DNA of 64,000 nt from Gaertneriomyces semiglobifer (lineage: Eukaryota > Chytridiomycota > Chytridiomycetes > Spizellomycetales > Spizellomycetaceae). Shown here piece after piece: positions 1 to 64,000 of the stretch. The stretch's first letter is position 1. Every line of letters begins with the position of its first letter. A program made the translations under genes and the position numbers. The notes under the pieces are model-generated. The model was not told the origin of the DNA, ran no database searches, and worked only from the letters and a program-made list of their open reading frames with translations. The stretch spans positions 682,001-746,000 of the forward strand of contig JAHLKF010000004.1 of NCBI GenBank assembly GCA_025558075.1, given 5' to 3'.

Positions 1-1089
1 CTCAGCCTCTTGCGGCACAGCCGTTGGAACAGCAACAGGGGCGGGGATAGGGGCATCCTCCTTGGGCTGATGGGTTTTGCTATCAGTACAGGCTTAAATC
101 GCCAAAAAAAAACACAGTCCTGACTTACCTCGAGAATGGTGACATTGTCAGGCAGAGGCTTCTTGGGTCCAGTCTTACCGGTAGGGTCCCAGTCAAGCAT
201 GATCTTCACCCTGATACCCAATACACCCTGACGAAGCAGGACGTGACGAACCGCGTTGTCAATGTAGTCACGGGTAGGCTGACCGGAGTGGATCTAGTGA
301 TGGGCATGCAGGATAAGTGTCCGCCATTGACGCCTTCCTCAATCAATGCTATATCCGTACCATGAATCCGTCAACGAACTTCATAGACTTGGCACGAGCA
401 CCACGGAGCTTTCCAGAAATGACGACTTCGCAACCCTTTGCTCCAGACTCCATGATGAAGCGGACAACACCGTAGCATGCTCTCCTGACGGCAAGACCAC
501 CGAGAAGTTTGTAACGGAGGGACTCGGCCTGAGCAATCGCACAAAGACCACGGTTGTTGACCTTCTCGGCGTAAAGCTCCACAGTGCCCTCCGGGAAGTT
601 GAACCTCTTCTGAACGACAGAGGTGAGCTCGCGAATACGGCGACCCTTCTCTCCGAGGACGTTCTGGGTACGGGTAGCGCGGATAATGATCTCGGTGTGC
701 TGAGGGGTCACACGGACCTAGAAATGCAGATAGAAAAATCCGGGAGTTCGTAAGAATCTGATGGTTTTCACGATTCACCAACGTCCACATCCATCAAGCT
801 ATGCTCTTTGTGGAAATTTCCGTCCTTCACCGCGATATCCAATGGGAACTATAACGACTCAAAACACACACCTCCACACCAGAATATCCCTCCTCAGCTA
901 ACTCACGAGTCAAGAACTCGTTGAGCTCGGCGAAGAAGACACCATCGGCGACGAACTGATGAAAAAGGGCATAGTTAGACCGCAAGCCTTAATTGTTACA
1001 CTTAAAGAACCATCAAAAAGTCCTTCCGACAAATCAAAGCATCGTCGTCCTCCCCGACGCACCTTTCTTTTCTTGCTGATTTGGGCCAT
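1..1089 (-). CDS. RPS3: 40S ribosomal protein S3 (uS3), C-terminus cut by window edge
   Basis: Small-subunit ribosomal protein at the mRNA entry site. Five exons are read on the minus strand: 1063-1089, 872-955, 361-717, 129-293 and 1-66 (continuing past the left edge). Introns are 956-1062, 718-871, 294-360 and 67-128, all GT-AG, and each junction keeps the frame. The start is the ATG at 1087-1089 (MAQISKKRK), as in other S3 proteins. Exon 3 carries the KH domain with the GEKGRRI loop. Exon 4 carries the S3 C-terminal domain ([22 protein letters not shown]). The last 22 codons seen are a P/A-rich tail and the stop is not in view. Family identity is certain. Only 127 bp separate the start from the stop of the upstream minus-strand gene, so the core promoter must lie in that gap. 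Confidence 0.97.
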
Positions 1090-1188
1090 GGCTACCTATT
1101 AGTTGCTTCTGCTGGTCGGCGTCGCAAAAGGGGAGAATTCCTTCGGCTGCAGCGCACCGACGAGGGAAAAAAGGATTTAAGTGTGGCA

Positions 1189-1196
1189 CAGTCATA
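1189..1196. promoter_or_regulatory. HomolD-like element upstream of RPS3
   Basis: CAGTCATA lies 100 bp upstream of the RPS3 start, within GGCACAGTCA. The same ten bases occur before the aldolase gene (3439-3448). HomolD (CAGTCACA) is a known core promoter element of ribosomal protein genes in fission yeast. Function here is inferred from motif and position only. Confidence 0.3.
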
Positions 1197-1216
1197 TAAC
1201 ACGCGTAGTTAGGCAT

Positions 1217-3133
1217 TCAAACGCCTGCCCAGTTAAATAATTCTAATGCGAGAGCGACTACCTCGTCCGGCACAATGCGCATGTAACGAACAATACTACT
1301 ATAATCGTGGCGTGCAATGTTCAGCTCTTTCAGCACTTCTTTGGCGTCAACTAGTATCCTGGGATTCTCTTTAGCGGCATCTAGAACTCTATTCATTTCT
1401 CCTAAAAGCCCCAACGGAAACATATGGTCGATGTCCTTGGGAGTCATTTTGCGTGTTCCGGCTCGGAATGCGTCGACGTATTCACAAGCGAAACGGTTTA
1501 TAATTGCTTGAAGGTGATCTTCAAGGAGCGTTTGAAATTTCTGCCGGAAGACTTCCGACATTTGCTTTTTCTCGGGAAAGAGGACACGGAAGATGGCTTC
1601 TTCATCCAACAAGTAGTTCTCAATCTCCACGCAAGACCAGGAGTGCCAGAGCAATCCTTTCGGCTCGAGGCACCTAGCTTCACTCGCTTCATCTAAAAAG
1701 GAGTCACGATCCTTTCTCTGCAGGGCAATAGGCTTGTAGTCGCCATCAACGACGACGGCCACCTTCAGCTTTTGCGTTTTTGTTGATTCGCGCATCCAGT
1801 TTCCCATACTTTTAGCAACATCTGCATAGACGTGCGCTGATTTCTTCCCGCCTAACCAATCGGCGACCACTTTACTAACAAATGCGGCTGCTCTCAGTGG
1901 ATCTATGCGATTCATCCACATCTGTAACAGATTCCAGTCCGATTCGTCTTCCATAAACAATAGATGTCGTTTTGCGGACAGCAGACACAATTCATCCCGT
2001 CGGCGAAACATGCGAGACGCCTCAGGAAACGTGTGCACCAAGGCGTCCAAATCGGATAATGTGTATGGAACATCGGCGCCAGATGCAGCTACGCTGGCTG
2101 CGATTGGTTGTACACTGAGCAGATCCGCTGAGTGAGTGGCAATGATAATTTGCTGGACGCCGAGCTTTTGCATCTCTGCAACCAGTAGGGGAATCAGATG
2201 GGGGTGGAAGGGTGTCGATGGCTCATCCACTGCCAATATGTGCAATGCCTGCTGGAGCGGAGCCGCGTTCATCCCAGTGCTGTTCGCAGTACTATCCACG
2301 CGGCTTTGAAACCGGACAACACTATCGAATATGATTGCCGCAAACAATGTAACGGCGTAGCATACTCCGCTACCTTCTTCATGCCATGGTCGTCGTACTT
2401 GCTTTCGTTTGCGGCCACTCTCAAATTCCTGAACGAATTCCAACGCAACAGCATCCTCATCTACAGCCACTTCCAACACACCAATGCGCGGAAAGAGCGA
2501 CTTTATTATCGTTTGCAGCTGACGGTAGGCCCCTATATGCTTCGTAGACAAGTATTGTACCACTTCTAGAAGATACTGGCTTTGTCCGTTGCCGGTACGC
2601 ATGGCGTTGACAAGACCTCCAGGAATAAGCAGGTCTAAAGGCGAGTCGGGGCCTGTGAGCGCTGAGCGTTTGCTTTTGCGAGAGATGGAATCAAATCTCA
2701 GATCTCTCGGAAACAATGTACATCGCACTCGCGGTACCGACGACGCCGGTGCGTCGGGTTCCACTGATACCACAAGATCAGTGCCATGTACGTCGGACAA
2801 ACGGAACATGATCTTGACTTCATTCGTCAATGTGGCCCCAATATGCACCGGCTCTTCGCCATTTCGACATAGTAGTGAACGGTCGCCACTCATGGATAGC
2901 GTGTCCAGAACTTGTCGCGCATCGTCATGTAATTTCAATGTGCTTGACTTCACAGTTCCATCCACGGCCGTTGCGTATTCCACCAGATATGCAAAAACGG
3001 CGACAGCCTGAAGGAGCGACGTCTTTCCCGACCCATTCGTTCCGACAAATGTAGCCAAACTACCAGCCAGCTCAATGTGCAAATCCGAGAACCGGCGAAA
3101 CGCCAACAAATGGAGGGTCTGAATATAAACCAT
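1217..3133 (-). CDS. OLD-family-like AAA ATPase with C-terminal TOPRIM/DUF4435-type nuclease domain
   Basis: A 638-residue single-exon protein (ATG at 3131-3133, TGA at 1217-1219). The N-terminal half is an ABC/SMC-type AAA ATPase. It has Walker A GTNGSGKTSL near residue 32, an EEGSG signature near residue 252, Walker B ILAVDEPSTPFHP near residue 301, then IIATHSADLL. The C-terminal half looks like a TOPRIM or DUF4435 domain: an acidic strand LLFMEDESDWNLL near residue 390 and VVVDGDYKP near residue 462. This layout matches bacterial OLD-type proteins, which act as DNA nucleases in phage defence and repair. No introns are visible, although neighbours have three to five each. It lies between two highly expressed housekeeping genes. 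A bacterial origin is inferred, not shown. The real substrate in a fungus is unknown; an SMC-like repair role is an alternative. Confidence 0.75.
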   Translation of the reverse strand: MVYIQTLHLLAFRRFSDLHIELAGSLATFVGTNGSGKTSLLQAVAVFAYLVEYATAVDGTVKSSTLKLHDDARQVLDTLSMSGDRSLLCRNGEEPVHIGATLTNEVKIMFRLSDVHGTDLVVSVEPDAPASSVPRVRCTLFPRDLRFDSISRKSKRSALTGPDSPLDLLIPGGLVNAMRTGNGQSQYLLEVVQYLSTKHIGAYRQLQTIIKSLFPRIGVLEVAVDEDAVALEFVQEFESGRKRKQVRRPWHEEGSGVCYAVTLFAAIIFDSVVRFQSRVDSTANSTGMNAAPLQQALHILAVDEPSTPFHPHLIPLLVAEMQKLGVQQIIIATHSADLLSVQPIAASVAASGADVPYTLSDLDALVHTFPEASRMFRRRDELCLLSAKRHLLFMEDESDWNLLQMWMNRIDPLRAAAFVSKVVADWLGGKKSAHVYADVAKSMGNWMRESTKTQKLKVAVVVDGDYKPIALQRKDRDSFLDEASEARCLEPKGLLWHSWSCVEIENYLLDEEAIFRVLFPEKKQMSEVFRQKFQTLLEDHLQAIINRFACEYVDAFRAGTRKMTPKDIDHMFPLGLLGEMNRVLDAAKENPRILVDAKEVLKELNIARHDYSSIVRYMRIVPDEVVALALELFNWAGV

Positions 3134-3442
3134 GACCCAGGTTGCGCAGGCGGCGATGGCGGGCAGTTCCAGCCCACTAAAAACTAGCAGACTCCCTGTC
3201 TATCTATTCGTCTAATTCTCTATTCTAACCTGATAATGGCCTACCTCCCAATTGCAATTTCAATGCTGGAAAACAGCAGCGACTTGCGTTTGACGCGCGG
3301 TTGCGTGTTATTGATTACTGAAAGCGACACGTCATGTGACAGTATCGAGAGCACGAGGATGCGCACATGACCGCTCATGTGAGCAAAGAGTGACTCGGTG
3401 ACGTTTCTGTGAACATCGACCAAGTCGACACAGCAGCCGGCA

Positions 3443-3450
3443 CAGTCACA
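3443..3450 (+). promoter_or_regulatory. HomolD-like element (CAGTCACA) upstream of aldolase
   Basis: Exact CAGTCACA 193 bp upstream of the aldolase ATG and about 80 bp before the TATA box. It equals the fission yeast HomolD core. A related copy stands before RPS3. Function is inferred. Confidence 0.35.
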
Positions 3451-3532
3451 AAATAAGTCACTTTAAAGTCAAGTGGAGTGATCTGCCCTTATCCGTTAAT
3501 GCCCGGGTGTAGCTAGCTCCTTATATAAAGGT

Positions 3533-3539
3533 CATCGTC
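3533..3539 (+). promoter_or_regulatory. TATA box of the aldolase gene
   Basis: TATATAAA-type box about 105 bp before the ATG at 3643, in the correct orientation and followed by pyrimidine-rich sequence. A strong TATA box fits a highly expressed glycolytic gene. Confidence 0.6.
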
Positions 3540-3642
3540 GCTCATCAATCCCCCCTCGCCTCGTCCAGGAACACTCGTCCATTGCCCACCACCTCTACTT
3601 CCATCATCAATCACAACAAGCCCTACGCGCAGCTCGTCAAAC

Positions 3643-4915
3643 ATGTCTGAAGGCCTCCTCAAGATCGTCCCCGCCGGTGTCATCACTGGCGACAACGTCA
3701 GGTAAAAGACTTAACGTTCATCGATCTCCCCGATACGCTGCCCGATGTACTGATTTACCGCTCCTACCCACAGGAAACTCTTGAAATATGCTCAGGAGCA
3801 CAAGTTTGCGATTCCTGCCGTCAACTGCACCACCACTTCTTCAGTCAATGCCACTCTCGAGGCCGCACGCGACGCTAAATCCCCCGTCATGATTCAGTTC
3901 TCCAACGGTGGTGGCGCTTTCTTTGCTGGCAAGGGTCTTGCCAACAAAAATCAGGAGGCTTCTATCCTCGGTTCCGTTGCTGGCGCCCACTACGTCCGCG
4001 CTGTTGCCAAGGCATATGGTATTCCTGTCATCGGTAGGTAACGAACTGACGGTATTGCAGAACCTTCTTGACGCTGACAACATTCACCGCAGTCCACTCT
4101 GATCACTGCGCCAAGAAGCTTCTCCCGTGGTTCGATGGGATGCTCGAAGCTGATGAAGCCTACTTCAAGCAGCACGGTGAGCCCTTGTTCTCGTCCCATA
4201 TGCTCGACCTCTCCGAGGAATCGAAGCAGGAGAACATTGAAATCTGCAAGAAGTACCTCAAGCGCATGGCAGCTATTAACTGTCTGCTCGAAATGGAAAT
4301 TGGTATTACTGGGGGTGAGGAAGATGGTGTGAACAATGAGAATGTGGACAATGCTTCCTTGTACACGCAGCCTGAGGACATTTGGGACATTTACCGCGAG
4401 TTTTCCGAAATCACTGACCTCTTCACCATTGCCGCTGCCTTTGGAAATGTCCACGGCGTCTACAAGCCTGGAAACGTCAAGCTGCACCCTGAACTGTTGG
4501 GCAAGCACCAACAGTATGTGAAGGAGAAGCTTGGCTCCAAGAACGACAAACCCGTCCTTTTCGTCTTCCACGGTGGTTCTGGCTCCACTGCCGACGAAAT
4601 TAAGACTGCCGTCAGCCACGGCGTGATCAAGGTATGATAGTCCCATGGTTTTATGAATGGCAGGGTGACTGAGCTTTTGTCAATGTACAGATGAACATCG
4701 ACACTGATACCCAGTGGGCATACTGGGCTGGCCTCAAAGAATTTTACGAAAGCAAAAAGGGCTACCTGCAATCGCAAATCGGCAACCCTGAAGGCGAGGA
4801 CAAGCCGAACAAGAAATACTACGACCCACGTGTGTGGGTCCGTGAGTCTGAGAAGACTATGATCAAGCGTGTACAGCAAGCATTTGCTGAGCTCGGCTCT
4901 GCCAATACACTCTGA
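3643..4915 (+). CDS. FBA1: Fructose-bisphosphate aldolase, class II
   Basis: Glycolytic and gluconeogenic enzyme that splits fructose-1,6-bisphosphate into DHAP and glyceraldehyde-3-phosphate. It is a cytosolic zinc enzyme. Four exons: 3643-3701, 3774-4033, 4093-4631 and 4691-4915, with introns of 72, 59 and 59 bp. They give 360 residues, the usual class II length. Visible signatures: NCTTTSSVNATLEAA near the N-terminus; zinc ligand motif HSDHC across the exon 2/3 join; the long-form class IIA segment LEMEIGITGGEEDG; GNVHGVYKPGNVKL; FHGGSGS; and NIDTDTQWA at the start of exon 4. The start follows a TATA box and is the only sensible ATG. It converges with the bZIP gene, the stops being 111 bp apart. 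Confidence 0.97.
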
Positions 4916-5026
4916 GCGCCGCTCCTGCTGAGTTCGCCTATACCTGTTTGTCATCATGTCCAGCACTGAATCGTAAATATATTGAAGGAGTACATGTAAA
5001 GGTTGCCGCTCACGGGCACTCAATGC

Positions 5027-6420
5027 CTACTTTCCTTCGATATTCGCGGCCGTCTCATTTGCTTTGTCAACATGGCCAGATGTTCCACCTTCGTGTATCT
5101 CGTCGGGCCACAGCAAGCCATTCTGGTGATACAGGTCTCTCAGAGTCTCACGGCCATCTCTATCTATGAGAAGATCGCGTACCCACTGGACCTCTCTGTG
5201 CATCACTGAGTGTCAGGAAGAGAAAGGCGTTAGTCGGTAAAGGAGAAGTGCAAAAATGATCAACTGGAGCAAGTGTTACCATGCAATTGGTCGCCGAGAC
5301 CTTCAGCCCTCTGAGTCAATTCTCTCGCGGCCCTTTCCATTGCTTGCTCCCGAAGCTTCTTCTTGGCTCTGAAGCGTGCGGATGCGGTGGTATTTCTGCG
5401 ACGTTTGTCGGGCTCTTCCGCCCGTTCGTACTGAGAGTCTGATTTGGCGCCGGATGCCGTCTCCTCTTGCTTGTCCGCCGAGTTTAGGAGCGGCTCGTTT
5501 GAGTCACGAGTAGTATTTCGGGGTACCTCCAGGTCGTAATCAATCCCAGACGTTACATGCGTCTCGCCAGCGACAGCGCTTGATGTTCCTTCCATAAATG
5601 AGGCATGTACGGACGGTGAAGAAAGTGATGCCACTGAATTACTCAGATAGTTAAGCGAGCCTTGGCGGCGCATATCAGCTGGCGAATGCTGGTAGCTTAC
5701 GCTATTCGCATTGCTTGCTTCAGTCGTCGGCGCCGATTCCAGCGGTCTGGTGAACACATGAGACCTCGACGGCTGACGCGTTGGCAGCACTCTTGATGGT
5801 GCAGCAACAGGAGGCACCGGCTGAGAGTCGGGCGGTGTAAGCCATGAAAGATCTGCATCTTCGTCGAAGGCGGTAAAGCTATTGCGATGATGGTCCCGGA
5901 ACGGGTCCGGACAATGCGGATGAGGGGTTGAGTTCTGCTTCACTCCAGCAAAACGAATAGTAGATTCACAGTGATCCAGCGATTCTGCTATGGGCAGTGA
6001 ATGTGCCGTCTCGGAACTCGTAGTTGTGTGGATTGGGGACTCCCCAGGCTTCTCCACTAGTGCACGCAGGAGCTGATGACGTAGCTCGGCAGTCAAGTTC
6101 CCCGCACGAATGGTTGTCAAGCATGCTTGCACTAGGACGTCTGTCGATAGCACGGCGTATGTGGTTTGAGGTATGCCATTAGGACCAGGTAACATCAGAG
6201 GCACCGATACTACATTGTTAAGAATGCTAGAAACACGGCTTGCTTCGTAATCCCGCATGGCGTTCGATGGTGGCAGCTCCGATTGAATTTGCAGGCTTTT
6301 GCGTACGTCGAATATGTCCCCATCACGCGCAGAAGACGGCGGCCTGAAGCGGTCATTCATCTGCTCAACTCCATCGTTTCGAGACATGGCCTCGTACCTC
6401 CCCCTTCCTGTTGCCTCCAT
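5027..6420 (-). CDS. bZIP transcription factor, CYS3/MetR-like
   Basis: Nuclear DNA-binding regulator. The basic region RRRNTTASARFRAKKK is typical of CYS3/Met4/Zip1-class fungal bZIPs, which control sulphur and amino-acid genes. Two exons: 5280-6420 and 5027-5205, with an intron at 5206-5279. The intron interrupts the zipper: exon 1 ends DQLH and exon 2 continues VMHREVQWVRDLLIDR, restoring the heptads and the conserved tryptophan-leucine step of this class. About 439 residues from the ATG at 6420; a second ATG at 6387 is an alternative start. The first 340 residues are S/P/T-rich and probably disordered. Family is clear. The target pathway is inferred from the basic region only. Confidence 0.85.
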
Positions 6421-6704
6421 GAGCGGCGCCCGTTGCTCCCAAGTTAACTCCCCGGCAGCAGATCTCCTGCCTCCCCGTCGGCAGGTTGTCCGTCGACGGC
6501 TACGGCGATGAATATCACAACAGCAGGCCAATCCAAAAGGCCATGGCGCGATCTTTAACTTGTGTTATTGATATCTAAATCTATAAGTCGCGCAAGTGGC
6601 ACAGTCGGTGGACTTTGACGCGGTGTTTTCGCGGGCGAGTTGAGAGCGTCGAGCTGCGACGTCTGTCGCGAAAGGAACAGCGACGAGTCTACGGTTGTTA
6701 CACT

Positions 6705-8740
6705 ATGAAGACCTCTCTCGCGCTCTTGGCTCAAAGTCATGATAGAAATTTAAGAGAGCAGCCGGCTTACTGGGCGTTCAAGCAGCGCGTGAGAGTGAGT
6801 GCGTCGGTTGTTTGAGGGCCGACATGGTGTCCCTTCACTGAATGAAGTTGTTTAGGATGCAACCCTATCCACTACCAGCGTCACTCTTGAGAATTTGGCC
6901 AATCTAGCACGCCAAGTGTTCTATCAGGACGGCGGTGTAGCACAGCTGTTGAAGAACCATGTCTCCTTGTGCCACTTCTCCAAGATCAACAAATTCGTTC
7001 ATGCCCACGGCGCAGAGGCGTTTGCGGACGCTCAAGCGAAGCTGGAACAACGTGTTGACAAATCCCTGCAGCAGGTGGTGCATACTACTGGAAAACCGCT
7101 TCGGCGTACCGTAAGCAATTGCATCTCTTGCATTGGCCATGGAATGTTGACCTGGACATTGCATTCCAGCGGAGCCCATCTGAGGAGCGCAACTTTTTAG
7201 AATCCGAGTTTGCATTGCATGACGATGCAATTCCCGTATACTCGCAAATGAACATTGGTCTCGCATCTAGCGGTGCGCGTGACATCGATCGACTATCATT
7301 ATACGATGAACTCGACGTGGCCGACATTTTAGATGCTCTCGCAATTCCTACAAGAGTTGCCTCAGAGTAAATATCTTTTTGATTGGGCCCATGCACACTG
7401 CTGTATGCTAACACGCCCCCTTTTCCATAAGCACACCTGATTTCGACGCCTTCTGGGTGGATACCCCGCCTATCCCTTTAGGTTGGCCCTTTGCCGACAT
7501 CCTCCTCGAAGCTCTACCGTTCCGCTATCCGGAATTATTACTTGACATCCCTCAATATGGAATTGATGACTCCTTGGACGAAGATCCTGGTAAAGTGTGT
7601 GCCTTGCCATGGCTGATCATCTGCCTCACGACTAAATTTCATGCCGATGCGAAAGTGGGATTTTTGGCGGCGCACTATAAAGAATGCCAGAAAGCGTTAG
7701 GGCTGTCATCTCTGCGCGATGCGCGGTTGCATGCTAGACGTGGCCTTCCGGCGGCTTTACGACCACAGCTCTGGGATTTGATGATTCAGACTGATCTGGT
7801 CGAGGATTTCCCACGCTCTGTATGTCCATGTGCCATCCAATATGCTGATACTGCTGCTAAGGAATACTTTAACCATAGACTGTTGAATATTGCAGCAAAC
7901 TGAAAGCAGATGTCGCCAAAAATGACCTTCTTCTCGATCGTATCCTTCGCTCGGACGTCAAACAATGTCAGAACGACGACACATATTTTGTTTTTGAGGA
8001 TGAATTGCGAACTGTTCTTTGGTATTGGTCAAGGGATCCATGGATAAACAATCGTATGCGATCAAATCAACCAAGCGTTGACTACGCGCCAAACGGTATA
8101 TTACCCGTATGGGGCGTCTCATGTTACGCACTACCAATTTGCTATCTACGCTCCGAACCAGAAATGATCTATATGACGTTCAGGGAACTCTATGTTAGGT
8201 GAGATGCCAGAGCTGCTTGTTATCGTTCCTTGTTGCTCATTTCAGTTTTAAATAGGTACTTTTCGCATCTTCACACCGTTGCGATCTCTTCTACGACGCC
8301 AACACTTCCAGTCCTGTGTCATATCTTCGAAGCGCTATTCAAACAATGCGACCCTGCTTTGTTTCTTCACATGTCCCATACATTGGGCCTGCCACCAGTG
8401 AAGTATGCAAGGCGCTGGATAATGTACGGTTTCATCGGTGTCCTCGACGTCGAGCAGGTGCTCCTACTGTGGGACCGGATTTTGGGTTATGACGATTTGG
8501 TCATTCTGAGTGTTGCCGCTGTGACGATTTTTAGCTTCAGAGCAAAGTACCTCCGCGAAGCCAAAACAGAACAAGACGTGCAGGTACGCGCAACGTGCTC
8601 GTACACGAGTGCCCGCATAGTAGTAACTTGGACTGTAGAACTCGTTGTCCGATTTAGGTGCTATCAAAATTGTGCCCCTTTTGATAGATTTAATAACTCG
8701 AGGCCGAACGTCTTGGCTGACGTATTCGTGCAACAGCTGA
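6705..8740 (+). CDS. TBC1D19: TBC-domain protein, TBC1D19 orthologue
   Basis: Predicted Rab GTPase-activating-type protein. Seven exons: 6705-6794, 6856-7110, 7170-7366, 7432-7819, 7879-8198, 8256-8583 and 8639-8740. They give 559 residues with all phases closing; human TBC1D19 is slightly shorter. Diagnostic stretches shared with TBC1D19: GIDDS, RRGLPAALRPQLW, DDTYFVFEDELR, APNGILPVWG, EPEMIYMTFRELYVR, VEQVLLLWDRILGYDDL, and the tail LGAIKIVPLLIDL. The usual catalytic TBC fingers (IxxDxxR and YxQ) are not evident, so GAP activity is uncertain. Acceptor choice for exons 5 and 7 was settled by family similarity. Exon 4 may hide one more short intron near 7590. The gene converges with CFAP92, 261 bp between stops. 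Confidence 0.85.
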
Positions 8741-9001
8741 CCCTACACTGCTGTCAGTCTATGTACTATCTGTCCTACCCGAAACCCGTCCGACGTCAAC
8801 CATCCTTCCCGATTTTCGCTCCGTTCTCTGACTACTTCAGCATCATAGTCGACGGCAGGAATGATTTGGCAGAGAAAACGACCGCCATATGAGTACACAT
8901 GCGTCGGATCTCGAGCCATACTTTTGCGCAATTGCGCTAACTGTCGGGCGGTGGATGAATGCCTCTGCGTCGAGTAAATATATACCTTGGTGCCATCATA
9001 G

Positions 9002-12000
9002 CTACGCTGTCTCGGCTGCGCCAGACTGCCGGCATATTTCTATCGCGCCCATCATATTAGGTATTACGATGTGCTCACCATCGCATGACCGTCCGCTCAC
9101 CTTCGCGTTGAGAGCTAAGTGATTTGGTTGGCGGTTTCGGGTAAAAGATAGCCACTGCTCAAACGCATAATTTCTGTCCTGTATACGCTTTCCGGAACGA
9201 GAAACAAACGGAGTCAAACTTGATCCGGTCGAAAGCGTTGACCCCAGCTCCTTGGCAGACCGGTCAGCTACAAACCGTTAATCAAGCAATAAACGGGCCT
9301 TACTTCATGTTCAGCTGCCATGCCTGAGACAGGCAACGCATCCTCAGTCTGAACGACCTGGCCAACCGTGCTGGTAAGGATTTGAAGCATTTCTGCATTA
9401 GGATACCGTATGACGCTTGAATGGGAATGTTCCGGTTGGAATGTTGCCATCTGCAAGTGCCACAGTTAGTACCTTCCTGGCGAGGCGCATGAATCAGGCG
9501 CACCACCTGGGTTAGTGTCTCCAAACACTCAAAGCATTCTTGGGGCGTTCTCTTTCGCAAGTACGTCGATGTTCTTTGCATAAGTTCGCGAAGAGATGGG
9601 TCGAGTTTGACATGGATCAAGGCGGCTGCTTCTGTCCAGATTCTTGCCGTATAACTGACTGCATGATTGTGATGGATCTTACACGATGGTGGCCAACTTT
9701 CCCAAATGTACGGTCAAGGTTCAAGCAGAATGGAAACAACCATATCTACACTTACTCTGCAAGAGCAGCCAGCAGTTTTGCAATGCCGCCGCCTAAAAGA
9801 CCCTCGATCATAAAAATGCGACTTTCCGTGTCAAAAATATGATACCCCGTCAATATATCCAATTCAGGGTCCAGCTTTTGATCTTCCGTTAAAGGAGCGC
9901 GTGAAAAGTCCTCAGCGTCGGAGCGCCTTTGATCAGGTGGAATAGCTGATGAGTTATATGTATCCACTAGCTCGTTGATGAGCTGGGCAATCATAACGTC
10001 GTCCGCTCTGGAAATTCGAGTAAAAACAAAGATGCGTACGGCACTAGCGCAACACCCCATAGTTACCCCGCAACAACAAGTACCCTGCCAAACAGTCCCT
10101 GCACCAGGCCGGCATCGTTCCCAGTATTGGCCAAGATTGGGAATTTAGAATGCACCTGAATCGAAAGCGTCGCTGCCGACTCAACCCAAAAGGCTTGAGG
10201 TAAAGTCGCCTTCACGCCTGTAAATACAAGTCAGATATGTAGCTGTTCCAATTCTGAGTCCGTGATACTTACCAGGCTGAGGTCGCACCGGGAGAATCGG
10301 TGCAATGGCTTCAAGGGAACAAGCACCGTACGCCAATTCGGTCAAAGCTATGTTGGGCCACGGTTAGTTGCTACTCCGCTTTGTAGAAACAATGTTCTCA
10401 CATACAAAATGCTGCCTGTCCGTACATGTTCCTACCCTGTGACCGCTTATCAGGGTCACGGATGTCTCTGTCATGAATCTAAGCATTGAGCATGCGTCAA
10501 AGATCGTTTACATCATCTTCGGCTGAAAACGAATACGTGCTTCAATAGATAGTTTCTTTGTCAAAAGGTCATCTCGAAGCGTGTCTTCATCCATGAGGCC
10601 AGTTAAAATAACATGGCGGTTGTTGAGCCGAGCTTTGCTTCCACGAGCGTTCTGGGCCACTGCCTGATGTACGTGTGTATCCGAGAAGAAGGTAAACCTA
10701 GTGTATCTGCCAGACCGCACTTTCAGTTTCGACGTTCACAATATTGCACAACACGAATTTCACTGACACTGGATGGCATAATCGCTCGAGTTCTTCTTGA
10801 GGTATCGGGGCATCTGGCATACCGTCCGCTTGTATAATGGTGATGCATAGTGGATTCAAACTGACACGATTGTTGGTTGTAAGCGTGAGATAACTGCCGC
10901 AAATATTTACCTTTCTTCCTGTATCGGGTTTAACAACGGGTCATCTACCGCCAATCGAACCTTCATTTCCCTAACGCCTTCCACGCGATCATGCAATCTG
11001 CAGCAAGCCGCATATCAGAATGCGTATTCCTAAGGAAAACTCTACTAGTATAACGTACGTGACATCCGTGCTCAGTTCCCCCAGGAAGAGATCTGTAAGG
11101 TCTATGTCCAAAACACTCCGCACCACATGTTGAACTTCTCTCTTCTTCCTCTCCGTAGATGCCGGTTCAGCAATTCCCTTATGGACGGATGCCTTGGTCC
11201 GGCGAGGCCCTGGTTCTGCGGATTCAGCTCGACCTTTGGCGACACGAATTTCGGCAGGGCGTTCTCTTGGCAGGCTGTCCGCTTTTGTTTCCGTTGCGAC
11301 ACGGGCCTCCCGCGCATTTGCCGGAGGCGTCTTTGTCCGCGTCTCAGTCGTCAAGCCACCGCCTTGAGCCGCGCGCCCCTTTCGTTCCGGCGGACTGCGC
11401 TGTGGACTTCTTGAGCTCGGTGGGAACGTTGGTCTGGTTGAAACTACTTTTGCTGCCCAAAGGTTGACATCGGGCTTCGCGACTGACGCACCCGGGTTCG
11501 TCCGACTTGCTGAACCTATCCTCTCCGCCGGACTACGCCTGCCGTAAATATGCCGTTCCGGATGATCATAATGGTGTGGATGCGGAGCTTCCCGGCGAGC
11601 GCCCGGATGACTGAGCGGTCGCTCTTTCTTAACTCGTTGCGTCGGCGCGAGGTGAATATCGCCTTGATGTTTGTTTGCTTTAGTGCGACCAACACGGCGT
11701 TCATCGCCAGCAACTTTGCGACGGTCTTCTTCTTGGTTTTTCACGATTTGATGAGCCGGAACGTCGGTTTCGTTAACCCCTTGATCCTGCCCTTTCCCAG
11801 CAGGCGATTCTTCGATTTCAGCTTCCTCCTTCCACTGCTCTAGGTGAATTCGAGACGCTTCGCGAGCGATGCCATACCTCTCCTTCAACGGAAGTTGTTT
11901 CGTCGCCACGAACGCGTGTCGCTTAGCTAGGGCTCTCATCGACGTCTTTCGGGCGTCTATACTGCGAGGCACATAGAGCCTCAGTCTTGATCCTGCTTGT

Positions 12001-12579
12001 TCATTGGCAGTAGCAGCTTGTGGAAGTAACTCGTGATCAGTTACTGTAGTAACTATCTCGTAGATCGTTAGCTTGCTCGGTTTATCGTAGAGGTCCGCCA
12101 GGAAAGTCTGTCAGGACAGTTACTGCCTACGCGCTTGACAACCCTGATTATAATTAACGTACCGGATTTACGAAGACCTCCTGTGACCAGTTCCAGATCG
12201 ATGAGTCCCACCCGAGAACCTCTGTCTGTTGCCGCATTATTCTCCGCCAATGACATGAACAACTCAAAATCGCATCTACCTTTCCCTCAAATATTCCGGC
12301 AATTGAGTACACCAAGTAGAACTTTCCGAAGTCATCTCTCGTTGGCTTACGCTTATGGGCTACGAGTTCGCGATCCCGCTGACCAGTCGGCTGCCGAAGG
12401 AGAGGTTTATGAACTGAAACAATGTTGAGTCACGCTTGAACCGTCTGATCTTTTGAGAAGTGTTTACCTTGATCAAGTGCGTAATGGCACTGCAACGATA
12501 ATTTGATAGTGTGATTTCCGCTCTTCGGTAAGACTGCTGCCAATGAGTCTTTGATGAAGTTCGCCTGTTTCTCTGTCAT
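9002..12579 (-). CDS. CFAP92: Cilia- and flagella-associated protein 92 (KIAA1257/DUF4550 family)
   Basis: Fourteen exons assembled on the minus strand: 12468-12579, 12280-12413, 12163-12225, 11059-12107, 10911-10997, 10750-10860, 10541-10697, 10406-10478, 10273-10347, 10067-10217, 9756-10007, 9507-9654, 9304-9450 and 9002-9250. They total 935 residues. Family hallmarks: NPLCITIIQADGMP and APIPQEELERLC; IHDRDIRDP; AFSLTELAYGACSLEAIAPI; LDILTGYHIFDTESR followed by IFMIEGL; and RYPNAEMLQIL. The large fourth exon holds a K/R/E-rich, probably disordered linker. Start at MTEKQANFIKD fits a clean first exon ending before GTAAAC. Intron 10479-10540 appears to be GC-AG. The last exon may contain one more intron after about 9110, with the same stop. 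The protein is linked to motile cilia in animals and its molecular role is unknown. Confidence 0.75.
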
Positions 12580-12801
12580 TGTCGAAACACATGAGGAGTG
12601 GGACCAATTTGCACTGTAGAGTTGAGGAATTCATGCTCGCATCTGCTTTGCGCTTTATCTATTTTTACGTTCGGGCGATTTTAACGAACGCCGCCTTTTG
12701 AAAATCGAACAGGGCTTCCATTGCCACAACCTAAGGAAACTTGGGGACGCGCTGTCGGAGGTATTACGTAATCTTTGTTTATGCTCGACACGCCAAAATC
12801 T

Positions 12802-14186
12802 CTAATTAAGCCAGTCCAAAGTAGCTTGAAATGCATTAGGAGCCGGTCCTATACCGGTCGGATGTATGTTCATATAAACGGCTAGCAAAAGATTACCGTT
12901 AACGATGAGTGCATTGAATGTTGACGATGCAGTATGTTGATAACTTACGTTGCGGTCCTGTGGTTTGAAAACCTCTGTACTGTAACCACAGTTCAGCGCT
13001 GTGATGATTTGCAGACTGTCGGGTGAAGCCGCCATATCATGGCTAGTAATGAAACCTAAGTTTGTGGGGCGCATTAAATGACCCCGTTTGCCCGGCACGT
13101 CAACTGGCGCCGCGGAGCAGCGCCGAGCGGCGGTTGGCGAGGGCGTCCGAGTCGGCATGCTGCTGCTTGATGTTGGGCGAAGGCGCCCATCTTTGCTCAT
13201 ATGGAACAAATCTTTAGGCTGACATGGAGTAGCAGAAGACATCACCGGCACAGTTGCTGATCGGGTATAACGCCGCCGGGGTCGCGTAGGGGATGGATCA
13301 CAAAGGTTATCTTCATCCTCCGAGTCGTCAGAAGCTGAGTTCATACGCATTCGACTTGGGCGGCCTGCTGCAAATGATCTGGTTCCTGAACGTATGACAT
13401 CTTGAGGCTTTTTGAATTGCCATCCGGATCCGGAGAGGGTATTATGTGCGAGCTTTTCGCGCTCTTGGGTAACAGTAACAGTGGGTATTTCGATGTTCAT
13501 TGGCGAGGATACTTCCAATTTGGACGTCTGGTGGACGCTCAGTTTCCTCACAGAAAATTCTGTCTTGAGGCTGCGGTTCTGGTTCGCGGTTATATTGATG
13601 GGCTTTTGTGACAAAGGCCCTGGTGTATCACTTGTGGTAGTAGCAGCCGGCACCTTGCTAAAGTACTGAGTTGGTATTAGCGCTACGAATAAGCGAGGCT
13701 CAAGCACGGGAAGACTATGCGACTCACGTTTACGATCTGATTTTGATTCTCTCTAATGTCGGCCCGGCGCTTTGTTTTACGGCTGTGCATCATTAAAGGA
13801 GACGGAGTGCATGCCATGGTCGAGGCGCGCTTGAGAGTCAACGGCCTGATGCAGTCTTCATCAGTTTGAAATACAAGTTCTTCGCTTTCTGAAATTGTAG
13901 ATTTTGAAAAGCGCCGCGCGACACTGTCTATTCCAGTTGTCACAAGCATTGGTGCCTCTTGCGATCTCTGCAAGTTAGGGGAAGTATATTAGTGAGGAGT
14001 TCTGAGGACCATCGAACAATTGAGTCATTATACCTGGCGTCGAGCCCCGCTGCATGGTGTCTCCATCCCATCCATCTCGAAAGGGCCGATCTCGGCTGTG
14101 GGCGAATCCATTGGCGTTACAGAGTCAACTGGAGTCCAGCTACCGTCCAGGTCCATCGGCACGGTGCCGGTAGATGAAGCAAACAT
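12802..14186 (-). CDS. Hypothetical S/T-P-rich, mostly disordered protein
   Basis: Three exons: 14034-14186, 13728-13967 and 12802-13665, each in phase 0, give about 418 residues starting MFASSTGTVPMDLDGSW. Many SP and TP sites (PVDSVTPMDSP, CTPSPLMM, PTRTPSPTAARR), an acidic patch DDSEDEDNLCDP and basic runs RPRRRYTR and RKTKRR suggest a nuclear, Cdk-type phosphoprotein. No domain is recognised. A strong GTAAGT after FKPQDRN near 12950 may start a further intron, so the final 48 residues are uncertain. The 5' end is divergent from TMEM17. Confidence 0.5.
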
Positions 14187-14666
14187 ATTAAGGGTATAAA
14201 GGTAGAAACTGATCGCCCTTACGTGGACGCGAAACTAACTAATAGGTATCCCAGAGAGCTCCAGAATAAAGTCTCTCACATTCAAACAACGGCCGGATCT
14301 GCCTGGCTTTCACGTACAAATAGACCGAGGCAGTAGAGGAGATCTCAAAATGGTAGCACCTCAATCACCTTGTCCAGAGCGGATAAGCAGACAGAGCGTC
14401 GCAATGACGCCACTATGGATCCGAATCCCACGACGAAGCGAAGGAAGGGAAGATGCGAGGATGGGGGTGTGAGTACAGCTGCAGCTTGAGCAGCATCGCG
14501 TTCGACCTCACACTTCCGTCTTCGTCCAGAGCGCTTAGTATGTCCGACTCGCTTACCTGAGACATAACGCGCACGCGTTTCTCGCGCAGGACTTTCACCA
14601 GTACGTTGCAGCTACAGTTCGGAGACGTTGTTGGATGCTGTCGTCAAAGATACGCAACAGCGCCAA
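14187..14666. other. Divergent intergenic region, S/T-P-rich gene / TMEM17
   Basis: 480 bp between two divergent starts. No coding exon with family support or clear motif was found on either strand. Confidence 0.5.
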
Positions 14667-15546
14667 ATGTCATCATTCGTACAGTCGGGCCTAGAAGGCG
14701 CAACCAGACGCTTGTTCCCCTCCTATCGGGGCTCGTTGAAGTCAGATATGACTGCAACCAGTATGATCTGATTTGGCGTAGATCCTAGAGCTTGGGCTTT
14801 GGCACTAAGCATAATGTTGAGCAGAACGAGAAATACTGTCGAGCTTACCATTACAAATTCTGCTGTACCTAAACTTATGGTATTTCCCATTGTACCTGGT
14901 GGGCATGTCCGCCCATATTATATGGAAGGTACGAGACGTGCTGTTCGCCGATCTCGTCAGTTCAAACGGAAAATGACTCAATGGCTTCGCAAATAGGCGC
15001 ACTGGACAGAACCAACAGGAATATATAAAGTTCTACTTTACGTTTGCATTATTGTGTTTAGCACAGTCGAAGTTGCGCGACTTTGGTTGGGGTTTGTCGG
15101 AAACCTTAGGGAAAGGGTGCGTGCCGAGACAACGTTCAGATCACACGGCGAGGACTGGGTCATCTGAGAAACTGGTGGCGTTCTAGGTTCCGGATCTCTC
15201 AAGTTGTCTTCTCTTGTCCGTTTTCCCGCAACTTCTGATTGTCATCTACTTCACGGCGTTACAACCCTACACCGGCAGCGGCTTCATCCATCCAGCGGAG
15301 CGGACGATCAGTGCCATTTATCTCCTACTGTTGACACTCCAAGTCTTTTACATTTGTAGAGCAGCGCAAAGAATCATCTCTGTTCAGTCGGCACGATTTT
15401 TCCTTACCGCACCTTTATCAGACGATCATGAACCGGGACCGGAAACCAGGGATATCGTTCGCGAAGATTCGAAAGTGCACGCTTTGGGAGTAGACATTAA
15501 GCGGGCGGAGACTCTGCATGGGCAACATGCCCTAATGTTGGGCTGA
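14667..15546 (+). CDS. TMEM17: TMEM17-family ciliary transition-zone membrane protein
   Basis: Four exons: 14667-14760, 14825-14959, 15010-15116 and 15187-15546, 231 residues, all phases closing. It matches the TMEM17/TMEM216 family: SSLPLQILLYLNLWYFPLYL (first membrane segment), VCIIVFSTVEVARLWLGFVG then NLRERVPDLSSCLLLSVFPQ (second and third segments), followed by a fourth hydrophobic stretch SAIYLLLLTLQVFYI. TMEM17 belongs to the MKS/B9 module of the transition zone, which gates membrane-protein entry into cilia. Introns are 64, 50 and 70 bp. The gene is almost invisible to single-frame reading because no exon exceeds 120 codons. The N-terminus MSSFVQSGLEGATRR is inferred from a good first-exon donor. 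Confidence 0.8.
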
Positions 15547-15617
15547 AGCCGCTACCAATCTGTACTATTCTCAGGTTCGGCCGATGTGGAAGACACAGAT
15601 AGTATGTATTATGAAAT

Positions 15618-18600
15618 TCAGCTGTCATTCTCATCGGGGCGGTAACCCTTTTTCATAATTTCGCCCAGCTTATACCTAGCGGTTTGCAGCTCGTTCTCAA
15701 TCTCCAAAACTTTCACCTTTTGTTCCATTTCGGCGACCTTCAATTGATGTCTACTCATGCGTCCCACATCTTCCTGGGCGCTAGCAACGGCAGTCCTTTT
15801 CGCCGCTTCCTTAGCGGCCTTTACAAGGAGTTCCGTCGCCTTACGAACAGCAACTGCAGCGTCTTCAAGGTTAACTTGGTTTTTGGAGAATGGTACGGAC
15901 TTCACCCTGGAGGCAGCGACGAGTTGGGTGGTCGCAACCGATACTTCTTGCGCAGCGACCACCAGTTGCTCATAAGAGTGAGTCCCCGAAATCAAGCCAT
16001 CAGCGCATTCTACCAACGTAGTCGTTGCAGTAGCCACTGCTTGAGCGGCAGAAATGAGACCCTCCGTCCATTTGTTATTCTTCTTGTAGAATTGACCTTT
16101 GGTGGTGGAGCCCCGGTTGTGTGCTACAATCTCTTCCTGTGTCTCGGTTGCCCTTTTGATGAGCAGGGCAATTGCACTAGTGATTGCAATCGCAGACTCC
16201 AAAATAGCGCCATGCACCTCAATATTGGGGCCTTGACGAGGCTTGTGCAATAGTTCTTCGAGTCGTCTTGCCGCATCCTCGATTGCCTTCGCAGCATTCT
16301 TCATCTGTTGATCAATCTCACTCTCCAAATCAACCTTCTCGTCGCCTTTCGAAGTGACAAGTCTTTCGATCATGCCAGAGCTGCGACCGAGTTGATGCTG
16401 CGTCTCACGAGATAGCGACATGATGTGTTCTGGGCGGCGTGAGCTATCGATAGTTTCGAGAGACGTCGATTTCAGCTGATCGAAAAAAAGGCGAGCGCCC
16501 AGCGCACCGGTTTGGACGGTACGAAGGAGCTCGTCAAGATGCTCCTCATCTGGCGCAAGTCGAGATACCCCTTTCGCATTGTGAAGGAGCTGGCCGATAG
16601 AGTGGGCAAAAGTAGTTGAAGCTCCAATGGCATCTTTATAATCCCCCGTCTGTAGTGAATAATGGCGCGTAAGGATAGCGTGAAGCGTTGTGGGAGAATC
16701 CAAATACCTACCTGCACAAGCTTAATGAAAGAATTACCGAAATCTGCGCACACTGTCTGTGATTTTTCGAGAAGAGAAAGTGCATACTCAGGCGACGCCG
16801 TCTGATTCCCAGTATTCGCAGGGCTTGTGAGATCGTAGATCGACTCGTCGACTGTGGAGATACAAGACTGAAGAATGCTGTCCATCATGTCGCTCATTTC
16901 ACGTTGGTACTTCGTCTTGATGCTTCCCACTTGCGAAGCGAGGGTACTGCGTTCCCGTTCAGCGTCTTGTGCGGCCTTCTGTTGAGCCTGTAAGGCTAAC
17001 AATGTCTGGTCTAAGCCCGCTTGAAGTACAGCCGAGTCTTCTTCCTGCGACTTCAGAAAGCTAGTTAGACGAGTACTAGGGGTGCAGGCATGTTAGCAAC
17101 TTACGGCTCGATTGCGCTGAAGGTCAGCGTGCACATCATCGAGCTGCTTCCGGAGGTGGTCGATCTCATTCTGCTTCGACTGCACCGAACGGGAGTTTAG
17201 TAAACGAGTATGGATACGTCCGGTGGAAAATATTACCTTGCTCATATTGATAAGATCGGCCTTCTCATTCTCATACCGAGTGACAATGTTCTGCAATTCG
17301 GTGCCTTGAGTGCTTGATAGATCCGCCAAAGACGCTTTCGACGTTTCCAAATCACGACGCAAAGAAAATATTTCCTCCTCGTACTGCCTTCGGACGCGAT
17401 CCACCTCACCCTTCAAACGATCTCTTTCAATTAGAAGTTCTGTCATCTCGTTAGATTTCGCTTTCAGGTCCGATTTAGCCTTTTCAACGTCTTTACGGGA
17501 CTGCTCGGTTTGCCGGTTGGCGGTATCCCTGACTTCCTTGAACTTGTTTAACAGATCAAGGTGTTCCTTCCGAAGACTGGCGTACAAATTGGCAAGGGCA
17601 GTGTATTTCTGTTTAGCCTGGGCTAGTTCCTCTTGCAACCTACGTATTAGATCGTCCTTTGCAGTATCCATATTCGATCGCTGAGATAACTGCTGTTCCA
17701 AGTTGTTGATCCGCATCTCATACTGGCTGACCGCCTGGCGATCACGCAATGATTGACTTCTCAACTGCTCCAATTCGCTCTGGGAGTTCATGAGTCTCTG
17801 TTGAAGCATCTGACTTTCCATGCCCACTTGGGCTTGTTGCATTCTCAGACGTTCTTGTTCCAACCTTTGTCGCTCAGCCTCGGCCATCTGCCGCTGTTGC
17901 AGCTCCCAATGTTGTCGTTGCATATCTGCCTGTCGCTGGGCCTCTCGCTGGGCTTCTTCCTGTTGCCTTCTGGCTTCCTCCAGCGCCCGCTCAGCCTCCA
18001 ACCGTTCCTGCTCTTTTCGTCTCTCGTCCTCAACCAGTTGCCTCTCAAATTCCGCTTGTTGCTCGTTGAATAGATCGATATCAGACTGTGATTTGGTGAG
18101 CGTTGGCGAAGCGCGCGCCGGAAGCGTCGGCGGCCCTTGAGCCAAAAAATCTGGCGGATCCTGCGGCAACTTGGGCACCGTTATCAACGACGTCAAGTAC
18201 TTCAAGGTGGAACATTCGTAGTAAAATTGTAATAACGCATAATGCCCAGCCTTGAACTTGTCGCGCAAGGGAGCGAGAACCTCCACGGATCCTATGATCT
18301 GATGCATTGCTGTAAGCATGTTCACCAAAAACTGATAGATACCGTGAGACTCTTCCACCAAAGGTACCAAAGCCGCGATTCGCGCTTCATTCGTAGAGGT
18401 CGGCCTGAAGTTCGCAAAGATAAGCTTTTGCAGGGAATCCAGTTTATCCAGCAAACCTAGCAAATCGTTGATGGTTTCGAAGCCTTCATTGGGATCCTCA
18501 ACACCTTTGAGAGTAACGTACTCCTCATAATCGAATGTGCCACTGAAAGCCGGGTGAAGCCGGTGATATTCCAACTTGGCAAGTAAGAACTGCACATACG

Positions 18601-19075
18601 CTCGAATGAGAATGCCATATCCGCGAGAGCTCTGAGGAATAACATTTCGCGCAAGCGTCTCAAACCACTGCATTTGGTGAATAGCATCTTTCAACACTGC
18701 CGGATGGCCCTGTCTCATCACCTTGTGGACCGTGATCAGAGCCTTGAACGTGACAACTTCGTCTCCCAACACCGGATAGGTCCGAATAGCATTCCAGAAA
18801 CTACCAGAGTTCTTAAGGTCCCAGGTGTATACAATGCATGCACGGACATGCTTCTGCTTCGGGGCCAATTCCTCAGGGGAGAGTGCTTTCTTGATGTGCA
18901 TGGCTAGCTCTTCCTCCATCTTCTCATTTTGAAAGACTGTTCGCGTAATAACAGTGGTTCCATAACTGTTACCGCTGCCAGATGGTGCATATGGATAGGC
19001 GGGACCACCGCCAGGTGGCCGATAGCCACTCATACCAAAGTCATTGGCATTGGCGTAACTTCCAGGGTAAGCCAT
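15618..19075 (-). CDS. SLA2: Sla2/End4/HIP1R-type endocytic adaptor (ANTH + coiled coil + I/LWEQ)
   Basis: Links the clathrin coat and PtdIns(4,5)P2 to actin at endocytic sites. Four exons: 17237-19075, 17105-17179, 16712-17044 and 15618-16649, with introns of 57, 60 and 62 bp; 1092 residues. The ANTH domain (about 45-320) holds KKALSPEELAPKQKHVR and RTYPVLGDEVVTFKAL. A Q/E/R-rich coiled coil follows (about 345-700), where clathrin light chain binds in relatives. The C-terminal I/LWEQ (THATCH) talin-like actin-binding module holds AAQAVATATTTLVECADG, KWTEGLISAAQ and QLVVAAQEVSVATTQLVAAS. Length matches yeast Sla2 and human HIP1R. The second acceptor (GTCGCAG before EEDSAVLQAG) was chosen because only it keeps frame. 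Confidence 0.95.
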
Positions 19076-19486
19076 TGTGGCCTTTTCTATGCTTTTACAG
19101 TGACTCTGTCTCCCTAGATGTCAATGGCTCGCTGAAAGTTATGAACTTGAATGGGATGCTGCTCTGGTATGTTATTTGCAAGTACTAATGATGATATGTG
19201 GTCAGAGTTTTACGAAGTGGCCGTTAACCACATCGCGACAAGTCTCGTCGCCAATCCCAGAATCTAGATCTAGAACTTACACAACAGCGCACGTTCTTCG
19301 CACAGCTCAGGATTGCAGTGGGTATGTAGATGGGGTGGTAGCAGCATGTGATGAAAGTGTATACCTTATGGTTACTGGAAGTGAAACTGCTCCTGCGCTG
19401 TCATTAATACGAATTCTCTCTTTAGGGGCTGGATCGTACCACAATTTAGTTAAGTCGGGACGAGCCCAACGAAGGATAGCTGCATC
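19076..19486. other. Divergent intergenic region, SLA2 / OST1
   Basis: 411 bp shared 5' region between two divergent genes. No convincing gene or specific motif seen. Confidence 0.5.
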
Positions 19487-21615
19487 ATGAGCATCCTGGC
19501 GAAAGGCCGCTTGTTTTCCAGTGGTTACGGGATATTGGGTCTGCTATGTGTCCTCATCAACTGTGTCTTCGTGGGTGCTGTCGCTCAGGATTCCTTCACC
19601 ATCGACAACATTGATCGCACCCTCGACTTATCGGCCCCGTCCATTGTTCGCGAGTATACATCCTTGGTGATCAAAGGCAACCGCGATAAGCCATCGACCG
19701 ACTTTCTCCTGGCTTTTCCAGCTGAGGTCAACCAAAAGATCTCGGCAGTATTCGTTGAAGGCAAGCCATCTGACAATGCCCCGGCTAAGTTTTTACCAGT
19801 GACTGCGGATGGATCGCAAGAGAATAAGTGCGTTTTGAATCCTACAGAGATGATTCCGTGCCTCGGCTGACTGACCGTGGTTCATTCAGAGAGGCCACTT
19901 TCTTCAACGTCGAACTTCCCCAGGCATTGCGTGGCGATGAGACCTATCACTTGCGGGTTCGAACGGTCTATACCCATTGGATTCGCCCCTACCCAAAGGA
20001 GATTGCTCAGAATGATCACCAAAAGCTTGAGCTTCGCGGGAACGCCTATTTTTTTTCTCCTTACAAGACGAAGACGCAGAAAACGACTGTAAGGCTACCC
20101 AATACCGATGTTATCAACTTCAGCAGTGCCTCTGGGAAGGTATCGCGCTCTGGAAACTTGATACAATTTGGGCCGTACGGTTCTGTCGGCTCCTTTGCCG
20201 AAGAAGAGTTGTACGTTCATTATGCCGATGAGAGGCCGATTGTGGTTGTCAAGAAACTGGAAAGAAAACTGGAGATCAGTCATTGGGGAGGAAACTTAGC
20301 TGTTGAGGAGAATTATGAGGTTCACCACGAGGGCGCCAAGTGAGTTCACTAACACACTCTTGCATATATCTGCGATGCGTCCTGACCCTGCCCTTGCCCA
20401 GATTGAAGGGCCATTTCTCCCGCGTTGATTATTCTTTCTCACCATGGCTGAACCCAAAGACAAATGCCGTCAGGGATATCTCTATTTCACTTCCTCCAAA
20501 TGTGAAAAATGTATACTACCGTGACACTATCGGCAATGTATCCACTTCTGATTTTTTCGAGGAAAGCAACCGCTCCGTGCTGCGCATACGCCCGAGATAC
20601 CCATTATATGGTGGTTGGAGATACACTTGGCATCATGGCTATGATGTGCCCATTGGTTTGTTCCTCCACAAGAACGTGCAAACCGGACAGTATGAGTTCA
20701 TGAATCCTTTTGTTGGAGGCTTAAGCAATGTGACGATTGATAGCGTTAAAGTGACTGTTGTGCTTCCAGAGGGAGCTAGGTAAGCCAACGTCGAAGTGCC
20801 ACTTGGAGCATCGCTTGAACATACGGTACTGATTCACACTCTCCAGTGTCAAGCAAATTGTTCCTCCCTTCGCTATGGACAGCATTGACGAATTCACCAC
20901 GTTCTCGTACTTGGACACTACTGGTAGACCAACTATTGTTTTCGAGAAGCACAATCTTGCGGACGAGCACGCAGTGCCTATCAAGGTAGACGCTGCTGGC
21001 GTTCATTGTTCGCCCTTCTATTACTGACACTCTTCGTTGTACCCTCAGATTACCTATTCCTACCCTTCTTACCGCCTTCTACAAAAGCCATTGACCATGG
21101 TCGCAGCACTGCTATCTCTTTTCTTGTGCGCCTCGTTTTGGACTCGGAGCGACTTCTCAATCCGTGGTGACCCTACTCTACGAATGCGCAATCACCATGT
21201 GACCGTCGAACAAGTCATTGCGGCTGAGACTAAGCTGATCAAAAAATTGAAGAACACGTTTGACGATCTCAAATCTCAAACACGGTTATCAGAGTACGGT
21301 CCACTTACGGCCGAGCTTGAGTCTCGTGTTGTATCCGGATGGACTGAATTGATGAACATCATAAATGAAACGAAAGCCACCAGTCCGTCCTTTGCTGAAA
21401 CTGTCCATGTAGTTCATGACTACATGAAAGAGCGGCTAAGCAAGTTGCGGACGATGCACAATCAAGTCGTTCAAATACATAAAGCGGGCAAAGATGTTGA
21501 CAGTAACAAACGCAAAGAGGTCACCAATCTCGTTGCTAGGCTTGAAAATGAAGTCAAGGTTTTAGAAGAGAAAATTCATGAAGGCGTTGAAGCGTTAAAA
21601 CGCAAAATTTATTAG
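19487..21615 (+). CDS. OST1: Oligosaccharyltransferase subunit OST1 (ribophorin I)
   Basis: Subunit of the ER complex that transfers the dolichol-linked glycan to nascent proteins. Five exons: 19487-19827, 19890-20339, 20402-20779, 20847-20985 and 21049-21615; 624 residues. An N-terminal signal peptide (hydrophobic core ILGLLCVLINCVFVGAVA) precedes the lumenal domain. Family motifs: EYTSLVIKGNRDKPSTDFLL, THWIRPYPKEIAQND, ISHWGGNLAVEENYEVHHEG, LPPNVKNVYYRDTIGNVSTS, PRYPLYGGWRYTWHHGYD and NPFVG. One membrane helix (TMVAALLSLFLCASFW) is followed by a cytosolic K/E-rich coiled coil of about 140 residues. That makes it longer than yeast OST1 and closer to the animal protein. Confidence 0.95.
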
Positions 21616-22076
21616 TTACCAGGATCAGCATTTCAGCTCATTAGTGTTAACTCCAATTTTAAAATACGCATGGTGTAGGTGTAGCTACTTATGAATGAAA
21701 AGGGGGGCTTACCGTGTTTTGTAAAAAGGAGGTATACAACACAGTGCTATATGGCCATAAATACACATCCGGTTGTTGAGGCCAGGTAGCGGCCGATCAA
21801 CAAGAGTAATCCTAGCTCTGCGTGGTCCACCGGAGGCGGCGGGGAGCACGCCATGCACGAGTTCCTGAATCACTGCAGTCGAAGCAAATCTCAGTGAAGG
21901 GCCGCGGAGGCTGCGATGCAAGCGTAACCTCTAGCCATAAATTCAACAGAACTTCATCCCAATGACATGCGGGATCTCGTCTCGGCCACATTGCGTTGCG
22001 TCCAAGTAAAAGCATGTCCTCCGTAGAGCTCGTTAGTCTCATTGGTCCAATCAGTCTTGTAATCACCAAAGCAATG
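21616..22076. other. Convergent 3' region, OST1 / CorA-like
   Basis: 461 bp between two converging stops. Minus-strand open frames exist at 21709-22069, but they show no splice-consistent or familiar protein. Probably 3' UTR sequence. Confidence 0.45.
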
Positions 22077-24109
22077 TCACATCAACCGATTTTTCCGTGC
22101 CCACAACCACACAACCGCTGCAAAGACTGCTAGAGCACCGACTATACCGAAAAACCACGACAGGTTATCCTCAAAACTCTGTCCAGGAACCCATACGTTC
22201 ATTCCAAACAGACCTGCGAGCTAACATGAGTTTGAGTCGCTCAGCAATTGACGATGCCTGACATACCTGTCACCAGGTTCATCGGCAACAGGATACTACC
22301 CAAAGCCGTCATACGCAGAACAACATCATTCATTCGGTTCGAGGCTTGAGTAATTTCTATTGATATCTGAGCAAGATAGTTGGAATGGGATCGTGCAAGG
22401 GTTTTCTCAAAGTGGAAAAGGTTTTGGACCATGCTGATAACGTGATCTGTCTGACATATTAGCGGCCTGTCCGTCCACCATCCCTAGAGAATCCGCAAAA
22501 AGAAGTCACCTTGAATATCACCAAGGTAGAGTGACGTTTCATTGTCAGCCGACAGGCGCTCTCCGGATCGTTTGATGACCGTTCGCAGCACTTCCGACTT
22601 GCTTGTAAGCAAACGCAGTAGCTGTAAAACCTTTTTTCGTGCACTCCCAATACGTCGCAACATATCAGTCTGCTCGGATTCCTTGAGAATGAGTACTAGA
22701 TCATCAATGGAGTCGACTTCTAGTTCGATGAATCGCAGAACCGGCATAAATGAGTCGGTAATATCGTCAATCAAAGCATAGTTGACCCAATCAGGTGTGA
22801 CATTTAATCCATAGGCGCGAAGCTGCTCTATCCGTTGCAGAACGTTCTTGGGATGTGGGAGCGGTTTGGAATGAAACTATTTCCACCGTAAGCCTTAATC
22901 TTTGAGTCGACGAAGCGGGTAGTTTTACTTACGGACAGTATACACTCACGAAACACCACGATATATAGACTGATTGGTTGCATGTAGGTAGCGGTATATT
23001 CGTCTTGGTCGAATGTTCGGATGGATATGAAGTAGTAATGCATGAACATTTCACATTTTTCACGGGTTTCCTCGGTTTGGATGTCCTCCGTAGTAAGCGG
23101 ATGTATCCCAAAAAGCTGCAGACTAGGTTATCACAGATACCTTCACGCTGAGAATACCAGCCACCCGCTTACTTGACCGAGAAGAACCATTTCAGAAAAG
23201 GTAGGTTCCGAGATGTCAATCCAAAATGGTTCAGAACGCAATTGGTCAATGGTGGGTTGTGAATTTTCATGGAACGTCAACGATCCCAGCGATGTTCCTT
23301 CGACAATTCCCGTAGCACCTGAGTAGAAGAGACAGCGTCGTTTCTCGTCACTACTGTACGTCTAGCAATGAAACTCAGCGACAAGTACCAAAGCCACAAC
23401 CAGATGAATATACCTTGTCTCCGCTGGTTGTTGGCACAGGCATCCGGCCGCTCAGCAAGTTAGCAATTCCTTCAAAATCCAGCTCTAAATCTACCTCCGG
23501 AGAGCGCAGAAAGTTATTTCTCGTTGAATGGCTTTGCCCGAAATAATCGGTGTCAGTAGACAGCTCATCCTGCGAGCGATGATCCACCGGCAAGCCCTCA
23601 TCGGATGTATTGGTGGAGGCATTGCGAGTTGCCCTTCTATGTGGCTTAGATGTCGGAATCCCAGGTTGGAATGTAGGTGTCGCATCGGTTTGCAACAAGG
23701 CATCGTCAGCGCCAAAATTTGAATCGAAATCAGCGAAGTTTGAGGATTGCTCTTCCGTTCCTTCTCTCAATCCTGGTGAGGTCTGTACACGTCTGGTGAT
23801 AGTGTGAGGTCTAAGCTGTCGAGACAAAGAATAAAACGGGTTTGATTCACCGGCCGGCGCCGTCAACATCCGATTCGCCGAAAAAGAAGCTGCAGAGGCA
23901 GCGTTCGGGTCCGTGTATACGGATGCTTTTCGAGAGAGCACCGCCTGCGATGGTCGGTGCTGAAGTAGTTCCGGGGTAGTCATTGTTCGGGCAAAACTTG
24001 AGGACCAAGCTCCTTCCTCATGGCTGGGCAACGCCCGCGACCGTCCTGCCGTCGTGCCGTCCCCCACATCCAGAACGGAGTGGACCTCTTCCTTCTTTGG
24101 CGGCCCCAT
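22077..24109 (-). CDS. CorA-superfamily (ALR/MNR2-like) magnesium transporter
   Basis: Six exons: 23414-24109, 23173-23361, 22933-23115, 22510-22876, 22267-22446 and 22077-22213; 583 residues, all phases closing. The first 230 residues are a hydrophilic S/T-rich cytosolic tail. The CorA domain follows: FWIDISEPTFSEMVLLG, LFGIHPLTTEDIQTEETREK, HPKNVLQRIEQL and DDITDSFMPVLRFIELEVD. It ends with two membrane segments. The first (LGSILLPMNLVTGLFGMNVW) carries the GMN selectivity motif, split by the intron at 22214-22266. The second is FFGIVGALAVFAAVVVWLW. The long N-terminus and overall layout fit fungal Alr1/Mnr2 rather than mitochondrial Mrs2. Plasma membrane or vacuole is the likely site, inferred. 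It is divergent from KLHDC4 across 116 bp. Confidence 0.9.
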
Positions 24110-24225
24110 CTTTCCGCAACATCAGCCGCAGAATACGCTGTTGCCGTTGCGATCGCGTTTTGAAGGAGCTTCGCGTAACTTTCATTTTTTTTTTTGGCGG
24201 CGATTGGCGTTGAAGCGAACAGAAC

Positions 24226-25685
24226 ATGACTCGAGACAAACGAAAGAAGAGAAAGGACCACGACCAAAAGAAGGCTGTAGCCAAGGCTCAAAAGGCTGTA
24301 AAGCAAGCCCGGAAGGCTCAGCGAAAGGATGTGCGCAAAGATGCAAAATTGGACGACGATGAGGAGGACATTGAGACCATTTTGAAGCAGTTCGCAGAAG
24401 AAGAAAAGCAAAAACAAAAGGTACTGGCGTGCGACAAGAGTACTTTTGTTTGCTATTTCATTAGAGGATAACATGGGTCCATCAGGTTACGGAAGAGATC
24501 CTTCAGGAACCCCCGAGCGCCAGAGCAAATGGAGCCATTTGTGTTGTTGCGTCGCCCCAGCCATCCCTGTTCCTATTTGGAGGGGAGTGCCTCAAGGGGA
24601 ACAAGCTATATGTCTATAATGACCTGTTCAAGTATCGTATAGACAAGAAGGAATGGAGGAAGATCAGTTCTCCCAATTCCCCTGGGCCGCGGTCTGGGCA
24701 TCAAATGGTCGCTTTGAACAATGGAAAGCTCGTCCTTTTCGGAGGAGAATACGCTTCTCCAAGCCAGAACCAATTCTACCACTGGAAGGATTGTTGGGTC
24801 TTTGATTTGAAGGAAAGTAAATGGGACAAGCTCGACATTCCGACGCCTCCAGCTCGGTCCGGGCACAGGATGGCCGTCTGGAAGAACTACATAGTCCTAT
24901 TTGGTGGGTTTTACGACAACTACAAAACCACAAAGTATTACGATGACTTATGGCTATTCGATACTCACGATTACAAGTGGAACAAAGTGGACTTGATCAA
25001 CGGGCCTTCATCCAGATCGGGCTTTCAGTTCCTCACGTATAATGACGATTGTTTCTTGTATGGCGGTTACTGCAAAAAGACGGGGACTGGTGACAAAGAT
25101 CAAGGAATCGTGCACAAGGATATGTGGTGCCTGCACATGGCCTCTGATCCAACACTGTTTCGGTGGGAACGCATCAAGCGCTCAGGAACATATCCACCTG
25201 CTCGTGCTGGTTGCTCTCTAGCTGTTCACAAAAACCGTGCAATCCTGTTTGGAGGCGTTGAAGATGACGAAGAGGGTGAGGACTGCGTCTGCCAGAACGA
25301 TCTTTACGGCTTCAATTTCGATACAAAGAAGTGGTTTTTGTTGACAATAAAAAAAACCATTGGCCAGTCGGAGCCCAACGATGCTATCAGTGCCGACCAA
25401 CCCGAAGATTCAAAATTTGACCCATCCATTCCTCACCCACGGTACAACGCAATGATTGCGGTTCATAAAAACTTGCTTCTACTCTATGGGGGCATATTTG
25501 AGGGCAAAAAGGAAGAATTTACGTTGGACGACATGTGGTCGCTCAACGTTGACAAGCAAGGGCCGTGGGAGCGTTTACAACATGGTAGCTGGGAGCGTGA
25601 CAAGGCCAGTCAGCCCCTTGCCGATATTGACGATTCCGATGGGGACGACAGCAACGCCAGCGGCAGCGACAGTGAAAGCGACTAG
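24226..25685 (+). CDS. KEL3: Kelch-repeat protein, KLHDC4/KEL3 family
   Basis: Two exons: 24226-24420 and 24486-25685 (intron 65 bp), 464 residues. The N-terminus is a highly basic helix (TRDKRKKRKDHDQKKA) followed by an acidic stretch. Six Kelch-type blades follow, with LFGGE, LFGGF, YGGYCKK and LFGGV strands paired with WDKLDIPTPPARSGHRMA and WERIKRSGTYPPARAGCS. The C-terminus is a D/S/G-rich tail. This order (basic N-terminus, Kelch propeller, acidic tail) is that of KLHDC4 and yeast Kel3, conserved proteins of unclear function. It converges with ALG5, 53 bp between stops. Confidence 0.9.
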
Positions 25686-25738
25686 CTGTGCCGACATGTT
25701 GCAGCACGAGCAGCAGACCGAAGGATCTGACTAGCGGT

Positions 25739-26867
25739 TTAGGATTTCTTCGCATCTGGCGCTTGCACGCGCCATAAGCCCACGGCATAGTTCAATCTGA
25801 TGACGAGCAGGTCCATCAACATGATGAATGAGTCTTTCACTAGCGACACTTTGCTGCCTTGCACTTCATGCCAGTTCACCGGTATTTCAGAAATCGGTAT
25901 CCGTTGATCGATGGCCACAAGCAGCAGTTCGATGTCAAAAATCCACCGCTCGGAGTGCATGTTTGGAAAGATAACCCGAGCTGCGTCGCGAGATAAGAGC
26001 TTGAAGCCGCATTGGGTATCCTTAATGGAAGAAATTCCAACCAAGAAAAGAATTGTATGGAATCCGTGCATAAGGAAATTTCGTAAAGCAGACCTCTGAT
26101 AATAGAATACAGATTTAGGCGTTGATGACTGCCACGGAGGTCATTGCTTGGACAACATACCTTCACTACAGCTTCTGACTTGACCATGTGCGCACGAGAA
26201 CCAATTGCAACAGCACGACCATCTTCCATTATCTGAGCCAGCGATGACTCCAGGAGACCCAAATCAGAAAACTTTGTTGCGCCGTCCGCGTCAGCAAATA
26301 ACAGCCGTTTGCCGCGAGCAGCCAGCATCCCCTGAACAGTGGCACGAGTTAACACGCGATTCGCCGGTTGCCGCACCGCAACTGAAGTGTAGGATAGCCC
26401 ACCTGAGTAACCGCTCCACCCTTCCCGCGATTTTTACAGAGTCTCATCACTCTGATTTCGTTCTTTTGAGAATTTCTGGCGTGCTTCTCCGCAAACTCTT
26501 GAGCAACGCTGGTGGTGTCATCTGTGCTTCCATCGTCTACTATAATAACTTCATAAGTGAATTCTCCATCCTCTTGACATCTTGCGTCCAGAAAGGCAAG
26601 GGCCTCCGTCAGCATCACGGGCAGGCGGACCGTCTCATTGTAGGCAGGAACAACTACCGATAACGTCACGGATGGGTGGTCCTTAACCAGGGAAGGAAAC
26701 TTTACGTATTCTCCAGTGAGTGCATTTTTGAAAACCTTCTCAGCATCTGTCGCTGGTCGGGGTTGTGGTGAAAGGAGATAGAGTGCCAATAGAAGCGTGA
26801 TCAACGAGACCACGGCCAGAACACCCAGCTCTGCGGCGACGGATACATCCGGCACCAATATCCCCAT
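25739..26867 (-). CDS. ALG5: Dolichyl-phosphate beta-glucosyltransferase
   Basis: ER enzyme that makes dolichyl-phosphate-glucose from UDP-glucose, the donor for the last three glucoses of the N-glycan precursor. Three exons: 26403-26867, 26161-26331 and 25739-26095 (introns 71 and 65 bp), 330 residues. An N-terminal signal anchor (VLAVVSLITLLLALYL) precedes the GT2 fold: VVVPAYNET, YEVIIVDDGSTDDT, NRGKGGAV, then LLFADADGATKF with the metal-binding DAD, GSRAH, and near the end ERWIFDIELLL. The ATG at 26867 (MGILVPD) is the first in frame. OST1 in the same window works in the same pathway, though the genes are not adjacent. Confidence 0.95.
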
Positions 26868-27072
26868 CTCGGACAACCACCGCCTAGCACTGCCTTATCC
26901 GTAAGCTCCGTCCTGGCTTCCTTGCTGCCCTGTCCGTTCTGTTTTTGATGTTTCGCGGTTTGCGCTCTATCTCAAAGTGTTTCTAGATGCTTATCGATCA
27001 CGCAACAAGGGAGTTTTGGAAGTGCGACGGACATCAAGATCAACTTTCTGCGAGCGACGGCGGCCGGCTCTG

Positions 27073-27835
27073 ATGAATATGGCAGAACAATCGAGCGCCT
27101 CGGGAGAGAAAGCGGTTGCTGCCAAAGGAGCCCGCAGAGTACTGGTGGTTCTTGGCTCTGATCATATTGGATTGGATTTGAAAAAGAATATCATCGATTA
27201 CCTGTCCAGGGAATCTGAACAATGGGAGGGGTCATACACCTTGCTCGATGTAGGCGTACAAGAAGCTACCAGGGTACGGCCTGATGTGCCGGCTATGCCG
27301 AGATGTATGCGCTAGGGCTGACTACTTCCCTCAGTGCGATTACCCCGACTATGCCAAGGCAGCCGCGGATGCCATCCTCGCCAATCCCGATGGCAAGTAT
27401 GGTAGGTTCATAAATTGCTGAAAATACTCCCAACATCCACGGCCGCTACATGGTTGTTTCTTGCCTCCAATAGAGTCCAAGTTAGGAATTTTGGTATGCG
27501 GCAGTGGTATTGGGATTTCAATCGCGGCCAACAAGGTTCGCGGGATTCGATGCGCGCTAGTTCACGATCATTACACAGCCGTGATGGCACGAAAGGTACG
27601 AAAGCCTTGCCGATTATGCCTCCGATTCCTTGCCTGATATCATCCGGCCTGGGATTTCCATACCCAAAAGCACAACGACGCAAACATGATTGCTGTCGGT
27701 GCCAGAACCATAGGACCTGACGTCGCCCTGGATATAGTCAAGACGTTTTTGCAGACCCCGTACGATGGTGCACATCATACTGAGCGCTTGAAAAAGTTAC
27801 ATGATATCGAAGGGTGCTGCTACCAACCTGTATGA
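27073..27835 (+). CDS. rpiB: Ribose-5-phosphate isomerase, RpiB/LacAB family
   Basis: Interconverts ribose-5-phosphate and ribulose-5-phosphate in the pentose phosphate pathway. Four exons: 27073-27273, 27335-27401, 27474-27595 and 27671-27835, 184 residues. RpiB hallmarks: [51 protein letters not shown] with the catalytic cysteine, [30 protein letters not shown] and [12 protein letters not shown]. RpiB is unrelated in fold to the RpiA/RKI1 isomerase used by most fungi and animals, so a bacterial-type enzyme here is notable. Start ATG at 27073 (MNMAEQ) or 27079. The last acceptor (CCAAAAG) is weak but required by frame. Confidence 0.9.
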
Positions 27836-27876
27836 CTTTATACAATACCTCTTTGGATTAACGGATCTATGACGCT

Positions 27877-30171
27877 TCACTTTCTCCCTTTTCCTTTGCG
27901 CCCACGACCAGAAGGTTGGGGTGCTGGAGCCACCCCAATAGTTTGCGCTCCTTCCAATTCCTTGATCTCCTCGACCTGTTTTCTCATTTCAACAAATGCC
28001 ATCAAATCATGGACCTGCTCTTCAAGGTCCTGGATCTTCTCATCCTTTTTCTTCACGAGCTCCTTCTGCTCTGTAATTTGTGTGGCGTAAGCCGTCTGAT
28101 TCCCGAGCAAGGATTTGTTCAACGCTCTTTCATCTCGTAAATCCTTTTCTAATATAATCACCCTATCCAAAACCTTTGTCAAGCGGCTCTGCAGGGTGCG
28201 GCTGTCCCGCTCAACTCCAGCAAGCTGATTTTGGAGCTCATCCCGCTGCTGGAGTGCACTATCGCGCTCACGTTGCAATTGGTCAAATGATGCCGTAAAT
28301 TGTGAAACCTGTTCAGTCAGCATAGACTCCAGCTTGCTGAGCCGTGATTCATACCACAACCGTTGGGATTCTAATTGAGACGTTAGCAGGTAAGTGTACT
28401 CCAATCCGAGCGACTCTAGCTTCTCGGGTGAAACCATGCCTGATGAATGCTTCCCGTCCGGGTCAGCAATGACGCTGCCGTCTGGATTAGGACCCATCAT
28501 ATCACTTGTTGTTGGTGCTGACAGCTCCACAAGTTTACCATCAGCACGGTTTTGGATCAGTCGATGAACATACCCGTCCCCGGCATAATCCCATACTCTC
28601 TGCGTCTCGAGCTCCATGGCATACAGATGATCGCTTTCAACGTAATGTCTCTGAGCATGCCCAGCTTGATACCTTCCGCAGCCAATGTTACCACATATTA
28701 GACATATCCATAGGTTCTCCGTTGCGCCACAGTCGACACATTCGTTTAGGGAGCTCTCATCAGCATCAGCTGAGAGGGCGCGCTGTGAGGAGTACCGGCA
28801 GACCGGACAAGAAGAATCACCCCATTTGGATAAGCAGTGGCAGTGGAACGTGTGGTGGCAGAAGATAGTCAACAGCCCGGTGGCTGACGCATCCATCCGG
28901 TCAAGGCAGACTGGACATGTTGGCAATTCGAGAAATTGATTGGAGGTGGGTGACCGTACTGGGCTGCTCGCAAAGGGTCGCTCAGTGTCATTACCGAAAC
29001 TGTCGGTGTTGCGGAAATCGTCGTTGGTGTTTGGTGCAGTCAGTTCTGTTGTAGTGATCGGCGTCACAGAAGTCGGGGGTCGTGCAGGTAGCATCAATGC
29101 GCTGGGATCATCAGGTACTGGTGGGAATGCGTACGGCGGAATTGCCTGTGATTTAAACTCCACAGACTTGATATACACAACATGGCACACCTCCGATGCA
29201 AGAGCGCTGAACTCGCGGCCGTTGAAATCTCGATAAAATGCATCCGTACTCCCCTGATCGCGAAACTTGACTAATACCATGTACCTGTTCGGAAGGGAAT
29301 CTCGCAGCATCCGCAAGTGGCTCATGTTGTCTTTTGTCGATCCCACAAAGCTTAAAAAGTCCTGCGGAGTCATATAAGACGGGACAGCCAGAACGCATAG
29401 TATCAATCCTGTTCCTTTACTAGCTGACAGCTGATCTGACAATCCTTCGGTCGCCGAGCCCCGTGAGTCAGTCGTGGTACGTTGCTGGAGAACATCCTCA
29501 ATTTCAGACATCTCACGATATAAATGTAATATTCCCGCGTTGAGCTCGGTCTTCCCATTTTTGAAAGGGATAAACGCACCGCTAGTTGGTGTGATATAAG
29601 CCTGTTTCTTTTTGCGTTGTTTTCGTCGTGGCCCGCTTAAGCGATGGGCATCACCATCATCATGGCCGGCGGTACTAAGAACAGGATCCAAAGATGCCAG
29701 TTCGAATTGCTCCTCCATTTTGCCAACACTTAACTCGCCCACGTCGGTCCAATCAAACCACTCGATTGATAAGTTTCCAGCCCGCCAGTCTTTGGCCTTG
29801 ATACCACTTGGTGACAGCACCTGTGGAGCTTTCCTTCTAGTTATGTTCTGAGGCCTGGACAAGTCTCCTTCGCAAGCACTACCGGGAGCAAGGTCCGGCG
29901 CCGTTGTGACAGGCGATCCCGTCTTGCCCACAGACTTTGGCGGTGATACGGTCAACGTCTTCCGAAGCTTATGCTTGGAACGTCTAGCAAGTTTATCAAC
30001 GGTTCCGATACGGTATGAGGGAAGGAGCGGATCGAAAATATCAGATGGAAATGCGGACGGTAAAGGGGCCTGTTGTTTATGATCTTCTGTGTCCTCCAAG
30101 GTGAACTTGGGGCCTGAATCTGAACTGACGCTTGGTACAAGTAGCTCAATGCGTATATGATACAAATACAT
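27877..30171 (-). CDS. ETP1: BRAP2/ETP1-type RING and UBP zinc-finger E3 ligase
   Basis: Single-exon protein of 764 residues. Order: disordered N-terminus with basic patches; BRAP2 RRM-like domain (LILCVLAVPSYMTPQDFLSF, NRYMVLVKFRDQGSTDAFY); RING-H2 (CPVCLDRMD, CHHTFHCHCL, CPVCR); UBP-type ubiquitin-binding zinc finger (CVDCGATENLWICLICGNIG, HAQRHYVESDHLYAMELETQ); and a coiled coil from about residue 580 to the basic tail. This is the domain order of human BRAP and yeast Etp1, which bind ubiquitin and regulate signalling or ethanol response. ATG at 30171. It converges with rpiB, only 41 bp between stops. The lack of introns is unusual here but the family match is complete. Confidence 0.93.
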   Translation of the reverse strand: MYLYHIRIELLVPSVSSDSGPKFTLEDTEDHKQQAPLPSAFPSDIFDPLLPSYRIGTVDKLARRSKHKLRKTLTVSPPKSVGKTGSPVTTAPDLAPGSACEGDLSRPQNITRRKAPQVLSPSGIKAKDWRAGNLSIEWFDWTDVGELSVGKMEEQFELASLDPVLSTAGHDDGDAHRLSGPRRKQRKKKQAYITPTSGAFIPFKNGKTELNAGILHLYREMSEIEDVLQQRTTTDSRGSATEGLSDQLSASKGTGLILCVLAVPSYMTPQDFLSFVGSTKDNMSHLRMLRDSLPNRYMVLVKFRDQGSTDAFYRDFNGREFSALASEVCHVVYIKSVEFKSQAIPPYAFPPVPDDPSALMLPARPPTSVTPITTTELTAPNTNDDFRNTDSFGNDTERPFASSPVRSPTSNQFLELPTCPVCLDRMDASATGLLTIFCHHTFHCHCLSKWGDSSCPVCRYSSQRALSADADESSLNECVDCGATENLWICLICGNIGCGRYQAGHAQRHYVESDHLYAMELETQRVWDYAGDGYVHRLIQNRADGKLVELSAPTTSDMMGPNPDGSVIADPDGKHSSGMVSPEKLESLGLEYTYLLTSQLESQRLWYESRLSKLESMLTEQVSQFTASFDQLQRERDSALQQRDELQNQLAGVERDSRTLQSRLTKVLDRVIILEKDLRDERALNKSLLGNQTAYATQITEQKELVKKKDEKIQDLEEQVHDLMAFVEMRKQVEEIKELEGAQTIGVAPAPQPSGRGRKGKGRK

Positions 30172-30439
30172 GATCACTCTACACAGCTATAGATCGCTTC
30201 ACTACAACCGAAGCGCATGGAAAAGTGGAAGTTGTTTCGGCATCAGTTGGCTGCTGGTTTCCATTAAAACGTTCAAGCGCGCGTGCGATAACCCATCATC
30301 TCATTTTGCAACCGGCGAGAAACAGAGAATGCAGCAGTGCATGGACAAGTAACGGTAAGGGAACGGCCTTGCTGTCGCTGTCACCAAGCTCTCGCCCTCT
30401 TACCATACCATTGTGCTCTTGTCCATCCACATTCTGGCG

Positions 30440-31303
30440 ATGCAGACTTCCGCGACAGCAACGGGCACCATCGACAGCCCAGCCGACACCGCTACGCTTA
30501 TCAAGATGGTACCCACCGCCGCTCATCATGAAAAAATTCCGCTCTCGCACACCCTTGCGGTGGAAGCAACATGCGCCCTTTCTGCAGCTGCACTCGTAGC
30601 ACCCATCATTACGATCATCGACCGAGCGATCTTTCTGAATGCATCAGGAACGCAACCACTCGTGCAGGGGGTGCTGTCCGGATTCAAGAGCCTTTTGACC
30701 CAGCCTGCAACGTTCTTGCGACAGCCCGCGAACTTGTTTATGTTTGCGGTGTACGGGGGAACATATATTACCGCGAACACGATTCAGAGTATCTGCGACT
30801 ACGAAGGATGGGACTGGTTCTATCCAAAGTTTATCGGTACAAGTGCGGCGAACGTAGCTCTTTGCGTTGCAAAGGACGTGTATTTCACACGCTGGTTTGG
30901 TAGTGGAGCGGCAAGGCCGGTACCCTGGAGTTCGTACAGCTTATACACCACAAGAGACTGCCTCACAGTCTTTGCGTCGTTCAACCTGCCCCCGCTGCTG
31001 TCCATGCATATGCAAGAAAAACTAGGATTGACCAAGAAGCAAGGGGATGTGAGCGCACAATTGATTACGCCCTGTGCAGTGCAATTGGTGTCGACGCCGA
31101 TGCACTTGGCAGGAATCGACTTGTACAACAGACCCACAGCAACTACACCTGAGAGAGCTAACTTTATTAAGCGGGAATATGTCAAGTCGACTGGAGCGAG
31201 AATTGGGCGCATCTTTGCAGCGTTTGGAATTGGAGGTGTAGCGAATCAACATTTCAGAGTTGAGGGCCATTCTCTGTTACGTAGATGGCACGGTAGCGTT
31301 TAG
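30440..31303 (+). CDS. Conserved fungal membrane protein of unknown function
   Basis: 287 residues in one exon from the ATG at 30440. Several hydrophobic segments are seen (LSAAALVAPIITIIDRAIFL, NLFMFAVYGGTYITANTI, DCLTVFASFNLPPLL) with charged loops and small-residue motifs (TPCAVQLVSTPMHLAGIDLY). That suggests a helical inner-membrane protein, perhaps mitochondrial and distantly carrier-like. No PX[DE]XX[KR] carrier signature is present. I believe similar proteins occur widely in fungi, but I cannot name a family. Only 268 bp separate it from the divergent ETP1 start. Confidence 0.7.
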   Translation: MQTSATATGTIDSPADTATLIKMVPTAAHHEKIPLSHTLAVEATCALSAAALVAPIITIIDRAIFLNASGTQPLVQGVLSGFKSLLTQPATFLRQPANLFMFAVYGGTYITANTIQSICDYEGWDWFYPKFIGTSAANVALCVAKDVYFTRWFGSGAARPVPWSSYSLYTTRDCLTVFASFNLPPLLSMHMQEKLGLTKKQGDVSAQLITPCAVQLVSTPMHLAGIDLYNRPTATTPERANFIKREYVKSTGARIGRIFAAFGIGGVANQHFRVEGHSLLRRWHGSV

Positions 31304-31765
31304 AACTCCTGGCAATAGATTGTTTCACGGTTGAGACATGCAAGCCGCCGGCCTTGAGTAGAGGGTGTATCCGCATATGTTGATGTTCAGACTTGTCGTC
31401 GCCGTCGTACACCCAATGACCCACTCCAAACGTCGGTCATTCAAGCTGAAGACGATACCTTCCCGAACGGCATTCTCTATTGTAAATTATATATATGTAT
31501 ATATGTTATCTGAATTTGAAGCATCCCGCTCGCCGTCGGGCCATGCGAGACGTGGATTTTTAGGTTTGTTCCTCGCGCGACTTTTCCGCGGATCGTCCGA
31601 TCAACAACTGTTGAACCGTTCCGTACACGACTTCCGTTGCTACGCGGCTTCCTGAGCAGGTATATAAAGACGAACAAGGTAGGGCGTTCTCCATCTTGTC
31701 CCGCCTGCTGCCTTGCCTCTCATTCTTATCCGTCAAACCATTTAGCCAGTAAGGCAACAGTCGCC
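31304..31765. other. Tandem intergenic region before EBP
   Basis: 462 bp with an AT-rich stretch (TATATATGTATATATG near 31491-31506) and the EBP TATA box at 31661. No gene seen. Confidence 0.5.
31661..31667 (+). promoter_or_regulatory. TATA box of the EBP gene
   Basis: TATATAAA-type box about 105 bp upstream of the EBP ATG, the same spacing as in the aldolase gene. Confidence 0.5.
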
Positions 31766-32522
31766 ATGCCGTCCGCCCACCAGGTCCTGCAGAAGGCCGC
31801 ATCGGCCATACCCCATCCCTATTTCCCCACTTCGCTTCATCTGCCCCACTACACCGTGCCCACCATGACAATGACCACCATTCTTACCATCTTTTTCGCG
31901 GCGGTGTTTGGTATCCTTGGTGTCTCCTGGATCTTGATCTCGGGCCGCAAGAACGCCTCTACGTCCACAAAGTTCCTATTCTTGTGGTTCGTCGCATGCG
32001 GATTCATACACTCGGTATTGGAGGGTTATTTTGCCTACAACCACAAGACGATCGCCGGACAAAGTCATGTCTTGGCCGAGCTATGGAAGGAATACGCTTA
32101 CAGTGATTCCAGGTATATGAGCGGCGATCCCTTTATCGTGGTGATGGAAAGCGTTACAGCTGTAAGTAGCCAGTCCTTGCTATGTGAAGAAATCAACCCC
32201 GTTTATTCATTGAGATCCTTAGGCGTTGTGGGGTCCGTTCTCATTTCTTGTCGCCTACTTCATGTACATTGACTCTCCTGCTGCCCCTATCCTGTCATTC
32301 CTTGTCTCCCTGGGCCAGCTCTACGGTGATATCCTCTATTACGCTACTACGCTCATTGAAGGTGCTCCCCACTGCTCTCCATCTCCGTTCCACTACTGGT
32401 TCTACTTCATGCACATGAATGCCTACTGGATCGTCATTCCTTTGTATGTCATGTGGAGGAGCGGGAAGGAGATGTATCGCGGCGTAGCAGCACTCAAGAA
32501 AACTAAGACCAAGAAACATTAG
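31766..32522 (+). CDS. EBP: EBP-type 3-beta-hydroxysteroid delta8,delta7-isomerase
   Basis: ER membrane enzyme that moves the sterol double bond from C8 to C7. Two exons: 31766-32161 and 32223-32522 (intron 61 bp), 231 residues. EBP signatures are clear: FIHSVLEGYF with catalytic-site His and Glu, LWKEYAYSDSRYMSGDPF, VVMESVTAALWGPFSF across the splice join, GQLYGDILYY, HYWFYFMHMNAYWIVIPLYV, and a KKTKTKKH dilysine-type tail for ER retention. Most fungi carry out this ergosterol step with the unrelated ERG2 protein. An animal/plant-type EBP is therefore unusual. Whether ERG2 also exists cannot be seen here. Confidence 0.93.
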
Positions 32523-32669
32523 AAACGCTAGCTGGATACTTGAGGGCAAATAAACATGATAGACTGAAAGTAGACGATGCATACGGTGGTAACATGTATT
32601 AGATAGTAGACAATGCAGTCAATCTCATAAGAGTACCACCGGCTACACTAAAATTGGGGTCGGCATATT

Positions 32670-33271
32670 TTACTGGGCACGGGGTCCACCACGGCCAAGA
32701 CCACCACGCTGTAAGAAAGGCATAAACTTCTCGTTCACATGCGATACAAACAGTAGAGGAACTTACGAATTCCGGGCGCCAGTCACCAGCAGCTCCCTCC
32801 TTCTTCTCGCCAGCATCACGGCGGCGGTAGTCATCACCGCCACGGGGCCTGTAGCGCTCACCGTCACCACGGGGAGGGCGGTCACCCTCACTGCGGCCGG
32901 GACGAGGGCCAGACTTGGTGGTCTTGATGAAGGTACGGGGAACAATTTCGGGGGGAAGGTGCAAGAATTCACGCAAGTACTCGATACCCTCGTTGGTCAA
33001 GTAGTAGTAGTAGTATTGCCAAGAGAAACGGGTAGCAACGAAGCCGCGGGAGGTCATAGACTGCATAGCCTTGATGACCTGCAAGTTGGGCACATCAACG
33101 TCCTGGTGCTTGGGAGCGTTGAAGTCCTTCTTGGCGACCAAGACACCCTCCTGGAAGAGGTATTGGTAGATCTATCCATCAAAAACCCTATAAGTTAGCT
33201 CCACGACTACGTCCCTTGCCGAGAAGGATGGAATGGCTCACCTTCTTGCGGTTGGCCTTGGGAATCAGCAT
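32670..33271 (-). CDS. RPS10: 40S ribosomal protein S10 (eS10)
   Basis: Three exons: 33242-33271 ([10 protein letters not shown]), 32767-33171 and 32670-32708; introns 70 and 58 bp; 157 residues. Plectin/S10 domain: [56 protein letters not shown] and [10 protein letters not shown]. An RG/RP-rich tail ends GRGGPRAQ. It converges with EBP. A good acceptor just before the ATG (GTTCGATCAG) suggests a 5' UTR intron (see findings). Confidence 0.96.
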
Positions 33272-34166
33272 CTTGAAGTAGTGCTGATCGAACAGAAAGA
33301 AACAAATATGAGTGACTGAAAGCAATCAATCACTCATGATGCATAAAAAGCCTCTGGTGAAGATTCGGACAAGATCTCTGATCGCCGCACGCCGTACAAC
33401 AAGCGTCTGATCCGTCCGCCCTCGCTTATTCCCCTCCGAGCATTGCACCCAATGAACAACCAGCGAGGACGGCAGAAGTCGATGTTCCCGTCATGTCCGC
33501 CACTCTAGCACAAGCAAGATCCAGTTTCCACATCAAGGTCCCAACTCCGTCTCACATCCGCCCACTCCACCGCTTGTTGCCTTGCCGTCCCGTCTTCTCA
33601 ACGTCAGCTCATGATAAATACCTCGGTGGAAGGATGGACCTGCTGTAGTGGGCCGTTATCCGATAGCTGAAAGTGGGAAAAAAAGAAGAAGGGAAGAAGA
33701 GAAATCCGAGGCCATTAAACGAGTCAAAACCCGTCAAGAAAATCCTTAGGTGGGGGTAGGGTTACTGAGCCATACACGCGTCGCTTAGGGTTAGGGTTCA
33801 TGACCATCGCGGTCGAAGGTTCAGATATCGTGGCCTCAACAACATGACTAAACTTTCCGTACATCCAACTATACTACTTCCCATGGGGTTTGTTGGGGGT
33901 GAAGACCGTTAGTGGGAGGTGTATTGCGCAAGCAGCGAGCGTTGCGTTCATTGGTTAGGCGAGGGAGAAATGGAGCATTCGGGGGTGGGAGAGGCAAATG
34001 TAACTTGTATCTGCTGGTAAGTGACGGCGTGAACCGTCACTACGCGCCCGCGCCCCTTTACTGATGGGAAAGTGTTCCAGCAATAATCTCCTTCGAGTCC
34101 CATCATCGGTCTCCTGCTTTCGTTGTACAATTTGTGATACCGGTACGGTAAAGCGCTTTTGAGAGT
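33272..34166. other. Long divergent region, RPS10 / HECTD2-like
   Basis: 895 bp without a supported coding exon. It contains a possible RPS10 leader intron (about 33283-33620) and a double telomere-like motif at 33785-33798. A purine-rich run lies near 33669-33706. Confidence 0.5.
33785..33798. promoter_or_regulatory. Telobox-like tandem TTAGGG motif upstream of RPS10
   Basis: TTAGGGTTAGGGTT, two telomere-type units, with a further GTAGGGTT at 33757. In several fungi AACCCTAA teloboxes bound by Tbf1-type factors drive ribosomal protein genes. Here it lies about 515 bp before the RPS10 ATG, or about 160 bp before the putative leader exon donor. Function is inferred. Confidence 0.4.
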
Positions 34167-37077
34167 ATGGAACCATTGTGTGTACTGAGATGGGACCGCG
34201 TTTCTGTAGTGACCGACTTAGTCGAGGCCGACGCCAACCCTGATGATCCTGAACCGCAAGGTGAGAGCTGGGTAGTTGTGAACTCTCAAGTCAAAAAGGC
34301 TCATGTTGGCCGCTTCTAGAGGGATTGACGCTTCAGACGTTGAGGGCGCTTACTGGCAACTCGGAGCGATTCCTTCAGGAAGTTCGAGATGTCTTTTCCA
34401 ATCATCGACGACTGAATGCAGGTTTTCGCAATGTGCGCGACTCGTTGACTTTGTGTGTGACATTATAGTACGCTGACTGACTTTAGAGCGTGGTTGTATC
34501 AGGGCGTGCAGCCGAGCTTGGAATCGCCGGGTCTGGCTTTAGACAGTGCTCGCGAGACCTATCGCCTTATCGTCGATCAGGTGGGTTGGCCGTTTACATC
34601 TTGTTCCAGTGTGCAGAGATCCTTAAGGCGCCGGAAATCTTCAGGGGATAGAGGCGGAAGAAGTGCTGTTCCATTCCATCGACAGACTACTACACCGTCC
34701 CGGAAGGTATGGATCATGCGATCCCACACAACCCTCATATGCCAATGCCAACGTTCCCAAACAGACCGCTCGATCGCGTGAAGGATGTCCAATTTTTAAT
34801 GGTTCTTTTCGAGGTAGTTGTTGACTTGTGGTTCCGAGAGTGTAGCTCCATTGATTCCGACACACCATGACTACTCCTAGAACCCATATTTCCATTCATC
34901 AAAGAGAACGGCTGAAACAGCCTACCGACATCAGATCCTTGGGCGACTCCTTGGTCTTCTCTCCTGCCTATCGAATCAGCTTCACCATTATGTGGTCAAC
35001 TGGCTTAAAAGGTTAGGATCCTTGGTGCCCGTCATGGATTTCACCCAACTAATAATTGCCTCGGTCGACGACAGATTGCCTTTGACATTCTTTCAGCAAC
35101 GAGTTGGGCTCGTCAATCACTTCATCAGCTATCGGCTTGCCCAAGTTGCTGGAGTGCGCGAAGGATACCCATCCGACTGGGCAATCAAGTCAGCGGCTCG
35201 CGTGATGGCTCTATTATGTATGTGCGTCGGCTAAGTGGAATCTTGATAACTGTATTAACCAATGGGGTGTTTGTTCTACTCTTAAGCTGCCGCTAACATG
35301 GATCGAGACATCAATGTGCCAGTTGCTGATTTTTACAACACTGTGGTAGACTATGTAGATTTGACTCGCGACTTTACAATATGGCAGAAGGACACCAGCG
35401 GGTGAGTACCTTGTGCTGCACACATCGATCCTTCGTTGACTAATTTGTTTTCGTAGGGCGTTCGCGTTCTGCCAATATCCATTTTTGATATCTCTAGGGG
35501 GCAAGATGAGGGTAGGCTTTTCGCGGTTCTTGAACGCATTGTGCCAAAACTCAGTGTAAGGATATAGATAATGGAGGAGGATGCCAAGCGTGAAATGACT
35601 GAAAAGTATGAAGAATCTGGACTCGGCTTTATTGGACCACGTGCTGAACTACCGTGTTTTGTAGATTCCGCGATGCATTCTATCGAACTGCACTATCTGG
35701 TATGGTAGTGGACCCATTTCTTACGATCAATGTCCGTCGAAATCATCTCATTGAAGACTCGCTGAATCAACTCCAATCGCGACATTTTGACTTGAAGAAA
35801 AAGCTGCGGATCATTTTTGCCAGTACGTTCAATAGGCAAATTCCCCGTTTAGCACTTTCGTGTGACTCACTTTTGCGTAGACGAAGAGGGCGTCGACGCT
35901 GGTGGTCTAACGAAAGAATGGTTTCTTCTTCTCATCCGCGACCTGTTCGATCCACAATATGGAATGTTTACCTACGATGAGGACAGCAGGCTTTGTTGGT
36001 TCAATCCGGCATCATTTGAGAACACGGAAGAGTTTCGGCTAGTCGGCACCATCATCGGTTTAGCAATTTACAACTCCAACATTCTCGATGTAAGTTGCAA
36101 TCACGCATCTTGAGAATGTTCACTGGAGGGACTTGAGCTCACGAAGTGACGATCCAGGTTCATTTTCCACTGGCCTGTTTCAAAAAACTTCTGGACCAAC
36201 CGGTGACTCTTGAGGACCTCAAGACATTACGGCCTGCGTTTGGCAGGGGATTACAGCAATTGCTAGACTACGAGCACGACGATGTAGAAGAAGTGTTTTG
36301 CCGCGATTTCGTAGCTGAGTATGACGCATTTGGGAACGTTGTACGAGTACCGCTGGCACCAGGTGGCGAGCATAAACCGGTGACCAAGGAGAACAAGGCG
36401 GAGTTTGTGAGACTATATGTTGATTGGGTCCTCAACAAGTCTGTTGATAAGCAATTTACTGCGTTTAAAGCCGGATTCGGTTACGTTTGCGGAGGAAACG
36501 CACTGTCACTTTTTCGGCCGACGGAGATTGAGTTGATGGTCTGCGGCGGCGCTGAGTTTGAACTGCGTGACCTTGCGGCTAACGCGGAGTATGAAGGGTA
36601 AGTGGCATCGCAGCGGTCGCGTAGAGTATTATGAATTGTGAATTGATGCCTACCTCAAAAGATTTTCCCGGACCGATAAAACCATCACGGATTTCTGGGA
36701 GATTGTTGACGAGATGCCAGTGGAAGGCAAGCGTAAACTTCTCCTATTCGTAACTGGTACGGATCGAATACCTGCGAATGGTATCGAGAACCTACCATTC
36801 AAAATATCATGCCTTGGCGAGGTTCGTACTGCACTCATTGCGCTTGTTTTCGGCGCCGTTTACTGATGGTCGATGCCCCATATACTCAGGATTCTGATCG
36901 TCTGCCCACCGCGCATACGTGTTTCAATCAGTTAGGACTATACAAGTACGCAACCAAGGAGAAACTAAAGGAGAAGTTGGAAAAGGCGATCGAATGGAGG
37001 TGAGCCGTGATGCCCCATTTTTCCATCTGCTGATGAACTAAAACTAGGATCCTAGCTCCGGTTTCTACGTCAAGTAA
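34167..37077 (+). CDS. HECT-type E3 ubiquitin ligase, HECTD2-like
   Basis: Sixteen exons: 34167-34260, 34320-34421, 34489-34580, 34645-34706, 34765-34813, 34881-35011, 35075-35217, 35287-35401, 35457-35511, 35568-35605, 35665-35822, 35881-36089, 36158-36597, 36662-36821, 36890-36999 and 37056-37077. Every phase closes, giving 659 residues. The N-terminal half resembles HECTD2: VKDVQFLMVLFENPYF, SDWAIKSAARVMALL and FCQYPFLISL. The HECT domain holds EEGVDAGGLTKEWF, VGTIIGLAIYNSNILDVHFP, FKAGFGYVCGG, FWEIVDEMP, LLLFVTGTDRIP and the active-site cysteine in HTCFNQLGLY, ending SSGFYVK. It transfers ubiquitin through a cysteine thioester; substrates are unknown. The first exon is the least certain part, and more upstream coding sequence is possible. 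Confidence 0.88.
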
Positions 37078-37190
37078 CCACACAACATATGCCAAATATG
37101 CTGATTAAAAAGATTGTTGTATTTATCATCATAATATGTACATATGAGTTTTGGAGCGAGACGGTAGAATTTACCAGAAACGCAAGGTCT

Positions 37191-39694
37191 TCAAGGAATT
37201 TCGTACAGTTGGACGCTTTGCGTTGTTCGCGCGGTCCTGGTGCCATATATCCGTAATGGGATGACACAGTCGAAAGCTTCAACCTTAGCGGCAGGCACTG
37301 CATGAGAATGAGCAAAATGCTTGTCCTTGTTTGCCCTGTAATGCAGACGGCTGTTTGTACCAGTAACGAATTCCACGCGCAAGCACCACCGCAAGGAGAC
37401 TAAGGGACCACGTTAACAAACAAAAGCAAGTCCGTTTCAAGTCACACGCCGGATGCATTACCTGCTGATGTTTGAAACTCGGGACTGCAGTTGATTGGCA
37501 AAAACAGGTCAATGTTCGTCCGCTTTGTGTTAAGTGTGCATCGATGTTGTTCTGCGTATACTCGGCGCGTCAATCTTGACGACTGGTCACTGGTTCTCAT
37601 TGCGACCGACTCTTCGATATGTTCCATGTTCTCCAAAAACACGGACATCTTCGGATACGACTTGTCGATAAGCTTACGCAGGGTCATCATACTTAATAGC
37701 ATTCGTACCTGGAAACATGCAATTTTGCTATTACTGAAGTCAACAATCCCAGTGATACTCTCTCCCAAACGATATGCATTCCGTTGCAAAACAAGTTGAG
37801 CAACATGCTCATTATTCTTGCAAATATCATACGATGCTGGGAGGAGAAATATTGAGGATCCCAAGGCCTGCAAACCTCAACAGTGGTTTACTTACATCGT
37901 TTGGTGCTCTGGCACACGGCCACCAACCTCGTAAAGCTTGTTGGGTTCTCGTCAGGATCCTGCAGTGAGCGAGCAACCGGTTGACGAGGACCTGGAACCG
38001 CGTGGTCCAAAAGGGTTTGAATACCCATGTGAGGGCTGGTCTCGAGTTTAACTGTGGCCTCGTCTTTCTTGATGATCACGGGATTCGACAATTCATAGAC
38101 CGGGTATGTGCCATCCCCTTAGGTGGGTTGAGTGTGTGTGTACGAGCGGCAAAGTATGCTAAAATCGGCATGGCTTACCTCTGACATGGCTGAAGACTCG
38201 AAATGGCAGTTGAATAACCTGTGAGCGATGTGCGATGCCGCCGCGCTGTACACCGATGATCAGCTTATAGGAAAACCGTACTGCCTTGCCTCTGTGAGAA
38301 GGCGGTAACGATGTTGGAAGTGTGATTTCGTACTTGTCTGTACAGGGAGTTACGTTCAGAGTTAACACATCAGCGTACCACAGAGGGAAGGAAGAGCACC
38401 TTGGCTCACATCCTTTGCGCACATGATTGATTCTCTCCAGGTCCCAAAGACAGGTTTGTGAATAATATGGACGGCGGCGTACTGTACAGTGGAAGGTTCT
38501 TCGTTTCTATGCGGACAAGGATATGGTCAGTAGTATTTGGTGAGTTTTGCGTCGTGCGTGCTTACCTGAATTGTCGCCCTGTGCTCCTGTCGCTAGCGCT
38601 AGGGAACCTCCCCCACCCATGCCGCTTCCAGGCACACCGGCAGCGCGATACATGACTGCAGATTTCAAAGAAGCAAAAGCTGCCGGTTTGACAAAATTCG
38701 GATCTATAGAAAAATGTCCCGTCATCTGGGCATAAGCCCAAGTTATCTGTTCCGGATGAGACCCGAACTCCGAAGGCGCGGACCCGCGTGCTGAATGCCA
38801 GTACTCTGGCGATTCTTTAGGAGATAATTTGCGCACAGAAGCTGATGTAAAATCGGTGGTGCCTTGAGATGCGTTGCTGGACACTGATGGCCCTCGCGGC
38901 CTTTGATGTGCTGGCTGATCTTCGTTTATCGTGTGGAGAGATATGCGATTGTCGGTAGTATGTAAATTCACCGGCTTGGTGGTCATTGGAGATACAGGAA
39001 AAGGTGATATTGGAGGTGAGGAAGGGCCTAAATCAACGGTCAGGTGGCTGCGAGGCGCTCCATATGTACGTAGAGCGCGAGGCATCTCTTTAGGTTGTAT
39101 ATGACGAACCGCTTGCGAATCATCGTGTTGTACTGCAGTATTTCCGGTGGCAGAAGAAGCGGCATTAGAAATCATTCCAAGCGTCGATCCGACGGCGGAT
39201 CGCAGGGACGAAAGTGAAATGGATTTTCGTAAAAGCTGCGTCAACGATCCTGTCGATTCTGTGGTAACTACATGGGCGCTACGTGGGCCCTCAGATGACG
39301 TTGGTGACACTGCAGTGCTGAGTCGCAACGGAGCGCCATTACGCGATGCGGTTTCGGTGCCTGTTGCTCGAGCCGGCTGACCCTCTTGGGCAGGCACATC
39401 GAACGACCCAAAATCCACTTCAGCCTGACCAACAGAGGTCTCTGTGTCAAGGTCAATGGTGCTAGAATATTGCGACGTGTTTAGTAGAGATGGATGCGTG
39501 CGTTGCCGGCGAGCATCTCCGGGGATGGGCGGTATATCCGGCGGCCGTTTGACTTGGCTGAATGCGGATGTCGTCTCATGTACAGCAACGTTCGAAAATG
39601 TCAGCGTGCATACAAATTTCTCTCCAGCAAAAAAGATGCCGTCGCTTCCTCCAGACTCAGCATCACCGAGGTTGACGGTCAAAAGCACAACCAT
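37191..39694 (-). CDS. RGP1: RGP1, subunit of the Ric1-Rgp1 Rab6/Ypt6 exchange factor
   Basis: Works with Ric1 at the Golgi to activate Ypt6/Rab6. Seven exons: 38566-39694, 38423-38506, 38179-38337, 37896-38117, 37709-37836, 37462-37648 and 37191-37399; 705 residues. It has the arrestin-like Rgp1 domain: IFFAGEKFVCTLTFSN near the start, ITWAYAQMTGHF, LYSTPPSILFTNLSLGPGE, LPPSHRGKAVRFSYKLIIG, YRLGESITGIVDFS, TRRVYAEQHRCTLNTKRT, VSLRWCLRVEFVTGT and VEAFDCVIPLRIYGT. An S/P-rich insert of about 260 residues separates the first strand pair from the rest. The ATG at 39694 is the first before the FAGE motif. It converges with the HECT gene, 113 bp between stops. Confidence 0.9.
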
Positions 39695-40244
39695 GGTCCA
39701 CGTAGAGACCCAAAGTGCCTTCGTGCTGACGCCCTCCCCACTGGCGTCCTCACTGTTGGATCTGCCTTCTTGCTCCTGCCTCTGGGTGCGTAGCGTCCAG
39801 TGTCGAGTGTTCGTCCACCGTTCGTTTGGCGTGCTGCAACTTCGCAGCAACGAATCGGTCCATGTTCGACGCGGCCTTTCAACTGCGTTATCGATATTTA
39901 TAACAAGTTTATTGATTGGTGAATTTAAACCGACGATTGCAAGGCCACGAAGCCACAGGTTGAATGAATGATATTGGCAGCACTGACATGCAGAGTTCAC
40001 AATTGTGGAAAAGCAGATATGTATTGGGGCTCCCATGCGGTTAAGAATGGACGTCACATGCGGGACTAGAATTATGTCAATACAATCGATATCCCATGAC
40101 TTTCATGGCGTGGCGAAGTGTCCGGTTAGCATTCTCATCATCATTGAGATCAACGGAACTGGATATGACATGCTCAAACTCGACCGAATCATGTTGAGGT
40201 AGTTCGATGGTATGCAAAACAGAAGCGAGCGGCGTCGATGGCCC
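39695..40244. other. Tandem intergenic region, NDUFS7 to RGP1
   Basis: 550 bp between the NDUFS7 stop and the RGP1 start, both minus strand. The frame upstream of the RGP1 ATG stays open for about 120 codons, but shows no family similarity and is taken as leader. Confidence 0.45.
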
Positions 40245-41022
40245 TTACTTTCTGTACCACATCCGTGTCACGCGTTCCCTCCTGATCTTCTTCTGGAGTT
40301 GCAACACTCCGTATAACAGTCCCTCGGCTGTCGGTGGGCACCCGGGAACGTAAACGTCCACGGGCACAATTCTGTCACATCCCCGGACCACAGCGTATGA
40401 GTAGTGGTAGTAGCCACCACCATTGGCACAAGATCCCATAGAAATCACCCATCTTGGCTCGGGCATCTGATCGTAGACTTTGCGAAGCGCCGGTGCCATC
40501 TTGTTAGTGAGGGTTCCGGCAACTATCATGACATCCGACTGACGCGGAGAGGCACGAAAGACAATGCCGATACGATCCTGATCATATCGGGCAGCGGCCA
40601 TGTGCATCATCTCTACGGCACAACAAGCGAGACCAAACGTCATTGGCCAGATGGACGATGTGCGAGTCCAGTTCAAAAGTCCATCCACCGTGGTCAAGGC
40701 CCATTCTACAGCATTATTCGCAGGCTTTGGTAGGTTGTACGGGTTCACGGGCTGCAAGCTCTTTTTAACATCCGCATCATTGAACGAGGTAGGGCCCTCC
40801 TTGCCACGCATGGCCGATATCAGCTGTCCCATGGACGTCTGTTGTGCGGGTGTTGTGTGCAATGCGCGGGCGCCAACAAGTGTCCTAACATCTTGCGCCA
40901 TTAGCCCTTACCGTTTCACACACCCAGAAATCATTTTACACTTACGATGCAGCCCTCATCGTCGTCAGAGACGACACTGCCCGCGCGACGGGTACCGACA
41001 CAGAGGAGCGGATAGCGGCCAT
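40245..41022 (-). CDS. NDUFS7: NADH:ubiquinone oxidoreductase 20 kDa Fe-S subunit (NDUFS7/PSST)
   Basis: Complex I subunit carrying the terminal iron-sulphur cluster N2 near the quinone site. Two exons: 40946-41022 and 40245-40884, intron 61 bp, 238 residues. Exon 1 encodes [20 protein letters not shown], an R/S/A-rich amphipathic mitochondrial presequence, and the processing region LHTTPAQQ follows. The catalytic core shows ACCAVEMMH (two cluster cysteines), [37 protein letters not shown] and [10 protein letters not shown] (remaining cysteines). A downstream ATG at 40901 could be mistaken for the start. It falls inside the intron and would lose half the presequence. Confidence 0.95.
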
Positions 41023-41383
41023 TTTTTTCACACTTTTTCGAAAGCACACAACCTTTTCTCAATTGAATGAAATGGGCTATACGATAGAAAGAGGTTCGTT
41101 GCTGGGTTGCTCGAGAGCTCGTTGCCGTTTATATAATAATTCCTCTCTCCGTAACACGTTCTCGTTCTCGTTCTCGCCCTCGGTTCGCTGTTGAATGTCG
41201 TTCCGCACGTCGCAGTTCGCAGTTCGCAGCCACGTGACCTCCATACCAACAAGTGTGATTACGTAATATGTATCGCCCGAGTTTCCTCGGAAAATATAAG
41301 TTTTCGCTGGTTTTTAACAACGAATGGAGAGAGGGGTAACGCTGAAGGCAGAGGAGAGCGACGTATATATCCAGATACAGAAG
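41023..41383. other. Divergent promoter region, NDUFS7 / TOM20
   Basis: 361 bp between two nuclear genes for mitochondrial proteins. It holds a TTCTCG-type triple repeat near 41157-41177, a GTTCGCA repeat near 41211-41230, an E-box CACGTG at 41231-41236 and TATA-like TTTATATAATAA near 41127. Shared control of the pair is possible but inferred. Confidence 0.5.
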
Positions 41384-42041
41384 ATGGTGTCAACACGAGA
41401 CGTGGTGGTAGGCGCGGCCGTTGCGGCTGCGGTCGGTATCGTTGGGTATGCCGTTTACTTCGACCAGAAAAGGCAGAGAGATCCAGCATTCAGGAGAAAT
41501 CTAAGTCAGTTCATAGTCGGCATGCTTGTGAAGAGGCATCATATTTTAATGCGAAACGTGTCTTAGGAAAACAGAGGAAGCAGGCAGCTGCAGCGAAACA
41601 TGCAGAGGCTGCCGCCAGTAGACAGAAGCCTCAACCCGCAGCAGCCAAAGCAGGCATGCCGAGCATGGCCTCCTTCGACCCCGACGAACCCGTTCCCACC
41701 AACCCACAAGCTAGAGGAGAGTTCTTCATGAAGCATCTTCAGCTGGGAGAGGCATTGGTCGCTCGAGGTGACAACGCGCGTGGCTTGACTTTCATCTGGC
41801 ATACGTGATTTCTGATGCATGTTTTGAAACAGGACCCCAAGCATACGAGGTTGCCGCACAATGCTTCTTCAAAGCCCTTCAAGCGTACTCAGATCCGATG
41901 AATTTGTTGATGGCCCTCCAACAGTCCATGCCAGAGCCAGTGATGAATTTGATCATGGAGCTCTTCGCTGCTGATGTAGGTGCTGTGGCGCCGGGGGCTG
42001 AGAATGCAGGGTCGCGCCTGCAAGAAGTGGATGTAGAGTAG
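41384..42041 (+). CDS. TOM20: Mitochondrial import receptor subunit TOM20
   Basis: Outer-membrane receptor that binds presequences. Three exons: 41384-41504, 41567-41767 and 41833-42041; introns 62 and 65 bp; 176 residues. An N-terminal anchor (VVVGAAVAAAVGIVGYAVYF) is followed by DQKRQRDPAFRRNLRKQRKQ, typical of TOM20. An A/K-rich linker leads to the receptor domain ARGEFFMKHLQLGEALVARG, then YEVAAQCFFKALQAYSDP and LLMALQQSMPEPVMNLIM. The first donor, GTCAGT, is not optimal but keeps the conserved KQRKQA segment in frame. Confidence 0.93.
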
Positions 42042-42284
42042 GGTGACAGGTGGTTGTACCTTTGCCGCAGAGCGGATATTGCGCTTTCATATGTGGATAT
42101 GTTCATAATAAGCAACTGATCATTGGTCTAACGGAGCGTTTCTCTTTTCTTTCACTTTCACTTGCATTATATACATGAAACGACATCCAATGATAACAGT
42201 TGCGGAAGCATAACCAACAATGTAAGCGTCCGCGTGTTTTTCCACCGCCATTGCTATCCTGACAGCAACCTCATGCCTGAAAAG

Positions 42285-43576
42285 ACTTTGAGCACTTCCC
42301 GCCGACTGAGCTCAATGTTAAAGTGAAGGAAGTGGTTCAAGGGATTACCCCCGAAGGCAAACGCATTGTCCGCCGCGGTCTGACGGTAACCAAAGACTAT
42401 GCGGCTGGGGAGACGGTGTATGCAGAGTCGCCGCTTGTGGCTATCCCTCGCCCTGACCTGGTTGGTTTCGCCTTTACCTAGACCAAGCGCTTTCAGGCAT
42501 ACTGACTGCTGGTGTATATCAGCATGAATTTTGTAGCCATTGCTTGAAGCCGCTGGTCGACAAGGTTGACGCAGTCACCTGCGAAAAATGCGACAAGGAA
42601 CGATTTTGTTCGTCATCCTGCCGTGACGCTGGCACCGTCGAATACCACAACATGCTCTGCGTGCAGAATGAGCAGACAGGAGAAGCTAGTGCCGCACTCT
42701 TGCAACACTGCTTAGATTGCGCCACTGTGTATCCTTTAATGGTCGCCAAATTCCTGGCGCGCATGGTGCATGATGAAATGTCCAAAAAGCCAACCACCGC
42801 AGACTCGAACTACTCGACATGGGACCACTTGGAGCGCTTGTACGATTTGAAAGGGAAAGCAACCGAGGGGGATTTGAAAGTTTTGGAGATGATCAAAAAC
42901 ATCATCGCTCCACAGGTGCCTGGCTTCACGGAGTTTCTCACTGAAGAACGTTACATGACAATCAAGAACAAAATAGCTTACAACTCGTATGCGACTGCCT
43001 CAGATTCTGCCGTGCCCGCATTGAAGGGTGATGAAGTGATTCGTGGCGCTTACCCGGACGATACGAAGAGCGGAGTTGGGCTTTATCATGCGACCAGTTG
43101 GATTTCCCACTCATGTGCACCAAACGTCGAGATCCAATTCTTCGGTTGTACTGACAAAGTCTCCATCGTTGCAAAGCAGGACTTGAAGAACGGAGATGAG
43201 CTCGTCGTCAGCTACATGAATGTGGATGGTCTAACGACATCGGAGAGGAGGAAGAAATTGAAAAGCAAAGTAAGTTTCCGGATGAGCTAATTTAGTGCAT
43301 GCTGCGGAAAATGCTGAAATGTTTGTGATCGTGTCATAGTTTGCTTTCCACTGCAAGTGTGCTCTCTGCAAGGGCTCATCTGCGGAAGCGACGGATGCCC
43401 CTGAATCCGCCGAGGTTGCAGACTCTACCGGCGCCGCTAGCACTGCTGAAGTTACCGAGACCATTAGTATCACAGAAACCGTAGAAACTACCACTATCGG
43501 CAGTGGGGCTGCGCTCGAGGTTACCGAAATCACAGAGACCGTGACGACGGTGGAGAGTACCGAGATCTCGGTCTAA
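42285..43576 (+). CDS. SET/MYND (SMYD-type) protein, 5' end unresolved
   Basis: Three exons are supported: 42285-42460, 42523-43269 and 43340-43576. The N-SET part (VVQGITPEGKRIVRRGLTVT, AAGETVYAESPL) is followed by a MYND-type zinc finger (CSHCLKPL, CEKCDKERFCSSSCRD, EYHNMLC), then SET-C with GVGLYHATSWISHSCAPNVE, NGDELVVSYMNVDG and post-SET cysteines FHCKCALCKG. These are lysine methyltransferase features, substrate unknown. The tail is an unusual T/E/V-rich stretch (VTETISITETVETTT). An in-frame stop just before 42281 means the start lies in an upstream exon I could not fix. A donor-like GTAAGC at 42221 may belong to it. Confidence 0.8.
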
Positions 43577-44066
43577 GTGGTTACGTTTGCCCGCGTCGCT
43601 TGCCTCCCAGAAGATCATCTCGTCACCAGCATCCCATCCCACATCTCCAACCTCCTTTCCGCAACCGTAGTTAGATAGTGCAGTGTATGCCCATTTTTGT
43701 ATGTTATCTGTCCTTAATTGTGTTCTCAGTTGGTGAATCTGCTCGCTGAGTCACGTGGCTGGTCGAATCTGCGAACTGGGAAACCAGGCCAACTTTTCCG
43801 CGGAGTATTCGAGAGCAACAATCGCAGCAGATCGTCGTAGGAGCAGCCATTTCCGTACCAACCATCAACGCCTGGTGGTCTTCCGAGTATAGTTCATCTA
43901 GTGGCCTTTCGTCCAGGCATTGCCCGTTTGTTTCTGGCTCCTTCCAACACGCTTTTCGCGCCTTTAACTCCCAACCCTCATTCCCAACCTGAACTACTAC
44001 CGGCGTTGAGGCACAGAGTCGAAAAGGTGGAGGATAGGCCTATTGTTTATAGGTCCGGAAGTCGTC
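43577..44066. other. Tandem intergenic region before the PHD gene
   Basis: 490 bp; no supported gene. A CACGTG E-box lies at about 43753-43758. Confidence 0.4.
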
Positions 44067-45663
44067 ATGAGTAAGCTTGCTAACCGATGCACCGAACGGA
44101 TGCTTGCGTGAGTCTGACCGACAGACATCTTGTGTAGCTCGTCGGAACAGCAACGGCGTCAGACCGTCATACGCGGAGAAGCCGATAGAAAGCGACTCTT
44201 TGAGTGACGGCGGCGATGGAGAAGAAGAGGAGATAACACGGTGTGCTTGTGAACGTACAGGTAGGTGTGTCAAGGGAGCGAAATGTGTACACAGTTAGGA
44301 CGACAATCTCATATTTACTCTGGCAGACTCCTTCGGTAGCATGATCCAATGCGAGGAGTGCAATGTTTGGCAACACATGGAATGCATGAATGTCAACCCT
44401 AAAAGAGTCCCGAAGCGATATTACTGCGAGCGATGCCGACCAACGAACCACCCGTACTTCAGGTGCATATCGTACTGGCAAAGCCCTCTCTGAGCGCACA
44501 AGGTTAACGGACTACTTCACCCATGTCATTTTACAGAGTACGAGACCGGCAGAATTCCGCATCATCGCAAGTCTCATCCCCAGTAGGCAAGAACCCTCCA
44601 AAGAAGCGCAACACCATGAACAGTCGCGAAGCAGCACAATCATACACCGAACTAATCATGCTGAGTCCCGACGGCGTGGCGGTACCGACGCTACCCTCAA
44701 CTCCAGAGTCTGCTACCCGCAATACCGAACTTGATGTCAGTGGCAGCCGGCGAGGGAGCTCGACTCGAAGTTGGTCCGGCAGTGTTCCGTCTAAACGAGG
44801 CAGTAAGGAACTAAAGGTCACAACAGAAGCCATTAAAATCGAACCGCGTAGGTCTTCAAGCAAGCATCAAAAAGTGACGTTAAAGCTGATCAATTTGCCT
44901 TTCAGTCAGCTTCTCGCCTGTGGCAATTAGCAGTAGCACGGACGAGCCGCTGCTGGCTCACTTTCTTGACGCCGCGCCACAAGCCGCAATTTATTCCGAA
45001 CCCAAAGTGACTGAGAAGTTGGACGAGGTTGTTGAGCGTCGTCAGGAGGACGCCGTGTCATCGTCAATACCCGTCAAGCGACGCATATCAGACGTTGATA
45101 TGGCACCCCCACCGGAAAATGAGGCTCAGCGCCAAAAAGGGGGCAAGAAGGCTAAAAGTGATGCCAGTCGACGAAGTAATGCAAAGTCGAGTCGAGGGTC
45201 AAAGTCAAATCAAGGCAAAGCACAAAATGGCGCGGTCGCTTCTAATGGTACATCGCAAGCACCAGGAACGGCATCTGGTGGACTGGATACCACCCCACCG
45301 ATTAAAGTCAAATATCCAAGCGCGAAGGCATCTCTCGGCGAGACGAACAAGCGGGTGAAGCTGTTATCCGACTACATAACCCGCTTACAGGTGTCTATGG
45401 CAACAGAAGACAAGGTAGACTTACCAACGATCCCGCGAAGGCCGAAAACCTCGAGTTTAAGCTTTTGCGAAGAGTGTCACAAATTACGAGAGGCGCCCAA
45501 TCTGAGCAGTTTTGATAATGATCGGTTCTCCCTACAATGTATCAGGTGTCAGGAAACAGGGCATGACACTAGCAAGGAAGAAACAAGTTTGGAGATGCTC
45601 GATCGATTAAATAGGGCGTTAATAAAGTTTCAAGATCGGTTTGGAGGTGGATATAAGAGATGA
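44067..45663 (+). CDS. PHD-finger protein, CTI6-like
   Basis: Five exons: 44067-44070 (ATG plus one base), 44138-44260, 44327-44462, 44537-44847 and 44906-45663; 443 residues. The PHD finger spans exons 2-3: ITRCACERTGDSFG, then MIQCEECNVWQHMECM and YYCERCRP, with all C4HC3 ligands. The rest is K/S-rich and disordered except for TNKRVKLLSDYITRLQVSMA near residue 340, which resembles a segment of fungal Cti6 (histone H3K4me3 reader of the Rpd3L deacetylase complex). Cysteine pairs FCEECHKL and LQCIRCQETG near the C-terminus may bind zinc. The four-base first coding exon is inferred from a GTAAGC donor and exact phase. Confidence 0.75.
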
Positions 45664-45912
45664 CGCATCGTAGATAGCGCAGAGGCATAGTGCAGTTCAC
45701 GAGCTCAACATGGTTCATTTGCTGCAGAGCTGACAATAGCCGTACGTAGTGCGGACTTGTGCATTAACCGCAATATGCGTGTGTTTCCTACCCCTGGCTA
45801 CCACAATTCAAACCAGTTCAGGGAACTCTATAGCGTACCGTCACAGGGGGTTCGCATATGCTGCCGCATGATCTATCCTGAATGACTGTTCCCCCTATAT
45901 GCCCCGATCATT

Positions 45913-48900
45913 TCATAATATTGTCTTTAAAAAGCATGCTCCTGCGATTTCTATCGTGAGTACGCCAATGTTGCTGTGATTCGTCCTCTCTACCAATGGA
46001 ATCGCAAACGTCTCGTTGTCCTTATCGTCCGGTAAGCTGAGCAGCTCTCTTAAATTGACGTTGCCCACGGCCAACTCAGCCGGTTCCTCTAGTCCTTCCG
46101 CAATTACACTGAACTCGATCAGCGCTTCTCGTTCATCCGGTGATTTCAGGCGTCGCTGTAACGAAAAGCGACCTCGTGCATTCACGGATTCCGACATGGG
46201 AAAGACTGCGGCAACAAGCAACGGTTGGACATTCCCGGAAGGACGATGACTGCATCAATGACTTCACTTACATTTTGAAAACTGGAGCTCAATCTCTCCA
46301 CTGTCATCTATTTCTTGAGGGTCCGTTTCGAGTTCTTCTTGGGGGTAATCCAAAAAATCGAATCCCACAAAAACTTTGCGGCCAGCTTGAATGAGCTCGT
46401 CTACATCGGTAACGGTGGTGTCCAGTTTCAAGTCGAACATCGTAATGATTATGCCCTCAGAGTCAGCATTCATGGTCTCCTTATGAACTGCTTCAGATAG
46501 ACGCTTGGTGGAGTGTACGACTTCATCTTGAGCAACACTTGATGCAACATCACTCATATCTCCTTCAGTCTCCGGTAATGCAGAAGATGCTAGGTCCACC
46601 ACTAGACTGGATTCATCTTCCGCTTCTGGATGTGTCACATCAAATGACCTTTCGCTGAGTTCATCGGTGTGTGAATTGGTGCTTTCGTCTGCCGCCTGCG
46701 AACTGTATTTTTCAGCATCCGGCGGCCTTGCACTCGCCGCCGCATCTTCCTGCCGTTGATCAACATCTCGTGCCCTATCAATATTATGTGTGTTTTCATC
46801 CGCTGGCACGTTGCGTTCGCCCGAAGACTTGCGAGGTTCCACTTCCTGCGGCGAATGGCTGCTCTCCTTGTCAGCTGTTGGCAATGCGACCACTGCCACT
46901 GACCCTTGCTTAGCGGATGGATGGGCCTCATCGGTGACAGCTTTTGTAGAAACTTGTACAGCAGTAGCTTGGGCTGCTGGGGATGATTGCAGTTTTTTGT
47001 CCGTACTGCTGACCTCGTGCCTGGCAGGTGCTGTGGTCGCCAGAGAACCGTCACGCTATAAGACAGTCATTCACTTTTAGGTCTACGATTCCCTGTTAAG
47101 CCATTTCTCTCGCACTACGCACCGAGACATTCAAAGGTTGGTAAGCCTTGCCCCATGAGAGAGTGAGTGAGATCCGGCCACATTCTCTTCCATTGGCATC
47201 CTAGTGAAACGCGTTCGTGAGGCTTCTACCAATGTTCACAGTCGTATCGACTATTACCTGTACAGAGAAGCAGCCTTCGACAACGTCATTGAGCGCGAGG
47301 TTGAGCATTGGCACTTTTGCAATACCGTACACATAGTTTTCCAGACTATCATTGTCGTCGAGAACTAACACGTCCAGCGTGCCAGTCCTCAAAGCTCGGT
47401 CTAACTCTGGCGACATCGGCGTTAAAAAGCTTTGGCGATAATTGAGCTCCGGCTCGACGGTGCCGCTGACGGTATCCTGGTATAAACTGTAAGTGTTTGC
47501 AACTCCACAAACTGAGTTTAATCCTTACGCACTGTGATTATTATATCGTGACCAGGGGGTTGGAAGGATAAGTACACCTTCGGGGTTTTCCCTAGAGGCG
47601 GAATTAATCCAGTACATTTGGTGATAGATATGGTAAGCTCGTTCATGTTTCTGCGTTCATTGAAAGATCCATGTAAGGGTCACCGGTTGAGACAACGTTC
47701 AGTTCACATGTATCTCACCTACTGCCTACTTTGTCGCCGACGTTAAGGAGGTTTAAAGCCACAGTCCTTTCCTTGAACGCTCTGATTGTTTGCGCCATCG
47801 GTAACCTTGTTCTCAAAGAATAGTCTAATTTGCCGATTATGGTCTGGCGGGCGCATTAGTATGTGTTGGTCGACTGAAATAAATGGGATGCTTACGTTTC
47901 CTTCAATGCTAATCAAGTCGCCATAGTACTGTAAGCGGTCCGTGCGATGAGGATCTGTTAGATCCTTGAAGATGATTGTACTGTGCACATGAAACTGATA
48001 TTCAAAACGGATTCTTAACCGGAATTCTCAGCCGACCTACCACAAACCAACTTCAACGACGGTAAGACCATCGGATACGCAAAAATGCAGGGCCACCGGC
48101 TGACTCTGTAGGTACATCAAGAAAAAGTCATCCACAAAAACTTTGAATCTAGACGATGACTTTAGACTACAAGCACTCATATACACACGACAGATACGTA
48201 CCGTGAGGTTACATTATATTGAGGCCTGAGGCCCGTGCCAAGTGGTGTGATCTGCGTTTCGAAGTCCAGAAAGTCATAGTAAACAAACGTCATGATGTTT
48301 TCGGCGTCCCGCGTTTCCGAAGTTAAGCGGCGGACCAGTGCGACACCTTCATCGTTAAGAAGCCCAGCTCCCACACGAACGGTCACAAGATTCTGCCCTT
48401 TTTCCAGCTCAATATTTTCCACATCCTCATCAGCTATCGCCGTAGGCTTTGATTCTTGAGACGTGCCATACGCCAAATGTTTGAGCTGTGCCTCGAGCTG
48501 GGCAATCTTATTGCCCCGTAAGTCTAGCAATCGTGAATCTTCTTCGAGTCGTAATTCATACTCATTTTTGACAGCTTCCAGCTTTTTGTTGAGATGTTCC
48601 ACTTCTTGCTTATAATCCTTGTTGATATGTTCCTGCATAACCAAAAGCTTCCTAGTCTTCTCCATGTCTTCTACGCATTGAGCATATTGCATACGCAGTT
48701 CTTGGAATGCACGTCTATCGCCTGCAGAACGGTCCGTCTCAAGCAAAGTTTCCAAAGAAAGTCCACGTTCGTTCTTTAGGCGCAATAATGTAAGGGCCTC
48801 TGCAATCGATGCAAGGTCGAGGTCACCATTCGGCATCACTTGCGCTAAACGCTCTTTCAAAGTTCGAAGTTCCTGTTGCGTGTCAAGCAGGTCGGCCAAA

Positions 48901-50683
48901 GCCTTCTGCTTCTCAGTTTCCGACTGCGACAGTTGACCTACGATGAACTATTAGCATGAAGAATAGCTCAGCATCCAGCTTATGTCGTACTTCTCACTAA
49001 CTGCAAAGACGCGTGAGAATCCTGTTTCTCCTTATGAGCGGTTGCCAGTTGTTGTTCAAGTTCCTGAATCCGGTCCTCCAATCGCTGTCGTTCGTTTTCG
49101 TTCTCATTATCTAACACCGATGAAGATCGCGACTGGAGAATTTTAAGCTGTTCCTCTTCTAATATGCGCTTCTCTGCTTGCAGATCTTCGATGATAATAT
49201 TCAGCTGAAAATTAAAAATATGTAAGTTTCCGGTAGCTCTCGCCACCTGGTAAGCCTGATAGCGACCTGTTTCTCTCTGTCCTGCCAAGACTCATAATCA
49301 CGCAAGTGCGCTTCAAGGTCACTTCTTTTAGCTCTTTCCTCCTTGAGATCTTCTCCAAGTACCTCTACTTCGGCCACCGCGTCTTTATGAGTGTCAGAGA
49401 GCGCCGCCAGCTGTTCCTCCAAAGTTCTGCACTTAGTCTGCAAGCTCTTTAGTTCCTTCAAGAGATCGGCATGGTCCCGTTGGAGCGAGAGTTTATCCAA
49501 GTCACTTTGCTGTTGCTGGCTGACAAGTATTTTAGATGTAACCAACGTGGATGATGACGAGCCATGCGGACAATACCTCGCATGGAGCTCGGCCAATCGC
49601 GTATTCCGCTGCTGTGCTTCCTCGAGTGCAGTTTCCATTGAAGCCAACTTTTCGCGGAGCATCGCGACAAGCTGCTCACTGCATACTGTTGATACATGAA
49701 ATCATTAAAAGTGTATGAAAATGTGCAGACCCACAGTTTTTCGATTTCCTCGCTCCGGTCAGTGGCAATTGGCGTGCTTTGTTTTCGTACAGTTCCGCTA
49801 GGACACAACCTGGTTGTGCATGATGTTAGCAAAGGCGCTCAACCTTTTCCTGCCACTAATAGGTAGGAACAAGTGGCAGAAGCCAACCTTTTTGGTGCCG
49901 TTGCTGGATAAAGTTTTCGCGGACGACCCTACAGACAAGTCGCCGCATGAGCCACCGTCGGGAAACGAGTACATGCCACCCCAATAACAGTGCTTTACCG
50001 AGTCGATGCGCGCGGGGATATGGTCATAGCGGCCAGTATGGCGAGCTTCCGCTTGATGCAGGGATTTAAAAAAGTTCACCTTCCAGTAATTGTCAGACGA
50101 TGCGTAGCCAGCTCAAGTGACTCCTCATAGAAGACTAACCTTGGTTCTGAGCTGAGAGTTCTCTTTTGTTGCTCCACGAAGTCGTTCCCGAAGATCATCC
50201 ACCAAACTGTTCATTTCTAACAAGTCCCTGCGTGACGCTCCGGCCCCGGCAGCTATATCACCAACCCACTGATTAGCTAAAATGTTCCACGCATTCAACA
50301 TACAACCTGACTAACCTCGCGGCCTGCGTTCAGTCTGTTGTGGTGTACCGACATCTTTGAGCTTTCGCAGGTCGTCAGAGAGCTTTTGTACTTTGGTCAT
50401 CAGCCTAGGTATGAGAATAGGGATCAGACACTTAAAAATTCTTAGAGTACTTGATATGGACTCTGACTGTTTAGCTTTCTCATCTTGCTCATTTACTTTC
50501 TTTTTGAGGATCAAATTCTCATTTCTCAATGTGTAGAGATCCTCATCGTCTGGGGACCCGAGAGCGTCCGCTATACTTGTGATCGAGGTCAAAGGCAAAT
50601 ATACAGCAAGATTCAAACGACAACAAGCGTTTACCTCTAGGAACCAATCCGGCCGTCACTAGCCCCACCCTTTGACTGGCCAT
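45913..50683 (-). CDS. RPGRIP1L: RPGRIP1L-like transition-zone protein (coiled coil + C2 domains)
   Basis: Large many-exon gene, start ATG at 50683 (MASQRVGLVTAG), stop at 45913. The N-terminal half is coiled coil: DLYTLRNENLILKKKVNEQD, MNSLVDDLRERLRGATKENS, LREKLASMETALEEAQQRNT and the MADLLDTQQELRTLKERLAQ segment. Then come C2-type domains. The first has MTFVYYDFLDFETQITPLGT and GLRPQYNVTSRY. The second runs from MNELTISITKCTGLIPPLGK (about 47640) to SPELDRALRTGTLDVLVLDD. A C-terminal RPGRIP1-type C2 has VFVGFDFLDYPQEEL, FSLQRRLKSPDEREALIEFS and VGNVNLRELLSL. An acidic linker separates the last two. In animals and algae this protein organises the ciliary transition zone with NPHP4 and the MKS module. 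Exact exon borders in the coiled-coil half were not all resolved. Confidence 0.82.
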
Positions 50684-50789
50684 GGCTGGCTACTTGGTTC
50701 GTCCTTGACTTTCCACAACGCGCTGTTGCTGGAAAACGCCCTCGCTATATGGGTTACATAAGCGCTATGTCCGACAAACGCGCTCGGAC

Positions 50790-53537
50790 ATGACCGAGTG
50801 CTCCGTGCGCACGTATTTTTCCTTCGAACACTGTGCGCATGTCGAGATGCTGAAGCAGCAAAGTCCGTCGGACTTTTTGCGAAGCGCATTTCCAGACTTT
50901 CCCGAAGACGGATCACATCGAGCTACCTTCTTTGAAACGATTTTAAGTCAGGTGGGAGGCCATGTCATCGCTCTATTGCGGACGTCAACTCAACCTTCAT
51001 TCAATAGCTTGAAGACGAAATCGCCACCCGAGAGGCTTCTTCCCACCCATTTGAAGACCCATACCTATTCCTTGAGCCGACCTATTTTTCTGTGGAGCCT
51101 GATCAGTTACAAAATGACAGTGAGCGAAATGAGGTGGCTGGAGGATTGTCGGACCAAGACGTCAACGATACAGAGGATGACAACCTCACATCGGAATCAG
51201 AGATAGAATACTCTGAGGAAGATTTGAGCCACCGACATAAGAGAGGCCGTGCGGAAAATACCGGTCAGTCAGGTGCCTTTGAAATCGTACAAAACCGACC
51301 ATTCATGCGTCCGGCCTTGCCCAATGTTCAGGTCGACAGCATTACTGACGATACCATCGCCGTAGACGAGGGAGATAAATCAAGTGCATTTATTAGAGAG
51401 GAATGGCTGATGTCGCGTGAGGATTCATCAGGGAACGTTTCTGATGAGCTCGTGACCAAGGTTTTTTCCGGAAGCGATGGGCAAGGCTCAGATGCTGACG
51501 GCTCGTCGGAAAATGCTTCTGAGTACTTCTCCTATTCAGAAGACGGGAAAGGTACGCCTGGGCAAGTGGAGGGCGCGCCCAGTGGAGTATTAGGCGACGC
51601 AGAACTGGATGGGTTAGGCCATGCCCTGCGGAGTATGATGATCCCTTCGACTCAGCGTTCGATGCGGGACATGAATAACCTTCCCAATGACGGCAGATCT
51701 TCCGTATTTGGTTCGCCACCAGACGCCATGGAGAATGAATTGGACTCCTGGAACTCCAAGTCTAATGCAGGAGACGCCGTTTCGCCGCCAAAGGAGCTTT
51801 TTATCAGCGAGACCGAGACCGATTCCATTCATAAGTGGAGGAAATTGGCTACCCGAGATGTAAACGCGGGCCATGCTGATTCTTTGGCCGTGGACGAATG
51901 GGAGGGCATGGAAACCCTCATACCGAAGAGCGTGAATCCCTTCAAAACATCTCCAGCGTTAGTGAGGACGATGGAATCCCCTTTTGTTACCACACGGCGT
52001 AAGCTTAGAAAGTACAGAACTGCACGCAATATATCGCCAGCATCTCCGACACGGAACCGTCACCCCAAGCCACTGCATGCCACATCGCAGGTTAGCTCGA
52101 TTCCATCGTTTGACCATTCGTCCTTTCCATCTGAAAATCGACTAGGAGCAACCAACCTCCATTCCATTCAACAACATAAACGCGACTCCAGCCAGTTCAA
52201 CTTCACCACTGCCGCTGGTAATGACCCTGGTGACGGTCAGAACATAGATATCTCGTTTGCGCTTGCAGAAAACACCTTGGGCGGGATATCGCCGATCAAA
52301 AGCACTCAGTACATGTGGCCGGATGATGAAGAGGAGTCTCTGCCGTCTCCAACGGCAATCGACACGAGGATGGAAAACATTGAAGAGATCAGTAGCGTGT
52401 CACGGGGCTTTCCGGGACAGCCGAGAAGCTCTCTTAGCCATTTGCGCAATCTCTCCGTATCAGCCTTTCCTGATGCGCGTGAGAAAGTGTGTAGAGCGGA
52501 CGCACTCTCTGGGGAGTTGGTCCAATCGGATCTTACACGTCCTGCAGCGAACACATTAACTCAGCTGTCCGAACCTTCGAAAGGTGGACGTAGGGCGACG
52601 CTGACTAGGGAGTGGAGCGACTCTGATGATGATGATGCCGGCATCCTTGTCTTCGATAATACGCCCCGCAAACCACAGCCGCTGACCCCGTGGCAAATGC
52701 GCTTGGGTGCTGGTGTACCGCAGAGTACACCTGTCAAAAAGCTCGTAAGACGTCCTCTAACATCAGTGCAGAATACGCCACAGAATGCTCTGACTCCTAC
52801 AGCCTTTAAGCGGAGACGAGAAGCGATGTCACGGGAACTTTATAAGGAGTTCAACCGGACCATTTTCCAATCCATGTTGCCGGATGACATGCCCATTACA
52901 TGGTCGAAGACGTTAAATAAAACGGCTGGCCGCACTATCATGCGTCGAAGCCATGGTCAGCATTATAGCGCAGTTGTGGAGCTTTCCTCAAAAATTCTGG
53001 ACGATATCTCAAAGCTCCGTAATACTTTGGTGCATGAGCTCTGTCATGCTGCTGCTTGGCTCATCGATCATGTGGACAAGCCGCCTCATGGCGCTACATT
53101 CAAAAAGTGGAGTGCGGCAGCCGAAGCTGCGTATAACGACATTAAGGTCACTACGTGCCATAGTTATGAAATCGCCTACAAATATACCTATCAATGCACA
53201 AACGATGTGTGCCGATATACTTACGGGCGCCACAGCAAAAGCATAGATGTCCAAAAGATGGGATGTGGCCATTGTCGTTGCCCTCTAGAGTTGTTGGAGA
53301 GCACCAAACTAAAGAAAGATGGAACACCATTCAAAGTGAACCCGTATAGTGCCTTTGTAAAGGTAAGGCGCTATCCTCGTACGTGCGTAATTGGCAGCTG
53401 AAGGCCTAACCATCCTCTTGAAGGAAAACTACTCGCGCGTCAAGGTCGAAAATCCACGTATGGATCAGCGTCAACTGATGGCGCATATCGGAAAGCTGTT
53501 TCGGACACACTTAAGTCAAGAACAGGAGGCATCATAG
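50790..53537 (+). CDS. GCNA: SprT-family metalloprotease, GCNA/ACRC-like
   Basis: Three exons: 50790-50951, 51008-53362 and 53424-53537; 876 residues. The first 550 residues are acidic, S-rich and disordered (DQDVNDTEDDNLTSESEIEY, WSDSDDDDAGILVFDN). The SprT-like protease follows: RELYKEFNRTIFQSMLPDDM, VVELSSKILDD, and zinc site HELCH in LVHELCHAAAWLIDH. A zinc ribbon has CTNDVC and CGHCRCPLEL. After an intron the chain continues ENYSRVKVENPRMDQRQLMA, resembling an HMG-box-like tail. Acidic disordered region, SprT, zinc ribbon and HMG box is the GCNA layout. GCNA proteins degrade DNA-protein crosslinks to guard genome stability. The start is 106 bp from the divergent RPGRIP1L start. Confidence 0.85.
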
Positions 53538-53583
53538 AACACAGAGTAGATCACGAAGAGCTTCTAGATTACGTACAAACTAC

Positions 53584-54729
53584 TTAGTTACAATGTTTCT
53601 TCGCGAATTCCTCCATAAACGTAATAAGTGCCTGCACACCTTCTTCAGGCATGGCGTTGTACAGAGAGGCCCGTATGCCACCGACGGACCGGTGCCCCTT
53701 CAATTGAAGCATTCCTTGGCCCTCAGCCTGCTTCAAAAACTCCGCCTCCAGTTCTTTTGCGGGCTGGCCATCCTTATATATTCGGAAAGGGATATTCATC
53801 CGCGACCGGTAGGCACGCTCAACTGGGCATTTGTAAAACCCATTTGATTCGTCGATAGCGGTATAAAGTTTACCAGCTTTGCGAACGTTTAGCTGTTCAA
53901 TGGTTGCGATTCCTCCGAGCTCTAAAAGCCACTCAAAGACAAGCCCAGCCATATAGATACCATATGTAGGTGGCGTGTTGTACATTGAATTGTTGTCTGT
54001 GCAGATTTTGAAATCAAACATGATTGGGCATGTCAAATCCGGGTGCATCTTGGTGCCGATAAGGTCTTCACGAACAATCACGACAGTAACACCGGCAGGA
54101 CCAATGTTTTTCTGGGCACCAGCAAATATCACGCCATACCTGGAAACATCCACTTTCTTTGAGAGAATGTTGGAGGACATGTCACAGACCACAGGAACAC
54201 CTTCCGGGATGCCTTCGGGCAAAGAAGGGAACTCCACACCGTGGACTGTCTCATTGTCGCAGTAAAATACGTAGGCACTCTCTTCAGCGGGCGTGTATTT
54301 CCATTCAGACACGGGTGGAAGTTGCCCGGTATGGCCAGTGGCTTTTGTGTTAACGACCGCGTTCGTTTTGGCTCCCAGTCGCCGAGCCTCTTGCATAGCC
54401 TTTTCACTCCATGCGCCTGTAATAATATAGTCCGCAGTCTTGCTAGCGTCCCCTATCAGGTTGTACATCAGTGCCGAGAATTGTGATGTGGCACCTCCTT
54501 GCATCCAGAGCACTTTGTAATTTGCCGGAATGTTGAGAAGAGTGCGAAAATTTGATTCTGCCGCGGCAAGAATGGATTCAAACTCTGGGGAACGATGAGA
54601 GAGCTCCATAACCGACATTCCCGTGTTGTTCCAATCCGGCAGTTCGGCGGCCGCGCGATGCAGGACCGACTGGGGCATAACAGCCGGACCCGCCGAAAAG
54701 TTCCAGATCCGCCTTCCACTCGCCATCAT
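53584..54729 (-). CDS. SER1: Phosphoserine aminotransferase
   Basis: PLP enzyme that converts 3-phosphohydroxypyruvate and glutamate to phosphoserine in serine synthesis. One exon, 381 residues. Signatures: WNFSAGPAVMPQSVL at the N-terminus, MSVMELSHRSPEFESIL, WMQGGATSQFSALMYNL, the PLP lysine in IFAGAQKNIGPAGVTVVIV, NTPPTYGIYM, and the C-terminal KGHRSVGGIRASLYNAMPEE. Two ATG codons in tandem (54729 and 54726) begin the protein. It converges with GCNA, 46 bp between stops. Confidence 0.96.
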   Translation of the reverse strand: MMASGRRIWNFSAGPAVMPQSVLHRAAAELPDWNNTGMSVMELSHRSPEFESILAAAESNFRTLLNIPANYKVLWMQGGATSQFSALMYNLIGDASKTADYIITGAWSEKAMQEARRLGAKTNAVVNTKATGHTGQLPPVSEWKYTPAEESAYVFYCDNETVHGVEFPSLPEGIPEGVPVVCDMSSNILSKKVDVSRYGVIFAGAQKNIGPAGVTVVIVREDLIGTKMHPDLTCPIMFDFKICTDNNSMYNTPPTYGIYMAGLVFEWLLELGGIATIEQLNVRKAGKLYTAIDESNGFYKCPVERAYRSRMNIPFRIYKDGQPAKELEAEFLKQAEGQGMLQLKGHRSVGGIRASLYNAMPEEGVQALITFMEEFAKKHCN

Positions 54730-54974
54730 TATCAACTACGTCCTATCCCTTTTCAGTTGTAGTCGTCTGCTCGTTCAGCTTGTGCGCCTACTGCTCCAAT
54801 ATTCAGTCGTAACAAGAGCTCAAACCAACGACGATGAACCCGATGCGATCTCGGTTGTTCCATTTTGATATCAATAACGCTTTGTAACGGCGTCCACATT
54901 TTTTACCCCAACGTCGAGTTTCTAGTCGCCAATACTGTTCTGATCATTCACCTCCAAGTCAACAAGCAACCGCA

Positions 54975-55793
54975 ATGCCAGAGCAATCTTTAGGAGCACC
55001 GCTGCCATCTGTGCGCGCGAAGCTTTTTCAGGACACCGATATACAAGAGCCTGTTGATGTTACGGCGGCAGACGAGTTGGACGATTACCTGACGCGCGTG
55101 TTAGAGTCAACTGTCGTTGTCTCTACGGATCCTGCTGCATCTAATACTGATGAGTCGAACGGCCATCAACCACCACGCTCAACGGAAAATGAATTGTTTC
55201 GTCTCTTTGCTACCTCCTCGGCTGTGGAGGTGGATCTAAACCCTACATGGGATGCCATCTCGGTTCCACAACGAATAATGGAGTACGAGGTACCTGATGA
55301 GGTTGAGGCACAACGGCAGCAGCAATTTCAGGAAATAGGTGTGTCAGGAGAGCAAGTTCTTCTTGGCTCCAAGACTGCATGGGTTAGTTGGTCTTTCTCT
55401 CTTGAACCTGTGCTATTGCGTGCCGGCCACTGAACATAACGTTTCCAGACTCGCTGGTCGAATCGCATCTTGCATATTCCGTTAGATACGGAATCCTCCG
55501 AATCACCTCAAGTAAAGCGGAAACGAAAGCGTGCAAGTCAACGGAGGCGGAGGATCGTCGTCCTAAAGAAGAAGGGGACATACGCACCGCAAGTCTACGA
55601 AGCGAGAGGCACCCCTGCAAAAGCGGATTTCACGGCGGCACCTAAGAACGCGTTGCAAACTTCATGCAACTCGCGCCGACCGATGGCCAGAAGTGAAACG
55701 GTTCCGAAACGTGCAAGCATCGCCCCAGCACCAGCAATACTAACCCGGGCGCGCACGCCAGTCGGGAAAGGACCGAAACGAATGAAACGATAG
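54975..55793 (+). CDS. Hypothetical protein with basic C-terminus
   Basis: Two exons: 54975-55382 and 55449-55793, intron 66 bp, 250 residues. The first half is acidic and polar (VTAADELDDYLTRVLESTVV). A central conserved-looking segment surrounds the splice site (LLGSKTAWTRWSNRILHIPL). The rest is very basic (KRKRKRASQRRRRIVVLKKK), as in nucleolar or RNA-binding proteins. No family was recognised with confidence; DUF2011-type fungal proteins are one guess. Confidence 0.6.
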
Positions 55794-55969
55794 GAGGTAG
55801 AGAAAGACGGGGTTACCCGTCACGTATGCAACAACTACGATAACTATTAAACGTGCAAGAAATGAATCAGTCTATGGATCATGCATCTATGAAAACGGTT
55901 GAGTACCGGAGGCACTCAGTCAACCACCAATGACGTTCTACCATGCGTCTTGACGGCGGCATTTGAGTC

Positions 55970-58326
55970 TCAGTTTTTCGAGGGTTCTGTCGACGTCTTG
56001 GACGCAGCGGCAGACCTCTCATCTGCCACCGTATGCTGAATTTGCATGATTTGCTCTACTGCCTGCTCGGACAACTTTTTGCCTTCTGCGGCAACTCGTT
56101 TGATTTCGCCGACCATCTCACCATGCCCTTCCTTTTCCGCTTCCTCGGCGAGTACCAAAATTTCGTCCATCGCGACCACGCCATCGCCATCAGCATCGAG
56201 CTTTACCACAATCTTTTTGATGCGCTCGTCGTCGGGATGGTCGCGGATCACCTTGAGCGCCTCTTCTAAATCTGCGATGCTAATTTTTCCCTCCTCATTG
56301 GGACGGACGAGATTCAGAGACGAACCGATTTCGGCATCAAGCTTGCCCACTTCCTGCTCGATTTTCTCCAGCATCTTATCAATCCGTTCACCGACACGGT
56401 TGGAGACTTTCGGGGCCTCCTTCTGCGTAACCTGTTCGAGCTCCTCAATATCCTCCTTGAACTCCCGGCGGCCCTCCTTTAGCTCGACGAGCTTCTCCTT
56501 GACATCCTCAAGAGCAGAAACTTTCGTCAACGTCTTCAAGGCGTCACTAAGTCGGGTCAGTTCTTCATCGGATATCTGTAGCGACTCGTCACCCTCAGCA
56601 GCAACCGGCTCTTGCATGAGCTCTTCAGGTGGTGGGAGAATCTCGGCCTCCGCAACCTTCTTGAGCGCAATTTCGTGCTCATCTTTAGCATGCTTCAAAG
56701 CTGCTTCTTCCTCCTCCTTGGCTCTTTTGGCAGCAGCAATGGCAGCTTCCTGCTCTAACTCATCCTGAATCATCTCCTCTTGCTCCTGGAGAACACTCAA
56801 TCTCTGCTTATAGGTCGCTGATCCTTCAGCTTCCGAAATCGCCAGTTGCGCCTCGTTGACGACTTGGTGGGGTAGAGAAGAAAGGGTGGCTTGAAGGGCC
56901 TCCGCGTTACCCTTGAGAGCCTCCTCCTTGTCGGACGGTATGCGCTCCTGCATTTGGAACGCGCGCGAGAGGATCAGGAGGGAAGAAGAAATGTTGTGCT
57001 TTACGTGAAGATCGAGCCACTGTTCCAGTTCTGCCCTCATGCGAGCCGGAGAAACGCCGGTAATACGAATTCCCCGAGACATGCACACTTGCTGGAGTTC
57101 TGGCAGGCTCAGCTTTTCAACTCCACCTTCGGCCATGATAACCTTTGTAGATGATAGGTTAGAGAATTTATGTGCTGTGAGATTGTGTAATAGGATTTAC
57201 CTTGTCATCTTGCTCAAGGTAGCGTAGCCGTCTTTCTATTTGATGCCGAAGAAAGGTATCCGTTCCGAACGCCTGAATGTTCATGTACTTGGCCATACTG
57301 ACTAATTGTGGTCGGGACAAGTTATTCAAGGTGAGTTCATCCGGAAATTTCTTTGCAATCTTCAAGATCTCTTCTGTTTGAGCGGGTTGCCCACTTGATC
57401 GGCACTACAGCATACGATCAGCTATTTTTCAGGGTGGCTATCCTGTATTGACTCCTTACCCTGTTGAAGAAATCCGTGAACTCCTTAGCTGCCGCAGCAC
57501 TGGATGTTCCAGATACTGAGATCTCCGCGACCGTATCTTGAAGGAATGTAGCCATCTGCAAGCGAACCTGCAACAGCTTCTTTTTCTTTTCCTCTTCCTG
57601 GAACTTGCTTTCAAATGTACTCGGCAACATGTTGGGGAAGAGTTTAAGTATGATCGGCAGCGCAAGTTCCATGAAAGGAATCAGGAGGATGATTACAAAA
57701 GGAACCAAACGGACGAGATCGCTTGTTGTGCGCTTCAATTGACGCAACTCTCTTCTCGACAGCCGTTGGCCTTTAAGGAGTTTCATCAACAGTCTCCATG
57801 AAATGCTAATTTCAGTTCCCAGGAGTTTCGTGCCATGCCAATAGTGCAGGAGCTCTTCTTTGACACGCACGGACAATGACTTCTTCTTCTCAATTGGGGC
57901 CTCAATAGTGGCGCCAGCGGCAGCGGCAGCCAAAACAGAGGCCGCCTCTACTTGCTCTTCTTTTGCTTCTCTGATTGCCTTTTCAACCGGAGTTTCTTGC
58001 TTCGGTTTGGTGGCAGCAGGGGTAGCAACCGCGCCTTCCGGTCCCCGCAAGATCCTCAACTCATTCGGCAAAGTTATTAAACTCCTTGAGCTGGTAAACA
58101 CAAACGATTTGGCTTGTGGTGCGGATCGGGCAAAGTAGGTCTGGCTGGATGTAAATAATTTTACGGTGGGTGACGTGCGTACCGAACCGAGTGGTGTCGG
58201 CCTTATGAGATGCCTGGCGGACGTGACACCCATCAGGCTGGAGGCGTAAACAAGGGGCCGGTATCTAGGAGGTCGTAGGCCTGCTTGATTGACAAGCGGG
58301 CTCCGTAATGTCTGCCCCGCATACAT
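55970..58326 (-). CDS. LETM1: LETM1, mitochondrial inner-membrane ion-homeostasis protein
   Basis: K+/H+ or Ca2+/H+ exchange-linked protein. Three exons: 57460-58326, 57201-57404 and 55970-57142; introns 55 and 58 bp; 747 residues. The N-terminus (MYAGQTLRSPLVNQAGLRPP) is R-rich and presequence-like. The LETM core shows HYWHGTKLLGTEISISWRLL, a membrane span DLVRLVPFVIILLIPFMELA, LPIILKLFPNMLPSTFESKF, the ribosome-binding-like part FPDELTLNNLSRPQLVSMAK, FGTDTFLRHQIERRLRYL, and GVEKLSLPELQQVCMSRGIR with QWLDLH. Coiled coils follow, and near the C-terminus an EF-hand with DADGDGVVAMDE. Everything fits the family, including length. Confidence 0.96.
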
Positions 58327-59376
58327 CTCCAACGAACTGATGGACACAAAACGACGATTGTGGATCTGGAAGAACGCACGCAGCGACTACTTTCTCGCAG
58401 ATATTCGTATATATCTGCCGAATGCTCTGACCCTTGGCAATCAATCTCTCCGGTCCTTGGCAGTTTCTTCGTCGGTCTTTACAGTTATCTCGCGCGATAG
58501 CAACTCGTTTAGCGTTGAGTAACGCGGAAAATCGTTGGCAGACGTTTCGGGGATCCACGGACAGTCACGTGTGGGTGTCACATGATGCCACGTGATTTCA
58601 TATGTAAATGCTGAGCGACGGATTGCAAGGGCAGAGAGAGCAACCATCCAAGGTGTTATAAAGTAAGACAGTATGGAGGAGTGTAGGTGCTAACACAGAA
58701 CACTATTTCACCATTTCACATCCTCGTCGCAAACGGTTTAGGGTGGTCCGAATGGTTAACAGATGCAGTAGCGACGCCATGCTTCAATCGGTTAGGGTGA
58801 TTGGGGCCCTCTGCAAACAGCTTCGATGCAGCCATTCTCTACTGATTGCTTTGTGGTATGCCATTGGGCATGCCTTATATCTCCGTTCCCGACACTGAGA
58901 GCCCACAACGATTTGAAAGATTCTTGCACCCTTTTCTCGCTGTAATTGATAGTCGTCTCATGTAGAGTCCCCCTCAGAGCTTCTGCTACTCCAGACAGAC
59001 AAGGTTCTGGTCCGACAAGCTCCTCCATGCAGCAACAAGACCTTTGGATATACCCTCGACCGACGGTCATCACAGCAATGCGTCGTTGTGCGTGCGAAAA
59101 CCGCGCGAACGCGTCCGACAGGTGCTTACATAAGCTATAAGTATTTTTTGTTGAAGACATTTGCAGATGTTTTTCCCGGTCAAGTTTCCATGCTGCGTGA
59201 TACGGCGTCCACACAAGTCACGAAGGGGGAATAGGAAAGGGAGGAGCGAGACTTGGAAGGCCCACGGCAGGAAGCACGGACAGAGAGACTTTGAACGATA
59301 AGTCTTAAATAGCTGCTGTCGCCGCTCTGGTGTATGTAGAAGTTTGGGCGAGCCTGCGTGCTCAAGATTGGTCGCA
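58327..59376. other. Divergent region, LETM1 / RNA polymerase I largest subunit
   Basis: 1050 bp, the longest gap in the window. It carries an E-box cluster (58566-58594). Minus-strand open frames at 58792-59214 contain a passage CCCMEELVGPEPCLSGVAEA that looks somewhat protein-like. I could not assign a family or exon structure, so no gene is called. Confidence 0.45.
58566..58594. promoter_or_regulatory. E-box cluster upstream of LETM1
   Basis: CACGTG at 58566-58571, CACATG at 58579-58584 and CACGTG at 58589-58594, about 240-270 bp before the LETM1 ATG. CACGTG is bound by Cbf1/Pho4/USF-type bHLH factors. The TOM20/NDUFS7 promoter also has one. Function is inferred. Confidence 0.4.
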
Positions 59377-62300
59377 ATGGATATTGCACATCCAGTTAGT
59401 CGAGAGATCACCTCGGTCGCTTTCTCCTTCTTCAACTCTGAGGAGATTCGCAAACTCTCCGTCAAGCAGATAACAAATCCCCAACTATTTGACAATCTCG
59501 ATCATCCGAATAAGGGCGGGTTATATGATCCAGCCCTCGGCCCTTTAGATAAGGGGAACAGTTGTGGAACGTGCTCACTGGGTTACTTTTCATGTCCGGG
59601 TCACTTTGGTCACGTCGATTTGGCTGCTCCAGTATACAACCCAATCACTTTTCGACTATTGTACAAGCTTCTTCAATCATTATGCTTCTACTGTCATCAC
59701 CTGAGATCTTCCCGCGTGGTGGTGGCCCATTATGCTGCCAAGCTACGACTAATTTATGCTGGTTTGATCACGGAGGCAGCTGCTCTCGACCAGTTTATCA
59801 CCGTGAAAGGTTTACGGTTGAGCGCTGCAGACAAAAAGGATAAGAAGAAATCAACAAAAACGAAAACTGTTGATGACGAGGCGGAGGAAGCTGATGAAGA
59901 GGCAGAAGAGGAGGATGAGGATGAGGACAAAATGGACATTGATGATATTACTGGTCCCAAGACAGAGGAACAGACCCTCGCCCGGATACAGGAGTACGTC
60001 GAGCAATGTTTAGCCGATGCTGGGGAGCAAGGTGTTATTAGAAAAGCAACACTGGTTACTGAAGCCTTACGAAGGCTGGAAAGACAGTTCATGGCTTCCA
60101 TTCCAACTGGCAATTGTGCCAACTGCCGTGGAGCGAGCCCAAAGTTTAGAAAAGAAGGTCAACACAAGATTTTCCAGAAACCACTTAGTGCCAAGCAAAA
60201 GGCTCAGATGGACGCTCGTGGACTCAGGTTTCAGAAGCTTTTTGGCACCGCAGATGACAACGAGGAGTCGGATTATCCGGAACCTTCGTCCAAAGAAGCC
60301 CAAGAAGAAATGCGCCGTCTTGCGGCCGAAGCCGGGACGGGTTTGGTAGAGTTGGCTGTTTCACCGGAGGTGGTTGAAACCGAAGTCGCTGTTAGTCGGG
60401 ACAAGTTCTTAACGCCTCTGGAAGTACAAGAGCACTTCATCTTGCTCTGGTCCAAGGAAAAAGCAATTTTTGATTTGCTCTACGGTGCCACATCAGTTGA
60501 AACGGGAAAGCGCACGTCGAGTTGGCGTATGTTTTTCATGGAGGTCGTACCTGTAACTCCGACCCGTTTTCGACCTGTTTCAAAGATGAACGACATGCTA
60601 TATGAGCATCCCCAGAACACTCACCTGACGGAAGTCTTGAAGGCGAACCTTTACATTCAAGACTTGCGCCAGCAAGAGCGCGACACTCTTGCTGCCATAC
60701 CGGACAAAACGGGCAAGCTATATCAAGAGCGTCATGCCGAGTTTTTGCGCCGGACTGTTGAGGCATGGATTAAGTTGCAGACCAGTGTCAATTATCTAAT
60801 TGACAGTTCAAAGGCACCGTTGACTGCCGGCGGAAAGTTGGCCCCACTTGGTATTCGGCAACTGCTCGAAAAGAAAGAGGGTCTTTTCCGGAAACACATG
60901 ATGGGTAAACGTGTGAACTTCGCCGCACGTTCTGTTATCTCTCCCGACCCTTACATTGAAACCAGCGAGATCGGCATACCCCCAGTGTTCGCCCAGAAGC
61001 TTACGTATCCCGAACCTGTAACGCACCACAACATCAAAGAGCTGAGGAATGCAGTCATAAATGGCCCTTTCAAGTGGCCAGGGGCAACCCACGTGCAGAA
61101 CGAAGATGGAAACCTGGTCAATTTGGCTTTGTATGATGAAGCCGGCCGTACCGCAATAGCTAACCAGCTTTTGACTCCGTCAATTGGTGCTGGGCAGGAC
61201 GATGGTTCCTTTGAAGCACATGTGAACAAGAAGGTTCTTCGCCATCTGCGTAACGGAGACTTCCTTCTCCTTAATCGACAGCCCACTTTGCACAAGCCCT
61301 CTATTATGGCTCACACTGCTCGTGTGCTGCCTGGAGAAAAAACAATTCGAATGCATTACGCCAACTGCTTGGCTGGTGACTCGAAGGTCCTTATGGCTGA
61401 TGGTACCACTATGCGCGTTGACGAAGTTCCCACTGGTGCGCAAGTGTCTGCCTGGGCTGCTCGTGCACAGCCTCCGGCTGTCCCTGTCACGGTTGAGCCC
61501 AAAACTACTCATGATATCGGTGGTTCTCACACCGTTACCAAGGGTAAGTGGTACCGCGGTACTCAAGAATGTTTGACTCTCACCCTCGAAGATGGTCGTA
61601 CGCTCGTTGGAACCCCGGATCACCGCGTTTTGGCCTGCCGTCCGTCTACCAACGATGAGTCTCTCGATTTTGCCAATGCTGTCTACGTTCCTATTTCTGA
61701 GCTTTCATCTGAGGGTTCTAAGAACGGCTGGCGTGTTGTGTGCTCTGCAGCTGATGGAATTCGGGCGGCTAATGAATCTGTGGAAGAACGGGGAAAACTG
61801 AACTTCTTCACGCTCGCGGTCGCTGATGTTCGCTCGGTTGGTGCCCTTCCGGTCTACGATTTGGAAGTCAAGGATGTTCACAACTTCGTTGCCAACGGTA
61901 TTGTGGTCCACAACTGTAACACATACAACGCCGACTTCGACGGTGATGAAATGAACGCGCATTTCCCACAGAACGAAATTGGGCGTGCCGAAGCCATGCT
62001 GATTGCCCGAACGGATAAGCAGTACCTTGTTCCGACAGATGGCGGGGTATTGCGTGGTCTTATTCAAGACCATGTCGACGCCGGTGTAGATATGTGTTCC
62101 AGGGATACGTTTTTCACACGGGAGGAGTATATGCAATTAGTTTATACTTGCTTACGGCCCGAAGGGATGTCTGGAAATGTTATTGGGAATGGCAATATTG
62201 AAGAGCAGATTGTTATTGGTGACAATGGGAAAGTCGTGACCATCGCACCAGCAATGTACAGACCACGACCCCGGTGGACTGGAAAGCAGGTCATCACAAC

Positions 62301-64000
62301 GGTTCTACTCAACTTGACTGCCAGCCATGAGCCGCTCAACCTCAAATCGAAAGCAAAGATTCCTGCAAAGGCCTGGGGTCCCACGGCCCCGGAGGAGCAA
62401 AACGTTCTGTTCATGGACGGTCATTTGCTGACTGGAATCCTTGACAAATCCCAATTTGGTGCTAGCGCGAACGGTCTCGTCCACGCCGTTTATGAAGTTT
62501 ACGGTCCGGCGTACGCGGGTAAACTTCTGTCCATCCTTGGACGGCTTTTTACCTCTTACCTGCAAATGGTGGGATTTTCCTGTCGCATGGATGATTTGCG
62601 GTTGACACACGAAGGCGATTCCCTGAGAAAGGAATTGATACGGAACTCCCAGAAGATGGGTCGCGAGGCCGTTATGGAGTACGTGGGCTTGGTGGACAAA
62701 ACAGGCAAGCCTGTATACAAGGGCAAGCAGGTTGAAGCGGTTTTAAAGCAGAAGTTGGAGGGTGTCCTGCGAGTCGATGAAAAAATGGCCGGATTAGATT
62801 CGGCGATGAAAGCAAGGACCAACAAAGTCACCTCCAATATCATCTCTAGCACGGTGCCAGACAAGTTACTGAAGCCGTTCCCCCGCAACAATATGCAAGT
62901 CATGACGGTCTCCGGAGCCAAAGGGTCGAACGTGAACGTATCCCAAATTTCCTGCCTTCTTGGGCAGCAGGAGTTGGAAGGTCGGCGCGTACCGACAATG
63001 ATATCTGGAAAGACACTCCCCAGTTTCCAAGCTTTTGACACTTCAGCTAGGGCTGGTGGTTACATTACCGGTCGATTCTTGACGGGGATCCGTCCACAAG
63101 AGTACTTCTTTCACGTAAGTCAGCTGATGGATCATTGGTCGCAGATCAAATGAAAACTCATCCGTCATTTTGTAGGCTATGGCTGGTCGGGAAGGTCTGA
63201 TTGATACCGCCGTCAAGACATCGCGTTCCGGTTACCTTCAGCGCTGTTTAATCAAGCCCCTGGAAGGTCTGAAAGTTAACTATGACCATACGGTCCGGGA
63301 TTCCGACGGGAGTGTCATTCAATTCCATTATGGAGAAGATTCATTAGACGTGACAAAGCAGAAAACACTAACCAAGTTCGACTTCTGTGCTATTAACTAC
63401 AAGGCCTTGGTTAAAAGATATGACCCGAAGAGGCTAGCATCAGCCGACATTGACACAGAGAGCGTCGAGAAGCTACGAAAGCGAGCACGGAAGAAGGATA
63501 TCCCGTTAAAGGATCCTGTTCTGGACACCCACAGCCCATCTCGCGTGCTTGGTGCGGTTAGTGAGAAGTTCGCAGACAAACTTCAAGCATACGTAGAGTC
63601 GAACCAGGACGGCCTATTGAAGGCGAAGAAAAGTTCTGGCAAGAAGCACCCTTGGAGCGGAGAGCCCATTTCACAAGATCGTTTTAAGCTTTTGATGAAC
63701 CTGAAGTATATGAACTCCTTGGTTGAGCCGGGTGAAGCTGTTGGATTACTTGCAGCCCAATCGATCGGAGAACCATCAACACAGATGACTCTGAACACTT
63801 TTCACTTTGCAGGTTTTGGAGCGAAAAACGTCACGTTGGGTATCCCACGTTTGCGAGAAATCATTATGACTGCATCCGATAAGATTAAAACACCAATGAT
63901 GAGGCTACCTCTGCTGGAGAAGGCGAAGAGTCAAGGAGATGTGCTTTGCAAGCAGATTAGCCGATTGGTACTGGCACAAGTAATGGAAGGCATTACCGTT
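59377..64000 (+). CDS. RPA190: RNA polymerase I largest subunit (A190/RPA1), intein-containing precursor, 3' end off window
   Basis: Catalytic subunit of the nucleolar polymerase that makes rRNA. Exon 1 is 59377-63114, intron 63115-63175 (61 bp), exon 2 from 63176 to beyond the window. The start at [14 protein letters not shown] matches yeast A190; an upstream in-frame TTG was rejected. Clamp zinc site: [17 protein letters not shown] (residues 63-79). A K/D/E-rich insert lies near residues 150-190, and a second zinc pair in CANCRG. Then [37 protein letters not shown] and the catalytic [15 protein letters not shown] (magnesium aspartates). Exon 2 holds [20 protein letters not shown] and the trigger-loop region [19 protein letters not shown]. 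Residues 664-846 of the precursor are an in-frame intein, annotated separately. Only Pol I-type sequence ([28 protein letters not shown]) is seen, which excludes Pol II and III. Confidence 0.97.
61366..61914 (+). mobile_element. Mini-intein in RNA polymerase I largest subunit
   Basis: A 183-residue protein-splicing element encoded in frame between HYAN and [11 protein letters not shown]. Block [14 protein letters not shown] with Cys1. Block [13 protein letters not shown] with the TxxH motif (Thr83, His86). Block [18 protein letters not shown] then IVVHN with penultimate His182 and terminal Asn183, followed by Cys+1 of the extein. The residues that start and finish splicing are all present, so it should be active. 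Only about 70 residues lie between blocks B and F and no LAGLIDADG or HNH motif is visible. It is therefore a mini-intein without a homing endonuclease. Removal restores a normal Pol I sequence around the active site. Confidence 0.95.

Follow-up and report, generated by a model that had tools for sequence, protein, structure and literature searches.

The insert in RPA1

The gene for the largest subunit of RNA polymerase I (Pol I; RPA1 or A190) in Gaertneriomyces semiglobifer contains a class 1 mini-intein beside the catalytic NADFDGD motif. Exon 1 of the gene was located at 59377–63114 on the forward strand of the window, which denotes the whole 64-kb stretch of DNA analysed, and was assigned to RPA1 by its translation and by matches to Pfam Rpb1 domains 1–4. 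The open reading frame opened with an N-extein of residues 1–663 (59377–61365, +; Pfam RNA_pol_Rpb1_1 and _2), of which the last residues were RMHYAN. Directly after HYAN stood the insert, residues 664–846, with 183 amino acids from Cys1 to Asn183 (549 bases, 61366–61914, +), in frame and free of stop codons. The C-extein (61915–63114, +; Pfam RNA_pol_Rpb1_3 and _4, translation) made up the remainder of exon 1. It was followed by a 61-bp GT-AG spliceosomal intron (63115–63175, +), recognized in the DNA and from the precursor protein P0001, which reads FFHAMAGREG across it, and by exon 2 (63176–64000, +; DNA and translation), which continues past the end of the window. The precursor, encoded on a contig of 1,256,203 bases, had 1930 residues, and the extein without the intein 1747. 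An earlier sequence-only reading had described an in-frame insertion of 183 residues at 61366–61914 of the gene for the Pol I largest subunit, and this was borne out to the exact base.

Three curated models scored above their cut-offs for the insert alone: Pfam Intein_splicing (PF14890; 43.4 bits, E 4.1e-11, cut-off 35.8), TIGR01443 (38.2, cut-off 15.6) and TIGR01445 (28.8, cut-off 24.5). When the whole frame was searched, TIGR01445 scored 24.4, which is 0.1 bit below its cut-off, and Pfam placed Intein_splicing in the middle of exon 1, among Rpb1 domains 1–4. Class 1 inteins are defined by a nucleophile at position 1, a TxxH motif in block B, a His-Asn end and a nucleophile at +1. The residues present were Cys1, T83-P-D-H86 in block B (61612–61623, +), VYDLEV...HNFV in block F, VVHN in block G ending in H182-N183 (blocks F and G together at 61852–61914, +, from TIGR01443 and the sequence) and Cys +1, the first codon of the C-extein (61915–61917, +). 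The same sequence-only reading had reported an intein with blocks A, B, F and G and with Cys1, TxxH, His-Asn and Cys +1, and the residues and models agree with it. In a search against solved structures, the insert alone matched 41 chains at E ≤ 1, of which the best were inteins (3ifj, 3.2e-8), with unrelated chains lower down. A profile built from the insert and other inteins matched 65 chains at E ≤ 0.001 (best 7cfv, 3.2e-28), and those among the 60 listed were mostly named as inteins or intein-bearing. For the HINT fold of inteins, the profile matches are by sequence, and a single predicted structure had a mean pLDDT of 42.9 and was unusable. The NADFDGD motif (61927–61947, +) was located by aligning RPA1 to the Pol I chain rpa1 of S. 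pombe (7aoc); six residues separate the junction from its first Asp, and the S. pombe chain was continuous through the same site in this alignment. The insert was thus confirmed as a class 1 mini-intein by its sequence, and it is probably active.

An intron, whether spliceosomal or self-splicing, could also interrupt a gene in this way, as could an artefact of assembly. Two observations were in keeping with such an origin. Within this gene family, the reading frame of some giant-virus-like members is lost at this motif, with group I intron matches 0.2–1 kb beyond it, and the codon use of the intein differed from that of the extein. The intein was rich in T-ending codons, with a codon entropy of 0.855 compared with 0.950–1.107 in extein windows of 183 codons; of the 184 windows drawn from 15 long frames of the 64-kb stretch, RPA1 included, one had an entropy as low, and this one may be the intein itself. 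The intein was thus more biased than its host gene, but no conclusion was based on this difference. Against an intron or artefact stood the 549 in-frame bases without a stop, the intein models above cut-off, the lack of any Rfam match at threshold within the window and the homologous intein at the same residue of a named species (see below). Removal of 61366–61914 as an intron had been named in the sequence-only reading as a result that would speak against its account; at the DNA level, GT-AG excision of exactly these 549 bases is impossible. Among 17 excision offsets tried, eight gave a continuous protein and none of the eight had GT...AG ends, so an empty reading does not come from GT-AG splicing of the exact insert. 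The intron was therefore discarded as an explanation of 61366–61914, and the intron and artefact origins together were left with next to no probability.

Elsewhere in the window, a frame of 638 amino acids (1217–3133, −) resembled bacterial defence proteins of the OLD-family ATPase/nuclease type; it lies in a chytrid chromosome. It matched Pfam AAA_15 and AAA_21 and the PADLOC models AriA, GajA, PtuA and Old (best E 7e-14).

Full-length, mini and empty forms of the site

Searched against proteins, RPA1 residues 380–662 had 4497 matches at E ≤ 1e-20 (5965 candidates), of which the best 120 were examined. The nearest named relatives over these residues were chytrid RPA1 proteins, from Spizellomyces sp. 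'palustris' (85%), Thoreauomyces (82%) and Geranomyces (82%). The site was readable in 119 of the 120 proteins, the exception (P0121) having no motif. It was continuous in 117 of the 119 and held an intein in two, namely the window's own protein and the RPA1 of Phlyctochytrium arcticum (P0050, DFS34DRAFT_683946), which is annotated as a hypothetical protein. No further RPA1 with an intein was found among the listed matches to the window intein (44 proteins) or to the P. arcticum intein (six proteins).

The P. arcticum intein shares its host gene, residue and junctions with the window intein and is far longer, with 685 residues (663–1347). The two were identical at 151 of 182 aligned splicing residues (83.0%). 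In pairwise alignment, two segments of the P. arcticum intein were absent from the window copy, a block of 492 residues (156–647) and a shorter one of 11 residues. Residues 1–156 and 648–685 of the P. arcticum intein matched the window's genome back to back in a genome search, and the alignment and this search together placed the junction that corresponds to the extra central domain at 61800/61801 (+). The window copy hence had no homing endonuclease between its splicing halves, and a related full-length allele exists, as expected of a mini-intein derived from a full-length intein.

In the P. arcticum intein, the central domain had no match among Pfam endonuclease models, and a sequence search of solved structures gave none at E ≤ 1. 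The domain contained the motifs MTDG and GGDG, and related inteins in aconitases, ribonucleotide reductases and DNA polymerases matched LAGLIDADG_3 below the cut-off of that model. Because of these motifs and sub-cut-off matches, the domain is likely a homing endonuclease. LAGLIDADG_3 had no match at E ≤ 10 in the window's genome.

The third state was found in P0045, an RPA1 encoded on another contig, of 1,048,401 bases. This protein was 99.1% identical to the window extein (1731/1747), with 16 substitutions and one indel of two residues, and had no intein. A genome search with P0045 did not find its gene in the window's own assembly. The genome as searched (20.86 Mb, 66 contigs) held one RPA1, and two remoter matches were read as RPB1 and RPC1; neither a second RPA1 nor a second intein was found in it, and the intein DNA was present in one copy. 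With one RPA1 in the genome, no intein-free copy was seen that could stand in for the interrupted gene.

Among relatives, the site thus holds a full-length intein in P. arcticum and a mini-intein in the window and is empty in P0045, which suggests that one mobile element is observed here at three different stages. The same polymorphism, with alleles of all three kinds in related fungi, has been described for PRP8 inteins (PMC1508164). The host gene differs there, and the likeness is drawn from the published description rather than from sequence.

Descent and wider relatives

In an extein tree of 20 rows, the window sequence grouped with P0045 (100/100) and P. arcticum with an intein-free Spizellomyces (93/98), the latter fork falling below the star threshold of the tool. 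Both intein carriers were placed within a clade of eight rows (100/100), six of which were empty, and the intein label required two changes on the tree. In a tree of the N-terminal blocks (23 rows), the two RPA1 inteins were sisters (100/100) with a path of 0.2, based on 88 columns common to the pair. Between the exteins of the window and P. arcticum the path was 0.63, from a model of the same type applied to a different set of columns. The exteins were 73.4% identical (1272/1734), compared with 83.0% for the inteins (Fisher p 0.004). P. arcticum is assigned to the Chytridiales in the NCBI taxonomy, yet its RPA1 extein paired with Spizellomyces in the 100/100 clade of eight.

Since the inteins are closer than the whole exteins and P. 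arcticum falls beside a species that lacks the intein, we favour, with moderate confidence and from sequence comparison, a transfer of the intein after the lineages had split. An ancestor of these chytrids may instead have had an RPA1 intein, with exact losses afterwards in the majority of lineages, among them the one leading to P0045. This older origin is possible, if rather unlikely, because an identity of 83% falls within the range of the extein itself: it was reached in 15% of 1553 overlapping extein windows of 182 columns, and the two 150-residue flanks that adjoin the site were 81.9% and 81.3% identical between the window and P. arcticum. Both carriers also fall in the single clade of eight, and for the PRP8 inteins of the euascomycetes Butler et al. 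2006 favoured vertical inheritance (PMC1508164). Vertical descent would, however, require several exact losses, given 117 empty proteins among the 119 readable (best 120 of 4497) and six within the clade of eight; the grouping of P. arcticum with an empty species and the shorter intein path likewise argue against it, the paths being from similar models on different columns. Horizontal spread therefore remained the favoured account.

Beyond the RPA1 pair, the inteins among the matches listed were remote. The next were an archaeal MCM intein (28% identity over 99% of the region) and aconitase inteins (at best 33% over 48%), and inteins of family B DNA polymerases and ribonucleotide reductases were also found. 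Four intein-bearing aconitases (P0003, P0164, P0166 and P0167) belonged to the nearer relatives of this pair. Intein-like inserts also occurred in two eukaryote-looking proteins, P0018 and P0021; P0018 had Pfam domains of the coatomer-gamma type and matched the RPA1 intein with 33% identity over 49% of the region. In the N-block tree the RPA1 pair sat on a long branch, and the deeper forks had poor support; we propose no donor. A viral donor was considered and rejected, there being no close one among the best 80 of 91 IMG/VR stretches encoding relatives. The IMG/VR stretches that matched intein residues 8–183 had best segments of 25–26% identity, and the others mostly covered the end blocks only.

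The sequence-only reading had also put inteins of archaeal polymerase A' subunits near the same NADFDGD loop. Inteins of the archaeal rPol A' and A'' subunits (Mja, Nph) were indeed earlier known RNA polymerase inteins and lie in largest-subunit homologues as well (PMC1635734). The hosts differ from ours, and none of 80 A'-type archaeal loci had an insert at the RPA1 residue (at least 80 such loci exist, and no record titled M. jannaschii was among them). With all 80 continuous, an allele shared with archaea was not supported. The existence of these inteins was upheld, and their placement near this loop was not confirmed.

Among 80 viral loci, 13 had no motif, and a motif test detected no intein at this residue in any of the 67 that had one. 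Bodo saltans virus carries inteins in large RNA polymerase subunits, polr2a and polr2b, which reportedly have no active endonuclease (PMC5871332); these are viral genes of the Pol II type and differ from RPA1 in this respect. Of 13 odd viral loci inspected closely, 12 lost their frame inside or just after NADFDGD (L192, L198–L203 and L205–L209; IMG/VR, giant-virus-like), and five of the 12 had a group I intron match at threshold 0.2–1 kb downstream. The NADFDGD motif may thus be a hotspot that attracts different kinds of self-splicing element.

Predicted splicing, possible regulation and known polymerase inteins

The Pol I largest subunit would be made as a precursor of 1930 residues in which the intein breaks the loop leading into NADFDGD. 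Self-excision would proceed through Cys1, the Thr and His of block B, the terminal Asn together with the His before it, and Cys +1, and would leave a normal A190 subunit; such steps are established intein chemistry. The ancestor would have been a larger intein, similar to the one that P. arcticum has at this residue, and would have spread among the RPA1 genes of chytrids. In the lineage of the window the central domain, the putative homing endonuclease, would then have been lost, and the close relative represented by P0045 would still, or again, be without an intein. On the sequence evidence, we consider this account of a self-excising mini-intein, descended from a larger mobile intein by loss of its central domain, very probable. 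Because the Asp residues of NADFDGD hold the catalytic metal in RNA polymerases, the unspliced precursor should be inactive, and splicing would have to precede Pol I activity.

A regulatory role was also considered, by analogy with other inteins. Splicing that depends on redox state, metals or other stress could keep Pol I as an inactive precursor and so control rRNA synthesis; as a working switch, the intein would hold the blocked-loop precursor until redox conditions, metals or zoospore germination permit Pol I assembly. The catalytic cysteines are present, the insertion site should block the active centre, copper and zinc inhibit the Prp8 intein of Cryptococcus (PMC6805012), and redox or conditional splicing has general precedent (reviewed in PMC10663303). 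The near-identical P0045 is empty, however, an indication that Pol I does not depend on the intein. The closest Cys of the N-extein is residue 250, 414 residues ahead of Cys1, and with no Cys between residues 250 and 664 the N-extein offers none there for a disulphide trap. Redox control through the catalytic cysteines, as put forward in the sequence-only reading, is therefore speculative, and we regard both regulated splicing and a switch on rRNA synthesis as very improbable. Were the switch real, the strains of the window and of P0045 would form a natural pair with and without it.

We take KOG0214–0216 to be the second-largest subunits of the nuclear RNA polymerases. Under these three groups, Green et al. 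2018 placed nuclear RNA polymerase inteins (PMC5784728). The nuclear inteins described by Goodwin et al. 2006 were found in RPA2 (Pno), RPB2 (Bde, Cst, Sas and Cre) and RPC2 (Ddi) (PMC1635734). Like the present intein, they occupy conserved active-site regions of nuclear RNA polymerases, and two are from fungi then termed chytrids; as described, they are in second-largest subunits throughout, compared with the largest subunit RPA1 here. The phrase 'RNA polymerase I intein' occurs in the same paper, where the section on Pol I covers RPA2 of Phaeosphaeria. The statement of the sequence-only reading that nuclear polymerase inteins lie mainly in second-largest subunits accords with the subunits that the two surveys name.

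The present host thus differs from RPA2, RPB2 and RPC2. No report of an intein in RPA1, RPA190, POLR1A or the Pol I largest subunit was found among the open-licence papers listed or in searches of them by exact phrase. The suggestion that the intein may be new was upheld as to the absence of a report, but the window is not the sole case, since the corresponding residue of P. arcticum RPA1 holds an intein of full length, and the 99.1% identical RPA1 is empty. The host gene and site are new as far as searched, and the mechanism is familiar.

As far as these searches show, the known hosts of inteins now extend to a largest subunit among the nuclear RNA polymerases. At least one deposited chytrid RPA1 intein, that of P. 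arcticum, is hidden under the name hypothetical protein, so a survey confined to second-largest subunits would overlook inteins of this kind. Together, the empty but otherwise near-identical P0045 gene, the mini form in the window and the full-length form in P. arcticum offer a natural set for the study of cost, homing and possible regulation, in a host gene on which ribosome production depends.
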